Program-made: the position numbers and the translations under genes
Part shown: positions 1 through 64,000 of the stretch, piece after piece
Layout of the letters: the number at the start of each line of letters is the position of its first letter
Position numbering within the stretch: position 1 is the stretch's first letter
Source of the DNA: Hymenobacter sublimis
Lineage (GTDB): Bacteria; Bacteroidota; Bacteroidia; Cytophagales; Hymenobacteraceae
Assembly: GCF_023101345.1 (NCBI RefSeq)
Contig: NZ_CP095848.1
Coordinates: forward strand, 2,940,001 to 3,004,000
DNA: 64,000 bases
Direction of reading: 5' to 3'
Notes under the pieces: generated by a model
Told to the model about the DNA's origin: nothing
Seen by the model: the letters and a program-made list of their open reading frames with translations, nothing else
The model's database searches: none

Positions 1-316
<316 letters not shown>

Positions 317-545
317 ACTTACTGCACTAGCCCGAAGACTAGCTGATGTCAAGTGCTGATCCGACTCGTCTTAACGAGTTACCTCGTTTGTTACGCTTCT
401 TGCCTCTAGTACCCGTAGGCAGCCAGAGGCCTTACCAATTTGTCTTTTCCAATCATTCAAAGAACGTGTGCCAGACCCCTGTTGGGTCTAACCGTGCGCC
501 TCCAGAAAGAGGCCGAGTGTGTTAGGCAAGCTAGCTTCCGTTCGA
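317..545 (-). other. rRNA operon leader
   Basis: Non-coding region between the promoter array and the 16S start. It contains short inverted repeats, for example GCCTCT at 402-407 with AGAGGC at 425-430, and ACTCGT/ACGAGT around 364-379. These are consistent with leader stems used in 16S processing. No protein-coding evidence. Confidence 0.6.
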
Positions 546-554
546 AGCGGGTTG

Positions 555-584
555 CAAAGGTAACACCCAATTTTTATTTCGCAA
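555..584 (-). promoter_or_regulatory. rRNA promoter P1 (nearest 16S)
   Basis: On the minus strand TTG (584-582), 19-base spacer, TACCTTTG (562-555). This matches the Bacteroidota vegetative promoter TTTG/TTG-N19-21-TAnnTTTG. An A-run/T-run (about 591-606) sits just upstream of the -33 element, like an UP element. First of five repeats. Confidence 0.8.
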
Positions 585-658
585 TCGTTTCGAAAAACTT
601 TTTTCTCGAAGTGACTTGCTTTCTTTTCCTCGCGCCAGCTTCCGGTTGAAGCGGGCTG

Positions 659-688
659 CAAAGGTACAACTCGTTTTGCTTTTTCCAA
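659..688 (-). promoter_or_regulatory. rRNA promoter P2
   Basis: On the minus strand TTG (688-686), 19-base spacer, TACCTTTG (666-659). It is followed by a discriminator-like GC-rich stretch (GCAGCCCGCTTCAACCGG) nearly identical to that after P1, and preceded by an AAAAA/TTTTT tract at about 698-710. Confidence 0.8.
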
Positions 689-766
689 GTTCACAGCAGA
701 AAAACTTTTTCTCGTTTTTCGCGGCCTGCTTGCTCAGAATCCGGTTTCTCGTTCGAAAGCGGGGTG

Positions 767-798
767 CAAAGGTACCACCAACTAGTTGGCTTTTGCAA
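767..798 (-). promoter_or_regulatory. rRNA promoter P3
   Basis: On the minus strand TTG (798-796), 21-base spacer, TACCTTTG (774-767). Same downstream GCACCCCGCTTTCGA context and upstream A/T tract as the other copies. Confidence 0.75.
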
Positions 799-854
799 GG
801 AAGTAGCGAAAGTTTTTTCGTCTTCCCGGGCCCGCTTCCGGCTGAATCGGGGTG

Positions 855-887
855 CAAAGGTAGCACTGTCCACTTCAACTTTGCAAA
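855..887 (-). promoter_or_regulatory. rRNA promoter P4
   Basis: On the minus strand TTTG (887-884), 21-base spacer, TACCTTTG (862-855), with the same GC-rich sequence after the -7 box and an A/T tract at about 893-907. Confidence 0.75.
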
Positions 888-1005
888 TCCAGCAGAAAAC
901 TTTTTTTCATCCGTTTCCTACCCGTCTCATCAATACCTGCTTGTTACTGGAAGCGAGTCGCACCGCGTGTTCACTCAAGCCCCACCGCGTTCCGGTTTGG
1001 GAGTG

Positions 1006-1037
1006 CAAAAGTGGCACTTCGAATTCAGTTTTCCAAA
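1006..1037 (-). promoter_or_regulatory. rRNA promoter P5 (most distal, degenerate)
   Basis: On the minus strand TTTG (1037-1034), 20-base spacer, CACTTTTG (1013-1006). The first base of the -7 box departs from TAnnTTTG, so this copy may be weak. The flanking GCACTCCCAAACCGGAA and T-tract show it belongs to the same repeat family. Confidence 0.55.
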
Positions 1038-1195
1038 CCCTGCCCACACTTTTTTTCATCAAGCCATTATTTACACTCACTAGGTTTTAAATAGCTGGCT
1101 GATGGTAAACTCTTTAAGTACTTGTTTAAGTTCACCACTCAGAAATATTTTTTTACACCACCTAGTCCTGGCAGGATAGAGCATACTCTATAATG

Positions 1196-1223
1196 AAGAA
1201 AACCGCCTAGAAGGCGGTTTTCT
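1196..1223 (-). terminator. Terminator after purA
   Basis: Inverted repeat GAAAACCGCCT / AGGCGGTTTTC with A/T-rich flanks, 29 bases beyond the purA stop. It separates the purA operon from the rRNA promoter array. Bases 1084-1195 hold no recognisable gene. Confidence 0.85.
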
Positions 1224-1251
1224 CATGTATAAGAGAGTTAACGAGACCTCA

Positions 1252-2523
1252 CTAGTTAAGGTGTAAGGTACTAACTCGGTCAGGCCCTACGCTAACGATG
1301 CTAACTGGCACTGATAAGTGTTGCTCAAGAAAGCCAACATAGTCTTTTAGCTGCTGGGGCAATGCTTGGGGGTCGGTAATTGTTTGCAGTTCCGTGCGCC
1401 AGCCCGCTATTTTGGTGTAAACTGGAGTCAGGTTCTGCAGATCTCCATGATCTGGAAGTTGATCTGTCTCTTCGCCATTCGGCAAGCGGTAGTGAGTGCA
1501 CACCTGAATTTCGTCGAATTCATCTAGCACATCGGCCTTCATCAAGTGAATTTCAGTTACACCGTTGAGCATGATGCTGTACCGTAAGGCAGGTAGATCG
1601 ATCCAGCCACAGCGGCGGGGACGCCCAGTAGTGGCACCAAACTCTCTGCCAGCCGCGCGAATCTGTTCTCCTACTTCGTCGTGTAATTCGGTTGGGAAGG
1701 GGCCACTACCCACACGAGTACAATACGCTTTGCTAATTCCGTATACCTTATTAATGTGGCGTGGCGCAATACCCAAGCCTGTGCAAGCACCGGCTACGAT
1801 GGTACTAGAGGACGTAACAAAAGGGTAAGTGCCAAAGTCAATATCTAGCATGGAGCCTTGGGCACCTTCCGCCAAGATGCTTTTACCTTGCTTCAGCAGG
1901 TCATTCAGCAGGTATTCAGTATCAGCAAGCTGAAGGGTACGCAGGAACTCAATGGCGGAAAAGAAATCGGCCTCGAATTCATCAATTTCGAGGCCGCGGC
2001 CGTGGAATTCAGCAAGAGTGGCGTGACGCGCAACAGCCTCTTGGTAGCGTTCCTGAAAATCGGGCAGTAGAATATCTCCCACACGCAGGCCAGTACGACC
2101 GATCTTATCCTGATAGGTAGGACCAATGCCTTTTAAGGTAGAGCCAATTTTACTACCCCCACGCGCCTCCTCGCTGATGCGGTCAAGAGCCCGGTGAGAA
2201 GGCAGAATCAGTTGTGCTTTGCGGGACACATAGAGGTTCTGGCTCCAGTTCACGCCCCGGTCCGTGAGCTTTTGAAGCTCCTGGCGAAAGACAACAGGGT
2301 CTAGCACTACCCCATTACCTACTACGTTAACAATATGGGGATGGAAGATGCCTGATGGCACTTGGTGCAGCACGTGCTTAACCCCGTCAAAAGTAAGGGT
2401 GTGGCCGGCGTTCGGACCACCTTGGAAGCGGGCTACTACGTCGTAAGTAGGGGCGAGTACATCAACAATCTTGCCTTTGCCCTCGTCACCCCACTGCAAT
2501 CCTACTAGTACATCAACGGGCAT
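1252..2523 (-). CDS. purA: Adenylosuccinate synthetase
   Basis: Joins IMP and aspartate using GTP to make adenylosuccinate, the first committed step to AMP, in the cytoplasm. At 423 residues it has the usual family length. The GTP-binding loop GDEGKGK is at residues 12-18 with catalytic Asp13, and GGPNAGH places catalytic His41. The ATG overlaps the stop of the STAS gene by one base (TAATG), so translation is probably coupled. It is the last gene of a fur-STAS-purA operon ending at the hairpin at 1196-1223. Confidence 0.97.
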   Translation of the reverse strand: MPVDVLVGLQWGDEGKGKIVDVLAPTYDVVARFQGGPNAGHTLTFDGVKHVLHQVPSGIFHPHIVNVVGNGVVLDPVVFRQELQKLTDRGVNWSQNLYVSRKAQLILPSHRALDRISEEARGGSKIGSTLKGIGPTYQDKIGRTGLRVGDILLPDFQERYQEAVARHATLAEFHGRGLEIDEFEADFFSAIEFLRTLQLADTEYLLNDLLKQGKSILAEGAQGSMLDIDFGTYPFVTSSSTIVAGACTGLGIAPRHINKVYGISKAYCTRVGSGPFPTELHDEVGEQIRAAGREFGATTGRPRRCGWIDLPALRYSIMLNGVTEIHLMKADVLDEFDEIQVCTHYRLPNGEETDQLPDHGDLQNLTPVYTKIAGWRTELQTITDPQALPQQLKDYVGFLEQHLSVPVSIVSVGPDRVSTLHLN

Positions 2524-2870
2524 TAGCTTACGACTTTCAGTTGTTGAGCGGCCGACTGTTCGTCATCCGCAATAGAAAAAATAGCGTTCAGCTTGGTTAG
2601 CGCGAGCATTTTACGCGGATGGTCGGCGGGGTTAATCAGAACCATTTCCCCGCCCCGGCTGCGGAACTTGGTCAGTAAGGATACCAACACGCCAATTCCG
2701 GTGCTGTTGATGTAACGAATGCCCGACAAGTCAACGGTGCAGTGGCGCAGTTCGTCGCCGAGGTGCTGGTCGACGCTTTGCAGGAGTTGTTGGGTGTCGG
2801 GGCTACCGATTAAGTCGCCGGTTAGGCGCACAAAGAGGATGCCGTCCCGGACGGCGGTTTCAGTTTTCAT
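2523..2870 (-). CDS. STAS-domain protein (anti-sigma factor antagonist-like)
   Basis: 115 residues, a single STAS domain of the SpoIIAA/RsbV type. The segment INSTGIGVL at residues 55-63 carries the serine (Ser56) that partner kinases phosphorylate in this family. Such proteins bind an anti-sigma factor or act in a phospho-switch; no partner kinase or sigma factor is encoded in the window. Its ATG overlaps the upstream fur-family stop (ATGA) and its stop overlaps purA, so all three are probably translated from one message. The domain assignment is firm; the partner is unknown. Confidence 0.85.
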   Translation of the reverse strand: MKTETAVRDGILFVRLTGDLIGSPDTQQLLQSVDQHLGDELRHCTVDLSGIRYINSTGIGVLVSLLTKFRSRGGEMVLINPADHPRKMLALTKLNAIFSIADDEQSAAQQLKVVS

Positions 2871-3358
2871 TCGGCTAGAGAGCGGGCAGCGGCTTTAGCG
2901 CGGCAGTCGCCGCACACGCCATAAAGATTCAAAGAGTGGTGCAAGATATGGAAGTTGAGCAACTCCCCTACCATCGTTTGGATGCCGTGGATGCGCGGAT
3001 CACAGAACTCTACCACTTTATGACACTCCGTGCAGATTACATGGTCGTGCTGACGGTAGCCGTAGCTTTTCTCGTACTGCGCCAGGTTACGGCCAAATTG
3101 GTGCTTACTGACCAGCCCATGCTCAACTAGCAAGTCTAAGGTGTTGTACACGGTAGCGCGGCTAACCTGCAAGCCTTGCTCCTTCATACCCGCGTACAGC
3201 TCTTCCACGTCGAAATGTCCCGTGCGAGAGTAGATTTCTTCCAGAATTGCGTAGCGCTCCGACGTTTTGCGCAGTCCTTTATTCTCGAGGTAAGCAGTGA
3301 AAATCTTCTTCACCTCCTCGTACTTTTCCTTGTCCAAATGCTTCTCTGTGACAGACAT
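2867..3358 (-). CDS. Fur-family transcriptional regulator
   Basis: 163-residue metal-responsive DNA-binding regulator. The winged-helix region includes VSRATVYNTLDLL (about 65-77), the usual Fur recognition helix. HDHVICTECHKVVEF (104-118) gives metal-binding histidines and Cys109/Cys112; CGDC near the end gives Cys149/Cys152, the structural zinc pair. Sequence alone does not decide between Fur, PerR and Zur. It opens the operon with STAS and purA, an unusual pairing of metal sensing with purine synthesis. The gap to relA (3359-3524) probably holds its promoter; no clear TTTG/TAnnTTTG pair was found there on the minus strand. Confidence 0.9.
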   Translation of the reverse strand: MSVTEKHLDKEKYEEVKKIFTAYLENKGLRKTSERYAILEEIYSRTGHFDVEELYAGMKEQGLQVSRATVYNTLDLLVEHGLVSKHQFGRNLAQYEKSYGYRQHDHVICTECHKVVEFCDPRIHGIQTMVGELLNFHILHHSLNLYGVCGDCRAKAAARSLAE

Positions 3359-3524
3359 ATTGAGACCTTATATATAAGGAGTGAAAACAAGCAAAATTGA
3401 GAGAAGTTTGGCTTCGCTACGAGCATAGGTAGTCAGCCAAAAAAATGGGTGAAGCCGCACCTATCCGGACTACTTTTGTACCGTTTTGTACTTCTCCTTT
3501 TTGAGAAAACTTTTTAGAACTTCT

Positions 3525-5732
3525 TTAGGAATCGAAGCGCTCAACAAGGAGTACTCCATTTACTTTAGAGAGCCGCTGGATTAGTTTGGTTAGGTGGTCG
3601 GTATCATTAACGAACACCATAATCTGCCCTTCAAACATGCCATCATTTGAGTCAATAGTGATGGAGCGCATATTTACCTTCAGGCTGTTGCTGATGATGC
3701 GGGTAACATCGTTGACCAAGCCAACCCGGTCGGAGCCTTTGATCCGAATTCCGGCCAGAAACGCCAGTTCCAACTGCTCCGTCCATTTAGCCCGCACAAT
3801 GCGGTTGCCGTAGTTGGACATCATCTGCACGGCCTTAGGACAGGAGGTGCGGTGAATTACGATACCTTGGTCGGTCTCGAAGCCAAACACATCATCGCCA
3901 GGAATGGGGTTGCAACAAGGGGCAATGGTGTAGTCGAACTTGTCAGTTTGCTCCCCAATAACCAGCATGTTAGCATTGACTCCCCGCACCTTTTGCACCT
4001 CATGGTCAAAGGCTTTAGGCTCTAGCATGGAGGGTAGGCGCGGCGCTTCAATGACAGAATCAAACAGATTCTTCTGAATCTCGCGGCCATCGATCTGCCC
4101 AATAGCAATCCTGTAGAAGAACTCCTGGGCATGGCTCGTGTTGAAATGGGCGAGCAGTCGATTCAGGTTGTCTTGGTTGTATTCAATTCCGAGCAGTTCC
4201 AGTCGCTTCTCCACGATAAAGCGGCCATCTTCTGATTTATTGCGTCGGTCGTCGCGAAGCCAATCCTTAATGCGCGTCCGGGCTTTGGAGGTAGTCACAT
4301 ACTGCAGCCATTCCTCCGTGGGCTTCTGCTTATGCGAGGTCAGAATCTCGACTTGGTCGCCATTGCGCAGTTGGTAGCTGAGTGGCTGGAGCTTCTGGTT
4401 TACTTTGGCCCCAAGGCACTGCAAGCCGATGTGGGAGTGAATTTCGAAAGCGAAGTCTAGGGCCGTAGCCTTATCGGGCAGGATAACCAGCTTGCCTTTG
4501 GGTGTAAAGGCGTACACCTCTTTCACGAAGAGGTTCTGGCGGAACTCGTCCATGAACTCCAGGGCGCTGGAGTTATTGGTTTCGAGCATTTCGCGCACCT
4601 TATTAATCCACGATTCCAGGGTAGACTCCGGCTGGGGCACGCCCGTATCCTTGTATTTCCAGTGCGCCGCGTAGCCTTTTTCGGCAATGTCGTCCATGCG
4701 GCGGCTGCGAATCTGGACCTCTACCCATTGCCCAGTCCGCGACATGACCGTGGTGTGCAGCGACTCGTAGCCATTGGCTTTGGGCGTGCTCACCCAGTCA
4801 CGCAGACGGTCGGGGTTGGGCTGGTAGAAGTCCGTCACGATGGAGTATACCTGCCAGCAGGCGGCCTTCTCCTGGTCTGGCGGCACGTCCAGAATTACCC
4901 GAATGGCGAACAGGTCATACACCTCATCGAAGGTGATGTTCTGCTTGCGCATCTTACGCAGAATAGAATAAATGCTTTTGGGCCTACCCTTCACTTCATA
5001 GTCGAAGCCCTGAGCTTTCAGCTCCTCATCAATGGGCTGGACGAATTCCTTAATAAAGCGGTTGCGGGCGGCGCGGCTTTGGCGGACCCGGTTTACCAAC
5101 TCCGTATAAATTTCGGTGTCGGTGTATTTCAGGTACAGATCTTCTAGCTCCGTTTTAATGGCGTAGAGGCCCAAGCGGTGGGCCAGCGGCGCGTAGAGGT
5201 AAATCGTTTCGGAAGCAATTTTGAGCTGCTTGTGCCGCGGCATCGAGTCCAGGGTCCGCATGTTGTGCAGACGGTCGGCCAGCTTGATCAGGATGACGCG
5301 CACATCGTCGGAGAGCGTCAGCAGCATTTTGCGGAAGTTCTCAGCCTGCTCGGAGGTGCCGTATTCGAACACGCCAGAAATTTTGGTCAGCCCGTCCACG
5401 ATGCGCGCTACCTTCGAGCCAAACTCACGCTCCACGTCGGCTACCTCCCAGGGCGTATCTTCTACTACATCGTGGAGCAGAGCCGCAATAATGCTGGTAG
5501 TGCCCAAGCCAATTTCCTCCACCACAATTTGGGCTACGGCCAGCGGGTGCAGTATATACGGCTCGCCGGATTTGCGGCGCATCTCCTTGTGGGCTTCCAG
5601 AGAAGTATTGAACGCCTTTTTAATAAGCTTTGCATCGCCCTCATTTAGGTAGGGCTTGGCAGTGCGCAGAAGGCGGCGGTAGTGGCGCAGAATTTCCTGA
5701 CGCTCTACTTCAGGGTCGATGACGGTGGACAT
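3525..5732 (-). CDS. Bifunctional (p)ppGpp synthetase/hydrolase (RelA/SpoT)
   Basis: Makes and degrades the stringent-response alarmone. At 735 residues it is a full-length long RSH protein: HD hydrolase domain with His87-Asp88 and Glu91-Asp92 (HDVVEDT), synthetase domain around 235-370 (RPKSIYSILRKM), TGS domain around 405-465 and a C-terminal ACT domain from about 660. The intact HD motif supports hydrolase activity, so it is likely the bifunctional Rel type normal for Bacteroidota. It is transcribed alone, away from the tRNA-tig block. Confidence 0.95.
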   Translation of the reverse strand: MSTVIDPEVERQEILRHYRRLLRTAKPYLNEGDAKLIKKAFNTSLEAHKEMRRKSGEPYILHPLAVAQIVVEEIGLGTTSIIAALLHDVVEDTPWEVADVEREFGSKVARIVDGLTKISGVFEYGTSEQAENFRKMLLTLSDDVRVILIKLADRLHNMRTLDSMPRHKQLKIASETIYLYAPLAHRLGLYAIKTELEDLYLKYTDTEIYTELVNRVRQSRAARNRFIKEFVQPIDEELKAQGFDYEVKGRPKSIYSILRKMRKQNITFDEVYDLFAIRVILDVPPDQEKAACWQVYSIVTDFYQPNPDRLRDWVSTPKANGYESLHTTVMSRTGQWVEVQIRSRRMDDIAEKGYAAHWKYKDTGVPQPESTLESWINKVREMLETNNSSALEFMDEFRQNLFVKEVYAFTPKGKLVILPDKATALDFAFEIHSHIGLQCLGAKVNQKLQPLSYQLRNGDQVEILTSHKQKPTEEWLQYVTTSKARTRIKDWLRDDRRNKSEDGRFIVEKRLELLGIEYNQDNLNRLLAHFNTSHAQEFFYRIAIGQIDGREIQKNLFDSVIEAPRLPSMLEPKAFDHEVQKVRGVNANMLVIGEQTDKFDYTIAPCCNPIPGDDVFGFETDQGIVIHRTSCPKAVQMMSNYGNRIVRAKWTEQLELAFLAGIRIKGSDRVGLVNDVTRIISNSLKVNMRSITIDSNDGMFEGQIMVFVNDTDHLTKLIQRLSKVNGVLLVERFDS

Positions 5733-5995
5733 GGTACGCGGGCGACACCCAAGGTGCCGAAATTATAGACTGCTAAGGTACGGCTTGTACGGCAAGCTTA
5801 ACTTCTTACCTACCGGTTTGCCTCCTACTGGCGAGAAGCTCTAGTAGAACACAGCCGCCGAGGAGTTGGTGCAGAATAAATAAAGAGAGAATTTGCGAGC
5901 CTTATTTTCGACAGATTAACGCCTGAGCCGTCTCAAACAAGCTTTGCTACCGCTCACTGAATTACTAGCCCAGCAGTATATTTTACTTTTCGCTC

Positions 5996-6025
5996 TTGTT
6001 TTTACAATTGGCTTTTGTAGTTTTG
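5996..6025 (+). promoter_or_regulatory. Promoter of tRNA-Leu
   Basis: TTG (5996-5998), 19-base spacer, TAGTTTTG (6018-6025), a full match to the Bacteroidota consensus, ending 27 bases before the tRNA. The rest of 5733-6052 holds no gene; part of it must carry the divergent relA promoter, for which no clear consensus was found. Confidence 0.8.
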
Positions 6026-6052
6026 CGCCCCCGAGGCAGTTGGCCTTGAGAC

Positions 6053-6134
6053 GCGGATGTGGCGAAATTGGTAGACGTGCCAGACTTAGGATCTGGTGCC
6101 GCAAGGCGTGTGGGTTCGAGTCCCTCCATCCGCA
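6053..6134 (+). tRNA. tRNA-Leu (anticodon UAG)
   Basis: 82 bases with acceptor stem GCGGATG / CATCCGC and discriminator A. The anticodon loop CTTAGGA gives TAG, reading CUA. A long variable arm (GGTGCCGCAAGGCGT) and T-arm GGGTTCGAGTCCC fit a class II leucine tRNA. CCA is not encoded. Confidence 0.97.
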
Positions 6135-6260
6135 CTTATTTTGGTTTTTCTTTGTAAAAACCGCTTCTAAACCCTCAACCCACCCGTTGGGGGTTTCTTT
6201 TTACCCGGGAGTTTCCCCGCCTTTGACACCACTAGTAGTACCCTTAACCGACCACTCGTT

Positions 6261-7589
6261 TTGGACATTACCCTCGACAAGAAAGACGACCAGCTGAATG
6301 CCATCCTGACAGTAACCCTCACGGAGGCTGATTACGCTCCTGCCGTGGAGTCGAAGCTGAAAGAATACAGCAAAAAGGCGCAGATCAAAGGGTTCCGCCC
6401 GGGCAAGGTGCCGGTAACGCTGGTTCGCAAAATGTACGGCAAAGGCATTCTGGTGGAAGAAATTAACGGCTTGCTGAGCAAGTCCGTGGATGAGTACATT
6501 AAGGAAAACAACCTGAAGATTCTGGGTGAGCCCCTACCGGTTCCTTCCGACGTGGACTTCGACAACCAGAAAGATTACTCTTTTCAGTTTGAGCTGGGCC
6601 TGTTGCCCGAGTTCGAACTACCAGCTGATCAGTCCGTAGCTGTTGACCGTCACAAAGTTGACCTCGACGAGAATACCCTGAAGGAAACCTACGAGCAGCT
6701 GGAGCGCCAGTTCGGAGAAACCTCCGAGCCAGAAACCGCAGAAGCTGGTGACTACATCTCGGGCAAGCTGAAAAAGGCGGGTGAAGAAGGTGAAGGCCGC
6801 GTGGTGCTGCTGCCAACCAACAAGCTGAAGAATGACGCTGACAAGTTCGTGGGCGTTAAGGCGGACGACGTGGTTACGTTCGACCTCAAAAACGCTTTCG
6901 ACGGCGACACGGCTGCTATTTCTAACTTCTCGGGTCTCAGCAAAGAAGAAGTTGAGGGGGTAGAGGGCGAGTACACCCTAACCGTGGGCAAAGTGCAGCG
7001 CTCGGTGCCGGCTGAGTTCAACCAGGATTTGTTCGACAAAGTATTCGGCAAGGACATCGTAACGTCGAAAGAGGACTTCGACGAGAAGGTGCGCTCGACG
7101 GTACAGGAGAACTACGACCGAGAGTCTGACAACCTAGTGAACCGCCAGATCATCGATAAGATGCTGGAAAGCACTACCATTGAGATTCCCAAGGAGTTCT
7201 TCAAGAAGTGGTTGCTGCGCGCCAATGAAGGCAAGCTGACGCCGGAGCAGATTGAGGAGCACTACGAAGACTACGAGAAGGAGCTGAAATGGTCCCTGAT
7301 CCGCAACAAGGTAGTAGAAGCGCAGGAGCTGAAAGTATCGAACGAGGAAATCGTGGACCGCACGATGCAGAAGATTCTGGGCCAATTCAACATGGAAATG
7401 ACCCCGGAGTTGGAAGAGTCGGTACGCGGCTTTGCTGACAATTTCCTCCGTCAGGAGAACGGCAAGAACTACGTGAACGAGTACGAAGCCATTCTGGCAG
7501 AGAAAGTGCTGGAAAACCTGCGCGGCAAAGTTGTTGTTAATGACAACCCGATTACGGCTGAGGACTTCCGCAATCAAAATGCTGGCTAA
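6261..7589 (+). CDS. tig: Trigger factor (ribosome-associated chaperone / PPIase)
   Basis: Binds ribosomal protein L23 at the exit tunnel and folds nascent chains. 442 residues; the ribosome-docking signature GFRPGKVP is at 44-51, followed by a divergent PPIase region and a long helical C-terminal chaperone domain. The start codon is TTG at 6261: the N-terminus MDITLDKKD matches the family and no ATG lies near, the next methionine (Met59) being beyond the docking loop. It is followed by clpP and clpX in the common tig-clpP-clpX order, but a terminator separates each gene here. Confidence 0.95.
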   Translation: MDITLDKKDDQLNAILTVTLTEADYAPAVESKLKEYSKKAQIKGFRPGKVPVTLVRKMYGKGILVEEINGLLSKSVDEYIKENNLKILGEPLPVPSDVDFDNQKDYSFQFELGLLPEFELPADQSVAVDRHKVDLDENTLKETYEQLERQFGETSEPETAEAGDYISGKLKKAGEEGEGRVVLLPTNKLKNDADKFVGVKADDVVTFDLKNAFDGDTAAISNFSGLSKEEVEGVEGEYTLTVGKVQRSVPAEFNQDLFDKVFGKDIVTSKEDFDEKVRSTVQENYDRESDNLVNRQIIDKMLESTTIEIPKEFFKKWLLRANEGKLTPEQIEEHYEDYEKELKWSLIRNKVVEAQELKVSNEEIVDRTMQKILGQFNMEMTPELEESVRGFADNFLRQENGKNYVNEYEAILAEKVLENLRGKVVVNDNPITAEDFRNQNAG

Positions 7590-7613
7590 GCGCTAACATT
7601 TTTGGTTTTAGAC

Positions 7614-7654
7614 CAACAAAAAAGCCCTTACTTGTCGTATGGGCTTTTTTGTTG
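7614..7654 (+). terminator. Terminator after tig
   Basis: CAACAAAAAAGCCC / GGGCTTTTTTGTTG inverted repeat with a T-run, 25 bases past the tig stop. Confidence 0.9.
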
Positions 7655-7702
7655 CCCTTGCGGTTTTGTTTGCCACCTTACTACTTCTCCTAATTTTCTG
7701 AC

Positions 7703-8410
7703 ATGCTGAATAAAGAAGAGTTCCGCAAGTTTGCCGTGAAAGGCCAGGGCCTGAGCGGTCTAGGCGTTGACCAATACATCCAGCACGTAGAGGGCCAGAC
7801 CCGCAACGGTCTGATACTGCCTACGGGCATGACCCGCTCGGTAATTGAAGAGCGCCCCACGCGCTTTGCCGAGATTGACGTATTTTCGCGCCTGATCATG
7901 GACCGGATTGTGTTCCTGGGCACGGCCGTGGACGATTACATTGCCAACATCCTGACGGCACAGATGCTGTTCCTGGAGTCAGTGGATGCCAAGAAGGACA
8001 TCTTGCTCTACATCAACTCGCCCGGCGGCTCGGTGTACGCAGGTCTGGGCATCTACGACACGATGCAGTACGTAAACCCCGACGTGGCCACCATTTGCAC
8101 CGGTCTGGCTGCTTCCATGGGTGCAGTGCTGCTCGCTGGTGGCGCCAAGGACAAGCGCTCGGCCCTACCCCACGCCCGCGTGATGATTCACCAGCCTTCG
8201 GGTGGCGCGCAAGGCCAGTCGTCGGACATCGAAATTACGGCCCGCGAAATCCTCAAGCTCAAGAAGGAGCTGTACGACATTCTGGCCGAGCACACGGGCA
8301 AAACCTACCAGGAAATCCACGACAACTCGGACCGCGACTACTGGATGCGAGCCGACGAGGCCAAAGAGTACGGCCTGATTGATGAGGTGCTGGAGAAAAA
8401 GAAAGCATAA
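7703..8410 (+). CDS. clpP: ATP-dependent Clp protease proteolytic subunit
   Basis: Serine peptidase that forms the 14-mer barrel fed by ClpX. 235 residues. [11 protein letters not shown] holds the catalytic Ser138, [11 protein letters not shown] the catalytic His163, and SDRDYWM the probable Asp212. The N-terminus is about 30 residues longer than Escherichia coli ClpP, as is usual for precursors with a processed propeptide. It sits between trigger factor and ClpX, its unfoldase partner. Confidence 0.96.
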
Positions 8411-8490
8411 TTCCGGTTATTCCGGCCCTCGTAAGGAATCTGAGTTAGCATCTTGTGTATAAGCTAGATTCCTCGTCTCGCTTGGAATGA

Positions 8491-8530
8491 TAAAAACAAA
8501 AAGCCCGCCTTGGTGGGCTTTTTGTTTTTA
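8491..8530 (+). terminator. Terminator after clpP
   Basis: AAAAACAAAAAGCCCGCC / GGTGGGCTTTTTGTTTTTA hairpin with T-run, 80 bases beyond the clpP stop. Confidence 0.9.
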
Positions 8531-8585
8531 GTAGAGGTAAAGCCCAACGGCACTTTTTTAACGGCGCGGGGCGTTGGCCTTTTCG

Positions 8586-8593
8586 TACCTTTG
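8586..8593 (+). promoter_or_regulatory. Probable clpX -7 element
   Basis: TACCTTTG matches TAnnTTTG, 54 bases before the clpX ATG and downstream of the clpP terminator. No good TTG lies 19-21 bases upstream, so it is only half a promoter by consensus. Confidence 0.5.
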
Positions 8594-8647
8594 AGCTAGG
8601 TTAGCGAAAGTTACCTATCCTCCCCTATCCTGAGAGTTTCCCTGACA

Positions 8648-9871
8648 ATGGCAGATATCACGTGCTCCTTCTGCGGTAAGAGCAAAAAAGACGTCTCGGT
8701 CATGATTTCCGGCATCAACGCGCACATTTGCGAGCGATGCGTAGGTCAGGCCCAGCAAATCCTAAACGAGGAGAATAAGATTCGGGCCAACTCCAAGACC
8801 CCGAAGTTCAACCTCGTGAAGCCCCGCGAGATGAAGGAGTACCTCGACCAATATGTAGTCGGTCAGGACGAGGCAAAAAAGGTAATGTCAGTGGCGGTAT
8901 ATAACCACTACAAGCGCCTGATGCAGAAGCCCCAGAAGGATGATGTCCTGATCGAAAAGTCGAACATCATCATGGTAGGCGAGACGGGTACGGGCAAAAC
9001 CTTCCTGACCAAGATGCTGGCCAACATTCTGCAGGTGCCCTTCTGCATTGCCGATGCGACCGTACTGACGGAAGCCGGCTACGTGGGCGAGGACGTGGAA
9101 AGCATCCTGACCCGCCTGCTGCAAGCCGCCGACTACAACGTGGAAGCCGCTGAGCGCGGCATCGTGTACATCGACGAAATTGACAAGATTGCCCGCAAGA
9201 GCGACAACCCTAGCATTACGCGCGACGTGAGCGGCGAAGGCGTGCAGCAGGCCATGCTAAAGCTGCTGGAAGGCACCACGGTGAACGTGCCCCCGCACGG
9301 CGGCCGCAAGCACCCCGAGCAGAAGATGATTACGGTGAACACTGAGAACATCCTCTTCATCTGCGGCGGGGCCTTCGTGGGCATCGAGCGCATCATCAAG
9401 AACCGCCTCAACACCAAGCCCATTGGCTTTGCCAAAACGCAGCTGGAAGAAAAGGTGGATACTCAGAATTTCCTACGCTACGTGACGGCTCAGGATCTAA
9501 AGCAGTTCGGCCTCATCCCCGAGCTCATCGGCCGCCTACCTGTCCTGACCCACCTGAACCCGCTGGACCACGCTACCCTGCGCAAAATCCTGACGGAGCC
9601 TAAGAATTCCATCGTAAAGCAGTACCAGCGCTTGTTCGATATGGAAAACATTCAGCTGAGCTTCTCAGAGAGTGCCTTAGAGTACATTGTGGTGAAGGCC
9701 GACGAGTACCGCCTCGGCGCCCGCGGCCTCCGCAGTATCTGCGAAGCCATCATGACGGATGCTATGTTCGATATGCCTTCCGAGGAGGGCGTGAAGGAGT
9801 TGGTAATCGATGAGGAATACGCTCGGAGCAAGTTCGAGCAGACGGCGCTGAAGCAGCTACGGGCGGCGTAG
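8648..9871 (+). CDS. clpX: ATP-dependent Clp protease ATP-binding subunit ClpX
   Basis: AAA+ unfoldase that delivers substrates to ClpP. 407 residues: N-terminal zinc-binding domain with Cys6, Cys9, Cys28 and Cys31; Walker A GETGTGKT at 111-118; pore loop GYVG at 144-147; Walker [11 protein letters not shown] at 171-180; and an IGF loop (PIGFAKTQ) that docks into ClpP. All key residues are present. It has its own probable promoter and ends at a strong bidirectional terminator. Confidence 0.97.
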
Positions 9872-9881
9872 ACAGGTTAGG

Positions 9882-9939
9882 CTGCTAAAAGTGAGAGGCC
9901 CAACAGATGAATCTGTTGGGCCCCTCACTTTTAGTAGCA
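9882..9939. terminator. Bidirectional terminator between clpX and lpxB
   Basis: Long inverted repeat GCTACTAAAAGTGAGGGGCCCAACAG-like arms (left 9882-9906, right 9914-9939), between convergent genes. It can serve both strands. Confidence 0.85.
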
Positions 9940-10026
9940 ATGCCGCTCCTCTACATAACAATGAAGATGTTACTGAAATGATACAGACATCTTAAGTTTG
10001 CCCTGCCAGCAGCTATCAAACGGGCG

Positions 10027-11136
10027 TTACTTTTTTAAATACCCCACCATCAGCTTCGCGGCCTTCTCAGCAGATTTTTGCTGGCCTAGCTTCGCGCGGA
10101 TTTCGGCGTAACCGGCTTTTTGCTGGGCAATGAAATCTTCGTCGGCGGTAACTTTCTTGAGTTCCGTGACGAGGTTGCGGGCGTTGAACTCGCTCTGGAT
10201 CAGCTCTTTTACTACCTCCTTGCCGGCAATCAGGTTAACCAAGGAAATGTAGGGCACCTTGATAACGGCCTTGCTGATGGTGTACGACACGGCGCTGGTG
10301 CGGTAGCATACGACCTGGGGCACATCAAACAAGGCCGTTTCGAGGGTAGCGGTGCCGCTCGTGACGAGAGCCGCCGTGGCGTGAGCCAGCAGGTCGTAGG
10401 TCTGGTCGAAGAGGATGCGGACGTTGTTGCGCTCAAAGTGAGCGTAGTAATTCCGGTCGAGGTTGTCGACGCCGGCCACAATGAACTGGTAGTCGAGGAA
10501 GGGCGGCAGGATGGCCACCATCTCGTAGAGCATTTCCTCAATTTCTTGCTTGCGGGAACCGGGTAGTACCGCAATAATGGGCCGCAGGGGGTCGAGGTTG
10601 TTCCGGTCGTAGAAGTCGTCAGACTTGCGGTGCTCCGCTACGGCGTCGGCGGTGGGGTTACCGATGTAGTCTACCTTATAATCGAAGCGCTGGTAGAATT
10701 CCTCCTCGAAGGGCAAGATGACGAACATTTTATCGACCAGCGCCTTCACTTTGTGCACACGGCCCTGGTTCCAAGCCCAGATTTTAGGCGAAATGTAGTA
10801 AAACACCTTCAGCCCATTGGCCTTAGCGAACTTGGCAATCCGCATGTTGAAGCCGGCGTAATCCACCAGAATTACAACGTCCGGCTTGTAGGCCAGCAAG
10901 TCGCGCTGACATTCCTTGAGGTAGCCCCGAAACTTAAGGATGCTAGTAGCCGCTTCCCAGAAGCCCATGATGGCCATTTCCTGGTAGTGGTGTACCAACT
11001 CGCCACCGGCCGCCTGCATCATGTCGCCGCCCCAGCATCGGAACTCGGCGGTGGGGTCCTGGTGGCGCAGCTCGCGCATGAGGTTGGCGGCGTGAAAGTC
11101 GCCGGACCGCTCGCCAGCTATCAGGTAGTACTTCAT
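10027..11136 (-). CDS. lpxB: Lipid-A-disaccharide synthase
   Basis: Glycosyltransferase (GT19) that joins UDP-diacylglucosamine and lipid X to form the lipid A disaccharide at the inner face of the inner membrane. 369 residues, normal length. N-terminal GERSGDFHAANLM and the later GSRKQEIEEM and SGTATLE segments are typical of the family. Together with hldD at 13873 it shows that the cell makes lipopolysaccharide. The upstream stretch to 11249 has low-complexity AAGAAxTAAGAATxAAG repeats. Confidence 0.95.
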   Translation of the reverse strand: MKYYLIAGERSGDFHAANLMRELRHQDPTAEFRCWGGDMMQAAGGELVHHYQEMAIMGFWEAATSILKFRGYLKECQRDLLAYKPDVVILVDYAGFNMRIAKFAKANGLKVFYYISPKIWAWNQGRVHKVKALVDKMFVILPFEEEFYQRFDYKVDYIGNPTADAVAEHRKSDDFYDRNNLDPLRPIIAVLPGSRKQEIEEMLYEMVAILPPFLDYQFIVAGVDNLDRNYYAHFERNNVRILFDQTYDLLAHATAALVTSGTATLETALFDVPQVVCYRTSAVSYTISKAVIKVPYISLVNLIAGKEVVKELIQSEFNARNLVTELKKVTADEDFIAQQKAGYAEIRAKLGQQKSAEKAAKLMVGYLKK

Positions 11137-11249
11137 TTTCGAATTAGGGATTAAGAACTAAGAATCAAGAATTGGTAGCAATCAGAGCAGCACGACCGAC
11201 AGATGAAGTCTCTGGGCGGCACTTTTCACTACTCACTCTTCACTCTTAT

Positions 11250-11666
11250 TTATTCACCGAAGTATTCCACGAAGTTGCGCGGGGTTTCGAAGAGCTTGAT
11301 GCTGTGCAGACGGGCCGGGGAAATCCGCTCGATTTCAGGCTGCAGAATTTTCCAGAAAGCCATTACCAGATTTTCAGTGCTGGCTAGCTGTCCGTGCATG
11401 AAGGGCACGTCGAGGTTCAGGTTTTTGTGGTCGACCTGGTCCACGACGTGGGTGCGAATAACCGTGCTGAGCTGCTTAAGGTCGATGACGAAGCCAGTTT
11501 CGGGGTCGGGCTTGCCTTTGACAGTCACGACGAGGTCGTAGTTATGGCCGTGCCAGTTGGCGTTGGCGCAGGGGCCGAAGACTTCACGGTTGCGCTCATC
11601 GCTCCACTGCGGGTTGTAGAGCTTGTGGGCCGCGTTGAAGTGTTCCTGTCGGCTGATGTAAACCAT
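11250..11666 (-). CDS. 6-pyruvoyl-tetrahydropterin synthase / QueD-family protein
   Basis: 138 residues. Zinc ligands His14, His39 and His41 and catalytic Cys33 (FGPCANANWHGHNY) keep exactly the spacing known for PTPS (His23, Cys42, His48, His50 in the rat enzyme), and KLFET carries a conserved glutamate. The family converts dihydroneopterin triphosphate either to pyruvoyl-tetrahydropterin or, as QueD, to carboxytetrahydropterin for queuosine. The Cys-x5-His-x-His layout leaves both possible; no other queuosine gene is nearby. The open frame runs upstream to 11942, but the ATG at 11666 begins the conserved domain (MVYISRQEHFNAAHKL). Confidence 0.88.
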   Translation of the reverse strand: MVYISRQEHFNAAHKLYNPQWSDERNREVFGPCANANWHGHNYDLVVTVKGKPDPETGFVIDLKQLSTVIRTHVVDQVDHKNLNLDVPFMHGQLASTENLVMAFWKILQPEIERISPARLHSIKLFETPRNFVEYFGE

Positions 11667-11671
11667 TGATT

Positions 11672-11765
11672 GGGGTCTTAGGATCTGGGGTCTCGGGGTC
11701 TTGGATTTTGGCAGGTGAATTTTAATATCAACCAAGACCCTAAGTCCCCAAGCCCCTAAGACCCT
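11672..11765. repeat. Imperfect inverted repeat of GGGTCTTAGG-type units
   Basis: Left arm GGGTCTTAGGATCTGGGGTC... and right arm ...CCCCTAAGACCC pair imperfectly over about 32 bases. It lies at the end of the permease gene, whose last codons fall inside it, and just before the PTPS start. It may act as a terminator for the permease operon. Such unit repeats look like an interspersed intergenic family. Confidence 0.6.
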
Positions 11766-12757
11766 TGTTTTCGCAGCAAATATACGAAGAACGGTACGCC
11801 GAACAGGGCCGTGACCAAGCCTACGGGTAGCCCGGCCGGTGGATAGAGCAGGCGGGCCAGTAGGTCGCAGAGTAGCAGGAAATTGCCGCCCAGTAGGGCA
11901 CAAACCAGTATGTTGCCTCGCCCTACGGTGCCTAACAACCACCGGGTACTATGCGGAATAACCAGGCCCACAAAGCCAATGGGCCCGACCAGCGCCACTA
12001 CGCACCCTGTAAGGCCCGAGGCAATAAGCAGTAAGAACCAGCGGGTGCGCGCCACGGGTAGCCCCAGGGCCGTAGCCCGCTCCTCCCCTAGTAGCAACAA
12101 GTTTAGGTTGTTGTGCAGCAGGGCCAGGGCCCCCAGTCCCAACAGTAGGGCCGCCGCTGGATACGGCAGAATGGCCCAACTGGCCTTATCGAAGCCGCCC
12201 AGGGCCCAGAACGTGATGGTACGCAGCTTCTCCTCCGTAGCAGCCAGAAAGGTAAGCAGGCCGCCTAGAGAGGTAGTCAGGGAACCCACCGCAACTCCGG
12301 CCAGCAGCAACTGGGTAGGGATGATACGCCCCCGCCGGCTGCCAATAACAACGACAACGAGGGTAGTACCCAGCGCACCAGCCAGCGCTGCCAGCGGGGG
12401 CAGATATACGCCTGCCAAAGTAAGCGTAGGCACGAAAGTAAACGTCAGGCTAGCCCCGAGGGCCCCTCCCGAAGCCGTGCCCAGCAGATAAGGATCGGCT
12501 AGGGAGTTGTTTACCATGGCCTGCATGATGTAGCCACTGACGGCCAGCCCAGCCCCGGCGAGCAGAGCCAGCAGCAGCCGCGGCAGCCGCAGCTCCACGA
12601 GCACCAGCTGGGCCGGGTCGCGGGGGTCGTAGTGCAACAGGGCGCGGCGGATCAGGTCGTAGTCGGTTTCGTAGCTGCCCACCCGCAGGCCCACGGCCAA
12701 TAGCCCCACCGTGAGCAGCAGGCAGGCCAAAATCCAGGGCAGGGCGGGACGGGGCAT
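11756..12757 (-). CDS. FecCD/BtuC-family ABC transporter permease
   Basis: Inner-membrane permease for iron-siderophore, haem or vitamin B12. 333 residues with about nine to ten hydrophobic segments; GPIGFVGLVIPH and the ARLLYPPAGLPVGLVTALFG end match the family. It lies 18 bases downstream of the binding lipoprotein, so the two form an operon. No ATPase gene follows; the next gene is the PTPS homologue. The substrate cannot be fixed from sequence. Confidence 0.9.
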   Translation of the reverse strand: MPRPALPWILACLLLTVGLLAVGLRVGSYETDYDLIRRALLHYDPRDPAQLVLVELRLPRLLLALLAGAGLAVSGYIMQAMVNNSLADPYLLGTASGGALGASLTFTFVPTLTLAGVYLPPLAALAGALGTTLVVVVIGSRRGRIIPTQLLLAGVAVGSLTTSLGGLLTFLAATEEKLRTITFWALGGFDKASWAILPYPAAALLLGLGALALLHNNLNLLLLGEERATALGLPVARTRWFLLLIASGLTGCVVALVGPIGFVGLVIPHSTRWLLGTVGRGNILVCALLGGNFLLLCDLLARLLYPPAGLPVGLVTALFGVPFFVYLLRKQGS

Positions 12758-12775
12758 GAGGAAAGAAGCGACTGG

Positions 12776-13696
12776 CTACGAACCCGAAACTACCTGTTTT
12801 AACTCCCGCACTCCCTCCACTACCCGCGGGGTAGGGCGCGACATCAGGTCGTCGGTGACGCGGTAGATGCGGCGGGTTTGGTAAGCTCGGATGCGTTTCA
12901 GCTCCGGATACAACCGGAAAAAGGTGCTGTCCATTTTGCCGAAAGTACCCCCGATGATAATATCCGGGTTGAGTTTGAGCACGTACTCGCGGGTTAGCGC
13001 CGGGTAGGGTTGAGCAAATTTCTCTTGCACTGCATTCTGCCCGCCGGCTATGGCTATTTTATCGGTAAACAGCGTATTCTGACCGTACACATAAATTGGG
13101 TCCGACCAGGTAATGGCCAGTACCCGGGGGGCCGAGGGGGCAGTCGGGCCAGGAGTCAGACGCGCCAACTCCGTGCGCAGCGAGTCGGTGAGGCGGCGCG
13201 CCTGGGGCTGGCGGCCCAGGATGCGGCCCAGGTCGTTGAGGCCCCGAAAAATATCCTCTACGCTGGTATAATGCTGGTAATACACCGGAATACCTAGCTC
13301 CTGCAGGCGTTGGGCATCAGCCTGGGAGGTAATGCCGTCGGTCGTGAATACCACATCGGGCCGGAGGGCTACCAGCCGCTCCAAATCCAGCGGGTAACTG
13401 TTAATGACGGGTTTACGCAGGGCGGCCGCGGGGTAGTCGCACACCTGGGTGCGGGCTACGATGGTAGCAGTGTCGGCTACGGCGTAGAGCATTTCCGTCA
13501 TGGAAGCGGCTAAGGCCATGATGCGGCGGGGCTGAGCCGGCACCACCACGGCGCGGCCCAGGTCGTCGCGCAGCTGTTGGGCCGGAGCGGCAGCTTCCGA
13601 GGCAGGGGCTTTATCGGGCTGGCAGGCGGCTGCAAGTAGCAGGAGCAGCGGCAGAAATGGCCGCAACGAAGCGGCTAGACGGGGCGAGCAGAGCAT
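12776..13696 (-). CDS. ABC transporter substrate-binding lipoprotein (BtuF/FepB-like)
   Basis: 306 residues. Lipobox LAAAC places the lipidated Cys25. The mature part is a class III helical-backbone binding protein: PRRIMALAASMTEMLYAV and LRPDVVFTTDGI segments bind cobalamin or iron chelates in this family. The ATG at 13696 is chosen over the TTG at 13714 because a TAnnTTTG box (13701-13708) abuts it. First gene of a two-gene operon with the permease. Confidence 0.88.
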   Translation of the reverse strand: MLCSPRLAASLRPFLPLLLLLAAACQPDKAPASEAAAPAQQLRDDLGRAVVVPAQPRRIMALAASMTEMLYAVADTATIVARTQVCDYPAAALRKPVINSYPLDLERLVALRPDVVFTTDGITSQADAQRLQELGIPVYYQHYTSVEDIFRGLNDLGRILGRQPQARRLTDSLRTELARLTPGPTAPSAPRVLAITWSDPIYVYGQNTLFTDKIAIAGGQNAVQEKFAQPYPALTREYVLKLNPDIIIGGTFGKMDSTFFRLYPELKRIRAYQTRRIYRVTDDLMSRPTPRVVEGVRELKQVVSGS

Positions 13697-13700
13697 GGGG

Positions 13701-13708
13701 CAAAGGTA
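13701..13708 (-). promoter_or_regulatory. -7 element abutting the binding-protein start
   Basis: TACCTTTG on the minus strand ends 4 bases before the ATG at 13696. If it is the active -7 box, transcription starts at or within a few bases of the start codon, giving a leaderless message. No TTG is found 19-21 bases upstream. Confidence 0.45.
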
Positions 13709-13847
13709 GCGCAAGGTTTCGCGGGTTCGGCTTTGTTGCCGCAGGAGCCGTATTCAAAGCCAGTTGGCAGCTACAACCAGCCCCACCGCTTTGAAGTTAG
13801 CTACCTGCCACCGGCAGCCGCACTACGGCGCTTCCATTGCATCTCAC

Positions 13848-13855
13848 TACTTTTG
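13848..13855 (+). promoter_or_regulatory. Probable hldD -7 element
   Basis: TACTTTTG matches TAnnTTTG, 17 bases before the ATG at 13873, implying a leader of about 10-13 bases. The -33 element is not clear. Confidence 0.45.
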
Positions 13856-13872
13856 AGCTAAATCTCTGCCTT

Positions 13873-14838
13873 ATGATTGTTGTTACCGGAGCCGCCGGCT
13901 TTATTGCCAGCTGTCTTGTTACCCGCCTCAATGCCGCCAACTTTAACGATATCGTGGTGGTCGATAATTTCACCTCCGAGCGCAAGCTGGCCAACCTGAC
14001 CGGCAAGCACCTGCGCGAGTATGTGGACCGGGAGGGGTTTTTTGAGTGGCTGGAAACTCACCACCAGCAGGTAGAATTCATCTTCCACCTGGGGGCCCGC
14101 ACCGATACCACTGAGCAAAACCGCGACGTGCTCAACGTGCTTAACCTGGAGTACTCCAAGCAAATGTGGCTGGCCTGTTGCAAGTATCAGTTGCCGCTGG
14201 TGTACGCTTCCTCGGCCGCGACCTATGGCTCGGGCACCTTGGGCTACTCCGATGACGACGCCCTGCTACCCCTACTGCGGCCGCTTAACCCCTACGGCGA
14301 CTCCAAGAACGATTTCGACAACTGGGCCGTGCAACAGCCGGCCAAGCCCTTCTTCTGGGCCGGGCTGAAGTTTTTTAACGTGTACGGGCCCAACGAATAC
14401 CACAAGGGCCGCATGGCGTCGGTCATTCTGCACGCCTTCCGCCAGATTCAGGACACGGGCTCCATGACCCTGTTTCGCTCCCACAACCCGGAGTACGCCG
14501 ACGGGGAGCAGCAGCGCGACTTTGTGTACGTGAAGGACGTGGTGGAAGTGTGCTTTTTCCTGCTGCATAACCGCCGCAACTCCGGCATCTACAACCTGGG
14601 CACCGGCGAGGCGCGCACTTTCCTCGACCTGACCTTGAGCACTTTCGCGGCCCTAGACCGTACCGCCGACATCCGCTTCCGCGACACACCCGAGGACATC
14701 CGCGACACTTACCAGTATTTCACCCAGGCCGACATGAGCAAGCTGCGCGGCATTGGCTACGACCGGCCCTTCACCCGCCTGGAAGATGGCATTTCGGATT
14801 ACGTGCGCAATTACCTGGTTCCGGGCCAGTATTACTAG
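13873..14838 (+). CDS. hldD: ADP-L-glycero-D-manno-heptose 6-epimerase
   Basis: Epimerises the ADP-heptose precursor of the LPS inner core in the cytoplasm, using NADP. 321 residues. N-terminal Rossmann motif TGAAGFIAS, catalytic tyrosine/lysine in NPYGDSKNDFD, and the family segment GLKFFNVYGPNEYHKGRMAS identify it as HldD rather than a general sugar epimerase. The start at 13873 puts MIVVTGAAGFI at the N-terminus as in homologues; the open frame extends 12 codons further. Confidence 0.93.
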   Translation: MIVVTGAAGFIASCLVTRLNAANFNDIVVVDNFTSERKLANLTGKHLREYVDREGFFEWLETHHQQVEFIFHLGARTDTTEQNRDVLNVLNLEYSKQMWLACCKYQLPLVYASSAATYGSGTLGYSDDDALLPLLRPLNPYGDSKNDFDNWAVQQPAKPFFWAGLKFFNVYGPNEYHKGRMASVILHAFRQIQDTGSMTLFRSHNPEYADGEQQRDFVYVKDVVEVCFFLLHNRRNSGIYNLGTGEARTFLDLTLSTFAALDRTADIRFRDTPEDIRDTYQYFTQADMSKLRGIGYDRPFTRLEDGISDYVRNYLVPGQYY

Positions 14839-14915
14839 CTGAAGCATTGGCTTGCTCCTGCCACTCTGGGAGCAGCGGGCCAATTTTATACACAGGGTCT
14901 CAGCAGCCTTTCTTA

Positions 14916-14945
14916 CGCCATGCTCCTACTCTTGGGGCATGGCGT
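14916..14945 (+). terminator. Hairpin after hldD
   Basis: ACGCCATGCTCC / GGGGCATGGCGT stem followed by a short T-rich stretch, 77 bases past the hldD stop. After it, 15000-15050 is AT-rich and probably carries the promoter of the next gene. Confidence 0.6.
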
Positions 14946-15087
14946 ATTCTTTGAGTGTAAGCTGCTTACCATTTGAATTGGCGCAGGAAATGATAATATG
15001 TCGAGGTTTATATAGTAAAAATTAATTTTAATATCATTTTTTCCAGAGTAACTTCCGGCCCCCAGTTCATCTTACTCTCGCAGGCCG

Positions 15088-16497
15088 GTGCAACGAAAAA
15101 GCATAACTATTGTAGGCGGCGGCTTTTCCGGCTCCATGCTGGCACTTCAATTAGCCCGGTTGTCTAATCAGGAGCTTTTTGCCTGTGACGTTCACTTGGT
15201 GGAGCCGCGCCCCGTGCCGGGTCCGGGGTTGGCGTACACGGCCCACCGGCCGGAGTACCTGCTGAATGTGCGCAGCGAATATCTGAGTGCTTTCCCAGAG
15301 CAGCCCGACCACTTTGTAAACTGGCTCCGCGTTACCCAATCTGAGCCCTGCCACTTTTCCTTTTGCTCCCGCCAAAACTACGGGCGCTACTTGCAGCAGC
15401 TAATCAGCCAGGTGCTAGAATGGCCCTCTAGTAACGGAATTCGCTGCCAGTGGCACAACCAAGCTGCCAAGGAAATCCGGGTGCTGCCAGATGGCCGCTC
15501 GGCCGTGGTGAAGCTCAGCAACGGCACCGAAATTCACAGCGACTACGTGGTGCTGGCCCTGGGCAACTTTCCGCCTTTGCCCCCAGCCCGCCACGACCTT
15601 CGCTACCTAAACCACCCTACTTACCACGGCAACCCTTGGGCCCGGGGGGCCCTGCGTAGCATAGGCCTTGACGAAACGGTACTGCTGATTGGCACGGGCT
15701 TAACGGCCATTGATGTGCTGCTGGGCCTGCGGGCCGATGGGCACCGGGGCCAGATAACGGTAGTGTCGGGCCACGGCCGCTGGCCCGCAACGCATGCCGA
15801 GCAGGAGGCTAGTTACCCCAGCTTCTACGCAACAGAACTGGCCGGCCTCTCCCGCGTAGCCGATGTGCTCCGGGTAATACGGCGACATGTGCAGCGGGCC
15901 CAGCAGCAGGGCATTAGCTGGCAGGCTGTTATTGATTCACTACGCCCAGATTTAGGCCGTATTTGGGCGGCGTGGCCCCGGCCGGAGCAGGCTCGTTTCC
16001 TGCGGCATGTGGCAGGCATATGGTCAGTGGTGCGCCACCGCAGCCCGCCCCAAAATGCCGCGGCCGTGCAGGAAATGCTGGACTCTGGGCTGGTGCGGCT
16101 GGAGCGGGGCCGGGTGCAGGCCATTGAGCCTGCCGCCGATGGATTGGCCGTAACCGTGCGCAAGGCCCAGCAGCCAACTCGCCAGCTAGTAGCTCAGCAC
16201 GTTATTACCTGCACGGGCCCTTTACTCGACTACCGCCGCGTACAGGATGCCGTGGTAGCAGGCCTGCGCACTGAGGGCCACTTGGTGCCGGATGAGCTTG
16301 GCTTAGGAATTCAAACCGATGCGCACGGCGCCTTGCTCACGGCGCAAGGCGACGCCTCTGCGGTTCTATTCACTCTTGGCCCAAGCCGCCGCCCTGTTTC
16401 ATTTGAGTCGACGGCCGTACCGGAGCTGCGCAAGCAAGCCGTAGCGCTGGCCCAAGAGCTAGGCCGGCGGCTGCTACCTAACACCGAGATACGCTAG
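15088..16497 (+). CDS. FAD/NAD(P)-binding protein
   Basis: 469 residues, cytoplasmic. The N-terminal dinucleotide fold GGGFSG is at residues 10-15, a second GTGLTAIDVLLGL nucleotide-binding motif lies near residue 200, and ALGNFPP resembles the ATG motif of flavin monooxygenases. This is the layout of the FAD-NAD(P)-binding family (PF13454) often annotated as hydroxyacylglutathione-linked or unknown oxidoreductase; no substrate can be inferred. The start is GTG at 15088, right at the motif. It is monocistronic and ends before a very long perfect hairpin. Confidence 0.8.
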   Translation: MQRKSITIVGGGFSGSMLALQLARLSNQELFACDVHLVEPRPVPGPGLAYTAHRPEYLLNVRSEYLSAFPEQPDHFVNWLRVTQSEPCHFSFCSRQNYGRYLQQLISQVLEWPSSNGIRCQWHNQAAKEIRVLPDGRSAVVKLSNGTEIHSDYVVLALGNFPPLPPARHDLRYLNHPTYHGNPWARGALRSIGLDETVLLIGTGLTAIDVLLGLRADGHRGQITVVSGHGRWPATHAEQEASYPSFYATELAGLSRVADVLRVIRRHVQRAQQQGISWQAVIDSLRPDLGRIWAAWPRPEQARFLRHVAGIWSVVRHRSPPQNAAAVQEMLDSGLVRLERGRVQAIEPAADGLAVTVRKAQQPTRQLVAQHVITCTGPLLDYRRVQDAVVAGLRTEGHLVPDELGLGIQTDAHGALLTAQGDASAVLFTLGPSRRPVSFESTAVPELRKQAVALAQELGRRLLPNTEIR

Positions 16498-16527
16498 TGT
16501 CTGGGTCAGCGCTTGCCTGAGTAGCCA

Positions 16528-16605
16528 CTGGCAGTGTTACGCTGAACAAAACAAGGCCACTCCTAGGTAGGAGTGGCCTTGTTTTGTTCAGCGTAACACT
16601 GCCAG
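16528..16605. terminator. Perfect 38-bp-stem bidirectional terminator
   Basis: A 78-base inverted repeat with 38 perfectly paired bases and a 2-base loop (GG at 16566-16567), between convergent genes. The AACAAAACAAGG / CCTTGTTTTGTT parts supply tracts for either strand. Far longer than needed for termination. Confidence 0.85.
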
Positions 16606-16611
16606 AAAAAC

Positions 16612-16893
16612 TTACGCCGCTAAGTCCGGGTACAGCGGACGAACGGGGGTGTCGGTGGCTTCCTCGGGGAGAGGCAACTGGGGCATTGCGGGGTAGGAAA
16701 CCTGGGTATCGGTGGCATGGCGGCGCAGAGCGCGCATCAGCAGATATTTGTATTTCTCCGCGTCGGCCAAGGCTACTTCAATGGCCCGCACAGCATCATC
16801 ATACGCCACCACCGGCACCGACTCAGCGGCTTCGCCAGTGGGGTAGGTCAGTTCGAAAACCGGGCAATTCAGGTAGTCAGCAGGAGCTTTCAT
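16612..16893 (-). CDS. Hypothetical small protein
   Basis: 93 residues with no signal peptide or membrane segment and no family I recognise. The middle (about 28-60) is predicted helical and charged (AIEVALADAEKYKYLLMRALRRH); the ends are proline-rich. Codon use is normal for the window and it lies between two strong terminators, supporting a real single gene. Confidence 0.55.
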   Translation of the reverse strand: MKAPADYLNCPVFELTYPTGEAAESVPVVAYDDAVRAIEVALADAEKYKYLLMRALRRHATDTQVSYPAMPQLPLPEEATDTPVRPLYPDLAA

Positions 16894-16925
16894 CGGGCAG
16901 CAAGTCTAAGTATCAGATGTCGGAT

Positions 16926-16980
16926 AAGTAACAGAAAGCCCCGGTTTTTCATTCCGAAATACCGGGGCTTTCTGTTACTT
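16926..16980 (-). terminator. Terminator after the 17037 gene
   Basis: AAGTAACAGAAAGCCCCGGT / ACCGGGGCTTTCTGTTACTT, 20-bp perfect arms, just past the stop of the lipoprotein gene to the right. Confidence 0.85.
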
Positions 16981-17036
16981 TTTCAAGAAATTAACGCGCT
17001 GATTATCAGCAAATATAAGGCTCAGCGAAAGGCTGA

Positions 17037-17666
17037 TTAGTACCGGATGTCAAAGCGGGCCGTGTCCATACCAGCAACCGTGAACGGAATGCGCGTCTGC
17101 GTATCAGATACTGTGCGGCTACCGTTGAGTTGCCACCCCACCACGTTCTTGTCTCCGGCTGGCACCGGCCAGTACAGGAGCGTATCCAGCGGCGGCCGGA
17201 TGGTGATAGATTGCGCAAAGCCCCAAACATTAATATTGACCGCGTCCGAGCGGACGCCCTCGTCCCGTAGATGTATGGCCACCCAGGCGTGGGCTAGCAC
17301 GGGCACCCGGAGACTTTTATTTCGGCGTCCGGCTTTCACAAAGGGGGCCGAAAGATAGGGCGTCTCACCCCGCCGTGACGAGGCTCGAATGACATAATCA
17401 GTGCCTGACTCCGCCTCGAAGGCAAAAGCAAAGCGCCCCTGTGCATCCGTGTCGCGCCAGTTCCCGACCTGCGTAAAGGTGGAATAAAATCCGCCCCGCG
17501 GGTTGGCGAATACGGCGACTTGGGCTTGGCCCACGCCCTGACCCGTGACGGAATCGACAACACTACCCGCCAGGGTAGTTTGGCCGTGCTCAAAAAAGGA
17601 ACAACTGCTGCTCAGGAGCCCTAGAGCCAGCAAGCCTGATAGGTACCATACGGTACGTATGAACAT
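17037..17666 (-). CDS. Lipoprotein with carboxypeptidase-regulatory-like domain
   Basis: 209 residues. Lipobox SSSC (Cys22) after a hydrophobic signal. Residues about 30-110 form a CarboxypepD_reg-like beta sandwich (TTLAGSVVDSVTGQGVGQAQ ... DAQGRFAF). The C-terminal half is unassigned. Probably surface-attached or periplasmic; its role is unknown. The ATG at 17666 is preferred to the longer frame because it starts the signal peptide. Confidence 0.7.
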   Translation of the reverse strand: MFIRTVWYLSGLLALGLLSSSCSFFEHGQTTLAGSVVDSVTGQGVGQAQVAVFANPRGGFYSTFTQVGNWRDTDAQGRFAFAFEAESGTDYVIRASSRRGETPYLSAPFVKAGRRNKSLRVPVLAHAWVAIHLRDEGVRSDAVNINVWGFAQSITIRPPLDTLLYWPVPAGDKNVVGWQLNGSRTVSDTQTRIPFTVAGMDTARFDIRY

Positions 17667-17875
17667 GGAAATAGTGAATAAGGAGGAAAAGATAGAGCGA
17701 AGTTTGGCCCACCGAAAAATCCGGTAGAGAAGATGCAATAAGTATAGTAGAACCAGGATGCTTTACCTCATAAAGATGGTACACAACCGCACCGGAACCA
17801 AAGCATAGGCCACATTTTCATCAGTGTTTCATTTTTCCTGGACATACCGTTGATATTGTAAAACGCTGACTATGC

Positions 17876-18877
17876 CTATTTTATCTGCAGCACCAACTTG
17901 CCAAACTGCAGCCCTTCAGCCATGCGGCGTAGGGCCTGCTCGCCTTCAGCCAAAGGGAAGGTTTCATCAACCACGGGCACAATAGCGTGCTGCTCAAAGA
18001 GGCGGACCATAGCGCTAAAATCCTGGGCCGTTCCCATGGTGGAACCCAGCACGGAAAGCTGCTTCCAGAATATTTTACGAGCTGCTACTTCGGGAATGTC
18101 GCCCTGGGTAGCGCCGTAAAACACGAGGCGCCCTCCGGGGACGGCGGCGTCAATCAGGTCGTTGAAGCCGGGGCCGGCGGCGCTGTCCACGATTACGTCG
18201 AACCCGCCGCCGGCCTGCTTGCTGAGGGTGGCGGGCCACTTCTCGGCGTTGTAGCTGATGCCGCCTTTGGCGCCCAGGGCCACGGCTCTGGCAATTTTCT
18301 TCTCCGAGCCCGAGGTGACCCATACGTCGGCGCCATTGGCCACGGCCATTTGCAGGGCCAGCAGTGCTACGCCGCCCCCTACCCCACTAATGAGCACCCG
18401 CTCGCCGGGCTGCAGACCGGCCCGGGTAAACACTGCCCGGTAGGCCGTAACGCCACCCAAGGGCAATGCCGCTGCCTGCTCAAAGCTCAGGTGGGCCGGC
18501 TTGGCCTGCACCTGCTCAGCAGCCACGCACACAAACTCGGCAAAGGTGCCATCCTGCGGTAGCCCCAGAATCTGAAAGTCGCGGCCCTGGGCGGCGGGAT
18601 TATTGCCCCAGTGCTGGCCGGGATTAATCACAACGGACTGGCCCAGCAAGCTGGCATCAACTCCCTCGCCGAGGGCGGAAACCGTGCCGGCCCCATCGGA
18701 ACCGAGGATGATGGGGAATTTCAACCCGGCATACTGGCCCTTCTGAATCCAGACGTCGCGGTGATTAAGGGCGGCAGCGTGCAGCTGCACTTGCACTTGG
18801 CCGGGGCCGGGTTGTGGGGTAGGAACTTCCTGAAGCGTGACGGGCTGACCGATTCCTTCGAGCACGAGGGCTTGCAT
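17876..18877 (-). CDS. Zinc-binding dehydrogenase family / quinone oxidoreductase-like MDR
   Basis: 333 residues, medium-chain dehydrogenase/reductase. The GroES-like N-terminal domain (ALNHRDVWIQKGQY, ILGSDGAGTV) precedes a nucleotide-binding fold with SGVGGGVALLALQMA. The cysteine/histidine ligands of the catalytic zinc are not apparent, which favours an NADPH quinone/enone reductase-type member. The ATG at 18877 begins the conserved MQALVLEGIG; the longer frame would read through the DCC gene's end. The DCC-family gene lies 46 bases upstream, so the two may be cotranscribed. Confidence 0.82.
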   Translation of the reverse strand: MQALVLEGIGQPVTLQEVPTPQPGPGQVQVQLHAAALNHRDVWIQKGQYAGLKFPIILGSDGAGTVSALGEGVDASLLGQSVVINPGQHWGNNPAAQGRDFQILGLPQDGTFAEFVCVAAEQVQAKPAHLSFEQAAALPLGGVTAYRAVFTRAGLQPGERVLISGVGGGVALLALQMAVANGADVWVTSGSEKKIARAVALGAKGGISYNAEKWPATLSKQAGGGFDVIVDSAAGPGFNDLIDAAVPGGRLVFYGATQGDIPEVAARKIFWKQLSVLGSTMGTAQDFSAMVRLFEQHAIVPVVDETFPLAEGEQALRRMAEGLQFGKLVLQIK

Positions 18878-18923
18878 GCAGTGGGGTAAGGGGTGAATAA
18901 AGAAAACAAACAGACAGGGGAGG

Positions 18924-19334
18924 CTACAGAAACCGGGCCCGCAGCTCCGGGGTAGGCAACCAGCAGGCATCTTGGCGGCCAAACCAGCGGTAGCGGTTGC
19001 GGGCAATAAGGCGGTACACGGCGTCGCGCAGGAAGCGGGGAAACAACTTGCCAAGGGTACCTACTACGCCCCAGCCCCCGCTCAGCCGCTGCAACACCCC
19101 CAGCGCGGCCGCCGAGTGCGTATGGGCCCGCCCGCCTTCTACCAGAATCACTGAGTCGGGCTCCGTTTGGGGTTGCAGACCGTGGGCCCGGAGCAGTTCC
19201 TGGCCTGCCGCCGACTGCAGGGAAGCAAACCGGAAATAGCCGGCGGCATCGTGCTCAATGACAAACTGCACAAAACCATTGCACAGGTTACAAACTCCAT
19301 CAAATAGGATGGTGGCGGAAGGGGCAGACGACAT
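18924..19334 (-). CDS. DCC-family thiol-disulfide oxidoreductase-like protein
   Basis: 136 residues. The N-terminal FDGVCNLCNGFVQF carries the DxxCxxC motif (Asp12, Cys15, Cys18) that names the DCC (YuxK, DUF393) family. FRFASLQS and the YRLIARNRYRWFG end are also typical. A redox role is suggested by the CxxC in a thioredoxin-like setting but is not established for the family. Followed by the MDR dehydrogenase gene. Confidence 0.85.
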   Translation of the reverse strand: MSSAPSATILFDGVCNLCNGFVQFVIEHDAAGYFRFASLQSAAGQELLRAHGLQPQTEPDSVILVEGGRAHTHSAAALGVLQRLSGGWGVVGTLGKLFPRFLRDAVYRLIARNRYRWFGRQDACWLPTPELRARFL

Positions 19335-19390
19335 ACGAAAACGAGCTAAGCCGGAGGTGGTAGTGGAATACCGCGTGGCCCGGCGGTTTG

Positions 19391-20158
19391 TTATAGTGCA
19401 GCTGGCTCGGTGGGTAGCAGGTCGCAGTACCAGAAGCCGGTGGCAAAGGGCGAATCGGTGGGCTCACCGTCGGGGCCGGGGCAGGTAGTGGCGCTGCTAG
19501 CCGGGGCCTGATACGTGCGGCGCACCAGTTCGCCCCGCTCGAATGGGACAGGGCTGCTGAAGTACGGCGCGTCGAAGACAAAGCTGTGGTACTCCCCGTT
19601 TTCCCCGCAGGCATCAACGCCGGCCGGCAAATCTCGCAGAAACTCCTCGTTGAGCAGGCGCCCGCAGAAGCTGGCATCCAGAAACTTTTCATTGACGCAC
19701 ACGACCACTGCCTGGAAGCCCAGGTCCAAGTATTCGCGCAGCACGTCGGCCGTGGGGCGCTGCCAGAGCGGAAACACGGCCTGCATACCCAGCTGGGCGA
19801 GCTGCTGCTCCCGGTAGCGGCGTAAATCTTCCAGAAAAATATCCCCGAAGATGGAGTGCTGAATGCCCTGGGCCTGCAAGGGTGCCAGCGTGGCACGCAT
19901 ACGCTGCTCGTACTCGACCATGTCGGGCATTTCGGGCAGCTCTAATTTGGTGAGTGGCAGACCTATGCGGCGGGCCTGGGCTTCGAGCAGCTCTACCCGC
20001 ACGCCGTGCATGGATACGCGGTTGTAGTGGGCATTTATGCTGGTCAGCAGGGTAGTTACCTGCAGGCTCGGATTGCGCAGGGCATGGTAGAGGGCGAGGG
20101 CCGAATCTTTGCCGCCACTCCAATTCAGCAGGGCGGGGGCCGGGGCAGCTAGGGTCAT
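19391..20158 (-). CDS. PP-loop ATPase, diphthine-ammonia ligase-like (ATP_bind_4)
   Basis: 255 residues. The PP-loop SGGKDS (14-19) of adenine nucleotide alpha hydrolases is present, and GIQHSIFGDIFLEDLRRYRE is typical of the DUF71/ATP_bind_4 family related to diphthine-ammonia ligase. Bacteria lack diphthamide, so the bacterial substrate is unknown. The ATG at 20158 is used, not the TTG two codons upstream. Confidence 0.78.
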   Translation of the reverse strand: MTLAAPAPALLNWSGGKDSALALYHALRNPSLQVTTLLTSINAHYNRVSMHGVRVELLEAQARRIGLPLTKLELPEMPDMVEYEQRMRATLAPLQAQGIQHSIFGDIFLEDLRRYREQQLAQLGMQAVFPLWQRPTADVLREYLDLGFQAVVVCVNEKFLDASFCGRLLNEEFLRDLPAGVDACGENGEYHSFVFDAPYFSSPVPFERGELVRRTYQAPASSATTCPGPDGEPTDSPFATGFWYCDLLPTEPAAL

Positions 20159-20263
20159 GCGCAATAATACAACGACGGCGCGGGCTTATCCGTGTAACTG
20201 AAACCGGCGGCTTCCCGTCTTACCCATATATTCTTTTTTCTCCAGACTTTCTGCAACCATAGT

Positions 20264-20584
20264 ATGAAACGCATCTTCCCCCTGTTTTTTGCCGCCGGCC
20301 TGCTGTCCTCCCTCGCCTCCTGCGACTACTCCAACACACCGGGCAAAGACCCGCAGACCACCCAAGATTTCTCGACCTACCAAAAGGCGCGTCCCGCCGA
20401 AACTAACCGCGACAGTGTGAGCAACGGCGACGAGGCCTACACGCCCATTGGCACTGGCTCGGCGGAGGATCAGAAAAAATCTACGGACGCGGCCCTGGAA
20501 GGCCAGCCCAACAATGCTAATTCCCCCGTGGGCGACATGCCGTCCGACAATACGGAGGTTAAAAGCACTACCCGCGAACAATAA
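20264..20584 (+). CDS. Small hypothetical lipoprotein
   Basis: 106 residues. Basic start MKR, hydrophobic stretch and lipobox LASC (Cys20) define a lipoprotein; the mature 86 residues are hydrophilic and probably disordered (rich in Asp, Thr, Gln, Pro). No known domain. It ends at a strong terminator. Confidence 0.7.
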   Translation: MKRIFPLFFAAGLLSSLASCDYSNTPGKDPQTTQDFSTYQKARPAETNRDSVSNGDEAYTPIGTGSAEDQKKSTDAALEGQPNNANSPVGDMPSDNTEVKSTTREQ

Positions 20585-20641
20585 GCGGGATTTATACTTC
20601 CAGCAGCCCGCCCATGAAGTGGCTGATTACAGCTCGTCAAT

Positions 20642-20689
20642 CAAGCCAAAAAGCGGCTCCGAACTAGTTCGGAGCCGCTTTTTGGCTTG
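20642..20689. terminator. Perfect palindromic terminator
   Basis: 48-base perfect palindrome centred on ACTAGT (CAAGCCAAAAAGCGGCTCCG and its complement), between convergent genes. Confidence 0.85.
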
Positions 20690-20709
20690 GTATAGCCCGA
20701 TAGCCGAGC

Positions 20710-21219
20710 TTACAGCACCCAGTGCCGGGGCTCGGGCTGACCGACGTGGGTGCCTTTGGTGAGGGCCAGTCCGGTGCCGAGGGTAAACAAATCTTCGAGA
20801 CCACCAATCAGGCCGCCGGGCAGCCCGGAGCCTTCAGTAGCTTTTTTGCGGAGCACAAAGCTGAGGTAGCTGGCCGCTACAGCCGCTACGCTACCTACTA
20901 GGGCGCCGCTTAGTGGTTTGTCGTGGTTGATTTTGTAGAGCGTAGCGCCAACTAAGGCGCCGGCGGCGGCTCGGCCTAGCAGAACCATCGGGGCAATGCG
21001 GTCAGGCATTTGGGGTAGTTTGTCGGCCGTCATTTCGCCGGCGGCCAGCACTTTCAGCCCGTGGGCTACTAGGGGCTTCTGCAGCCAGCGCAGCGGGGAG
21101 CCAGCCAGAGCCTGCGGATGGTATTGCAAGAGGTTGCTACTCAGTAGGGCCGGCGCTGTCATGCTCCGAAAGCCGGCAATGGCACCAAGCCCCACAGTTT
21201 GCCACAGATGCTTACTCAT
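20710..21219 (-). CDS. DUF4126-family membrane protein
   Basis: 169 residues. GLGAIAGFRSMTAPAL near the start and AGAALVGATLYKINHDK, GGLIGGLEDLFTLGTG later fit the DUF4126 family, small glycine-rich membrane proteins of unknown role. About three to four hydrophobic segments. The ATG at 21219 is chosen; a near-consensus TACCTTTT (21223-21230) abuts it. Confidence 0.75.
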   Translation of the reverse strand: MSKHLWQTVGLGAIAGFRSMTAPALLSSNLLQYHPQALAGSPLRWLQKPLVAHGLKVLAAGEMTADKLPQMPDRIAPMVLLGRAAAGALVGATLYKINHDKPLSGALVGSVAAVAASYLSFVLRKKATEGSGLPGGLIGGLEDLFTLGTGLALTKGTHVGQPEPRHWVL

Positions 21220-21567
21220 AGTAAAAGGTATTGCGGGTGAACTCAACGAAACCTGCTGCCTTTAACGGGCACCCCGCTGAATAGGTCACGCTAATTGACG
21301 GCTGGGGCGGCTGGTGCCTTCCTCAGGAGCTGCTCTACCCTTCTATTACTCCGTTACTTCAGCTCCCCCGGACAGGGTATTGGGCTACGGATATTGCGTC
21401 TGTTAATAGCCAGTTATTGCTCATCTATTTAGCTCATCCATAGGTAGTTGCTACGTTTTTACACGGATAATAAACCGTACTTCTCGGGTCGATTTACGAG
21501 TAAATCCGCCCCTCTTATCTGCGTAGTATCTCTACACCGATTCTTCTCACACCAATACTCAGCAGCT
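21220..21567. other. Intergenic region, no gene seen
   Basis: AT-richer than its surroundings between divergent genes. It should contain promoters for both neighbours. No full TTG-N19-21-TAnnTTTG pair and no coding frame were found. Confidence 0.4.
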
Positions 21568-22137
21568 ATGAAACACAAATGGATGTCCGTTCTAATTGCT
21601 TCCATGCTTTAGGGCTCCCTAGCCCTGACCTCATGCGATGACGACGATGATTCGGGTTCGGGTACTACTACCGGTACCACCTCCGGCTCTACTTCAGGCA
21701 CTACCGGCACAACGGGTACTACCGGCACAACGGGTACTACCGGCACAACCGGAACAACGGGTACCACTGGAACTACTGGAACTACTGGTAGCACGACAGG
21801 TACGACGGGTAGCACAACAGGTACAACAGGCACTACTGGCAGTACAACTGGGACGACGGGCACTACAGGAACCACCACCGGTAGCACTACGGGTACTACT
21901 GGCAGCACCACCAGTACAACGGGCACAACTACCGGTAGCACCACTGGAACCACCGGCAGTACTACTGGTACCACGACGGGAACAACAGGTAGCACGACGG
22001 GTACTACCGGCAGTACAACGGGCACGACTGGTAGCACAACTGGTAGCACAACGAGCACGACCGGCTCCACGACTGGCACTACTACCGGTGGCGGAACTAC
22101 TTCAGGCGGCACCACGGGCGGCGGCGGAACTACCTAA
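21568..22137 (+). pseudogene. Gly/Thr/Ser-repeat lipoprotein frame interrupted by an amber codon
   Basis: From the ATG at 21568 the frame reads a lipoprotein signal (MKHKWMSVLIASML), then TAG at 21610-21612 (codon 15), then continues GSLALTSC with a clear lipobox cysteine, DDDDDSGSG, and about 155 residues of GTTGTTGST repeats to TAA at 22135. Signal, lipobox and repeat are in one frame and a terminator follows, so one substitution (TAG from TTG, TCG, TGG or similar) explains the break. No ATG, GTG or TTG restart lies before the lipobox. It may be a true null allele, a sequencing error or a readthrough case. The Val/Pro-rich frame on the other strand is only the repeat read backwards. Confidence 0.7.
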
Positions 22138-22159
22138 GCGTTCCAACGTCGGCATACAA

Positions 22160-22186
22160 GAAAGGCAACCCAATGGGTTGCCTTTT
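22160..22186 (+). terminator. Terminator after the repeat lipoprotein
   Basis: GAAAGGCAACCCA / TGGGTTGCCTTTTC hairpin with T-run, 23 bases after the TAA. Confidence 0.85.
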
Positions 22187-22209
22187 CTGTAGTGCGGGGT
22201 AACGTGGGG

Positions 22210-24063
22210 TTATTTCTGGTTGGCGGCCCAAGTATCCATTTTGCGCTCGAGCACGGCCAGGGGCATAACGCCATCCTTGAGCAGTTCATCATGGAAATTG
22301 CTGAGGCTGAAGTGGGCCCGGTTCTGCCCTACATATTTCTCCCGTAGCCGGTCGTTATGAGCGCCGAGCTGCTTCTCGTACTTCTCGCGCAACTCCCGGA
22401 TTTTCAGGGCCCCAATCTTATAGCTCAGGGCCTGGCCCGGAATGGCCATGTAGCGCTCAATTTCAGCAATGGCTCCTTCCTCGCTGATGGCCTCATTGGC
22501 CAGCATGTAGTCAATGGCCTGCTCGCGGGTCATGTTTTTGGTGTGCATGCCCACATCTACTACTAGGCGCACGGCGCGGTGCATTTCGTCGCCGAGGGCA
22601 CCCATGTACTGGTAGGGGTCCTGGTAGAGGCCCAGCTCCTTGCCCAGACTTTCGGTGTACAGCGCCCAGCCTTCGCCCATGGCCCCGTACCAAGCAAAGC
22701 GGCGGAATTTGGGCAGCTCGGTGTTTTCCTGCTGCAAAGAAATCTGGTAGTGGTGGCCCGGAATGGCTTCGTGCAGGAACAGGGACTCCATGCCCGAGGT
22801 GACGTTGAACTTCGTGGCGTCAACAATGGGGATGTAGAAGATGCCCGGCCGGGAGCCGTCGGGGCTGCCCTGATTGTACTCGGCGGAAGCAGAGGCCGCG
22901 CGGAAGGCTTCCGTCTGCCGAATTTCGAACGGCGTTTTGGGCGTGCGGCCGAACATTTTTTTCAGGTTGGGCTGCATTTTGGCCTGAATAGCCCGGAAGG
23001 CGCCCAGCACCTCTTCCGGCGTTTTGTAGGGCATAAGCTTGGGGTCCGATTTCAGGGAGGCGAAGAAAGCTTTCAGGTCGCCTTTGAAGCCCACCTGCGC
23101 CTTTACTTTCTCCATCTCGCCCCGAATGCGGGCTACTTCCCGCTGGCCCGTCTGGTAAATCTCCTCCGGGGTTTTGTCGGTAGTAGTCCACGTCTTCACA
23201 TAGTACTTATACAACTCGGGGCCGCCCGGAATAGCGGAAATACCGGTGCTGAGTCGGGCTTTGGGCCGATACTCTTTTTCCAGAAAGTCGCCCAGCTTTT
23301 TATAGGTAGGCACCAGCTCTTCTAGAATGGCCTTTTTGTACGCCGCCGTAATGCGGGTTTTGTCGGCGTCGCTCAGGCCTTCGGGTAGCTTGTTGATGGG
23401 GCCGTAGAACAGGCTCTTGGTAGGGTCAGTGGTTTCCATGGCCCGCATCTGCGGAATCATCTTATCCACTAGGGTGCGGGGTAGCACCACGCCGGCTTTC
23501 ATACCCTGGCGGAAGTTGCCGATGGCCGTATCGGCCCACACCGTGAAGCCGCGCACCCGGCCCAGCCAGTTGTCGTAATCTTTGGCCGTTTTGAAGGGCT
23601 GCACGCCCTCGCCCGAGCCAAACTGGCCCAGAGTGATGGGCAAACCCCAAAACTGCTGGAAAGGTATCATCCAGGTGTTCAGCTTCAGGCCCTCGAGCTT
23701 GTTTTCGAGGTCGTACTGGAAAATATCGTAGCTGATTTTATCATTGGTCGACAGCTCCTCACGGTTAAACTTCTGGAGCCCATCGAGGTACTTCTGATAG
23801 AAGGCCTGCAGCTTGCCCCGAAACTCCCTGGTGCCGTCGTTGGGCAGCTGGTCGTTGTAGCGGTTGTCGCCCTGGGTGGTGGCGTCCAGGGGGAACAGGC
23901 GGGCATTTTCTTCCCAGTAGGCCGTAAACAGCTCGGGCAGGTTTTTCACGTCGGCCAGGTTGGTTTCGGTAGCACTGCCGGTTTCGGCCGCGTTTTTTTG
24001 TTGGGGGTTGCAGCCAGCCAGCAGTGCCCCGGCCAAGAGGCCGGTCAGGGCAATTTTTTTCAT
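22210..24063 (-). CDS. DUF885-family lipoprotein, putative metallopeptidase
   Basis: 617 residues. Lipobox LAGC (Cys18) after MKKIALTGLLAG. HEAIPGHH at 431-438 and GEGWALYTE some 25 residues later give the two histidines and a glutamate expected for the zinc site of this family (PF05960), which is related to M-type peptidases. The enzymatic role is inferred; substrates are unknown. The ATG at 24063 is used because it begins the signal peptide; the frame opens 48 codons earlier inside a terminator. Confidence 0.85.
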   Translation of the reverse strand: MKKIALTGLLAGALLAGCNPQQKNAAETGSATETNLADVKNLPELFTAYWEENARLFPLDATTQGDNRYNDQLPNDGTREFRGKLQAFYQKYLDGLQKFNREELSTNDKISYDIFQYDLENKLEGLKLNTWMIPFQQFWGLPITLGQFGSGEGVQPFKTAKDYDNWLGRVRGFTVWADTAIGNFRQGMKAGVVLPRTLVDKMIPQMRAMETTDPTKSLFYGPINKLPEGLSDADKTRITAAYKKAILEELVPTYKKLGDFLEKEYRPKARLSTGISAIPGGPELYKYYVKTWTTTDKTPEEIYQTGQREVARIRGEMEKVKAQVGFKGDLKAFFASLKSDPKLMPYKTPEEVLGAFRAIQAKMQPNLKKMFGRTPKTPFEIRQTEAFRAASASAEYNQGSPDGSRPGIFYIPIVDATKFNVTSGMESLFLHEAIPGHHYQISLQQENTELPKFRRFAWYGAMGEGWALYTESLGKELGLYQDPYQYMGALGDEMHRAVRLVVDVGMHTKNMTREQAIDYMLANEAISEEGAIAEIERYMAIPGQALSYKIGALKIRELREKYEKQLGAHNDRLREKYVGQNRAHFSLSNFHDELLKDGVMPLAVLERKMDTWAANQK

Positions 24064-24169
24064 CAACGCAAGGAAAGTAAAGGTGAGGCCGGAAGGTAAG
24101 TAGCCGAAGCCAAATGCCAAGCATGGCTCCCGGTCCAGAACATTTCTACTTCTTCTGCGCGAGTTGGTA

Positions 24170-24245
24170 GGCTCCTTCAACAGAACACCGCAGGGCTCTT
24201 GAAACAACTGTTCCGAGAGCCCTGCGGTGTTCTGTTGAGGGAGCC
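24170..24245 (-). terminator. Terminator after the T9SS protein at 24255
   Basis: GGCTCC(C)TCAACAGAACACCGCAGGGCTCT arms of about 30 bases (24170-24199 and 24216-24245) around a 16-base loop. It lies between the T9SS gene stop and the start of the DUF885 gene, insulating the latter. Confidence 0.8.
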
Positions 24246-24254
24246 TAATGTCAA

Positions 24255-25574
24255 CTACTCCGTGAGCAGTACGCGGCGACTGATGGCGCCTTGGGTAGTA
24301 AGTGCCTGCACGATGTAGACACCACCCAGTACGGGCCGCCCCAGCGTTACTTGCCGGCTAAATGCGCCGGTGAGACCGGCAGGCATCTGCTCCGTGCGAA
24401 GTACCCGGCCCATGCTATCCATGATTCGGATGGCTTGGCACACGCCACTCGTTTCCAGCTCTACCGTTACAGCCGACTGGTTGCCGTACACCGTCATCAC
24501 CTGCTGGGCTACGTTGCCTGCCTTAACTTCCACGGGTACTACTTGGGAGTACGCTACTGTACCATCCAAGTCAGTTTGGCGCAGGCGGTAATAGGTAGTA
24601 CCAGGTCGTGGAGACACGTCAGCTGATTGGTAGCTGCGGGCTGTGGTGCTGTTGCCGGCCGCCCGCACCGTAGCTACGGGCTGGAAGCTGGTGCCGTCCG
24701 CGGAGCGCTCTACCGTGAAGGTGGCGGCGTTAAGTTCAGTGGCCGTGGCCCAATTAAGCTGCACCCGGTTGCCCTGGCTGCGAGCCGTAAAGCTTACCAA
24801 CTGCACGGGCAGGGGGCTGGAAGTACTGCAGCCGTTCAAGGTAATTTCTGCCGTAGCGTAGGAGTTGCACTCCAACCCACTGATACCTACCGCGCCGCAA
24901 TCTGAGCTTTGTCCTGTGATGCACACGCGCAGACCAGAATCAAACAAGTCTCTCACCAGGCCTTTACCATTGCCCTGGGTCATTACGCAGCCGTCAATCG
25001 ACAGCTGGGCGGTGTTGTCGGCATCGGTGGTGATGTAGCTGTTGCCCTGTAGCAACACCAAGTTTCCATCAATATCCACGCTGCTGTCGATGTTGAGCGT
25101 AGACTGATTAGCTAGCGTAATACTGCACGCGGCCTGTAGGGGTGCGTTAATATCGGCATCGGCCTTGTAAAAGCTCAGCGACGAAACGCGCAAGGTGCCA
25201 TTAGTAATTAGGCGGGTTTCATCGGCACCAGCCTGGCTACCGAAGCTCAGCGTTCGGCCAGGCACATCCTCCACCAAAGAGCCGTTGGAGGTAATGGTCA
25301 GTTTACCATCTCTACCTGCTACGCTGTAGTTCTGGTTTAGAATTACGGCCGAGTTAATGACGATGACGTCGTTGTTTTCATCGTGGGTCCGGGTAGTAGT
25401 GGGGTTGGTTGGTACGGTGCGCCCACCAGTGCCGTTGGTTACTACCCACGTGTTTGGATCAGACCACTTACCCCCTCCAGGCTTGGAGGTAAAGGTAGTC
25501 TGGGCATGCAGCTGCTCCTGCAGACCAAAGAAAGAACCAAAAAACAGGACAAAAGAAAGTATGGGAGTTTTCAT
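24255..25574 (-). CDS. T9SS type A sorting-domain protein
   Basis: 439 residues. N-terminal Sec signal peptide ending near LHAQ; a beta-rich passenger region (about 25-250, with repeated short strands such as GTLRVSSLSFY); an FN3-like module (LPVQLVSFTARSQGNRVQLN onward) common in Bacteroidota secreted proteins; and a C-terminal sorting domain ending GVYIVQALTTQGAISRRVLL. It would be exported across the outer membrane and anchored or released by the Por machinery. The passenger has no recognised enzyme motif. Confidence 0.82.
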   Translation of the reverse strand: MKTPILSFVLFFGSFFGLQEQLHAQTTFTSKPGGGKWSDPNTWVVTNGTGGRTVPTNPTTTRTHDENNDVIVINSAVILNQNYSVAGRDGKLTITSNGSLVEDVPGRTLSFGSQAGADETRLITNGTLRVSSLSFYKADADINAPLQAACSITLANQSTLNIDSSVDIDGNLVLLQGNSYITTDADNTAQLSIDGCVMTQGNGKGLVRDLFDSGLRVCITGQSSDCGAVGISGLECNSYATAEITLNGCSTSSPLPVQLVSFTARSQGNRVQLNWATATELNAATFTVERSADGTSFQPVATVRAAGNSTTARSYQSADVSPRPGTTYYRLRQTDLDGTVAYSQVVPVEVKAGNVAQQVMTVYGNQSAVTVELETSGVCQAIRIMDSMGRVLRTEQMPAGLTGAFSRQVTLGRPVLGGVYIVQALTTQGAISRRVLLTE

Positions 25575-25640
25575 TCGCGTTACTTATCAAATCAGACTAC
25601 GGTGTCTGATGCCGTGATTCATACGAAACACAGCACTTTA

Positions 25641-25999
25641 CGATTCACCTGATCCGTAGCACACGAACAACATTCTTTTTCTCATATATAACTATTTTGA
25701 TTAACCCAGCAATATCAATAATATAACTATTCCTATTACAAATTTACAAATAAGCCTAACAGCAAGCATGATGTTTCACTATTATTATATTAAATCTTGA
25801 TAATATTAAACGTGATTATCCCACGTCGACCCGTAAAAATTTTCTAGGATAGCTACTATTTTTTAGTGCAATGCCTGGTGTTGCCCTCTAGTTAGTGGCT
25901 GCTAGAGTAGCTAGTGACCACCCTGCACCGGTAGCCGCCGTAACTGAATCGGGCTGGTTCGGTTATACAGCCACATCATTGATAACACAGCACACACAG
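25641..25999. other. AT-rich divergent intergenic region
   Basis: Markedly AT-rich (about 25670-25810) between the leftward T9SS gene and the rightward SDR gene. A minus-strand TAAATTTG (25746-25739) fits the -7 box for the T9SS gene but lacks a well-spaced -33 element. No gene seen. Confidence 0.5.
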
Positions 26000-26716
26000 A
26001 TGGAAGTACTCACTGGCAAAACGGCCCTGGTAACGGGCGCAGGCAAAGGAATTGGGCGAGCCATAGCCGTGGCCCTGGCCCGGGAAGGCGTACAAGTGGC
26101 CCTGCTGGCTCGCACCGAAAGCCAGCTGCAGGAGGTAGCACAAGAAATAGCGGAATTCGGGGGTAAAGCCGTGGCCGTAACAGCCGACGTGGCCGACCGC
26201 GCCGCCGTGGAAGCTGCCGTGGCCCAGGCCCTGCAGGAGTTGGGCTCAATTGACATCCTGATTAATAACGCCGGCATCGGCACCTTCGCCAAGCTGGTTG
26301 ACATGGACCCAGCCGAGTGGGAGAAGATCATTCAGGTGAACCTATTGGGCACCTACTACACTACCCGCGCCGTGCTACCCCAGATGATTGCCCGCGAAAC
26401 CGGCGACATTATCAACATTGCCTCCACGGCTGGGCAGCGTGGGGCCGCCACTACTAGCGCCTACAGTGCCTCTAAGTTTGCCATTCTGGGCCTTACTGAA
26501 TCCTTGATGCAGGAAGTGCGCAAGCAGAACATCCGGGTATCGGCCCTCACGCCGAGCACCGTGGCTACGGAACTGGCCATCAGCAACAAGCTCACCGATG
26601 GCAACCCCGAGAAAGTCATGCAGCCCGAAGACTTGGCCGAGTTCGTGGTTTCCCAGCTCAAGCTCAACCGCCGCATCTTCATTAAGGAAGCCGGCATGTG
26701 GAGCACCAACCCGTAA
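26000..26716 (+). CDS. SDR-family oxidoreductase (3-ketoacyl-ACP reductase-like)
   Basis: 238 residues, classical short-chain dehydrogenase. Cofactor motif TGAGKGIG at 12-19, NNAG at 89-92, and the catalytic Ser142-Tyr155-Lys159 set (YSASK). NADP preference is plausible from the arginine at ARTE. Resembles FabG-type reductases, but location away from fatty-acid genes leaves the substrate open. The ATG at 26000 begins [13 protein letters not shown]. Confidence 0.85.
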
Positions 26717-26743
26717 CTAGGGCAGAAGAAGCTTACAGCAAAG

Positions 26744-26776
26744 AAAAGGCCCGTAACTGCTGTTACGGGCCTTTTT
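26744..26776. terminator. Terminator between convergent genes
   Basis: AAAAGGCCCGTAAC / GTTACGGGCCTTTTTT hairpin, 28 bases past the SDR stop and just past the stop of the leftward gene. Confidence 0.85.
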
Positions 26777-26797
26777 TGTGGTTGAAAGTATTGCGGG

Positions 26798-28072
26798 CTA
26801 TTGCAGCTTGTTGGTGGGTTTGGCGGCGGGCTTCTTAACCATGGTGCCAAAAGCGCCGCGCTTTTCAAAGGCAGCAATAACCTCATCTTCGGCGGGCGTA
26901 CGCTTTACTACCGGGTTGTTGGCCCAGAACTCGGGGTCGTAGGGCTTGGCCCGGATGGCGTCTAGGTCCCGGTCGGTGAGGCTGGCGCGGGCGTAGGGCA
27001 AGCGGGCCGGCGTGGTCGACTGGTCGTAGAAGAAGGTAAACGACGAGACGGTAAGAGCCAGGGGCTTCTTGCCAGGCTCGGTTAGGTCCGTGGTCAGGTC
27101 CATTTTCATCAGCTCCAAGGGCGCCACGCTGCCTTTGCCGCCGGGGTGGAAGGACATTTCGATGGTCAGCTTGGCGTTTTCGAACTTCTGCCGGGGGTTG
27201 TTGGTGGAACCCGTGAAGTTGGGCTGCACCATGCGGTAGCGCACTACCTGGTTGGTTTCAATGTCAATCCAGATAGTGCCTTGGGCCCGATACTTGACCT
27301 CGGGGCGGGTTTCAAACGAAATTTCCGCTACCCCACCCGTCGAGTCTTCCCCCACAATGCCCTTCAGCTCCAACAGGTAGTTTTTCTCCACGTTCGGGCT
27401 CAGCAAAGCCAGCGACGTGGTGCTGTCCTGCTGGGCATCGAAGAGGCCAAACTTGCGGGTGTACACCGAGAAGTTGCTGAGGTTAATGGCGGCCGGGCGG
27501 CCGGCGTAGCGGCCCTGGGCCAGGGTGGTGCCATCAATGCGCGCCGGGTTCGATTTCACGTTCCAAACTACCTCCTGCAACTCCGTGGGCTCGTTGTCGA
27601 TGCGGGTAACCTGGCGGTAGAAGGCTTTGCCGTAGTAGGAGCGGCGGTAGTTGCGCTGCAGGTTGCGGAAGGCCCGGTCTACGAGCTGAAAGGGGAAGCT
27701 GGCCACCTTCACCTCAGGCAGCACCACCGTGGCCGGGGCCAGCATGATATCCAGAATGGCGTTGGAAGATACCCGCACCGTGTCGCGGACGTGGTTTAGC
27801 TCTGAAAAGAGCAGGGTGGCGGGCAGCTCTTTCACCACCAGAAAGAACTCACCCTCCATGTTGGTAGTGGTGCCGTTGGTGGTGCCAGGCACGGCCACGC
27901 TGGCAAAGGGTAGTACTTCCTTGGTTTCCTTGTCGCGCACGACCCCGCGCAGCTGCACCTGGGCCTGACTTAGGTGGGCCGCGCCGAGCAGAAACGCCAG
28001 CAGGAAGAAGGACACAACGGAAGGGCGCGCGAGGAACCGGCGCAATACAGAAGGCAAGCGAACTGGCAGCAT
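26798..28072 (-). CDS. Carboxypeptidase-like regulatory domain outer-membrane-associated protein
   Basis: 424 residues from the ATG at 28072. Signal peptide ending near LSQAQ; residues about 40-120 are a CarboxypepD_reg-like domain (VQLRGVVRDKETKEVLPFAS); the remainder is a beta-rich region resembling DUF5686-type or LolA-like lipid-binding folds but not assigned. The frame opens at 28150, yet a minus-strand TACTTTTG (28155-28148) lies over that codon and would start transcription inside it, so the later ATG is preferred. Confidence 0.65.
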   Translation of the reverse strand: MLPVRLPSVLRRFLARPSVVSFFLLAFLLGAAHLSQAQVQLRGVVRDKETKEVLPFASVAVPGTTNGTTTNMEGEFFLVVKELPATLLFSELNHVRDTVRVSSNAILDIMLAPATVVLPEVKVASFPFQLVDRAFRNLQRNYRRSYYGKAFYRQVTRIDNEPTELQEVVWNVKSNPARIDGTTLAQGRYAGRPAAINLSNFSVYTRKFGLFDAQQDSTTSLALLSPNVEKNYLLELKGIVGEDSTGGVAEISFETRPEVKYRAQGTIWIDIETNQVVRYRMVQPNFTGSTNNPRQKFENAKLTIEMSFHPGGKGSVAPLELMKMDLTTDLTEPGKKPLALTVSSFTFFYDQSTTPARLPYARASLTDRDLDAIRAKPYDPEFWANNPVVKRTPAEDEVIAAFEKRGAFGTMVKKPAAKPTNKLQ

Positions 28073-28147
28073 AGCAAGCAGCGAAAAAAGAAAACGGTAC
28101 ACCGACCGGAATAACGCGGGCCTGACCCAAAACCGTGCCCGCTTCGA

Positions 28148-28155
28148 CAAAAGTA
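28148..28155 (-). promoter_or_regulatory. -7-like element before the 26798 gene
   Basis: TACTTTTG on the minus strand, about 75 bases before the ATG at 28072. No TTG at the standard distance upstream, so it is weakly supported. Confidence 0.35.
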
Positions 28156-28267
28156 GGCGCTAAACGCAACAGCCCGGCCCTAATGCGGGTAAGTAGTGTA
28201 CCTTGGACCGCAGCTTCGACGTTCGTTGGGTTGTCAGTCCTTTCACCTTTCCTTCTCTACTACTGTC

Positions 28268-29017
28268 ATGCTGAAGCGAGATTTCCTGAAAAACGGCCTG
28301 TTAACCGTAGTAGGTGCTTTGGTGAGCCCTGCTATTTTGGCCGCGGCCCACGAAGAAAAGCTGCTGCGCGAAGCCCGCGCCACCCCCATAGCCGATGGCC
28401 CCTTCACCCTACCGGCCCTACCCTACGCCTTCAATGCGTTGGACCCTCACATCGACGCCAAGACGATGGAGATTCACCACGATGCCCACCACAAAACCTA
28501 CGTTTCCAAGCTGAATGAGGCCGTAGCCGGCAAGCCCGAAGAAAAGCTGAGCCTGGCCCAACTGCTGGCCTCGGCCAGCAAGCAGCCCGATGCCATCCGC
28601 AACAACGCCGGCGGCCACTGGAACCACTCCTTCTTCTGGCTGCTGCTGGACCCCAAAGGGGGCGGGCAGCCCACCGGAGCCCTGGCCGCGGCCATCAACA
28701 AGGATTTCGGTTCGTACGAGAAATTCCAGGAGGAATTCACGAAGGCCGCTACCGGCCGCTTTGGCTCAGGTTGGGCCTGGCTGATTCACGACAAGAAGGC
28801 GGGCAAGCTAGCCGTTACTTCTACCCCCAACCAGGACAACCCTCTTATGGACCTCTCGGGCATTCAACGCGGCACCCCGCTGCTGGGCCTGGATGTGTGG
28901 GAGCACGCCTACTACCTCAAGTACCAAAACAAACGTCCAGATTACGTGAAAGCCTTCTGGAACGTCATCAACTGGGCCGAAGTGAACCGCCGCTTCGACG
29001 AAGCCCGCAAAGGATAA
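28268..29017 (+). CDS. Superoxide dismutase, Mn-type, exported
   Basis: 249 residues. The metal ligands are His70, His120, Asp209 and His213 in the standard [13 protein letters not shown] and DVWEHAYY contexts; Gln189 in NQDNPLMD is the residue typical of the Mn-type enzyme. Unlike cytoplasmic SOD, it carries a leader of about 27 residues ([20 protein letters not shown]) ending AAAH, so it is probably periplasmic. The ATG at 28268 is in the leader; the open frame begins further upstream. Confidence 0.92.
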
Positions 29018-29037
29018 GTAAATTCTCCTGCCTCACG

Positions 29038-29080
29038 AAAGAAAAAGCGCCTCCGATACATCGGAGACGCTTTTTCTTTT
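29038..29080 (+). terminator. Terminator after SOD
   Basis: GAAAAAGCGCCTCCGA / TCGGAGACGCTTTTTC hairpin with T-run, 20 bases past the stop. Confidence 0.85.
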
Positions 29081-29329
29081 CAGCATCGAAACGCGCCGCG
29101 GCTTGGCGGTTCAAGCTGGAGCGTTAGCAGAACCGGCCTGGCGTTTCAAGCCAACTTTCCTGTCTTTCCGAGCAGGTGGCGCATCAAGCCAGTGACGAGG
29201 ATTCTGGGGTCATCGTCACCATGCAACGGCTTGACTCACAGATACCTCCTGCGTCGTAATGACCGCCTAAACACCGGTAGCTCGCGCTGAAATACGCATC
29301 GTTGGGCAGCGGTATAGTTCAGCTATGGC
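29081..29329. repeat. Intergenic stretch with interspersed-repeat-like sequence
   Basis: No gene. Contains GGTGGCGCATCAAGCCAGTGACGAGGATTC (about 29165-29195), which resembles the arm of the palindromic element at 63261-63360 (GCGCATCAA(A/G)CCCA-ACGAAGGAC). A later CGGCTTGA may be the decayed partner arm. Confidence 0.4.
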
Positions 29330-29767
29330 CTACCGCACGGACTTGGCTGAATCCAGGGCGGCCGCCATGTGGCGTTCTAGCTCGTGCAACTCCTCGGCTT
29401 CCGTGTTCCAGAAATCTTCGTACTGGTGGGCGGTAAGCCGCACGGTATCCGGCTCTTGGTACTGGTGCATCCAGGTTAGCATGGCGGCATCGGCGCGGCG
29501 TAGGGCGGCAATGGCGCGGTGCAGGCGCTGGGCGCGGCGGTAGCCGGTAGTAGTGGCCGAGTCGGTGGCGGCAAGTTGGGCGGTGAGGCGCTGGCGCTCC
29601 GTAGTAAGGGCATCCATGCGGCCCATCAGGTCATCATGCTGGCGCATGACGGCGGCGCGGGTAGCGGGCGTTTTGCTTTCCGCGGGGTGGTCGTTCTGGG
29701 GTTGGCAGGCCAGCAGCAGCAGGGTTGCGCTACCAGCTAGCCACGTAGTTAACATTATTCGGCGCAT
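29330..29767 (-). CDS. Hypothetical lipoprotein (metal-uptake cassette)
   Basis: 145 residues. Lipobox LLAC (Cys21). The mature part is highly charged and predicted helical (RLTAQLAATDS, RRAQRLHRAIAALRRAD), with histidines near the end (HQYEDFWN, ELHELERHM). No known domain. Its ATG overlaps the stop of the PepSY gene (TAATG), so it is translationally coupled to it and is the last gene of that operon. Confidence 0.75.
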   Translation of the reverse strand: MRRIMLTTWLAGSATLLLLACQPQNDHPAESKTPATRAAVMRQHDDLMGRMDALTTERQRLTAQLAATDSATTTGYRRAQRLHRAIAALRRADAAMLTWMHQYQEPDTVRLTAHQYEDFWNTEAEELHELERHMAAALDSAKSVR

Positions 29768-31326
29768 TATTTCATCTTGATAAATAGCCACAAGCCCAGC
29801 ACCGACACGGCCAGCACCCCCGCCGCCGCCAGCATGGTGATGATGTCGCGGATGTTTTTGCCAAGCTGGCCGGCGGCGTGGTATTTGTGCAGAAAGGCGA
29901 AGCTGAGGCCCTCGTAGCGGGCGGTATTTTCAACCCGAGCGGCCAGGCGCCCCGTAGCCAGCTCCACGTACAGGGTCGTTTCCTGCGGGGTTTGATACGC
30001 TACCTTCATAACTGGCAAGCGCTTATTGATGAAGCCATACTCACCCTCGAAATGGTCGATTAGCTCGGGCTTGCCGCGTAGGGCGGGGGTAGCCCCATCG
30101 GCCTGCCGCAGGAAAGAATCGGCCAGGCTGCGGGCGTAGCGCGAGGCCCCATCGGGCAGCAGCTCACCGGTAGCGGCGCTGTAGTAGGCCACCGGAGTAG
30201 CCCGCACGGCTTCCACTGGTTGCCCGGTGCTAGCGCCGGGGGTAGCATCTGTTGCTTCGGCCCTAGGTAGCTGAAACACTTGGTAGTACACCTGCCCGTT
30301 AAGTTCGGCCAGGGCAACCTGCTGCACAGTTTCCCAGGCTACGGGCAGCTCCGTTAGGTCCACGGGTAGGGCCGAAGCGGGTATGACTGGCGCGTGCTGG
30401 TAGCGCAGCCGGTCATCGGGGTGAAGCTTGAGGTAGACGTGAAAAGCCCCGCTGCCCGCGAAAGTGAATGTAACTAGGGCCACGGCCAACCCTACCTGCC
30501 GGTGGTACTTCCGCAGCCAGCCTACGTGGTCCTGGGCGCTGCGGGGCGTACGGAATTTGCCCCACAGGAACCCGTAAATCACTAGTCCGCTCAGGGCCGA
30601 GGCGATGATAACACCCAGCAGCACCAGCATGACTACCACCCGAAACGTATTGCCCGCAAGTAGCTCCAGCCACGACCAGTTGTGGAACAGATCAAACACC
30701 CGAATGAAGGTGCTGCGGCCGGTGTTGTTAAACGTCGCCAGCCGGGCCGGCGCGGTTTCCACGTACACCACTAGTCCATCGGGCCGATTGAAGGCAACGC
30801 GCCACACGGGTAGCAGCCGGTTCACGAACTTGTAGTCCTGGTCGAACTCCGTGAGGCGCACGGCACTGCTCACCGCCGCCCCTGAGTCCTGGGCGAAATA
30901 CCGGGCCAGCTGCTCGGCAAACTGCTGGTCGGCGCTGGCGGGCAGCGGCTGCCCCGTAGCGGCACTGAAGTAGCGCGGTACCGCCGTAGCGGCGTCCGTA
31001 CCTAGTTGTACCTGGTACGCCGGTTGCCCCTGCCACTGCACCAGCCGCACGTTGCGCAGACTGGCTAGTTGGTTTTGCGCCAGCACTTGCCGCAGCGACA
31101 CGTTAGGTTTGGCCGCGGGGGTAGGCGCCAGGGCCTCGCGGGCAATTTTGGGCCGTAACCAGTTGCTCATTAGCGGGTGCGCCAGCCCGCTCAGGGTCCA
31201 GAGAACAACTGGTACCACCGTCAGCAGCCCGATGATGCGGTGCCAGCGGAACATATTGCGCTGTACTGCCCGCTTCAACGGGCTAGCCGCCCGGGCAGCC
31301 GGCGCGGCTTGTTGGGTTGTTTGCAT
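29767..31326 (-). CDS. PepSY-domain membrane protein
   Basis: 519 residues. The N-terminal FRWHRIIGLLTVVPVVLWTLSG and several further membrane segments (about four in all) flank two PepSY-like periplasmic regions (QVQLGTDAATAVPRYFSAATG; AYYSAATGELLPDGASRYA). Proteins of this kind are usually encoded beside TonB-dependent siderophore or metal receptors and may reduce the imported metal complex. Here a TonB receptor lies 179 bases upstream and a lipoprotein is coupled downstream. Confidence 0.85.
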   Translation of the reverse strand: MQTTQQAAPAARAASPLKRAVQRNMFRWHRIIGLLTVVPVVLWTLSGLAHPLMSNWLRPKIAREALAPTPAAKPNVSLRQVLAQNQLASLRNVRLVQWQGQPAYQVQLGTDAATAVPRYFSAATGQPLPASADQQFAEQLARYFAQDSGAAVSSAVRLTEFDQDYKFVNRLLPVWRVAFNRPDGLVVYVETAPARLATFNNTGRSTFIRVFDLFHNWSWLELLAGNTFRVVVMLVLLGVIIASALSGLVIYGFLWGKFRTPRSAQDHVGWLRKYHRQVGLAVALVTFTFAGSGAFHVYLKLHPDDRLRYQHAPVIPASALPVDLTELPVAWETVQQVALAELNGQVYYQVFQLPRAEATDATPGASTGQPVEAVRATPVAYYSAATGELLPDGASRYARSLADSFLRQADGATPALRGKPELIDHFEGEYGFINKRLPVMKVAYQTPQETTLYVELATGRLAARVENTARYEGLSFAFLHKYHAAGQLGKNIRDIITMLAAAGVLAVSVLGLWLFIKMK

Positions 31327-31505
31327 AAGAAAAGTATGTTTTCAAGGCCTAAGGGCCCTGTTTGTCCGTGTTATGGGGAAGCTGGTGTGTGCTGACGCAG
31401 GCCTTAGATTCCTCGTATGGTGATGTTGCAAAAGCATCTGTCCTGCCTGGTCTGGCGGTAGCTTGTCACCTGTCACTCGTCAGCCCTCACTTGTTACCGC
31501 CTACC

Positions 31506-33896
31506 CTACTTCTTTCCAATGAAGTTGTACTGCACTCCTATAGCTACCGTGCGTGGGGCGGCGGGTGTGAAGGTGGTGCGGTCGGTGGTGGCGTTGCCCC
31601 GGGTGGCGGCGTTGGCGTACAGCTCATCGGAGAGGTTGAGCACGTTCACGAACACCTCCAGGGTTTCGCGCCAGCTGTAGCCCACCCGCAGATTCAGCAC
31701 GCTCACGCCACGCGCCCCGAACAAAGTCCGGTCGTCGTAGCGAACCTGATTTACCTGGTCTTGGTACCAGCTGCTAATGCGCTGATACTCCAGGGAGGTG
31801 CGCAGGCCCGGCAGCCACTGGGGTTTGTAGGTCAGCTCGGTGTTGGCTACCCAGTGCGGGGCCTGGGGCATTTGCTTGCCATTCACGTCCTTGACTGCAT
31901 CCGTGGCTCTGGTGCTCAGGGTGAAATCCTCGAACCGGTGCAGGGCGTTGGTGCCGCCGAAGCGGAAGAATAGTCCCGCAGTAAGCTTCCAAGTCAGGCT
32001 GTATTCGATGCCGCGGTGCAGGGTTTTGCCCGCACTTTGGTAGTCGGTGGAGTTGTCGGGCTGGCGGATGCTGAGCAGCTCATTGCGCCCATCTAGCTGA
32101 TAGAGCGCTATATCAACGTACACTTTGTTGTTCAACACGGAAGCCCAGCCCCCAATTTCGCGGTTATAGAAGCGCGCGGGCCGCAGGTTATAGTAAAACT
32201 CGGCGGGCACCACCTCCCCGGTGGTTGTGGTAATGCCGGTGCCGGGCCGCTTGCGGAAGATGGCCGTGAGGCCCGGCGGCGAGAAGCCCTGGGAGTAGTT
32301 GGCGTACAGGCCACGCCCGCGCCCCAAGTCATAGGTCAGCCCGATTTTAGGGGTAGCCTGCTGGAAGGCTTTCGTCCCGCTCGACTTATCCAAGTAGTTA
32401 TTGTAGTCGAAAGACATCCTATCGAAGCGCCCGCCCAGGGTTACTTGGAGCTTGGGCAGCGGATGGAAGTCCAGTTGAGCGTACATGGCCGAGTTTAGCA
32501 GCTTGGTGTCGTAGTCGGCAAGCAGCAGGTCGGGCCGGTCGGCCGTAATGGTGTACTTCTCCACCGACTTTTTATCGGGCCGCAGCTGGGCCGCCAAATC
32601 AAGCTGGTGGGCATCGTACTCGGTGGGCGAATAGTCGAGGCTGGCCCCGCCCAACAGGCGCGCGCTAAGCCAATTCCAGCGCACACTATGCTGGGCAATC
32701 AGGCCGTAGCTCCGGAAGCTGTTCTCGTTGACCTCGCCCGTAGCGGTAGTAGCGCCGGACCGCCACCGGATGCCGTACGAGGGGTTCTGACCGATGCTAT
32801 TGTCGCGGAAGAAGCCGGTGAGCGTCGTCTGGTTTTGCGCATTCCACTGCTGCTCGGCGGTCAGGCGGGCCCGCAGGGCGTAGGTTTTGCGGTAGGTAAA
32901 GTCGGTCGGGCTGCTGTACTCGCGGCGGTAGTAGGCCACGCTGTCCACCGAGCCGCTGGTCTGGGAGTCGTAATCGTTGTAGGAAGCGGCGGCTGTTAGG
33001 TGGGTGCGGGTGCCCAGGGCGTACTCCAGCCGGCCGTTCAAGCTTACCTTGTCGTAGTTGGAGCTGGCGAGCCAGGAGTTGCGCTGCCGGGCCACGTACC
33101 CACTCACAAAGCCGCCGAGCCGGGACGTAAGCATCCCGCCTCCTCCAAATTGCACCCGCCGGTAGCCATATTGGTCGGCCTGCACGCCCACGCTGGCCGT
33201 GGGCACGGCAGTTGGCCGCTTGGTGAGCAGGTTCAGGGCCCCACCTACCGCTTCGGGCCCGTAGAGCGAGGAAGCTGGACCCTTCACCACCTCAATTGAG
33301 TTGATGGCTAAGGGGTTGGACTCCAGCAGGGCGTTATGGTTGAACACGCCCATGGGCCGCAGCGGAATTCCGTCCTCTAAATACAGGAAGTAGGCGCTGG
33401 TACCGAAGGGCTGGCGGATGCCCATGGCGTGCTGCTCGTTGCCGTAGTTGAGCATCACCACGCCCGGTACCTTGTTAATCAGCTCGGCCAGCAGCGTGGG
33501 CTTGGTGTCCTGCACCACGGTAGGCGAGAGTTTGGCAATGGCTACGGGCGCATCGGTGCGCAACTGGGCTTCGCGGCTGGCCGTCACCACCACGGTTTGC
33601 AGGTCCTGCACCGCCGGTTTCAGACCAATGCGCAGGGCGGCTCCATCTGCAGGCACGCTCACGGTAGCCGCTTCGTAGCCCACCCCCGATACCACCAGTT
33701 CAGTGGCAGTTGTAGCGAGTGAAAACTGCCCGGTAGCGTTGCTGGCAGTGCCTAATTGCCCATCTGGCGTGCGGATGGTGGCGCCCACCAGGGGTTCTTT
33801 CGTGGCCGCATCGAACACGCGGCCGGTAAGGGCACGTTGGGCCCAGGCTGCCTGACTGGCGCACAGGGCCAGGGGCAACAGCATGATTTTTTTCAA
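31506..33896 (-). CDS. TonB-dependent receptor with carboxypeptidase-like N-domain
   Basis: About 796 residues. After a signal peptide ending AAWAQ comes a CarboxypepD_reg-like domain (RALTGRVFDAATKEPLVGAT), a plug domain (SIEVVKGPASSLYGPEAVGG) and a beta-barrel ending in an aromatic-rich strand (TVAIGVQYNF). It takes up an iron or other metal complex across the outer membrane. I start at TTG (33896) because MKKIMLLPLALCASQAAWA makes a basic signal peptide; the ATG four codons later (33884) is the alternative. It is followed by PepSY and preceded by the CxxxC protein. Confidence 0.88.
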   Translation of the reverse strand: MKKIMLLPLALCASQAAWAQRALTGRVFDAATKEPLVGATIRTPDGQLGTASNATGQFSLATTATELVVSGVGYEAATVSVPADGAALRIGLKPAVQDLQTVVVTASREAQLRTDAPVAIAKLSPTVVQDTKPTLLAELINKVPGVVMLNYGNEQHAMGIRQPFGTSAYFLYLEDGIPLRPMGVFNHNALLESNPLAINSIEVVKGPASSLYGPEAVGGALNLLTKRPTAVPTASVGVQADQYGYRRVQFGGGGMLTSRLGGFVSGYVARQRNSWLASSNYDKVSLNGRLEYALGTRTHLTAAASYNDYDSQTSGSVDSVAYYRREYSSPTDFTYRKTYALRARLTAEQQWNAQNQTTLTGFFRDNSIGQNPSYGIRWRSGATTATGEVNENSFRSYGLIAQHSVRWNWLSARLLGGASLDYSPTEYDAHQLDLAAQLRPDKKSVEKYTITADRPDLLLADYDTKLLNSAMYAQLDFHPLPKLQVTLGGRFDRMSFDYNNYLDKSSGTKAFQQATPKIGLTYDLGRGRGLYANYSQGFSPPGLTAIFRKRPGTGITTTTGEVVPAEFYYNLRPARFYNREIGGWASVLNNKVYVDIALYQLDGRNELLSIRQPDNSTDYQSAGKTLHRGIEYSLTWKLTAGLFFRFGGTNALHRFEDFTLSTRATDAVKDVNGKQMPQAPHWVANTELTYKPQWLPGLRTSLEYQRISSWYQDQVNQVRYDDRTLFGARGVSVLNLRVGYSWRETLEVFVNVLNLSDELYANAATRGNATTDRTTFTPAAPRTVAIGVQYNFIGKK

Positions 33897-34002
33897 GGTA
33901 GTAGCGAGGCTAATTGACGGCAGGCCGCGCCGCGCCCCGGACACGCGCACGGTGCCGGGCAAGGCTACGCGGGCCCGCCAGATTCAGGAAAAGCGAAGTC
34001 AA

Positions 34003-34383
34003 TTAGCCCTCGGCGGGCGGGTGGTCGGGGCCGGGCCGGTCCCAGGCGTAGTGGGCTACGCGGTAAGTGGCGTAGCGCAGAGGGGTAGTAAAATGCGCCG
34101 GGGGGCTAACCCGCAGCGGCGCGGCCACCACGCAGAACAGGGTGATTTCGGGAAAAACCTGTTTGCTGCTGGGCTGCTGCTTTTTTTCGTGCTCGGCTAC
34201 GGCTTTGAGCTGCTTGCGCAGGTGGCACTTGCCGTTGCACTTGAGCTGGGGTCTGTCGCGGTTGATGCACAGCACCCGGGCAATGTAGTCCTGGTTCAGC
34301 CACCAGCTAGCTGCAATACCCAGCTGCCCGGCGCAATGCACCGAGAGCGAGAACAGCAGCAGAATGGCTATGGCCTTACGCAC
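34003..34383 (-). CDS. Exported cysteine-motif protein (CNGKCH)
   Basis: 126 residues. Hydrophobic N-terminus (1-18) and a conserved-looking segment RPQLKCNGKCHL with Cys39, Cys49, Cys53 and His54, a likely metal-binding site. The C-terminal half is less ordered. I do not know a named family; the site and its place ahead of a TonB receptor and PepSY protein suggest metal handling. It reads first in the leftward cassette, about 107 bases before the receptor. Confidence 0.7.
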   Translation of the reverse strand: MRKAIAILLLFSLSVHCAGQLGIAASWWLNQDYIARVLCINRDRPQLKCNGKCHLRKQLKAVAEHEKKQQPSSKQVFPEITLFCVVAAPLRVSPPAHFTTPLRYATYRVAHYAWDRPGPDHPPAEG

Positions 34384-34580
34384 GCAAGCAAGGGTTAGGC
34401 ACTATGGGTACACGTTGCAAAGGAACACCGGAAGCGGGTTGGCACCAAGTATTATCCGGCAGCAGCGAGATTTTATACCGTTCAATTAGCAGCATGCGGT
34501 GGCCGGGCGGGGTGTTAGCCGCCTTGTTACCTTATTGCTACCTCACGCGCGAAGGCAACGGCCAGGTGCATCTTTACCGC

Positions 34581-35606
34581 ATGAAAGCAACCCTGACCTA
34601 CCTGCTGACTGCTGGCTCTCTGCTACTGCTGCCCCCAGCGGCTACCGCGCAAAAAGCTGGCAAAGACCTGCGCATCGCCTTTGGCTCCTGCAACCGCCAC
34701 GATTTGCCCCAACCCCTCTGGGACGATATTGCCCGAGATAAACCCAATGTGTGGATCTGGCTCGGCGACAATATTTATGGGGACTCCGACGACCCGGCGG
34801 TGCTCAAGGCCAAGTACGAGGCAGAATTCAACAACCCCGGCTACCGCTCCTTGCGCGAGCAAGGCACGGCCATTATTGGGACCTGGGACGACCACGACTA
34901 CGGCCGCAACGACGGCGACAAGAACTACCCCTTTAAGGCCCAGAATCAGCAACTGGCCCTCGACTTTTTGCAGGAGCCCGCCGGTAGTCCCCGCCGCCAG
35001 CAAGAGGGCATGTATGCCGCCTACGAGTATCAGGCTGGCAAGAAAAAAGTTAAGGTGATTCTGCTCGACGACCGGTATTTCCAGGACCCGCTCACCCGCG
35101 ACGCCCAGCAGGTGTACCACCCCAACCCCACCGGCGACGTGCTGGGCGAAGCGCAGTGGCAGTGGCTTCGGCAGCAGCTCCAGCACTCCGACGCCGACGC
35201 TCACATCATTGCTTCCGGCATTCAGTTCCTACCCCAGGAGCACCGCTTCGAGAAGTGGGCCAACTTCCCGGCGGCCCGGCGGCGTTTCCTGGAACTACTG
35301 GCCTCTACCCAGGCCAAAGGGGTAGTCCTCATCAGCGGCGACCGGCACATCGGGGAGGTTTCCAAAGTGCCCGTGCCCGGCGTGCCCTACCCCGTGTACG
35401 AAGTCACGTCTAGCGGCCTAACCCACCCGGCTACCCATAACACCTCGGAGCCGAACCAGTACCGCGTCAGTCCGCTGGTTAACGACAAGCACTATGCCCT
35501 GTTCCAGTTTCAGCCCAAGGGCCGCAAGCTGCTGCTTACCACCTCCCTGCGAGGCGACGACGGCAAGGTGTTCTACTCAGAAAAAATTCAACTGAATCCG
35601 CGGTAG
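34581..35606 (+). CDS. PhoD-like metallophosphatase, exported
   Basis: 341 residues. Signal peptide (LLTAGSLLLLPPAATAQ), then the PhoD alkaline-phosphatase pattern: RIAFGSCNRHD, WLGDNIYGD (metal aspartate and asparagine), WDDHDYGRNDGD, ISGDRHIGE. The family hydrolyses phosphate mono- or diesters in the periplasm with calcium and iron. The open frame begins 59 codons earlier, but the ATG at 34581 starts the signal peptide. Confidence 0.88.
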   Translation: MKATLTYLLTAGSLLLLPPAATAQKAGKDLRIAFGSCNRHDLPQPLWDDIARDKPNVWIWLGDNIYGDSDDPAVLKAKYEAEFNNPGYRSLREQGTAIIGTWDDHDYGRNDGDKNYPFKAQNQQLALDFLQEPAGSPRRQQEGMYAAYEYQAGKKKVKVILLDDRYFQDPLTRDAQQVYHPNPTGDVLGEAQWQWLRQQLQHSDADAHIIASGIQFLPQEHRFEKWANFPAARRRFLELLASTQAKGVVLISGDRHIGEVSKVPVPGVPYPVYEVTSSGLTHPATHNTSEPNQYRVSPLVNDKHYALFQFQPKGRKLLLTTSLRGDDGKVFYSEKIQLNPR

Positions 35607-35730
35607 GAAGCAGCCACCGGGGCACTGCGCAAAACGCAGGCCTCCTACCAACCAGCACGGCCTTACCAGTCAGAAGTCAACGCGGCTGGTGCTTACAGAA
35701 TTTTGGCTTTTTAGAATAATCACCTACCGA

Positions 35731-35761
35731 AACCGATTGCAAAGAAATATCACAATCGGTT
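35731..35761 (+). promoter_or_regulatory. Candidate operator before the xylanase gene
   Basis: Inverted repeat AACCGATTG (35731-35739) / CAATCGGTT (35753-35761) with a 13-base centre. Sixteen bases before the box TATCTTTA (35770-35777) that is close to a -7 element. Layout and sequence resemble binding sites of LacI- or GntR-type sugar regulators. No regulator gene is in the window. Confidence 0.45.
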
Positions 35762-35899
35762 GCATAGTTTATCTTTAAACTAGCTCACTGTAAGCAGTTT
35801 GTGGAATTTTTGGGCACTGTATCTTAGGAAAAATACAAGGTGAAATTGCCTTCATCTAGTATGCTGCTCCTGTGTTTTGTTCACTCAACCCACCAACGA

Positions 35900-38809
35900 A
35901 TGCTTCCACTCCGACGCTTACTTGCGTTTCCGGCGCTCCTGTTCTCCAGCTTGGCCACCTATGGCCAGAACGCCCCCGTCACGGTGCAGGCCGAAGCCGG
36001 GACCGTGCGGGATGCCACAACTACCCCCGTAGCCCTTACCTTCTCGTCTGAAGCCGGAACCGGCTTTGTGCGGGTGGTCGGCGACTTTGTCACGCTTAAT
36101 GGCGTAACCCAAAGCCCCAACGCGGAAAACCGGGTCCTTTCGTACTCCGTGACGTTTCCGGGGGCCGGAACCTACGATTTATACGCCCGGGTGCGGGTTG
36201 GGTCGGGCGCTTTCAACGATGACAGCTACTACATCCCCAACTCCTTTGGCAGCCGCTCGGCCTTCGAAACCAGCCGCTGGGTGAATGCCAACGGCCTGGC
36301 CGGCGGAGGGTACACTACCGGCTCGGATATAGTCAACGGCGCGGGCACCGCCTCAACCACCAACGTTTGGAAGTGGGTGAGAATGTCGGCCTTCGGGGGC
36401 GGCAGCTTCACGGTGCCCGCCAGCAGCCTAACGCAAACTTTCGAAATTGGGAGCCGGGAAAATGGGCTCGATATTGACAAGTTTGTGTTTGGGGCGGCCG
36501 GGGTATTTTTTACGGTTAACAACCTTGATAACGGCCAACAGGGCTCGGTTACGCCTCCACCGCCGCCCTACACCCCGCCCGGCCCGCCAATAGCCACGGG
36601 CAAGCCCAAGTTCCTGGGCGGCGCGTACAGCAACGTCCAGAAAGTCAACTTCTCGAAGTACTGGAATCAGGTAGTATCAGAGAATGATGGAAAGTGGGGC
36701 AGCGTAGAAGCCACCCGCAACGTGATGAACTGGACGGGCCTGGATTCGGCCTACAACCAGGCCCGGCGGCAGAATATTCCATTCCGGATGCACGTGCTGG
36801 TATGGGGCAATCAGCAGCCAGCCTGGCTGGAGAATTTGCCCCCGGCCGAGCAGCTGGCGGAAATAAAGGAGTGGTTTGCGGCCGTAGCCCAGCGCTACCC
36901 CGACATTGCGTTTCTGGAGGTAGTGAACGAGCCCACCAACGACCCACCGCTCAAGCGCAACGCCACCGACCAAGGCAGCGGCAACTATATTGAAGCACTG
37001 GGCGGGAGCGGCGCTACCGGCTGGGACTGGGTGATTACCTCGTTTAAGCTGGCCCGCACGTATTTCCCGAATACGCAGCTGATGCTGAATGACTACAGCG
37101 TAGAAAACACGGCGACCAACGCCCAGCGCTACCTCGGCATTATTAATCTGCTGAAGCAGCAAAACCTGATTGATGTAATTGGCATTCAGGGGCACGCCTT
37201 TTCTACCCAGCCTATCTCCTCGGCTACCCTCACCAGCAACCTGAACCTGCTGGCTACTTCCGGCCTGCCCATCTACATCACGGAGCTCGATATTGATGGC
37301 CTGCAGGACCAGGTTCAGCTCACGGACTACCAGCGCATTTTTCCGCTGTTCTGGGAGCACCCGGCCGTGAAGGGTATTACGCTCTGGGGGTACCGACCCG
37401 GCCACTGGCGTACGGCCCAGGGCGCCTACCTAGCCTACGAAAACGGCGCCGAGCGCCCCGCCTTGAAATGGCTACGCGAGTACGTGCAGCAGACTCAATT
37501 GTCAACTATTACCACTGCCGCCTTGGCTTCTACCACGTTTTGCGCGGGTAGCAGCCTGAGCGTGCCCTTCACCGTGGCCGGCACCGTTACTCCGGGCCGC
37601 ACCTTCACGGCCCAGCTTTCCGACGCTTCCGGCAGCTTTGCTACCCCTACTCCCATTGGCGAGGTTACGGCTTCGGGAGCTGGCAGCTACTCGGTTGCCG
37701 CTACCCTGCCGCCCGCAGCAGCGCCTGGCACGCGCTACCGCATCCGGGTAGTTAGTGCGTCCCCCGTGGTACTCGGTAATGCCAATCACGCCAACCTAAC
37801 TATCAACGCCTTACCCACGGCCACGCTGAGCGGCTCAACGGCCATCTGCGCGGGTAGTAGCGCCACCCTAAGCGTGGCCCTGACGGGCACGGCTCCTTGG
37901 TCCCTGACGTATACCGATGGCACTACCCCGGTTACTGTTACGGGCATTACGGCTTCGCCCTACACGTTCTCGGTGAGCCCCGCCGGCACCAGCTCCTACT
38001 CCCTCACGGCTGTTGCGGATGCTTCCTGCACGGGCAGCTCGCTGGCGGGTGAAGCGGTGGTTACCGTAAATCCGCTGCCCACCCCCCGCCTGACCGTTAC
38101 CCCTGCCAACGAGGTGTACACGGGCAGCGTTCCGACTACCTTATACCTGGGCTATGGTCCGCAGAGCGTGACGCTTACGGCCTCGGGGGGCAGCAGCTAC
38201 CGCTGGAGCGGTCCGGAGGGGCTTAGCAGCACCACGGCCGCCGAACCAGTTTTCACGGCCAGCCAGCCGGGCGTGTACCGCTATGAGGTAACGGTGACCA
38301 ATGCGTTTGGCTGCTCCGCTACCAAGGAAGTAACGCTGACCGTGCTGGATGTACGCTGCAGCAACAATCCCAACTCCGGCAAGGTGCTGGTGTGCAAGAA
38401 TGGCAAGGTAATCTGCGTATCCGTGCAGGCGGTGCCTGCGCACGTCAACACGGAGAATACCAATGCCTTGGGCTCGTGCACGCCTGACGAGGTCAGCAGC
38501 TCCGCTAGCCAGATGTCTGCCGATACGCGGGCAAGTCTGAACGGCCCCGGCCAGCTGTTTGAAGCCTACCCGAACCCCTTCACGGAACGCACGGTGTTGC
38601 ATTTCCGCTCCGCCGAATCGGGCCAGGTACAGGTGCAAGTCTACAACCAGGTTGGGCAGTTGGTGGCTACCCTGTTTACGGGCCCAACTCAGGCCGGCCA
38701 GGAGTACACGGCCACCCTGGAAGGCCACGGCCTGCCGGAAGGCATCTATACCTGCCGCCTGCTCACAAACGGACGCATCGAAACCAAGCGCCTGGTACTG
38801 GTGAAGTAA
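35900..38809 (+). CDS. GH10 endo-1,4-beta-xylanase with T9SS sorting domain
   Basis: 969 residues. Signal peptide to about residue 24, a carbohydrate-binding-like beta domain (25-190), then a GH10 catalytic barrel (about 215-525): [12 protein letters not shown] start, NDGKWGSVE, acid/base Glu344 in EVVNEP and nucleophile Glu462 in YITELDI. After it come about three Ig-like repeats rich in Thr/Ser (530-870) and a C-terminal T9SS sorting domain from [13 protein letters not shown] to LVLVK. Secreted to the cell surface to cut xylan. Starts considered: ATG 35900 (chosen for the signal peptide), ATG 35861 and GTG 35840. Confidence 0.92.
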
Positions 38810-38839
38810 ACCACTAGTTTATTCAAGCAACACTTCTGA

Positions 38840-38870
38840 AAGAGCGGCTGAATCCAGCCGCTCTTTTTTA
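38840..38870 (+). terminator. Terminator after xylanase
   Basis: AAAGAGCGGCTG / CAGCCGCTCTTTTTT hairpin, 31 bases past the stop. Confidence 0.85.
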
Positions 38871-38986
38871 TGTACTGGCCTGAAAGGCGAAGTGCCGGCG
38901 CGGTGCCGCTGCCCTACGAGGCTCCTCCATCCTTGGCATTTCTCCTAAATTCGCAGTCTACCCCCACTTAACTGCTGCCCCTACCC

Positions 38987-41900
38987 TTGCCTCTTACCCG
39001 CTCACTCCCGTTTTTGTGGTTACTGTTAGCGCTGCTGGGCCCGCTCGACAGCTCGGCTCAGCGTCGCAAAAAGTCACCTGCACCTAAGCAAACCGCCACT
39101 ACCTCTGGCCGCAGCTCGTCTGCCAAGGCCCCCACGGCGGCCAGTAAGGCGGCGCAGCTGAGAAAACCTACCCCCGCCAAAAGCCGCAACCAGCCGGTGC
39201 CCTTTGCCGGCCAGCTGGGCCAGTCCAGGTGGGTTGACTCGGTGATGAAAACCCTCACGCCCGACCAGCGGGTAGCCCAGTTGTTCATGGTGGCGGCCTA
39301 CTCCAACCGCAAGCGCATTGATGAGGACTCTATTTCGGCCCTGATTCAGCAGTATGGCATTGGAGGCCTCATCTTCTTCCAGGGCGGACCGATACGCCAG
39401 AGCAAGCTCCTGAACCGCTACCAGAGCCAGAGCAAAGTGCCCCTGCTGGTAGCCATGGATGCCGAATGGGGCGTGGGCATGCGCCTGGACAGCGTGCAGC
39501 GCTTTCCCTACCAGATGAGCATGGGCGGCCTTCGCGAAAACCAGCTGGTGTATGATATGGGCACCGAGGTAGCGGCCCAGTTCAAGCGCCTGGGCATGCA
39601 CGTCAACTTCGCGCCAGTAGTCGATGTAAACAACAACGCCCAGAACCCCGTCATCGGCTACCGCAGCTGGGGCGAAAACCGGGAAGGCGTCACGGAGAAA
39701 AGCTACCTCTACATGAAGGGCATGCAAGACGCGGGCGTGCTGGCCGTAGCCAAGCACTTTCCCGGCCACGGCGACACTGACACCGATTCGCACCTGGCCC
39801 TACCCCTGCTCCGCATCGACAAGAAGCGCATTGATACCCTGGAGCTGTACCCCTTCAAAAGCCTGATTAAGCGCGGCATTGGGGGCATGATGGTGGCTCA
39901 CCTTAACATTCCAGCCCTCGATACGACGGGCCTGCCTTCTACCCTCTCCAAGCCCATCATCCAGGGCCTGTTGCAACAGAAGCTGGGCTTCGAGGGCATC
40001 ATCTTCACCGACGCCATGAACATGAAGGGCGTCATCTCGAAGTATCCGCCCGGCGACGCCGACCTGCGCGCCCTGCTGGCCGGCAACGACATTCTGGAGT
40101 TTTCGAAGAACATTCCGCTGGCCCTGAAGATGGTGCGCGAAGCCATCAACAAAGGCCTACTCAGCCAGGCCGACTTGGATGCCCGCTGCCGCAAGGTGCT
40201 GGCCCTGAAGGAGTGGGCCGGCCTGAACAGGTACCGTCCCATTGACCTGCGCAACCTTACAGCCGACCTGAACACGCCCCACGCCCAGTACCTGAGCCAG
40301 CGCCTCACGGAGCTGAGCGTGACGGTGCTCCGCAACCAGAAGAGCCTGCTACCCCTGCAACGCCTCGACACGCTGCGCTTGGCTACCCTCACCATCGGTA
40401 CCAAGGATACCACCGACTTCCAGCGCATGGCGGCCGACTACGCCCCGGTGCGCCACTTCTGGCTGCCCGCCGCCCCTAGCATGGATGAGCTGACGCGCAT
40501 GCGCGAAACCCTGAAACCCTACAACCTGGTGCTGGTGGGCCTGAACAACCTGGGCCGCCTACCCGCTACCAACTTTGGGGTAGCGCCCGAAACCAACGTG
40601 CTGCTGCGGGAGCTGGGCGGCAAGGGTCAGAAGCTGGTCGTGACGGTGTTTGGCTCGGCGTACGCCGTGGCAAAAGTCCGGGACCTGGACCGCGCCGACG
40701 CGGTGGTGCTGGCCTACCAGGAAAGCAAAAACGCCCAGGACGTAGCCGCCGAGGTTATTTTCGGGGGCATATCGGCCAGCGGCAAGCTACCCGTCACGGT
40801 TTCCGACCGGTACCCATACGGGGCGGGGCTGGCTACCAAGGGCGGCATCCGGCTGCGCTACAGCTTCCCCGAGGCCGTGGGCATGAACAACAACCTGGAA
40901 GCCCGCGTGGACTCCATTATGAACGGAGCAGTAGCGGCCCGCGCCTTTCCCGGCGGCGAGGTAGTTATTGCCCGCCGCGGCGTAGTGGTGCTGCGCAAAA
41001 GCTACGGCACCCACTCCTACCCTGCCGCCGCGGGCCAAACGGCCCGCCCGGTTCGCAACACCGACCTCTACGACCTGGCCTCCGTGACCAAAGTATCGGC
41101 GGCGCTGCCGGCCCTGATGAAGCTCCAGGATGAAGGCAAATTCAACCCCGACATGACCCTGGGCCAACTGTTTCCGGAGTTCAAGGGCACCAACAAGGAA
41201 AGCCTGAAGCTGCGCGACGTACTCACGCACCAAGCGCGCCTGAAAGCCTGGATTCCGTTCTGGAAAGACTACACCAAGCCCCGCGGCCTGTTCAACTCCC
41301 TATTCGGCAAGAGTCCCGATGCCAAGGACGTTTCGGCCACCAGGCCCGCCGCAATGAGCCGCCGTTATTTCCGCCCCGATTCCTCGGCCCGCTTCCCGCT
41401 GCCGGCCGGCCCTAGCCTCTGGGCCCGCCAAGATTTCCCGGAGCGCATCACCAAAGCCATTGCCGAGTCGCCGCTGAATGAGAAGCCGGGCTACGTGTAT
41501 TCTGACTTGTCGTTTATCATGTACCCGCGCTTCGTGAAGTCGGCTTCGGGCAAGACCATTGACCAGTTCGTGACGGACGAAATCTACCGGCCCCTGGGCG
41601 CCACTACCCTGGGCTACAACCCTACCCGACGCTTTCCGCTCAGCCGCATCACGCCCACTGAGTACGACTCCCTGTTCCGCCACGCCCAGCTGCACGGGAC
41701 CGTGCACGACGAAGGCGCCGCCCTGCTGGGCGGCCTCTCGGGCCACGCGGGCCTGTTCGGCAACGCCAACGACCTGGCCAAAGTGGTGCAGCTCTACGCC
41801 TGGAATGGCCGCTACGGTGGGCAGCAGCTGCTTAAGCCGGAAACCTTGGCCGAGTACACCCGCTGCCAGTTTTGCCCCGACAACCGCCGCGCCCTTGGCT

Positions 41901-42172
41901 TCGATAGGCCCGCTGCTAATCCCACGGTGAATTCGGCCAGGAGTGTTTCTCAGCTCAGCTACGGCCACACGGGCTTCACGGGCACTTACTTCTGGGTTGA
42001 CCCCAAGGAGGAGCTGACGTGTATTGTGCTGACCAACCGCGTGAACCCCACCCGCCGCAACAATAAAATCACGGAGCTGAGCGTGCGGTCTGGAGTGCTG
42101 CAGGTGGCGCTGGAAAGCATTCAGCAGGCCCGGAAACAGGCCGTGGAAAGCACTGTGCCCCAGGAAAATTAA
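38987..42172 (+). CDS. GH3 beta-N-acetylhexosaminidase fused to serine hydrolase
   Basis: 1061 residues. Signal peptide, a basic low-complexity linker (26-70), then a NagZ-like GH3 domain: KHFPGHGDTDTDSH at 256-269 and the nucleophile Asp342 in FTDAMNMKG. After a GH3 C-terminal-like region (about 430-630), residues 640-1040 form a beta-lactamase/DD-peptidase-like domain with SxxK at Ser699 (SVTK), a YSD at YVYSDLSF and HTGFTG as the third motif. Fusion of a muropeptide hexosaminidase with a penicillin-recognising fold suggests peptidoglycan turnover. The start is TTG at 38987, as no ATG precedes the signal peptide. Confidence 0.9.
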   Translation: MPLTRSLPFLWLLLALLGPLDSSAQRRKKSPAPKQTATTSGRSSSAKAPTAASKAAQLRKPTPAKSRNQPVPFAGQLGQSRWVDSVMKTLTPDQRVAQLFMVAAYSNRKRIDEDSISALIQQYGIGGLIFFQGGPIRQSKLLNRYQSQSKVPLLVAMDAEWGVGMRLDSVQRFPYQMSMGGLRENQLVYDMGTEVAAQFKRLGMHVNFAPVVDVNNNAQNPVIGYRSWGENREGVTEKSYLYMKGMQDAGVLAVAKHFPGHGDTDTDSHLALPLLRIDKKRIDTLELYPFKSLIKRGIGGMMVAHLNIPALDTTGLPSTLSKPIIQGLLQQKLGFEGIIFTDAMNMKGVISKYPPGDADLRALLAGNDILEFSKNIPLALKMVREAINKGLLSQADLDARCRKVLALKEWAGLNRYRPIDLRNLTADLNTPHAQYLSQRLTELSVTVLRNQKSLLPLQRLDTLRLATLTIGTKDTTDFQRMAADYAPVRHFWLPAAPSMDELTRMRETLKPYNLVLVGLNNLGRLPATNFGVAPETNVLLRELGGKGQKLVVTVFGSAYAVAKVRDLDRADAVVLAYQESKNAQDVAAEVIFGGISASGKLPVTVSDRYPYGAGLATKGGIRLRYSFPEAVGMNNNLEARVDSIMNGAVAARAFPGGEVVIARRGVVVLRKSYGTHSYPAAAGQTARPVRNTDLYDLASVTKVSAALPALMKLQDEGKFNPDMTLGQLFPEFKGTNKESLKLRDVLTHQARLKAWIPFWKDYTKPRGLFNSLFGKSPDAKDVSATRPAAMSRRYFRPDSSARFPLPAGPSLWARQDFPERITKAIAESPLNEKPGYVYSDLSFIMYPRFVKSASGKTIDQFVTDEIYRPLGATTLGYNPTRRFPLSRITPTEYDSLFRHAQLHGTVHDEGAALLGGLSGHAGLFGNANDLAKVVQLYAWNGRYGGQQLLKPETLAEYTRCQFCPDNRRALGFDRPAANPTVNSARSVSQLSYGHTGFTGTYFWVDPKEELTCIVLTNRVNPTRRNNKITELSVRSGVLQVALESIQQARKQAVESTVPQEN

Positions 42173-42188
42173 CCGAAGTCTACTACCT

Positions 42189-42227
42189 CAAAAAAGCCCC
42201 TGCTAAATCAGCTGGGGCTTTTTTTTG
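42189..42227 (+). terminator. Terminator after GH3 fusion gene
   Basis: AAAAAAGCCCC(T) / (A)GCTGGGGCTTTTTTTT hairpin with an eight-T run. The following 42228-42449 shows no gene. Confidence 0.85.
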
Positions 42228-42449
42228 CGCCGTGTTGAGCGTTACCAAGGCTAAGCACTGTCGCCCAAAAGCCCGTGAGCAGGCCCGGTACGCCTACCTA
42301 TTGAGGGCCAGCCTTACCTCCCTACTTCACTACCGAAACGGCGTCAATAACTAGTATGAGCGGCTTAAGAAAGGCAGTAAACACCGGAAGACTCGCGCCA
42401 ACGCCTTGGCTTTTGGGTACAACCCGAGCTGCGTTAATTCTTTAAGACA

Positions 42450-42481
42450 TTGTAAACAAGCGTTTTAGTTATCTACTTTTT
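42450..42481 (+). promoter_or_regulatory. Promoter of the 42493 lipoprotein gene
   Basis: TTG (42450-42452), 21-base spacer, TACTTTTT (42474-42481), one mismatch from TAnnTTTG. The ATG follows 11 bases later, giving a very short leader. Confidence 0.6.
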
Positions 42482-42492
42482 CTTACCTGCTC

Positions 42493-43407
42493 ATGTTCAA
42501 ACAACACATCAATGCCGCTGTACTGGCTGGCCTGCTGCTAGCCAGCAGCGCCACTACCTTCACCAGCTGCTCATCCAAGGACAAAAAAGAAGTATCGGAG
42601 CAAGGACAGCGGGCCTACGACAACCTGCAAGCCTACGTCAGCGAGGCCGAAACAAACCCCACGACTACCGTTCCCGATACATTCGCGGCTCGTTTGGCCG
42701 CCGCCCAGCAGTACAATGCCGAGTATGATACCACCCAGCAGGCAGAAATTCAGCGCCTGCAGGAGCGTTACAGCCGCGCCCAAAGTGGTAGCAGTGCTTC
42801 TGCCAGCGCCACGGCCAGCACCGACACAACTGGCGCCATGATGACCACGGAGTCGGCAACTACTACCTCGGTGGCGGCCACCTCAACTCCGGCAAACGAG
42901 GCCCCAGCCAAGCTCTACAAAGCCAGCAACCCCGCTACGGCCATGACGGCAGCCAACGCCCGCCAGACGTACGAGGCCTTCATTCAACGGGTGAAAGCCA
43001 ACGAGGACAAGTACGAAATTGGCGACTGGCGCGTAATTAATGCGGAGTGGCGCGCCATGGACAAGAAATACGACCAGATCAAGGACGAGGTCAGCACGAA
43101 AGACAAGGCTGAAATTTCCAAGGAAAAGCTGAAGTACGCGGCCTTTAAGTCGTACGACAAGACGGAGTCGCGGGTGTCGCAGGGCGGCGACGTAGTAACC
43201 GGCGACCTGGACGAGGCCAAGGCCAAAGGCGGGGGCGTAAAGGTGGGGCAGTCGGCTCGCAACGCCGGCTCCGACGCCGTTAGCATTGCCAAGGACGCCA
43301 AAGAAACCGGCAAGGACGTTGGCAAGGGAGCCGTGAAAGTAGGCAAGAAAGTAGGCGGCGCCGTGAAGGACGTATTCGACGGAAAAGACGAAAAGAAAGC
43401 GGAGTAG
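42493..43407 (+). CDS. Hypothetical lipoprotein with LEA-like C-terminus
   Basis: 304 residues. Lipobox TSC (Cys26). After a helical N-terminal part and a Ser/Thr/Ala linker (about 97-135), a helical domain with YEAFIQRVKANEDKYEIG follows (about 155-230). The tail is a lysine-rich repeat (AKDAKETGKDVGKGAVK, VGKKVGGAVKD) like LEA or hydrophilin proteins. Function unknown; desiccation or envelope-stress protection is only a guess. Has its own promoter and terminator. Confidence 0.7.
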   Translation: MFKQHINAAVLAGLLLASSATTFTSCSSKDKKEVSEQGQRAYDNLQAYVSEAETNPTTTVPDTFAARLAAAQQYNAEYDTTQQAEIQRLQERYSRAQSGSSASASATASTDTTGAMMTTESATTTSVAATSTPANEAPAKLYKASNPATAMTAANARQTYEAFIQRVKANEDKYEIGDWRVINAEWRAMDKKYDQIKDEVSTKDKAEISKEKLKYAAFKSYDKTESRVSQGGDVVTGDLDEAKAKGGGVKVGQSARNAGSDAVSIAKDAKETGKDVGKGAVKVGKKVGGAVKDVFDGKDEKKAE

Positions 43408-43434
43408 CACGTCGTGCCCCCACAGGAACGCAAC

Positions 43435-43468
43435 AGCCGGCTTCTGCACGCAGAAGCCGGCTTTTTTG
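43435..43468 (+). terminator. Terminator after the 42493 gene
   Basis: AGCCGGCTTCTGC / GCAGAAGCCGGCTTTTTT hairpin with T-run. Confidence 0.9.
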
Positions 43469-43475
43469 CAGGCAC

Positions 43476-43781
43476 TTGCCTACCACTTCTGCTTTCGCCA
43501 AGGTCCTAACCTATCCAACCCTGGCGCTCATTACGCTGGAAGGCAACCTGCGCGACGTGCTTGGGGAGCAAACCGGCGAAAGTCTGGCGAATTTTGCCCT
43601 GGGCCTGGCCGACCGGAACCAGCAGTCCATGCGCCTGACCTTACGCCTGAAGTCTAGTTCCGTAACCAGCGCTGGCCGCCGCATTTCGCCCAGTGGCTAT
43701 GTTACTGTTGACAAAGATTTTACCGCCTGGCAGGCGCTGAATGCCGTTAATTGGCGCAATTCTCTGCAGCAGCGCCCGTAA
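43476..43781 (+). CDS. Possible small protein or gene remnant
   Basis: 101 codons from a TTG at 43476, just past a terminator. Codon choice has the GC-rich third positions of real genes here, and the product looks protein-like (GNLRDVLGEQTGESLANFAL), but there is no ATG, no promoter room and no known family. It could be a fragment of a larger gene that has been lost. A strong hairpin follows at 43819. Confidence 0.35.
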   Translation: MPTTSAFAKVLTYPTLALITLEGNLRDVLGEQTGESLANFALGLADRNQQSMRLTLRLKSSSVTSAGRRISPSGYVTVDKDFTAWQALNAVNWRNSLQQRP

Positions 43782-43818
43782 GTTCTAGCAGGCGCTTTGC
43801 TGCACTACCTACGCTTGC

Positions 43819-43874
43819 AGCTTACGCGAAAAAAGCGCCCCACCAATTGGCGAGGCGCTTTCTTCGCGTAAGCT
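43819..43874. terminator. Terminator between convergent genes
   Basis: AGCTTACGCGAA(AA)AAGCGCC / GGCGCTTTCTTCGCGTAAGCT, arms of about 21 bases, upstream of the leftward membrane protein stop. Confidence 0.85.
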
Positions 43875-43950
43875 GGTACATACTACCGGGTGCAGATGAG
43901 CAGTACAACAAGCGGTGCGCTTGAACGGCCCGCGCATCTTACTGGCCCAA

Positions 43951-45009
43951 CTACGCTACCGGGGCTCCGGCTACAGCCAGGTCGTGCGGGACGCCCCGGC
44001 GCCCGCCAAATGCCGCGGCAGCAGCTCCCAGGCCCAGGCCCAGCGCAGCCAGCAATGCCGCTTTGGAAAGGCCTTCGGCGGCTTGGTCGCCGGTCTGGCG
44101 AGCTTTGGCTTCGGCTTGCACCTTGGCTTGGTCGAACTTGGCGCGGGCTTGCTGGGCGGTGCTAATCCAGTTATCCACAATCTGTTCCGACTCCGCGCGG
44201 CTCTTACCCGTGCGGCGCATTACCACGTTTACCGCAGCGTCGCGGTCGGCGGCATTGCCGATATTTTCGGCCCGGCTGGTGAGGCGGTCAATTACGTCGT
44301 CGAAGTTATCATCGGCACCCTGGGGGTTCTGAGCACTCTGCGAGGCTTCTGATTGTACTTCCTGGCCCGCGGCCTTGGCTTCCCGCTCCAGTCTATCGGG
44401 GTTCAGTTCCGATTTGCCGGTCTGACGGAGCAGCAAACGAGCTTCGCGCTTCAAGTCGCTTACGTCAATGCCGCGCTGTTGCAGCTCGTCCTTAATGGCC
44501 TCGCCGGCCTCGGGTGCCACGGCCGCAATACCGCGCCCAGCCCCAGTCAGGGCCCGACCGGCCACGCCCGTCACCCCGCCAATAATACGTCCTACCGCCG
44601 TTGAAAGCAGATAAAACGTGAGTAGCGTAACCACCGACCAGGTAAGTAGGCCGTGCAGCAAGCCATCGATGGGACGTGGAATCCCGGCCAGCCGACTCGC
44701 TACCGTGGCACCCAAGTACAAGGAAACCAGCATGCTGACTACCCACCAGATGGCAGCGCCAATACCGATGCCCGCCATTGGATTCTGCTCCTCCAACGGA
44801 TCGACGGTGCCCAGGCCAATACCTAGCCCAAGCAGGCTCAATGCCAGTTGAATAACCAGAGCCAGCACGGCTCCGGCCAAGATGGCACCCCATGAAATAC
44901 GCTTTACCGCAGGCACTACGCCCGCTACCCCCGGACGCGCCGACAAAGGCGTATCGGTGTAAGTTGCAACCACGCGCTGGTGGTCTTGTGGATCAGTACT
45001 CGTTGCCAT
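43951..45009 (-). CDS. Hypothetical membrane protein
   Basis: 352 residues. Three or four membrane segments in the N-terminal half (ILAGAVLALVIQLALSLLG; AAIWWVVSMLVSLYLGA; GLLTWSVVTLLTFYLL), then a long soluble region with lysine/alanine-rich helices (AKFDQAKVQAEAKARQTG) and a short hydrophobic stretch (ALLAALGLGLGAAAAAFGG) near the end. No family I recognise with certainty. Charged Lys/Ala/Gln helices recall the neighbouring 42493 tail. Confidence 0.7.
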   Translation of the reverse strand: MATSTDPQDHQRVVATYTDTPLSARPGVAGVVPAVKRISWGAILAGAVLALVIQLALSLLGLGIGLGTVDPLEEQNPMAGIGIGAAIWWVVSMLVSLYLGATVASRLAGIPRPIDGLLHGLLTWSVVTLLTFYLLSTAVGRIIGGVTGVAGRALTGAGRGIAAVAPEAGEAIKDELQQRGIDVSDLKREARLLLRQTGKSELNPDRLEREAKAAGQEVQSEASQSAQNPQGADDNFDDVIDRLTSRAENIGNAADRDAAVNVVMRRTGKSRAESEQIVDNWISTAQQARAKFDQAKVQAEAKARQTGDQAAEGLSKAALLAALGLGLGAAAAAFGGRRGVPHDLAVAGAPVA

Positions 45010-45794
45010 AACATGTTTTGGTTTGTAGTAGCGGGGCTTAAGCCGCTACTTGTGTAGAGAAGGATATTCGCAGGTCGAACAGCCCTCTATACGTCTGGCA
45101 CTACCCTCAGTTTGACTTAAATACGAACTAATTGTATTTATCCAATTCAATTTCTTGAATCTTTGCTACTTCTAAGCATGCGGTGAAAAGGCGTCAGCGG
45201 CCTTTCTAGGGCATGCGGGGCGCGTTCAAGGCCTATTTATCCTTCTGAACTCCAGTAGTTCACGGTATAGTGCAGGCTTATGGCCGGTCTTCCAAACAAC
45301 GGGCTATAGGAAGCAGGCACTACATGCAAGAGCCAAGTAACTGAGCCTACATCAGTTATGTATAATTTTTCTCGTCGGCGCTTAAGCCCGTCAGTTAGGA
45401 TTTGCTTATCAAGTAGTCCAGAGGAACAGCACACTTGTTTACTGGCCTACCATCGCCCAGCTTAGGCTCTGCTTGTCTCACAGGTGGAATTCCCATCGTG
45501 GCGCATGTATCGTGGCTACCCTTCCCCCGCTTCATGCCTGCGCTGCACCTGTGTGAGGCATTACCCGAGGTAGGTAGTACACATGTGCTGCGCCATTCTG
45601 ACACCAAGTGGGTGTTTGGCGGGCTTGAAGCCAGCTCCCGGGTTTCTCGCGTGAGTCGGCAGGACAGCTCAGGATGTCTTCGCCGGTACTCGAACAAAAA
45701 ACCAGCCTTTACTTCCATAGCAGAAGTAAGAGCTGGTTCAATAGGATAGAGCAGGGGTAGCGGTGCCGCGCGCCGGGCGGATGGCGCCAGCAGC
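45010..45794. other. Unexplained 785-base region
   Basis: No convincing gene. Frames of about 104 codons on both strands overlap (plus 45435-45749; minus 45395-45718), so at most one is real. Composition and codon use differ from neighbouring genes (about 50% GC, arginine/serine-rich minus-strand product). Short GGCTTAAGCGCC-type and GTGTGAGGCATTACCCGAGGTAGG segments look structured. It could be a relic of a mobile element or a structured RNA; neither can be shown here. Confidence 0.3.
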
Positions 45795-46298
45795 TTATTC
45801 CGTTTTGGCCGGCGCCTGCGACTTCAGCTTCTCAGCAATGGCCTGCTGCAGCTCGGGGAGGTGTTCCTGCATGCGCTTCTGGCCGATTTCCATGCCGGCG
45901 GCCATTAGCGCGGGCATTTTGGTAATGGTCTTACGGCCGGTCGGCGTCTGATAGAACTTGGTGAGTTCCTTTAGTTCTTTTTCGGTGAACTCGCGGGCGT
46001 AAAGCTGCACCATATCCTCCTTCATCGAAGGCCAGCTCATGTATTTGGTGAGGTAGGCGCGCATTTCCGGCTCCACGGCTTTCATGCCCGGGTTCTGCTC
46101 CAGCTGAGCGGCCAGCATCCGGTCAATGGTGGCCGACAGGTTTTTCTCGGAGTCAGTGGCCGCCAGTAGCTCCTCGGCGGCTTTGCGCTGCCCCGCTGAA
46201 ATGGCAGCGGCCGTACCCGTAGCCGAAGCGGTAGACTGCGCCTGCACCGCTGGAACTGCCAGGGCTAGCCCAGTCGCCAGAATCAATAGTTTCTTCAT
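45795..46298 (-). CDS. DUF2059-domain exported protein
   Basis: 167 residues. Signal peptide (MKKLLILATGLALAVPAVQA), then an all-helical DUF2059-type domain (ELLAATDSEKN... ELTKFYQTPTGRKTITKMPAL). Function unknown. The ATG at 46298 is chosen; a near -7 box TACCTCTG (46310-46303) lies four bases upstream. Confidence 0.85.
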   Translation of the reverse strand: MKKLLILATGLALAVPAVQAQSTASATGTAAAISAGQRKAAEELLAATDSEKNLSATIDRMLAAQLEQNPGMKAVEPEMRAYLTKYMSWPSMKEDMVQLYAREFTEKELKELTKFYQTPTGRKTITKMPALMAAGMEIGQKRMQEHLPELQQAIAEKLKSQAPAKTE

Positions 46299-46373
46299 AC
46301 TACAGAGGTACGAAATAGAAGTTAGAAGGATGACGCGCCGGTAGTAGGAGGCCACGGCCGGCATAACCCTACG

Positions 46374-47552
46374 CTACACTTTGATTATGATGTTGCGCCG
46401 GTACATCAGCCAGAGCACGACTAGCCATATGAGCATGCAGGCTATGGCCCCGGCCAGGGAGGCATTAACCGGGCTGAAGTAAGGCACGAAGAAGGTCTGG
46501 TACAGCCAGTCGCGCAGGCCGGTGGGCTGGCCGGTTGGGCCCGCCACCTTCACCATGTTCAGCAAGCGCGGAATCAGGCCCGAGAGGAAAAACACGGTAA
46601 TGGCATTCACGCCGTACACCAGCGGGGCCTTAATCCAGCGGCGGTAGCCCTGCACATCGGTCAGCCAGTACAGGCCCGCCAGCACGGCCAGGGCCAAGCC
46701 GCCAGCGTAGAGCACGTAGGAACTGGTCCAGAGGCTTTTGTTGATGGGAAACCAGCCGTTCCAGATTAGGCCCAGCACCGTGCAGGCCCCACCGGCCACA
46801 AACAGCCAGGCTACTTTGGTGGCGGGCTCTACCTCGCGGCGGCGCAGCCACTGCCCAGCCAGCATCCCCAGCAAACCGGTGCCAATGGCGGGCAAGGTGC
46901 TCAGCAGCCCCTCCGGGTCCCAGGTGCGGCTCTGTTTCCAGAGGTGAGCCTCCCCGAGCACCGTTCTATCAAGCCAGGCGCCCAGGTTGGTACCGGCCTC
47001 CAGGTTGGCGGGCCCGTAACCGGGCACGGGCACCAGTTGCAGCAGCACATTATAAAAGACGAGCACGAAGGCCAGCAGCCCAATTTGCTGGCGGCGCGAG
47101 GTTTTCAGGAACAGGATGCCGCACACCAAAAACACCACCGCAATGCGAGCCAGCACGCCCGGAATACGCACGGTGTCAAAATCAAACTTCGGAAACAAGG
47201 CCGAAAACAGCCCCAGTCCAAACAGAATAGCTGACCGTTTAAAAATACGCACCAGGGTGCGGCCGTGAGTTGCCGGCTGACGACGGGCCCCGTCCAGGGC
47301 ATACACAATGCTCACCCCAACGATGAACAGGAAGAAGGGAAAAATCAGGTCGGTGGGGGTGCAGCCGTGCCAGTGGGCGTGCTCCAGCGGAGCGTAGATG
47401 TGGCCCCAGTCGCCGGGGTTGTTCACCAGAATCATGGCCATGACCGTCAGGCCCCGAAACACGTCGAGGCTGACGAGGCGGCCGGGCTGGGACGCCTCCG
47501 CCAGGGGCATGGCGCCGGTGGTGTGGATAGCGGCCTGGGTAGTGGTTTGCAT
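46374..47552 (-). CDS. NagX-like acyltransferase (HGSNAT/DUF5009 family)
   Basis: 392 residues, polytopic with about ten membrane segments. RLVSLDVFRGLTVMAMILVN at the start, HAHWHGCTPTDLIFPFFLFI (catalytic-type histidine), and a final WLYQTFFVP are typical of heparan-alpha-glucosaminide N-acetyltransferase relatives. In bacteria such proteins are linked to amino-sugar or peptidoglycan recycling. Single gene. Confidence 0.87.
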   Translation of the reverse strand: MQTTTQAAIHTTGAMPLAEASQPGRLVSLDVFRGLTVMAMILVNNPGDWGHIYAPLEHAHWHGCTPTDLIFPFFLFIVGVSIVYALDGARRQPATHGRTLVRIFKRSAILFGLGLFSALFPKFDFDTVRIPGVLARIAVVFLVCGILFLKTSRRQQIGLLAFVLVFYNVLLQLVPVPGYGPANLEAGTNLGAWLDRTVLGEAHLWKQSRTWDPEGLLSTLPAIGTGLLGMLAGQWLRRREVEPATKVAWLFVAGGACTVLGLIWNGWFPINKSLWTSSYVLYAGGLALAVLAGLYWLTDVQGYRRWIKAPLVYGVNAITVFFLSGLIPRLLNMVKVAGPTGQPTGLRDWLYQTFFVPYFSPVNASLAGAIACMLIWLVVLWLMYRRNIIIKV

Positions 47553-47696
47553 AACGAGAAGCAGGGCAAAGTCGAAAAGCGCGGTTCCGCCACCGGTTCC
47601 AGGGTCGGGGCTGGCAGCTAACGGAGGCCGGGAAAGTTGGCGCTTTACTACCGGGATTCAAAACCAAATTGCGCCTTCAAAAAATACCATATATAG

Positions 47697-47727
47697 TTGC
47701 TTCACTACGTTGCATCCCGTAGTTTTA
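47697..47727 (+). promoter_or_regulatory. Candidate promoter of the SusC operon
   Basis: TTG (47697-47699), 20-base spacer, TAGTTTTA (47720-47727), one base from TAnnTTTG. The 5' leader to the ATG at 47954 would be about 220 bases. No anti-sigma or SARP-like gene is adjacent. Confidence 0.5.
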
Positions 47728-47953
47728 GCTTTCGCGCTTACGTTGGTCCCCTCTTTCGTACGCATTTCCGCCGCCCGCCTCTCCTACCCACCCTTTTTGT
47801 GCTGCCCGGCCAGACTCTGGCCCGCTGGATTTCTTTCCTTTCTTCCGGCATAACACTCCCATCATCTGGTCATAATCCAACTGCAACTCGGCTGCGTATC
47901 GAGTGCCGTTTCGTTCTGTTTCTCTCACTTTCTCACCTTCTTTTGCACTGCGT

Positions 47954-50900
47954 ATGAAAAGACGTTTATGGTCCGCCCCATTGGCCCTGGGGTTGATGCT
48001 GACCGCGCCCGTAGCGTGGGCCCAGCAGGCCACCGTGACCATGCAAGGCACCGTTACGGCCAGCAACGACCAACAGCCCCTGCCCGGCGTGAACGTGCTG
48101 GTAAAGGGCACCGCTATTGGCACCCAAACCAACGTTGATGGGCGCTACTCCCTCCCCAACGTGCCGGCTGGCAGCACCCTGGTCTTCAGCTTTATTGGCT
48201 ACAACAGTCAGGAATACAAGGTAGGCGCGGGCACCACGGCCAACATTACCCTGGCCCCCGACTCCAAAAGTCTGAACGAGGTAGTTGTAACGGCCTATGG
48301 CATCAAGCAGGAGCGGGCCGAGCTCAACTACAGCGCTCCGCAAGTGAAAGGTTCGGAACTGGTAGAAACCCGCCAGACCAACATCGTGAATGCCCTGCAG
48401 GGCAAAGTAGCGGGCGTAAGCATTACGTCTTCGGGCGGAGCACCGGGCGAGGGCGCGGCCATCGTAATTCGGGGCGGGAACTCCCTGGATGGCAACAACC
48501 AGCCCCTGTTCGTGATTGACGGCATCATCATGGATAACTCCTCGTTCACGGAAAGCACGGCCCCCGGTGGGGGCTCAGGCTTCAACGGGGTGCTGGGCCG
48601 CTCCCAGGCCAACCAGAACCGCGCCGGCGACCTAAACCCCGAGGACATTGCCTCCATGACGGTGCTCAAGGGTCCGGCCGCCGCCGCCATTTACGGACTG
48701 CGGGCCGCCAACGGGGCGGTTATCATCACCACCAAAAAAGGCACCTCCGGCCGTGCTACCATCAACTACCGCACGCAGTTTTCGGTGGATGAGGTGAGCC
48801 GCCTACCCAAACTTCAGGACCGTTACAAGCAGGGCAACCTGGGCTTGTTCGACGCCGGCACCCGGGGCTCCTGGGGCCCGGCCTTCCAGCCCGGCGAAAC
48901 GGTATACGACAACCTCGGCGACTTTTTCCAGAAGGGTAAGAGCTGGCAGCACTACCTCACCGTTTCGGGCGGTACTGACCGCAGCACCTTCCTGTTTTCG
49001 GGCTCACGCACCGATGTAAGCGGCGTGGCCCCCACCAGCCTCTACGATAAAACGACCCTGCGCCTGGCCGGCACGTCTAAAATGACGGAAAAGCTGTCCA
49101 TTACGGGCTCAGCCCAGTACCTCAATGCCGGCGGGCGCAACCCAGTGCAGGGCCCTGGCCTGTTCGGGGGGAGCGGGGGCTATCTGGTCAGCTTGCTGAA
49201 CTGGCCTCGCAACGATGACGCCCGGGTGTACCTCAACCCCGATGGTAGCCGCCGCCGCCTGCTGGGTTCCGCTACCGCCGCCACCGATGCCGACAACCCC
49301 TACTTCACCATTTACCGCAACCCCCAGACTACCCGCACCAACCGCTTTATCGGCAACGTGCAGGCCAACTTGGATTTGCTGAAGTGGCTGGGTGTGAGCT
49401 ACAACATCGGCACCGACTTCTACGTGCAGAAGGACCGCTCGGTGCGGGCCGTGGGCACTTCCCTGACGGGTAACCAGGACGGCGGTATTGCCGAAACCAC
49501 TACCCTCAACCGCCTGCTCAACTCCAACTTCCTGGTTACGCTCAAGCACGATTTCTCCGAGAACTTAGGGGGCTTCCTGGTGCTGGGCAATACGGTAGAA
49601 ATGAGCCGCAACGAGGCCACCGACAACCTGGGCCTGATTTTCCAGAACCCCAATCCGGTAGTACCCTCCATCAACAACACCGTCAATCGTAACACGCTTA
49701 TTACCAACACGGAGCGGCGACTGATCGGCAACTTTGCTCGTCTGAACATTAACTTGTTTCAGCAGGTGAACCTGGAAATGAACGGGCGCCTAGATCAGTC
49801 CTCAACCCTACCCCGGTTTGAGGAAAACAAGAACTTCGGCCGCCCCTTCGGCTACGGCTCAGTTTCGGCGGGCTGGCAGTTTACCAAGCTGCTGGGCCTC
49901 GACCAGAACCCCTGGCTGAACTACGGCAAGATTCGGGGCTCGATTTCGGAGGTGGGCAAAGACACTGGCCCCTACCGCGTTGATTCGCCCCTGGCCCAGG
50001 CCACTTACATTGGGGGCGGTTTCCGCAACGGCTTCTACGGCTCAAATCGGCAGCTGATACCGGAGCGTACCCGCGCGTATGAAGTAGGAATTGACCTGCA
50101 GTTTCTGCAAAACCGCCTGGGCCTGGAAGCCAACGTGTACCAGCAAATTACCCGCGACCAGCTGATTGCGCCCCGCGTGAGCCAGGCCACCGGCTTCATT
50201 TTGCAGTACATCAACGGCGGCACTGTGGAAAACAAGGGCCTGGAAGTGGCCCTGCGCGGCACGCCCGTTCAGAAGGAAGGCTTTACCTGGGATGTGGTGG
50301 CCAACTTCTACGCCAACCGCAACAAAGCCAACAAATTGCCCGGCTTCCTGACCGAAGTATACCAGTCGGACTCCTGGGTGATTGACGTGGCCCGCGGCGG
50401 TGCTTTCCCCGGCAAGCCCATTTCCTCAGTTAGTGCCCTGGATTACCAGCGCGCCCCCGATGGCCGCATCCTCATCAGCCCCACCACCGGCTACCCCCTA
50501 GTAAACACCAGCACCTTTGTGTACGCCGGCGACCGGGCCCCCGACTACACCGTGCAGGTAACCAATACGCTCACTTACAAAGACCTTTCCTTGTCTTTCC
50601 TCTGGGACTTCCGCAAGGGCGGCATGGTAGTAAACGGCAACGACTGGTTTGCTACTCGCACGGGCCTGAGCGAGCGGACTTTGGACCGTTACAAAACCGT
50701 CGTGTTTGATGGCGTAGTGGCCGGCCGAGCGGCCGATGGCAGCACCACCTACACCCCCAATACGCGGCAGGTGGAGCTTAACCAAACCTACTACCAGACC
50801 ATTCTGGGAGTTGTTGGAACCCCCTTCGTGGAGGATGGCTCCTGGACGCGCCTGCGCTACGCTACCCTGACCTACCGCCTGCCCGCTACACTGTTTACGA

Positions 50901-51094
50901 ACTCTACCTCGGTGCGCGGCGTGGAGCTGTCCGTGACGGGCCGCAACCTGCTGCTGTTCACTAAGTACCGCGGCGTTGACCCCGAAACGGCTTCGGCGGG
51001 CGCAGGTGTGCGCGGCGGCGGCTCCGGTGGCTTCGATTACGGCAGCATTCCCGGCACCCGCGGCGTGGATATGAGCGTGCGCGTGAATTTTTAG
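47954..51094 (+). CDS. SusC/RagA-family TonB-linked outer membrane protein
   Basis: 1046 residues. Signal peptide ending VAWAQ, CarboxypepD_reg-like domain (ATVTMQGTVTASNDQQPLPG), the SusC signature LNEVVVTAYG, plug domain with EDIASMTVLKGPAAAAIYG, and a large beta-barrel. It imports oligosaccharides or other oligomers with its SusD lid. The substrate cannot be told: the operon has no glycosidase. The ATG at 47954 starts the signal peptide. Confidence 0.93.
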   Translation: MKRRLWSAPLALGLMLTAPVAWAQQATVTMQGTVTASNDQQPLPGVNVLVKGTAIGTQTNVDGRYSLPNVPAGSTLVFSFIGYNSQEYKVGAGTTANITLAPDSKSLNEVVVTAYGIKQERAELNYSAPQVKGSELVETRQTNIVNALQGKVAGVSITSSGGAPGEGAAIVIRGGNSLDGNNQPLFVIDGIIMDNSSFTESTAPGGGSGFNGVLGRSQANQNRAGDLNPEDIASMTVLKGPAAAAIYGLRAANGAVIITTKKGTSGRATINYRTQFSVDEVSRLPKLQDRYKQGNLGLFDAGTRGSWGPAFQPGETVYDNLGDFFQKGKSWQHYLTVSGGTDRSTFLFSGSRTDVSGVAPTSLYDKTTLRLAGTSKMTEKLSITGSAQYLNAGGRNPVQGPGLFGGSGGYLVSLLNWPRNDDARVYLNPDGSRRRLLGSATAATDADNPYFTIYRNPQTTRTNRFIGNVQANLDLLKWLGVSYNIGTDFYVQKDRSVRAVGTSLTGNQDGGIAETTTLNRLLNSNFLVTLKHDFSENLGGFLVLGNTVEMSRNEATDNLGLIFQNPNPVVPSINNTVNRNTLITNTERRLIGNFARLNINLFQQVNLEMNGRLDQSSTLPRFEENKNFGRPFGYGSVSAGWQFTKLLGLDQNPWLNYGKIRGSISEVGKDTGPYRVDSPLAQATYIGGGFRNGFYGSNRQLIPERTRAYEVGIDLQFLQNRLGLEANVYQQITRDQLIAPRVSQATGFILQYINGGTVENKGLEVALRGTPVQKEGFTWDVVANFYANRNKANKLPGFLTEVYQSDSWVIDVARGGAFPGKPISSVSALDYQRAPDGRILISPTTGYPLVNTSTFVYAGDRAPDYTVQVTNTLTYKDLSLSFLWDFRKGGMVVNGNDWFATRTGLSERTLDRYKTVVFDGVVAGRAADGSTTYTPNTRQVELNQTYYQTILGVVGTPFVEDGSWTRLRYATLTYRLPATLFTNSTSVRGVELSVTGRNLLLFTKYRGVDPETASAGAGVRGGGSGGFDYGSIPGTRGVDMSVRVNF

Positions 51095-51196
51095 TGGCTT
51101 GTAGCGCTTAGTACCGAAAAGCTGGATGTGGCCTACTGCTGTAGCGGCCGGCCTAACGTTCAGCCCTACGCTACCCTACCTCAACAACTCAACTCA

Positions 51197-52762
51197 ATGA
51201 AAAAATACCTTCTCTTGCTAGGTCTGGCGCTGGGTGGAGGCTTGGGCCTCACCTCCTGCGAAAGTTTCCTGGACGTGAATACCGACCCCAACAACCCCAT
51301 TACGTCGACCCCGAACTTCCTGCTGCCCAGCATTATTTCGCAGGGCTTTCAAACGCAGATGTTCACCTCCCTGACGACTACCTACATTACCCAGTACACG
51401 GTGCGCAAAACGCCGGCCAGCAGCACCGACCAGTTTACGCTCAGCAACGCCAACAGCACCAATACCTTTAACTACACCTACTTTTACTCGGCGGGCACCA
51501 TCCCAACAATGACGGCGGCAGCTGAGCAGGAAGGCTCGCCCTACTACATTGGGGCCGGCAAGATTATGCTGGCCATGGACCTGGCCCACGCCACCGACAT
51601 GCTCGGCGACATTCCCTACACCGAGGCGTTTAAAGGGGCCCAGAACTACACCCCACAGTACGACCCGCAGGAGCAGATTTACCAGACCATCCTGACGCTC
51701 TGCGACGAGGGCATTGCCCTGATGCAGAAGCCGGCGGCAGAAAACTTCCGCCCCCTGTACGTGACCTCGCCCAGCGTTTCCGGCGACATTCTGTTCCGGG
51801 GCGACACGCAGAAGTGGATCCGGTTTGCCAACGGCTTGAAGGCCCGCCAGCTTAACCACTTAGTGAAGAAAAGCTCCTACAACCCCCAGCAGATTCTGGA
51901 CCTGGTAGGCAAGAGCATGACCAGCTCGGCCGACGACGCCCAGATTCAGTTTATCCAGGCTGTGGCCCCGCTTACGGCCACCACCAACATTTTCGGTACC
52001 ACGCGGAACAACTACGCTACGGCTACCTTCTCCACCAACATCATCAAGTACCTGAACGGCAACGTGGGCGGGGCCGCCTACCCCGGCGTGATTGACCCAC
52101 GCCTGCCCATTATGGCCACGGCCACCAGCACCGGCAACGACCCCGGCGTAGCCCAGGCGGCCACAGCCAACATTGTAAACGGCTTCACCGACTTCTACAG
52201 CTCCTGGTACGCCCGCGACCTGGGCTACTTCGAGGTGATGACCTTCCACGAGCTGAAGTTCATTGAGGCCGAAGCGGCGTTCCGGGCCGGCGACAAAGGC
52301 CGGGCCCTTAACGCGTACCGCGCGGGCATCCGGGCGCACATGCAGAAGATTGGGGTAGGCGGCTCGAACGGCAACCCGGCCGTGACCTTCCCGCTCATCA
52401 CCCAAGCCCAGATTGACGCCTACCTAGCCAGCGCGGCCGTGGCCCAGAATGAGGCCCAGCTGGATCTGAAGCGCATTATGGAGCAGAAGTACATTGCCAT
52501 GTTCCTGAACCCAGAGTCGTGGTCGGATTTGCGCCGCCTGGATTTCGACCCCGCTATTTACGTGAACCTGCGCTACCCCAACAACGCCAACGCCACGCTG
52601 GCGGGCAAAGCTGATTACAAGGACCGGTGGCCCCGCCGCATGCTGCCCGGCGCCACGGAGGTGCTGTATAATCCGCAAGCTGTAGCCAAGCTGTTCTCCG
52701 ATGTGCAGGCCACTTCCAACGACGATTACGTGAGCAAGCCCCTGTGGTGGGACCGTCCCTAA
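51197..52762 (+). CDS. SusD/RagB-family nutrient-binding lipoprotein
   Basis: 521 residues. Lipobox LTSC (Cys21) after MKKYLLLLGLAL; SFLDVNTDPNNP is the typical SusD N-terminus and the TPR-like helical body follows, with a C-terminal RRMLPG. It resembles the SusD-like_2 (PF12771) group. It lies 102 bases after SusC and forms the lid of that transporter. Confidence 0.92.
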   Translation: MKKYLLLLGLALGGGLGLTSCESFLDVNTDPNNPITSTPNFLLPSIISQGFQTQMFTSLTTTYITQYTVRKTPASSTDQFTLSNANSTNTFNYTYFYSAGTIPTMTAAAEQEGSPYYIGAGKIMLAMDLAHATDMLGDIPYTEAFKGAQNYTPQYDPQEQIYQTILTLCDEGIALMQKPAAENFRPLYVTSPSVSGDILFRGDTQKWIRFANGLKARQLNHLVKKSSYNPQQILDLVGKSMTSSADDAQIQFIQAVAPLTATTNIFGTTRNNYATATFSTNIIKYLNGNVGGAAYPGVIDPRLPIMATATSTGNDPGVAQAATANIVNGFTDFYSSWYARDLGYFEVMTFHELKFIEAEAAFRAGDKGRALNAYRAGIRAHMQKIGVGGSNGNPAVTFPLITQAQIDAYLASAAVAQNEAQLDLKRIMEQKYIAMFLNPESWSDLRRLDFDPAIYVNLRYPNNANATLAGKADYKDRWPRRMLPGATEVLYNPQAVAKLFSDVQATSNDDYVSKPLWWDRP

Positions 52763-52793
52763 TTCTCCTCCTCTATCTGTACTTCTCTTTCTG

Positions 52794-54065
52794 ATGACGA
52801 TATTTTCTGCTTTCACCTCTTCTTGGCGGCGCCTGCTGCCGGGCGCTTTCCTGGCCCTGGCAGGGCTAGCAACTGCCAGCTGCGAAAAAGAACCCTTCGA
52901 TGACCACTACCAAGTAGCGGCCGAGCCGGGCTTCGCGACAATTGCCACCCTGAGTTCCACCAAGTACGCCCCCGGCGAAACGGTGCCGCTGATCGTGGCT
53001 TACAACCCCTCGGATGATCTGAAAGATATTACGGTGTTTCAGGTGGTCAACCGGCAGGATTCGGCGGTAGTAGGCACCTACCCGGCCAACGGACAGCTCA
53101 ACCAATCCTCCCAGAACTTTACCCAGCAAGTACCCTACGTGGTGCCGACAACCCTGGCCAACAAGACGCCCGTGCGCGTGGATGTGACCATGAACTTCGC
53201 CAATGGCGGCAAGCGCATGCGCCGCTTTACTTACACGGTGGCAGCCACACCTACCCTGAAGTTTGGGACTACCCCTGCCACCTACCGCAACGGCTTAACC
53301 GCCACCGCTCAGGCCGAAGGCGATATTATTGGCTATTCGCTGGTGATTAACGAAGGCGGAATTGGAGTGCTGCCTACGCCGCCGGCTACCTCTACGGCTA
53401 CGCTTTTCAAGAACGTGGACAGCCTGGCCTACGGCTACCGCAACGCCGCGGGTCAGAGCTTCCGGCTGGGCGTAGTAGCGGCTCCTTCCAACGGGGCAGC
53501 CACCAACCGCACCGTGGACGTGCGCGTGCCAGTTCGCACGGCTGGTACTGCTATCCAGTTCGTATTCGTAGCTTTTGCCCAAACCCAGACCACGACCATC
53601 ATTTCAGCTCCGATTACCGTGGCGCAGCCTACTGCGTTTGCCAGCTTGAAAACCGGTCGCGTCAGCTTTGGCTCCAGTTCCTCCCCCGACTCGTTGGCGT
53701 TTAACCTGCGCACCGCCCTTAACGAGCCGGCGGCTAACCCGGTTACGGCCAAGGACCTGTTGGTTAGTGGTATTTCGGGCGGTACGGTTTCCTTGAGCGC
53801 CGCCAACGGCACCCGCTACTACAAGGTACCCGCCGCTACCCTAGCCACTGGCTTTTACAACACGGCCACTGCCAACACAGTCGGCAACCTGCTCTACCAA
53901 AACGCCACCGCTAACCTTGCCGACCTGGGCACGGTAGCTGTCAACGATGTGTACGCCGTGCGCGTACGGGGCACCGGCGAAATGATGCTCTTGCGCATTA
54001 CAGGCGTAAAACCCAGTACCGCTGGCTCCACAGGCCGCGTGAAGTTTGAGTACCGTACGCTGTAA
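52794..54065 (+). CDS. Third lipoprotein of the SusCD operon
   Basis: 423 residues. Lipobox ATASC (Cys30). The mature protein is rich in beta-strands and in Thr/Asn/Ala (for example KYAPGETVPLIVAYNPSDDL), suggesting two or more Ig-like domains as in SusE/SusF surface glycan-binding proteins. No sequence family is recognised with certainty. It starts 31 bases past SusD and precedes a terminator, so it belongs to the operon. Confidence 0.72.
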   Translation: MTIFSAFTSSWRRLLPGAFLALAGLATASCEKEPFDDHYQVAAEPGFATIATLSSTKYAPGETVPLIVAYNPSDDLKDITVFQVVNRQDSAVVGTYPANGQLNQSSQNFTQQVPYVVPTTLANKTPVRVDVTMNFANGGKRMRRFTYTVAATPTLKFGTTPATYRNGLTATAQAEGDIIGYSLVINEGGIGVLPTPPATSTATLFKNVDSLAYGYRNAAGQSFRLGVVAAPSNGAATNRTVDVRVPVRTAGTAIQFVFVAFAQTQTTTIISAPITVAQPTAFASLKTGRVSFGSSSSPDSLAFNLRTALNEPAANPVTAKDLLVSGISGGTVSLSAANGTRYYKVPAATLATGFYNTATANTVGNLLYQNATANLADLGTVAVNDVYAVRVRGTGEMMLLRITGVKPSTAGSTGRVKFEYRTL

Positions 54066-54088
54066 ATTTTCCGGCGTATTTATCTAAC

Positions 54089-54122
54089 AAAAAGGGAGGC
54101 CCGCACAGGCCTCCCTTTTTGT
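54089..54122 (+). terminator. Terminator after the SusCD operon
   Basis: AAAAAGGGAGGC(CCGCA)(CA)GCCTCCCTTTTT hairpin with T-run. Confidence 0.9.
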
Positions 54123-54173
54123 TTTACTTGCTGGCTTTCTTCCGGAAGCCGCTTACCCGCGGGAGATGCGTTG

Positions 54174-55952
54174 TTACCGCCGGCCGAATATGCGCTCAAA
54201 TAAGCCGCGGCGCTTGGGCTTGGTCTTGACTTTGACCTTAGTTGGTGAGTTGACTGTGGTGGTTGGGCGTGGGGCCGTGGGGCGCGGCGTAGGCCGGGTC
54301 GGGGGCATTGGGCTGGGGACAGGAGCCGGTGCGGCAGGCGACGGCGCGGATTCGGGCGGGGCCGTTTGGGCCACAATTACCTCGGTGGCGCGGCCGGTAG
54401 TGCGCACCGAGATAGGCCGACTTTCGTTGTGCAGGCGGTCGAAGGCGGTGAGATAGTAGGCGTAAGCGCGCCCGGAGCGGGCTGTAGTGTCTACAAAACT
54501 TAGCCTGCGGCCAGGCTGGGGCCGGAACACGGTGAGCAGATTGCGGGGGTCGTCGGGGGTAGGCGTCTGGTCGTCGGCGAAGCGGTAGAGGGCGTAGTAG
54601 GCGGCCTGGTCACCATCGGCGGCGGCAGGGCCGGGCTGCCAAGTCAGGGTGTTGGCGGCGGCCTCCGTCGCGACGATCAGGTTCTGGGCTGGGCGCGGGG
54701 GTACGGCATCAAGCCAGGGCATAGTGGGCACTAGAGCCGGGTAGCGAAATTCGTGCTGACGCAGCGAATCGGTAGTGTGCAGCACGTTGGCCATCAAGGA
54801 TTTCGAGCTAAAGAACACGCTGCCGCTTACCTCCGTGGGAAAGGTGCGGTTCAGGCGCACTTGCCGGGGCAGCTCGCGCGGGTTGCGCCATACGGTGTCC
54901 GACTTCGTGCTCTCCGACATGCGGTAGGCCCCGTGCCCGATGTAGAGGTGGCGGCCATTGCTGTTGCGGGCCCACCACTCCACCAGCACGGGGTACTGCG
55001 CCACCCGAAAGCCGGTGCTCCAGTACAGTTGGGGCAGCACGTAATCAACCCAGCCCTGACGCAGCCACTCCAGAGCATCGGCGTACAAGCCATCGTAGCC
55101 CTGAAAAGCCTTGGTGGCCGAGCCATTGGGGTCCGTGCTTTGATTGCGCCACACCCCGAAGGGCGAGATGCCGAACTTCACCCAGCGCTTGGTGTGATGA
55201 ATGGTGTCGTGCAGTTCGTGAATGAGGGTGTTCACATTCTGGCGGCGCCAGTCGGCCAGCTTAAGGCCGTCGGGGTTGAAGCGGGCAAAAGCGTCCTCAT
55301 CGTGAATTATCTGCCCGGCTTCGGGGTAGGGATAGAAGTAGTCGTCGAAGTGTACGCCATCGATATCATAGCGGCGCACTACGTCCAGAATCACCTCGCT
55401 GATGTAGTTGCGCACTTCGGGCAGGCCAGGGTTGTAAAGCAGCTTGCCGGAGTAGCGCAGAAACCACTCGGGGTGCTTGCGGTAAGGGTGGTTGGGGGCC
55501 AGCCGCCGCGTCACGGTGTCCATGGTGGCGCGGTAGGGATTAAACCAGGCGTGAAACTCCATGCCCCGGTTGTGGGCTTCCTCGATGAGGAAGGGCAAAG
55601 GGTCGTAGTAGGGCGCGGGTGCCTTGCCCTGCTGGCCCGTCAGCCACTTGCTCCAGGGCTCCAGGCTGCTCTGGTAGAAGGCGTCGGAAGCGGGGCGCAC
55701 CTGCACGAATAGGGCGTTGATGCCGCTACGCTGGTGGTCATCGAGCATGCGGCAGTACTCGCGGCGCTGCTGCTCGGGCGTGAGGCTGCGGGAGCTAGGC
55801 CAATCAATATTCTCCACGGTGGCAATCCAGACCCCGCGCAACTCGCGCTTGGGCGGCCCGTCGGCGGCACCAGCCGGCTGGCTGGCGACTAGGCAATACA
55901 CACTCAGAACTAGGGCAAACAGGAAACGGCCGGCGGCAAGTAATCGAAACAT
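54174..55952 (-). CDS. GHL10-family glycosyl hydrolase (DigH-like)
   Basis: 592 residues. Signal peptide, then the GHL10 (DUF187, PF02638) domain: RELRGVWIATVENIDWPS, GMEFHAWFNPYRA, DGVHFDDYFYPYPE and LPQLYWS. An FN3-like module follows (about 470-560), then a proline/threonine linker and a very basic tail (KVKVKTKPKRRGLFERIFG). In E. coli the family member DigH cleaves stem-peptide-free peptidoglycan strands. The ATG at 55952 begins the signal peptide. Confidence 0.85.
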   Translation of the reverse strand: MFRLLAAGRFLFALVLSVYCLVASQPAGAADGPPKRELRGVWIATVENIDWPSSRSLTPEQQRREYCRMLDDHQRSGINALFVQVRPASDAFYQSSLEPWSKWLTGQQGKAPAPYYDPLPFLIEEAHNRGMEFHAWFNPYRATMDTVTRRLAPNHPYRKHPEWFLRYSGKLLYNPGLPEVRNYISEVILDVVRRYDIDGVHFDDYFYPYPEAGQIIHDEDAFARFNPDGLKLADWRRQNVNTLIHELHDTIHHTKRWVKFGISPFGVWRNQSTDPNGSATKAFQGYDGLYADALEWLRQGWVDYVLPQLYWSTGFRVAQYPVLVEWWARNSNGRHLYIGHGAYRMSESTKSDTVWRNPRELPRQVRLNRTFPTEVSGSVFFSSKSLMANVLHTTDSLRQHEFRYPALVPTMPWLDAVPPRPAQNLIVATEAAANTLTWQPGPAAADGDQAAYYALYRFADDQTPTPDDPRNLLTVFRPQPGRRLSFVDTTARSGRAYAYYLTAFDRLHNESRPISVRTTGRATEVIVAQTAPPESAPSPAAPAPVPSPMPPTRPTPRPTAPRPTTTVNSPTKVKVKTKPKRRGLFERIFGRR

Positions 55953-56029
55953 CCCCGCGAAGTTACGAACGGTGAGTTGGTGAAATAGTGAAATGGTGAG
56001 TGAGTGAATGAGTAAGCCGGTAAATAAAT

Positions 56030-56142
56030 GGTACGTCATCCTGAGTGCAGCAAAGAACCTTCTCACGTCAGCACGACAGTCGTAACAACGACTCGTTTAT
56101 GCGTGAGAAGGTCTTTCGGTTACCGCTTCAGGATGACGTACC
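56030..56142. repeat. Palindromic interspersed element
   Basis: Arms GGTACGTCATCCTGA...CCTTCTCACG and their inverted copy (right arm 56102-56142), about 38-41 bases each with minor gaps, separated by ~35 bases. GTGA-rich (55971-56010) and TCAC-rich (56150-56180) low-complexity stretches flank it. Typical of a short non-autonomous interspersed palindrome; no coding sequence. Confidence 0.6.
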
Positions 56143-56179
56143 GGTATATGCTACTTCACTCACTCCCTCACTCCTTCAC

Positions 56180-56812
56180 TCAGCGCATGTCCAGGGCTTC
56201 GAAGGAGAGGTCTAGTAGGTCAAAATCGGCCCAGCGGTGAAAATCGAAGTGCCACCACTCCTTGGGGTAATTGACGAAGCCTTGCCGCTTCATGGCCGCC
56301 AGCAGCGTGCTACGGTTCAGGATAACGTGGTTGGGCAACGCGCTGAAGGTAGCATGCGAGGCGGGCTTTAGCTCATCGAAATCAGTGGGTAAGGGCAAGT
56401 GGCGGCCCGTGGCTTGCTCCACTAGGCCCACGTCCACGGAGCAGCCGCGGTTGTGCCGGGAGCCGCGCCAGGGAGGAGCGGCGAAGTTTTCGTCGCGGAT
56501 GTGCTCGTAGAAGCGTACCGTCACGCTGTAGGGGCGGTAGGCGTCGTACACGCACAAGCCCAGGCCCTGCCGCGCCAGGGCCTGCTGCACCCGTTGCAGG
56601 GCCTCGGCCACCGGCCGCCGCAGGTAGGCCTTCGCCGACGGATACACTGCCTCGCCCAGCAGGTTGCGGGAGGTAGCGTACCGAATATCAAGCACCAGAT
56701 CCGGAATTAGATCCAGCAGATTCACGAGCTGGTGCTCAGCATCCGCGGCTACCCGCTGGTGGTACTCTTCAGGGGAGCTGATCAGAACTAGTCCAAACGG
56801 ATTGGCAGACAT
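56180..56812 (-). CDS. D-Ala-D-Ala dipeptidase, VanX-like (M15D)
   Basis: 210 residues. Zinc ligands His120, Asp127 (SRHNRGCSVDV) and His188, catalytic Glu185 (EWWHF) keep exactly the residue spacing known for VanX (His116, Asp123, Glu181, His184), and the Arg93 of YDAYRPYS matches VanX Arg71. Cytoplasmic (no signal peptide), as VanX is. It would hydrolyse D-Ala-D-Ala or related dipeptides. No vanH or vanA gene is near, so it is more likely for dipeptide recycling. The ATG at 56812 is preferred to the longer frame. Confidence 0.9.
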   Translation of the reverse strand: MSANPFGLVLISSPEEYHQRVAADAEHQLVNLLDLIPDLVLDIRYATSRNLLGEAVYPSAKAYLRRPVAEALQRVQQALARQGLGLCVYDAYRPYSVTVRFYEHIRDENFAAPPWRGSRHNRGCSVDVGLVEQATGRHLPLPTDFDELKPASHATFSALPNHVILNRSTLLAAMKRQGFVNYPKEWWHFDFHRWADFDLLDLSFEALDMR

Positions 56813-56896
56813 TATACACAAGGGCCCGGAGCCGTACTGGACAAGAATAATGGACGCTCTTACGCTCAACTAAGCGCTACCGTTACCTTTTTCAGC

Positions 56897-58111
56897 TTAT
56901 TTGCGGCGCTGCAATTCATACTGATACACCCGCTGGCCCAGGCGCCGCAGAAAGGGCAAACCCACCGTATCGTACTCGTACTGGTCGTCGTTGAGCACGC
57001 CGTCCTGGTTTACGTACACCACGGCGCTCAGCAGAAACTCTACCCCGCGCGCTGAGTCGGTGATGTAGGCGTTATCAACCAGGAAGCCGTAGGCCTGGCC
57101 TATTTTGTTGTGGATCTGCACGCCGGCCGGGAGCGGGCCCGCGGGTCCGCCAGCCAGCAAGAATTTGGCGTAATTATCCGGATACTGGGCCACTGGGTAG
57201 CGGGGGGCCGCACTTTCGCGGGGGAGGCGGTGCAGGTAGTCTCGCAGCAGGGCATAATCGGCGGAAGCTAGCTGGAAACGCCGCCGCGCAGGCTCCGTTT
57301 CGGGAAAGAGCACGGCCCGCAGGGTGCGCTGCAAGTCAGGTAGGGAAGTGGTGTTTTTGCTGCGAAAATCCAGTGGCTCTTCTACCCGCGCGCTGCCTTG
57401 CAGATGGGCCCGCCCTACCTGCCAGCCCCGCCTCGGCTGCCGGGGCCAGGGCCCGGCGTAGGTAGCGGCCGGTTGCAGGTACAAAGGACGGGTAAGGCTG
57501 GTATCCGCGAAGAAAGCCAGCGGGTTGGTGCGCCGAGCCGTGGAGTCCTGGTCGCCCACGGAAAGGCGGTGGCGCACCAGCGTGTGGCGCAGGCCGTGGC
57601 GGCGCAGACCAGCCACCAGCCCCGTCGGGCCTACAAATTCATAAAGCCGGTTGAAGGCGTCGTTGTCGCTTACTAACAGCACTTTGCGCACGTAGTGGGC
57701 CACAGAAGCCCGGACAGTTTGGCTGCTGGTATCTCGCACCACCCGTGTTTGTCCCCAGGCGGCCGAGTCAATGCGCAAGGGCGATTCGCTGGTTAGGCCC
57801 GGCACCTGCGCGCTCAGGGCGTGTAGCTTTTCCAGGGCCAGCACGGCAGTTGGGAGCTTGATGGAGCTGGCCGGATAGAAGTACTCCCGCGGGCGCAACC
57901 GGTAGCCGTAGCTCCGGAAGTGCGCCCGGCCCCGGGAGTCGCGGCGGATTTGGGTGTACAGGATCTGAACCCGGTGGGCAGCGGCCTGTCCAAGCACGGG
58001 CGCCAGCACAGAATCGGACCGCAGCAACTGGCGCAAGGGGTTCTGGGCCCGTCCCTGAGCCAAGGGTAGCAGCAGGCAGCTCACCAGTAGCCAGCAGAGG
58101 TGTTTTCTCAT
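56897..58111 (-). CDS. Penicillin-recognising serine hydrolase, class A beta-lactamase-like
   Basis: 404 residues with a signal peptide (CWLLVSCLLLPLAQGRAQ). SxxK at Ser82 (SSIK), SDN at 148-150 and NKIGQAYG as the third motif (KIG in place of KTG) give the fold. No ExxLN omega-loop glutamate is apparent, so it may be a DD-peptidase or esterase rather than a true beta-lactamase. It lies 84 bases before the VanX-like gene in the same direction. Confidence 0.8.
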   Translation of the reverse strand: MRKHLCWLLVSCLLLPLAQGRAQNPLRQLLRSDSVLAPVLGQAAAHRVQILYTQIRRDSRGRAHFRSYGYRLRPREYFYPASSIKLPTAVLALEKLHALSAQVPGLTSESPLRIDSAAWGQTRVVRDTSSQTVRASVAHYVRKVLLVSDNDAFNRLYEFVGPTGLVAGLRRHGLRHTLVRHRLSVGDQDSTARRTNPLAFFADTSLTRPLYLQPAATYAGPWPRQPRRGWQVGRAHLQGSARVEEPLDFRSKNTTSLPDLQRTLRAVLFPETEPARRRFQLASADYALLRDYLHRLPRESAAPRYPVAQYPDNYAKFLLAGGPAGPLPAGVQIHNKIGQAYGFLVDNAYITDSARGVEFLLSAVVYVNQDGVLNDDQYEYDTVGLPFLRRLGQRVYQYELQRRK

Positions 58112-58153
58112 CAGAAGCAAAGTACACAGCAACCCCCAACTACGCTATAAATT

Positions 58154-58218
58154 CACGTTGCCCGCTCTAGGGCGCCTGGCCTTACATGAAGGTCAAGCGC
58201 CCTAGAGCGGGCAACGTG
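58154..58218 (-). terminator. Terminator hairpin after the 58249 gene
   Basis: CACGTTGCCCGCTCTAGGGCGC (58154-58175) pairs perfectly with 58197-58218 around a 21-base loop. It separates the disordered-protein genes from the beta-lactamase-like gene. No T-run is obvious, so its role is inferred. Confidence 0.6.
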
Positions 58219-58248
58219 GGAGTAGCTACCAGGGCTTGTCAGGGCAAG

Positions 58249-58467
58249 CTATTCCTGGGCTGATTGCTGGATGTCGGAGCGGTCCGATTTGGTTTGGCCG
58301 CCGCCTTCCAGGCCGTTGGTTTGGTCACTGTCGCCGTAGCCACCGCGGATGCCGGCGCCGCTGTCGTTTGCCAGCTCTTCTTGGGTGGTGGCGGGTTGTT
58401 TGGGGGTAGTAGCGGGGTTGCTGTCCGGCTGGCCCTGGGGTTGCGGGGTGTTTTGGTCGTTAGCCAT
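58249..58467 (-). CDS. Small disordered hypothetical protein
   Basis: 72 residues, no signal or membrane segment, rich in Gln, Gly, Asp, Thr and Pro (MANDQNTPQPQGQPDSNP). Composition predicts an unfolded hydrophilic protein. It is paired with the next gene (58497-58802), 29 bases upstream, of similar composition. No family recognised. Confidence 0.6.
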   Translation of the reverse strand: MANDQNTPQPQGQPDSNPATTPKQPATTQEELANDSGAGIRGGYGDSDQTNGLEGGGQTKSDRSDIQQSAQE

Positions 58468-58496
58468 GATAGAGGAAGTAGGATGAAAGCTGATGG

Positions 58497-58802
58497 TTAG
58501 AGGTTTACCTTGCCGGTTTCGCCGCCCGATACGCCGGTGCCGGCACTGGCCGTATTACCGCCGACGTCGCCGTCCTGGGCGTTGCCGGGAGCGTCGTAGT
58601 TAGGAGCACCGGAGCGCACCCGGGCGCCGCTGATGGCTTGGCCGCCTTCGGTGCTGCCGCTGCCGGAGTTATCATCGGCGTTAAGGCCGGTATCGTGGCT
58701 GCCGGGAAAGATGCGGCCTTCGGGCTGGCTGTCGTTGGAGAGGGCGTCGGGCCGGTTCGGCAGGGAGCTAGCGTCCAGGGGTTCTTCGCGGGGAGTATCC
58801 AT
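58497..58802 (-). CDS. Disordered Gly/Asp-rich hypothetical protein
   Basis: 101 residues; Gly, Asp, Ser, Asn and Ala make up most of it (for example NADDNSGSGSTEGGQ), with no cysteine and few hydrophobics. Probably intrinsically disordered and heat-soluble. Likely cotranscribed with the 58249 gene. Confidence 0.6.
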   Translation of the reverse strand: MDTPREEPLDASSLPNRPDALSNDSQPEGRIFPGSHDTGLNADDNSGSGSTEGGQAISGARVRSGAPNYDAPGNAQDGDVGGNTASAGTGVSGGETGKVNL

Positions 58803-58958
58803 GAGGAAGGTGCGTAAAGGTGAAGGAAACGGGCGGGTGGGGCCCGGCTTTGGCTATACGCAAGCCCGGCGGCCGCGTTGGGAAGGAGGCAGCGGTAGTC
58901 CGGGCGTTTTTTACCAATTTGGGGGGATTTTACACCCTTATCCGTTTGTTACCTCGGC

Positions 58959-59807
58959 ATGGCTGCCTCTTCTACCCCCGACTCTTTCCTGCAAAAACCA
59001 ACCGAGGAGCTGCTTTTCCTGGTGCAGAACCCCGAGTTGTACCATCCTTCTTTGGTAGCCGAAGCCGGCCGGGAGCTGCGCCGCCGCGGGGCGAGCCTGC
59101 CGCCCCCCCCTACCCCGGAGGCCACTGCTGCCCCAGAGTCTGCCTACCCTGAGTCAGTGCCCGAAACCTCTGCCGGGGCCCGGTGGTGGCCGGCCGGCGT
59201 GCTGGCTGCCGCGGTGCTGGGGCTGGGCTGGTGGGGCCTGCACACTCCAACGAAACCTGCTACGCCGCCCGCATCGGTAGCAGCCAAAAAGGCCGAGCCC
59301 ATTGTGTTGGAAGCCGTAAAAACCGAGCGCCTACCCGATTTCGAAGCCAAAACGGCTGCCCAAGTGGCGGAGCTGCGCCGCCTGCTCCCGGCCGCCGACC
59401 GCGCCGACACTACCGCCACCGGCCGCTACCTACGCATGGCCCGGCGCTACTGGCTGGCAGAAAACGCCGCGGCCCACCTCACCAGCCAAGCCCGCACCGG
59501 GGCCGTAACGGCCGTATTTCCTGGGCAGGTTGACCTCACGCTGGAGCGCATTACCTGGTTTATGCGGGCTAAGGCCTACAATCAGCACCTAACCGCTACC
59601 ATGGAGGAGCGCCTGAACCTCATGCAGCAGGGCCTAACCCTGCGCCGTAGCTCCCTGCAGGTATTCAAGTCCCGCTACGAGGCTCAGATGCAGCTACTGG
59701 ACCCGCAGGAGGAGAAGGTAAACCAGGAAGCCATTGGCCTGGCCGAGGAACTGCGCGGCCACTACCAACGCAAGCAGCCCCTGCGCGGCAACATCACGGA
59801 GCTGTAG
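58959..59807 (+). CDS. Membrane protein with shared N-terminal module
   Basis: 282 residues. Residues 10-43 (FLQKPTEELLFLVQ...RELRRR) match, without gaps, the N-terminus of the rhomboid gene that follows. A proline-rich linker (47-70) leads to one membrane segment (76-95, WWPAGVLAAAVLGLG), and a long helical C-terminal domain (about 115-282) lies on the other side. No known family for the C-terminus. 109 bases separate its stop from the rhomboid start. Confidence 0.75.
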   Translation: MAASSTPDSFLQKPTEELLFLVQNPELYHPSLVAEAGRELRRRGASLPPPPTPEATAAPESAYPESVPETSAGARWWPAGVLAAAVLGLGWWGLHTPTKPATPPASVAAKKAEPIVLEAVKTERLPDFEAKTAAQVAELRRLLPAADRADTTATGRYLRMARRYWLAENAAAHLTSQARTGAVTAVFPGQVDLTLERITWFMRAKAYNQHLTATMEERLNLMQQGLTLRRSSLQVFKSRYEAQMQLLDPQEEKVNQEAIGLAEELRGHYQRKQPLRGNITEL

Positions 59808-59916
59808 GCGCGGGCGCAATCCTGTCAGGTGGGCGGGGGCTGGCAGGATTTATGACGCGCCAATGAGGCCGCGCCGGCGCTTTGTAGCGGGCGCGGCCTC
59901 GTTGTATTTCCTGCGT

Positions 59917-60762
59917 ATGTCTGCCCCCGACCCCGCTGCCTTATTCGCCCAGAAGACGGACGCTGAGCTGCTTTACCTGGCCCAGCACGCCCACCAGTAC
60001 CCGCCCGTGGTAGGCCAGGCCGCCGTGCGCGAGCTGCAACGGCGCGAACTGATTCCGGATGAGCTGCCCGCCGGCCCGGTGCCGCGCCCTGCCGAAGTGC
60101 CAGCACCCGAACCTAGCGCGGGCACCCTGGCCTGGCGCGCCTTGCGGGGCGTGAGCTGGCCCCGGCCCGGCTACCGAGTAACGCCCCTGCTGCTCTGGCT
60201 GAACGTGCTGGTGTACCTGGCCATGGTAGCCACCGGCGTACATGCCTGGCAGCCCGCCGGGGCCGACTTGGTGCGCTGGGGTTCCAACTTCTCGCCCCTA
60301 ACCCCTACCCAGCCCTGGCGCCTGCTCACCAGCTGCTTTGTGCACGGGGGCGCCGCCCACCTTCTGCTGAATATGGCTTCCCTGGTGTTTCTGGGGTTGC
60401 TTGCCGAGGGTTTCGTGGGTGGGCGCCGCCTGGTGGTGGGCTACTTGCTGAGCGGGGTGGGCGGCAGCCTGCTGAGCTGGTACTGGCATTCTCAGGGCTT
60501 AAATTCCGTGGGGGCCTCGGGGGCTATTTTCGGGTGGTACGGCCTGCTGCTCGCTACCCTGGTGCGGCGCCCCGCTACCTTCACCCGGACCGGGCGCTAC
60601 ACCATGCTGCTGTTTGTTTTCTACCTGCTAGCCAGTAGCCTGGCCGGTGGCCTGCAAGCCCACACCACCGATAACGCCGCCCACGTAGGTGGCCTGCTTA
60701 CCGGCAGCCTGTTGGGTTTACTGGCTTCCCCATCCGCATCTTCCCGGCAGAATATGGAGTAG
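59917..60762 (+). CDS. Rhomboid-family intramembrane serine protease
   Basis: 281 residues. Six or so membrane segments with GASGAIFG holding catalytic Ser201 and AAHVGG holding His256; HGGAAHLLLNM is the usual loop motif. An N-terminal cytoplasmic module (residues 10-43) is shared with the preceding protein, 16 of 34 residues identical. The ATG at 59917 starts that module. It cleaves membrane-protein helices; the upstream membrane protein is a candidate partner or substrate. Confidence 0.9.
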   Translation: MSAPDPAALFAQKTDAELLYLAQHAHQYPPVVGQAAVRELQRRELIPDELPAGPVPRPAEVPAPEPSAGTLAWRALRGVSWPRPGYRVTPLLLWLNVLVYLAMVATGVHAWQPAGADLVRWGSNFSPLTPTQPWRLLTSCFVHGGAAHLLLNMASLVFLGLLAEGFVGGRRLVVGYLLSGVGGSLLSWYWHSQGLNSVGASGAIFGWYGLLLATLVRRPATFTRTGRYTMLLFVFYLLASSLAGGLQAHTTDNAAHVGGLLTGSLLGLLASPSASSRQNME

Positions 60763-60855
60763 CGTATGGAAATTAGACTAGCGTAACCCGCTACTATACT
60801 ATTGATTCTTTTAAATTGCCAGTATTCCCTTTCATTCACCTCACTTGTTGCCCTT

Positions 60856-61788
60856 ATGCGCCATCTGCTACGCTCTTTTTTGGCCGGAATAGGCCTGCTG
60901 ACCACCAGCTCGGCAGCGCTGGCGCAGTCGCCCGCGCCGGTTCCTAACGGAAACCTAGACACTTGGGAAATTCGCAACGCAGCCCAGCGCGAGGTACCCC
61001 GGAGCTGGGTTACGACCGAAGACATTCTGGAGCCGCTGGTGCAGCAGGTGCTCCCGAACGTCGGGTTTGTGGAGAAATCTACGACGGTGCGCCAGGGGAC
61101 GTTTGCCGCCGAGCTAACGAACATCGACATAGGTAGCACTCGGCCGTTGGTAGTACCCGGGGTGCTGGTGACGGGCACGCCGCAGGGCTTTGGCACGCCG
61201 TACACCTCGCGGCCCGCCCGCTTGCAGTTCTGGTACCGCCTCACGGGCCCCGATGCACGGGCCGATTCTGCCTTTGCCGGGGCTCTGCTAACACGTAACG
61301 TAAGCGGCACTACCCAGTTAATTGCCAGTAGTGAGCTCATCCTCCCGCCAGCGGCAGCTTATACCCTCGTCAGTCAGCCCTTCGACTATACCCCGCTTGG
61401 CATCTCCCCCGATTCCATGCTGATAGAAATTGACTCTGGCATTGCGGACGAGCTGCACGAAGGCACTGTCCTCCTAGTCGACGATATTCAACTGACTGGT
61501 AGCATTACGGCTACCCGCAACCCGGTCACCGAATCGGTGCTGCAGGTGTACCCCAACCCCAGCACCACCGGCGAGTTTTCCTTGGCCTCACTAACCGATG
61601 CCGCGCTTTCCACGGCGCCCTTCACGGTTACGGACGCCACGGGCCGCGTGGTGCTGCGCCAGGGCAAGGCTCCGCTGAGCGTCGCGCGCGGCCGGCTGGT
61701 TGATTTGCGGGAGCAACGCAGCGGCGTGTATCTGCTGCAGCTGGAAACCCCCGACGGACTAGTGACGCGCAAGCTGGTGATACAGTAA
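60856..61788 (+). CDS. T9SS type A sorting-domain protein
   Basis: 310 residues. Signal peptide to about residue 24 (LTTSSAALAQ), a beta-rich passenger (NGNLDTWEIRN, typical of the PCMD or choice-of-anchor carbohydrate-binding folds) to about residue 225, and the sorting domain starting VYPNPSTTGEFS and ending GVYLLQLETPDGLVTRKLVIQ. Exported by the type IX system. Function of the passenger unknown. Confidence 0.8.
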   Translation: MRHLLRSFLAGIGLLTTSSAALAQSPAPVPNGNLDTWEIRNAAQREVPRSWVTTEDILEPLVQQVLPNVGFVEKSTTVRQGTFAAELTNIDIGSTRPLVVPGVLVTGTPQGFGTPYTSRPARLQFWYRLTGPDARADSAFAGALLTRNVSGTTQLIASSELILPPAAAYTLVSQPFDYTPLGISPDSMLIEIDSGIADELHEGTVLLVDDIQLTGSITATRNPVTESVLQVYPNPSTTGEFSLASLTDAALSTAPFTVTDATGRVVLRQGKAPLSVARGRLVDLREQRSGVYLLQLETPDGLVTRKLVIQ

Positions 61789-61812
61789 CTTTTGGGTGCT
61801 ATAGATATACGG

Positions 61813-61846
61813 CCCCGCCGCTGGCTTTGCGCCGCGGCGGGGCTTT
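61813..61846 (+). terminator. Terminator after the T9SS gene
   Basis: CCCCGCCGC / GCGGCGGGGCTTTTT hairpin with T-run. Confidence 0.85.
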
Positions 61847-61933
61847 TTGTTGAACCGAAGCCCCGCCCTACCCCGCAAGGCACCGGTAACCTTTCGCATC
61901 TTTCTTAGATCAGCGCACGTTTTCGGGGCTCCC

Positions 61934-61941
61934 TACCTTTG
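61934..61941 (+). promoter_or_regulatory. -7 element abutting the hydrolase start
   Basis: TACCTTTG ends five bases before the ATG at 61947. If active, the transcript is leaderless or nearly so. No well-spaced TTG upstream. Confidence 0.45.
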
Positions 61942-61946
61942 CCGCT

Positions 61947-63098
61947 ATGACTGAACCTGAGGAATCGGCTGAACTCTCTGGCGGCCCCAACCAACAGCCT
62001 TCGCGCTGGCGGCGGGTGGCGGCAGCAGTGGGGCGCGCCGCGCAGGCCCCCTTCAACGGAGCGGGCCTGCTCTACCGCATTGGTCAGGAGAATCTGCACT
62101 TTACGCTGCCAGTGCTCAACGGAGCTTTCGGCGACCAGCTAGCGGCCCGCCACGACCGCCGGGCTATTCAGATGAGCTTCCGCCGCCACGAGGCCGATAT
62201 AGCCGTGGCGGACCTGCGGCTAGGGCCTGCCCCCGAGGGTAGGGGACGCAAAACGGTGGTCTTTCTGCACGGGCTGATGGGCGACGAAATCATCTGGCAA
62301 ACCGGCGCCGGCCCGGAAGATGTGCGCTTCGGCCCCCGCCTGCAACAGGAGCTGGGCGCCAACTGCCTGTACGTGCGCTACAACTCCGGCCTGCACATTT
62401 CGGAAAACGGCCGTCGTCTGCATCAGCTCCTTACCGAGTTGGTCCAGACCTCCCCGGCAGCAGTCGGCGAACTGGTACTGATCGGCCACAGCATGGGCGG
62501 GCTGGTCATCCGCTCAGCGGGCTACTATGCCGCGCAGGAGCACTCCGTTGCCGCAGCTTCATCAGCCGCCCTTGAACCTGGGTTAGCCACCGGACCAGCA
62601 AGTAAGTGGCTGCCTTACCTGCACGACGTGTTCCTGCTGGGTGTGCCCAACGATGGCTCTTTTTTGGAGCAAAACAGCCACCTGACGGCCCTGATTCTGC
62701 GCAAAATTAATATCTGGCCGACCCGCGCTATTAGTGGGCTGATTGACAAGCGTAGCAACGGCATCAAGGACCTGCGCTTCGCTCGCCTGACCGACGAGGA
62801 CTGGCAGAACGAGCACGCCGACGATCTGTTTCCGCCCCGCACGGTGGTGCCGCCCCTGCCCGGGGTGCGCTACCACGTGCTGGTGGGCTCCCTCATGAAA
62901 ACCGTTGATTCGGCCCTGCACGACTACTTCGGCGACGGACTGGTAGGAGCCGGCAGTGCCCGCGGCCGCATCTTCCGCGACCCCGCCGCTCCGCCCGATT
63001 TGCGAATCACCACCCGCGTATATCCGCGGTTGCACCACGGTACCCTGCTCAGCAATCCGGAAGTCTATCAGTATATCCGGGAGCAGCTAGCGGAGTAA
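61947..63098 (+). CDS. Alpha/beta hydrolase (PGAP1-like lipase fold)
   Basis: 383 residues, no signal peptide. VVFLHGLMGDEIIWQ gives the oxyanion region and LIGHSMGGLVIRSAG the nucleophile Ser182; HHGTLLSNPEVY near the end supplies the likely catalytic histidine. Resembles lipase/PGAP1-type esterases. The substrate is unknown. Single gene. Confidence 0.82.
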   Translation: MTEPEESAELSGGPNQQPSRWRRVAAAVGRAAQAPFNGAGLLYRIGQENLHFTLPVLNGAFGDQLAARHDRRAIQMSFRRHEADIAVADLRLGPAPEGRGRKTVVFLHGLMGDEIIWQTGAGPEDVRFGPRLQQELGANCLYVRYNSGLHISENGRRLHQLLTELVQTSPAAVGELVLIGHSMGGLVIRSAGYYAAQEHSVAAASSAALEPGLATGPASKWLPYLHDVFLLGVPNDGSFLEQNSHLTALILRKINIWPTRAISGLIDKRSNGIKDLRFARLTDEDWQNEHADDLFPPRTVVPPLPGVRYHVLVGSLMKTVDSALHDYFGDGLVGAGSARGRIFRDPAAPPDLRITTRVYPRLHHGTLLSNPEVYQYIREQLAE

Positions 63099-63260
63099 CC
63101 TGGTTCAGGGCCAGCCGCTAACCTCCACGGGCTACCAGCGGTAGGCGGCACCGTGCGACTAAAGGTGCAAAGACTATCCGCTGAGAGGCGACCTGGCCAG
63201 TGAAAACACAGCCATCAAGCGGGTAAAAAGCACTGCCATTGCGTCGTGTCCTAAACGTGT

Positions 63261-63360
63261 CGCGCATCAAACCCAGACGAAGGACTCAGCACACTGCAAC
63301 AGGACGTTGTCACGACCATTATTCTCAGGTGATAAGTTCTTCGTTTGGGCTTGATGCGCG
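63261..63360. repeat. Palindromic interspersed element
   Basis: Arms 63261-63285 and 63336-63360 pair with 22 of 25 matches (CGCGCATCAA-CCCA-ACGAA) around a 50-base centre. The rest of 63099-63395 holds no gene. A related arm sequence is seen at about 29165-29195. Confidence 0.6.
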
Positions 63361-63395
63361 ATTCTGCTCCGGGTGACCGAAGGAGTAAAAGCAGA

Positions 63396-64000
63396 CTACC
63401 CTACTACCAGCTCCGTAAAGCTGGCGCCTATTACCACGCCGGGCAAAGTGAGGCCGGTTTCGGTGGTTACCTCGGCAGCTTCAGCGGGCTGCCCGTCGGT
63501 GCTGAAGGCGGCGGCGGCAAAGGGCAGCCCGTGCAGCACTACGCGGTAGGTGGCCCAGGTGGGCTGGAAGTCGCCTTCGATGGTTTGTTGCAGGAGCAGG
63601 CCTTTCTCCGAGCCTGTTACGGTGAAACGACGCGTGGTGCTCTGGCCTTGCTGGTAGCCGTAGCCTTCGCCCCCGTCTTCGTAGAGGACGCTGGTCTCCG
63701 AGCCCTGCTTGTAATACACGTGCAGGGTGACTTCTTCCACCGTTTTCTCGCCTACGTACTGCATCAGCGGGTACATGGGCACCACGGCCCCGGCCTTAAT
63801 GAAGAGTGGAATGCGGGTCAGGTCGGCAGCGGCCCACACTTCGGCACCACCGGCTTTGGCCTCATCAGTCCAGTAGTAGAACCAGTTGCCGCGGGGCAGG
63901 TACATCCAGCGGCCATCGGCGCCGGGCTGGGTGATGGGGCACACCAGCAGGTGGTCGCCGAGGCTGAACTCGGCCATGCGCAGGTAGGTATCGGTGTCGG
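63396..64000 (-). CDS. GH31 glycoside hydrolase, C-terminal part (cut by window edge)
   Basis: Reading frame open to the right edge, about 200 codons visible. DTDTYLRMAEFSLGDHLLVC and RIPLFIKAGAVVPMYPLMQ are typical of the end of a GH31 catalytic barrel, followed by a DUF5110-like beta domain (GEGYGYQQGQSTTRRFTV). Family members are alpha-glucosidases or alpha-xylosidases; the catalytic aspartates lie outside the window, so which is unknown. Confidence 0.85.
   Translation of the reverse strand, partial: DTDTYLRMAEFSLGDHLLVCPITQPGADGRWMYLPRGNWFYYWTDEAKAGGAEVWAAADLTRIPLFIKAGAVVPMYPLMQYVGEKTVEEVTLHVYYKQGSETSVLYEDGGEGYGYQQGQSTTRRFTVTGSEKGLLLQQTIEGDFQPTWATYRVVLHGLPFAAAAFSTDGQPAEAAEVTTETGLTLPGVVIGASFTELVVG

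Follow-up and report, generated by a model that had tools for sequence, protein, structure and literature searches.

Two neighbouring genes in the window, the 64,000-nucleotide stretch of Hymenobacter sublimis DNA analysed here, probably encode the two halves of a rhomboid that is a single chain in related bacteria, and their products most likely work together. P2 would be the catalytic half, composed of a short N-terminal module and a rhomboid, and P1 would be the periplasmic half, encoded as a separate neighbouring gene. Gene-fusion logic provides the basis for reading such split genes as those of partners. Little is known of what most bacterial rhomboids do or of how they are regulated, and a natural split of this kind gives a strong clue to a partner subunit; P1 and P2 can be tested as a pair, in a genus of environmental bacteria. 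A literature search combining rhomboids with Bacteroidetes, Hymenobacter, Pontibacter, gene fusion and domains returned no paper on the pair among the matches listed.

The gene pair and its products

The features of the locus are as follows.

58959..59807, + strand: P1 gene, 282 aa; module joined by a proline-rich linker to a single membrane helix, then a second linker and a periplasmic four-helix bundle
58983..59099, + strand: module of P1, residues 9-47 (identity to P2, hhalign, AlphaFold2 helices)
59187..59237, + strand: predicted membrane helix of P1, residues 77-93 (AlphaFold2 helix; hydrophobicity)
59343..59753, + strand: periplasmic helical bundle of P1, residues 129-265 (pLDDT; hhalign to the long-rhomboid C-terminal domain)
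59917..60762, + strand: P2 gene, 281 aa; module and rhomboid intramembrane serine protease (PF01694)
59932..60057, + strand: module of P2, residues 6-47 (AlphaFold2 helices; kept in orthologues)
60307..60729, + strand: rhomboid domain of P2, residues 131-271 (Pfam, PF01694)
60517..60519, + strand: codon of the catalytic Ser201 (GASG), invariant in 42 aligned sequences
60682..60684, + strand: codon of the catalytic His256, invariant in 42 aligned sequences

The two genes are separated by 109 bp and lie on the same strand. Upstream of P1, positions 58249-58802 hold two small low-complexity open reading frames (ORFs) on the - strand.

Judged by its sequence, P2 is a rhomboid with a Ser/His catalytic dyad. 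It matches PF01694 with 100.9 bits against a cut-off of 22.6 (E=9.2e-29), and the invariance of both catalytic residues agrees with the original prediction of a complete rhomboid. Two specialised assignments were rejected, as the scores for rhombosortase (TIGR03902; 46.7 bits, cut-off 84) and GlpG (TIGR04239; 37.9 bits, cut-off 250) fall below their thresholds. The AlphaFold2 model of the whole of P2 has a mean pLDDT of 88.2.

The corresponding model of P1 (mean pLDDT 82.2) has a helix at residues 77-93, which is rich in Ala and Gly, and the most hydrophobic 17-residue stretch of the protein begins at residue 78. The domain at residues 129-265 follows, and pLDDT over the block of residues 131-270 is 91-98. 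P1 was said to have one membrane segment and then a large helical domain, and this is how the model looks. The stretches between the module, the membrane helix and the bundle have low pLDDT. The topology of P1 is expected to be N-in/C-out.

Structural comparison says little about the nature of the bundle. The best match is 4k0d (Z 9.5, rmsd 3.4, 118 residues), followed at the same level by several chemoreceptor domains and also by designed or unrelated bundles; for helical bundles, Z below about 13 is uninformative. Foldseek returned nothing for the bundle at E<=0.001, and the best match in a PDB sequence search (E=0.23) was taken as chance.

The shared N-terminal module

Residues 10-43 of P1 and P2 had been reported to align without gaps, and they do so with 16 of 34 positions identical. 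Without gaps, the highest BLOSUM62 score between the two proteins is 70; P2 shuffled 300 times never exceeded 54. Module profiles of 11 P1 and 10 P2 orthologues match each other in hhalign with E=1.1e-19, and the two modules are homologous. The proposed helix pair, on the other hand, did not hold. AlphaFold2 models three helices in both proteins, at about residues 9-12, 15-23 and 30-42 of P1 and at residues 6-11, 15-23 and 30-42 of P2, and pLDDT for the block of residues 11-50 is 89-92 and 92-97, respectively. With this layout and with its retention in orthologues, the module is a real, conserved helical feature of P1 and P2 alike.

Across 40 P1 sequences there is no variation at Lys13, Leu18, Tyr28, Ala36, Glu39 and Leu40; the P2 sequences, also 40, show none at Ala16, Glu17, Leu18, Tyr28, Ala36, Glu39, Leu40, Arg43 and Leu45. 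Position 25 sets the two modules apart, being Pro in 38/40 P1 and Ala in 33/40 P2. That charged residues are among the invariant ones suggests a binding surface. It argues against the explanation that the module arose by tandem duplication and was kept by chance, or for stability or topology, without a binding role. The genes do adjoin, and the low-pLDDT linkers of P1 would suit such an origin, yet we consider this explanation highly improbable.

In a comparison across 40 genomes, the P1 module is 43.4% identical to the P2 module of its own genome and 43.7% identical to those of other genomes. Hence, there is no sign that the two modules are matched genome by genome, and gene conversion between them was rejected on the same numbers. 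The divergence of the P1 and P2 modules does correlate beyond that of their other domains (partial r=0.387); however, the permutation breaks kinship, and the correlation is therefore only suggestive. In a wide alignment, the mean identity between the P1 and P2 modules is 43%, whereas it is 21-34% to other carriers and 25% to the long rhomboids described below.

The carriers scanned show a few Pfam or NCBIfam matches over the module, all of them below cut-off, and none is listed in this region for P1 and P2; DUF2007 (PF09413) gave no listed match for P1 or P2 at E<=10. The best match in a PDB sequence search with the module (E=0.03) was taken as chance.

One-chain relatives of the pair

A family search with P2 led to longer rhomboids in another genus of the family, g2 (L113-L117 and L125-L144), in which one chain comprises, in this order, the module, the rhomboid core, an extra membrane helix, a periplasmic helical domain and often a plug-like end. 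Inspection of 22 distinct long rhomboids showed the module in 20, the exceptions L118 and L119 having a different N-terminus. A profile of the long-rhomboid N-termini matches the module with E=7.6e-8, a score that none of 200 shuffles reached. Profile-profile comparison was needed to detect this relationship: a search of five g2 long rhomboids with the first module profile (A3) gave nothing at E<0.5.

The P1 bundle is likely to be homologous to the C-terminal domain of these long rhomboids, a conclusion that the profile statistics support with modest strength. With 61 P1 bundles and 38 C-terminal domains, hhalign gave E=7.6e-4 over 114 colinear columns at a probability of 25%. The score of 26.6-26.9 compares to a maximum of 20.3 among 500 shuffles (200 of columns, 150 of 7-column, or heptad, blocks and 150 of 14-column blocks) and to 11.2 for the reversed profile. 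Smaller sets gave E=0.0034 (probability 9.5%) and E=0.002 (probability 13.9%; 0/200 column shuffles), and when a set also took in the linker, the membrane helix and the plug, the result was E=3.8e-5 at a probability of 71%. In a redundant pool of 1743 ORFs, the weak matches of the C-terminal-domain profile beyond the long rhomboids were mostly P1 proteins, at their C-terminal part, and the weak matches of the P1 profile were mostly long rhomboids; the top-ranked matches, L165-L168, are unrelated proteins brought into the pool by those very searches.

Whole-genome searches with a single profile scarcely linked the two, which speaks against the homology. With the C-terminal-domain profile, G064 was the sole genome to give a P1 match (E=0.018), and the window's genome gave no match at E<=1; conversely, none of the 25 g2 genomes yielded a long rhomboid to the P1 profile. 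Several matches were set aside. The best P1-profile matches outside the genus are presumably TolC-like; those in other families (G122, G136, G151) have a TolC-type outer-membrane look and were taken as chance. The P1-profile match in G269 (E=0.122) falls in an unrelated 1206-residue frame, and the C-terminal-domain match in G071 reads as an unrelated helical protein.

The split and the one-chain forms were found in different genomes. Among 120 genomes, C-terminal-domain matches with E<1e-30 occur in 25 genomes of g2, one of g80 and one of g82, and in none of the window's genus; P1 was recognised in none of the 25 g2 genomes with such a strong match. At the level of the class, the domain was matched in 17/346 genomes. 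The 13 proteins read from these 17 matches comprise 12 rhomboids (eight with another N-terminal region of ~130 residues, three short and one without a complete in-frame start) and a single protein of another kind:

L254:1456-2253, - strand: non-rhomboid membrane protein ending in the long-rhomboid C-terminal domain

A tree computed from 67 rhomboid cores joins P2 with the g82 rhomboids in a single branch (89/92); the remaining rows of the clade around it (83/91) stem from loci that have the C-terminal domain, and both forks are below the mark for strong support. This placement fits a P2 chain that has lost its C-terminal domain. Rows whose proteins show no module are grouped with the g2 long rhomboids (94/91). 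A single clade of all module-bearing rhomboids was considered as well, but the tree does not resolve it and neither supports nor contradicts a single gain of the module.

The plug-like end was recognised by motif in 16/22 long rhomboids and 8/51 P1 proteins, and the eight P1 ends match 14 extracted long-rhomboid ends with E=2e-20. The end of L115 passes the cut-off of PF07715 (30.1 vs 23.9 bits), and L116 has no Plug match at E<=1. Among four P1 orthologue ends, two score below that cut-off (15.2 and 13.7 bits) and two have no match at E<=0.1. The window's own P1 has no plug-like tail and no listed PF07715 match at E<=10. A rhomboid type with a long N-terminal extension (L121:2827-4680 and L122:2010-3845; rhomboid match from about residue 400) was also observed, and its extension contains what we read as a plug-like motif.

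These relationships bear on the role of P1, which is most likely a partner subunit and not a substrate. The P1 bundle resembles a domain inside the chain of other rhomboids, which points to a subunit. The original prediction had offered a pairing of protease with substrate. Spelled out, the module would join the two and cleavage in the membrane helix would free the periplasmic domain. The adjacency of the genes and the single membrane helix of P1, with its Ala and Gly, would suit a substrate. However, the usual type I substrates of rhomboids have the topology opposite to the N-in/C-out arrangement expected of P1, and in other genera the related domain sits in the protease chain itself. A substrate role for P1 is therefore improbable.

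Conservation of the pair in Hymenobacter

The search for P1 covered 101 genomes of the genus, and P1 with its module region was read in 98 of them (97 from the table and G051 by reading its locus); in G021, G031 and G033 the first search gave just a short N-terminal or a weak match. P2 follows P1 within 3 kb downstream on the same strand in 57 of the 58 genomes listed for both, the sole exception being G033, and the median gap between the matched parts is 264 bp. In a named set of 43 loci, all from Hymenobacter, P1 is upstream of P2 in 42; the remaining locus, L212 of H. daecheongensis, has no P1, and its P2 carries the module. The two genes thus travel together.

The module is in frame in 41/42 named P1 and 42/43 named P2, the exceptions being P1 of L209 and P2 of L190, where it is in another frame in the latter. 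The tblastn match of L209 begins at residue 1, so its module is probably in another frame as well. P1 or P2 appears frame-broken between the module and the remainder in three places (L190:4916-5814, L209:4001-5079 and L267:1315-2282), which could be assembly errors. In three loci an opposite-strand gene, which we take to be FkbM-methyltransferase-like, lies between P1 and P2 (L192:4879-5805, L194:4887-5807 and L200:4866-5798), and the pair is still neighbouring.

A profile of the periplasmic domain recovered diverged P1 proteins in G021 and G033. In both genomes P1 and P2 are on different contigs, P1 is without the module and P2 is with it. The two unlinked P1 proteins are 75% identical, so that the unlinking was probably one event. 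Each has a hydrophobic segment about as hydrophobic as the membrane helix of P1, which we read as a retained membrane anchor; a lipobox was considered and rejected, as the segments do not fit one. In G033, P1 is still adjoined by two of the window's neighbours, and a 34-residue match to the 58249-58802 stretch was found nearby (L266). This stretch may therefore indicate where P1 originally lay.

Even the periplasmic-domain profile found no P1 in G031, where P2 keeps its module. Similarly, in another genus, g82, a module-bearing rhomboid is present in 8/8 genomes, none of which has a P1 match at E<=0.01; two weaker matches are in frames of 549 and 516 residues. As P2 retains the module where no P1 was found, the module should have some role independent of P1. 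Together, these findings suggest that P1 needs the module when it is beside P2 and that P2 uses the module also for something else.

Other carriers of the module and the proposed arrangement

The window's genome contains four strong module matches (E<=2e-6), namely P1, P2, L041 and L042; L041 is itself a row of the profile used for this search. The latter two (L041:1174-1905 and L042:1456-2145, outside the window) are membrane proteins that carry the module, have two and four hydrophobic segments, respectively, and match no Pfam model above its cut-off. The start of L041 is presumably DUF2007-like, and proteins of the same build (such a start, the module and a pair of membrane helices) are spread over several families of the Bacteroidota; L215, a module-bearing protein from elsewhere, has a sub-threshold DUF2007 match (17.7 vs 25.7 bits). 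In a sample of the phylum, 32/345 genomes match the module at E<=0.01, the weakest of these matches being partial. The profile search thus upheld the module as real in P1 and P2, but not as exclusive to them, and it may be a docking element used more generally by inner-membrane proteins of the Bacteroidota.

Beyond P1 and rhomboids, as told by profile, there are 46 distinct module-bearing ORFs. A hydrophobic segment follows the module in 34 and precedes it in one; 12 have none after the module, and nine were taken for truncated or frameshifted fragments of the P1 or P2 genes. Since the module mostly precedes the membrane helices of its carriers, we infer that it is on the cytoplasmic side.

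This distribution brings in a different explanation, according to which the module is a general cytoplasmic element of Bacteroidota that binds a common cytosolic partner, such as a scaffold or quality-control machinery, and P1 and P2 need not touch. The presence of four strong copies in four different proteins of one genome, the 34 ORFs with a hydrophobic segment behind the module, the retention of the module by P2 where no P1 was found and the within-genome identity that is no higher than that between genomes all agree with it, and there is a precedent in GpsB (PMC6335420). On the other hand, the P1 and P2 modules are closer to each other (mean 43%) than to the other carriers aligned, the pair is neighbouring in nearly all genomes listed for both, and P1 is without the module where it is unlinked. 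We regard this explanation as rather unlikely.

The same observations divide the idea of a cytoplasmic docking module in two. The part that stands is a conserved helical element in two genes that travel together, with unlinked P1 proteins lacking it. Evidence against docking exclusively between P1 and P2 comes from the module of P2 in G031 and g82, from the two further carriers in the window's genome and from the lack of higher within-genome identity.

The most likely arrangement is that P1 is a periplasmic sensing or client-presenting subunit of P2, and that the duplicated helical modules help hold the two proteins together by binding either each other or a common partner. The physical complex of P1 and P2, its tethering by the module and the sensing function are what we infer from these comparisons. 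Against the split weigh the low hhalign probability for the bundle, the occurrence of the C-terminal domain on the non-rhomboid L254 and the absence of a plug-like tail from the window's P1. A more specific version, which we put forward tentatively as a possibility, is a split rhomboid whose catalytic chain and periplasmic receptor chain are re-joined non-covalently by the duplicated cytoplasmic module, the second chain sensing or presenting clients.

Comparison with known systems

Among the known systems closest to the pair are the long rhomboids of g2, which have the same rhomboid core, the module and a C-terminal helical domain related to P1, in one chain where the window has two. The long rhomboids of other Bacteroidia (L243-L253 and L255-L259) likewise combine the rhomboid core and the P1-related C-terminal domain in one chain. 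An end related to the plug of TonB receptors (PF07715) is present in some P1 orthologues, where it scores below the cut-off, and is absent from the window's P1. The P1 bundle may also resemble the four-helix-bundle sensors of chemoreceptors and histidine kinases, although a Z of 9.5 is common among helical bundles.

For the module, GpsB offers an analogy alone. GpsB works with peptidoglycan synthases, and a short cytoplasmic N-terminal element is common to several membrane proteins, as it is here (PMC6335420). The nearest functional precedent for the tuning of a rhomboid by a cytosolic N-terminal domain is YqgP of Bacillus subtilis, which is an adaptor for FtsH (PMC7231995). Both YqgP and P2 are PF01694 rhomboids. 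However, in P2 the cytosolic part is a 40-residue helical module that is common to the neighbouring protein, and the proposed partner is a split-off piece of the rhomboid itself and not, as described there for YqgP, an AAA protease.
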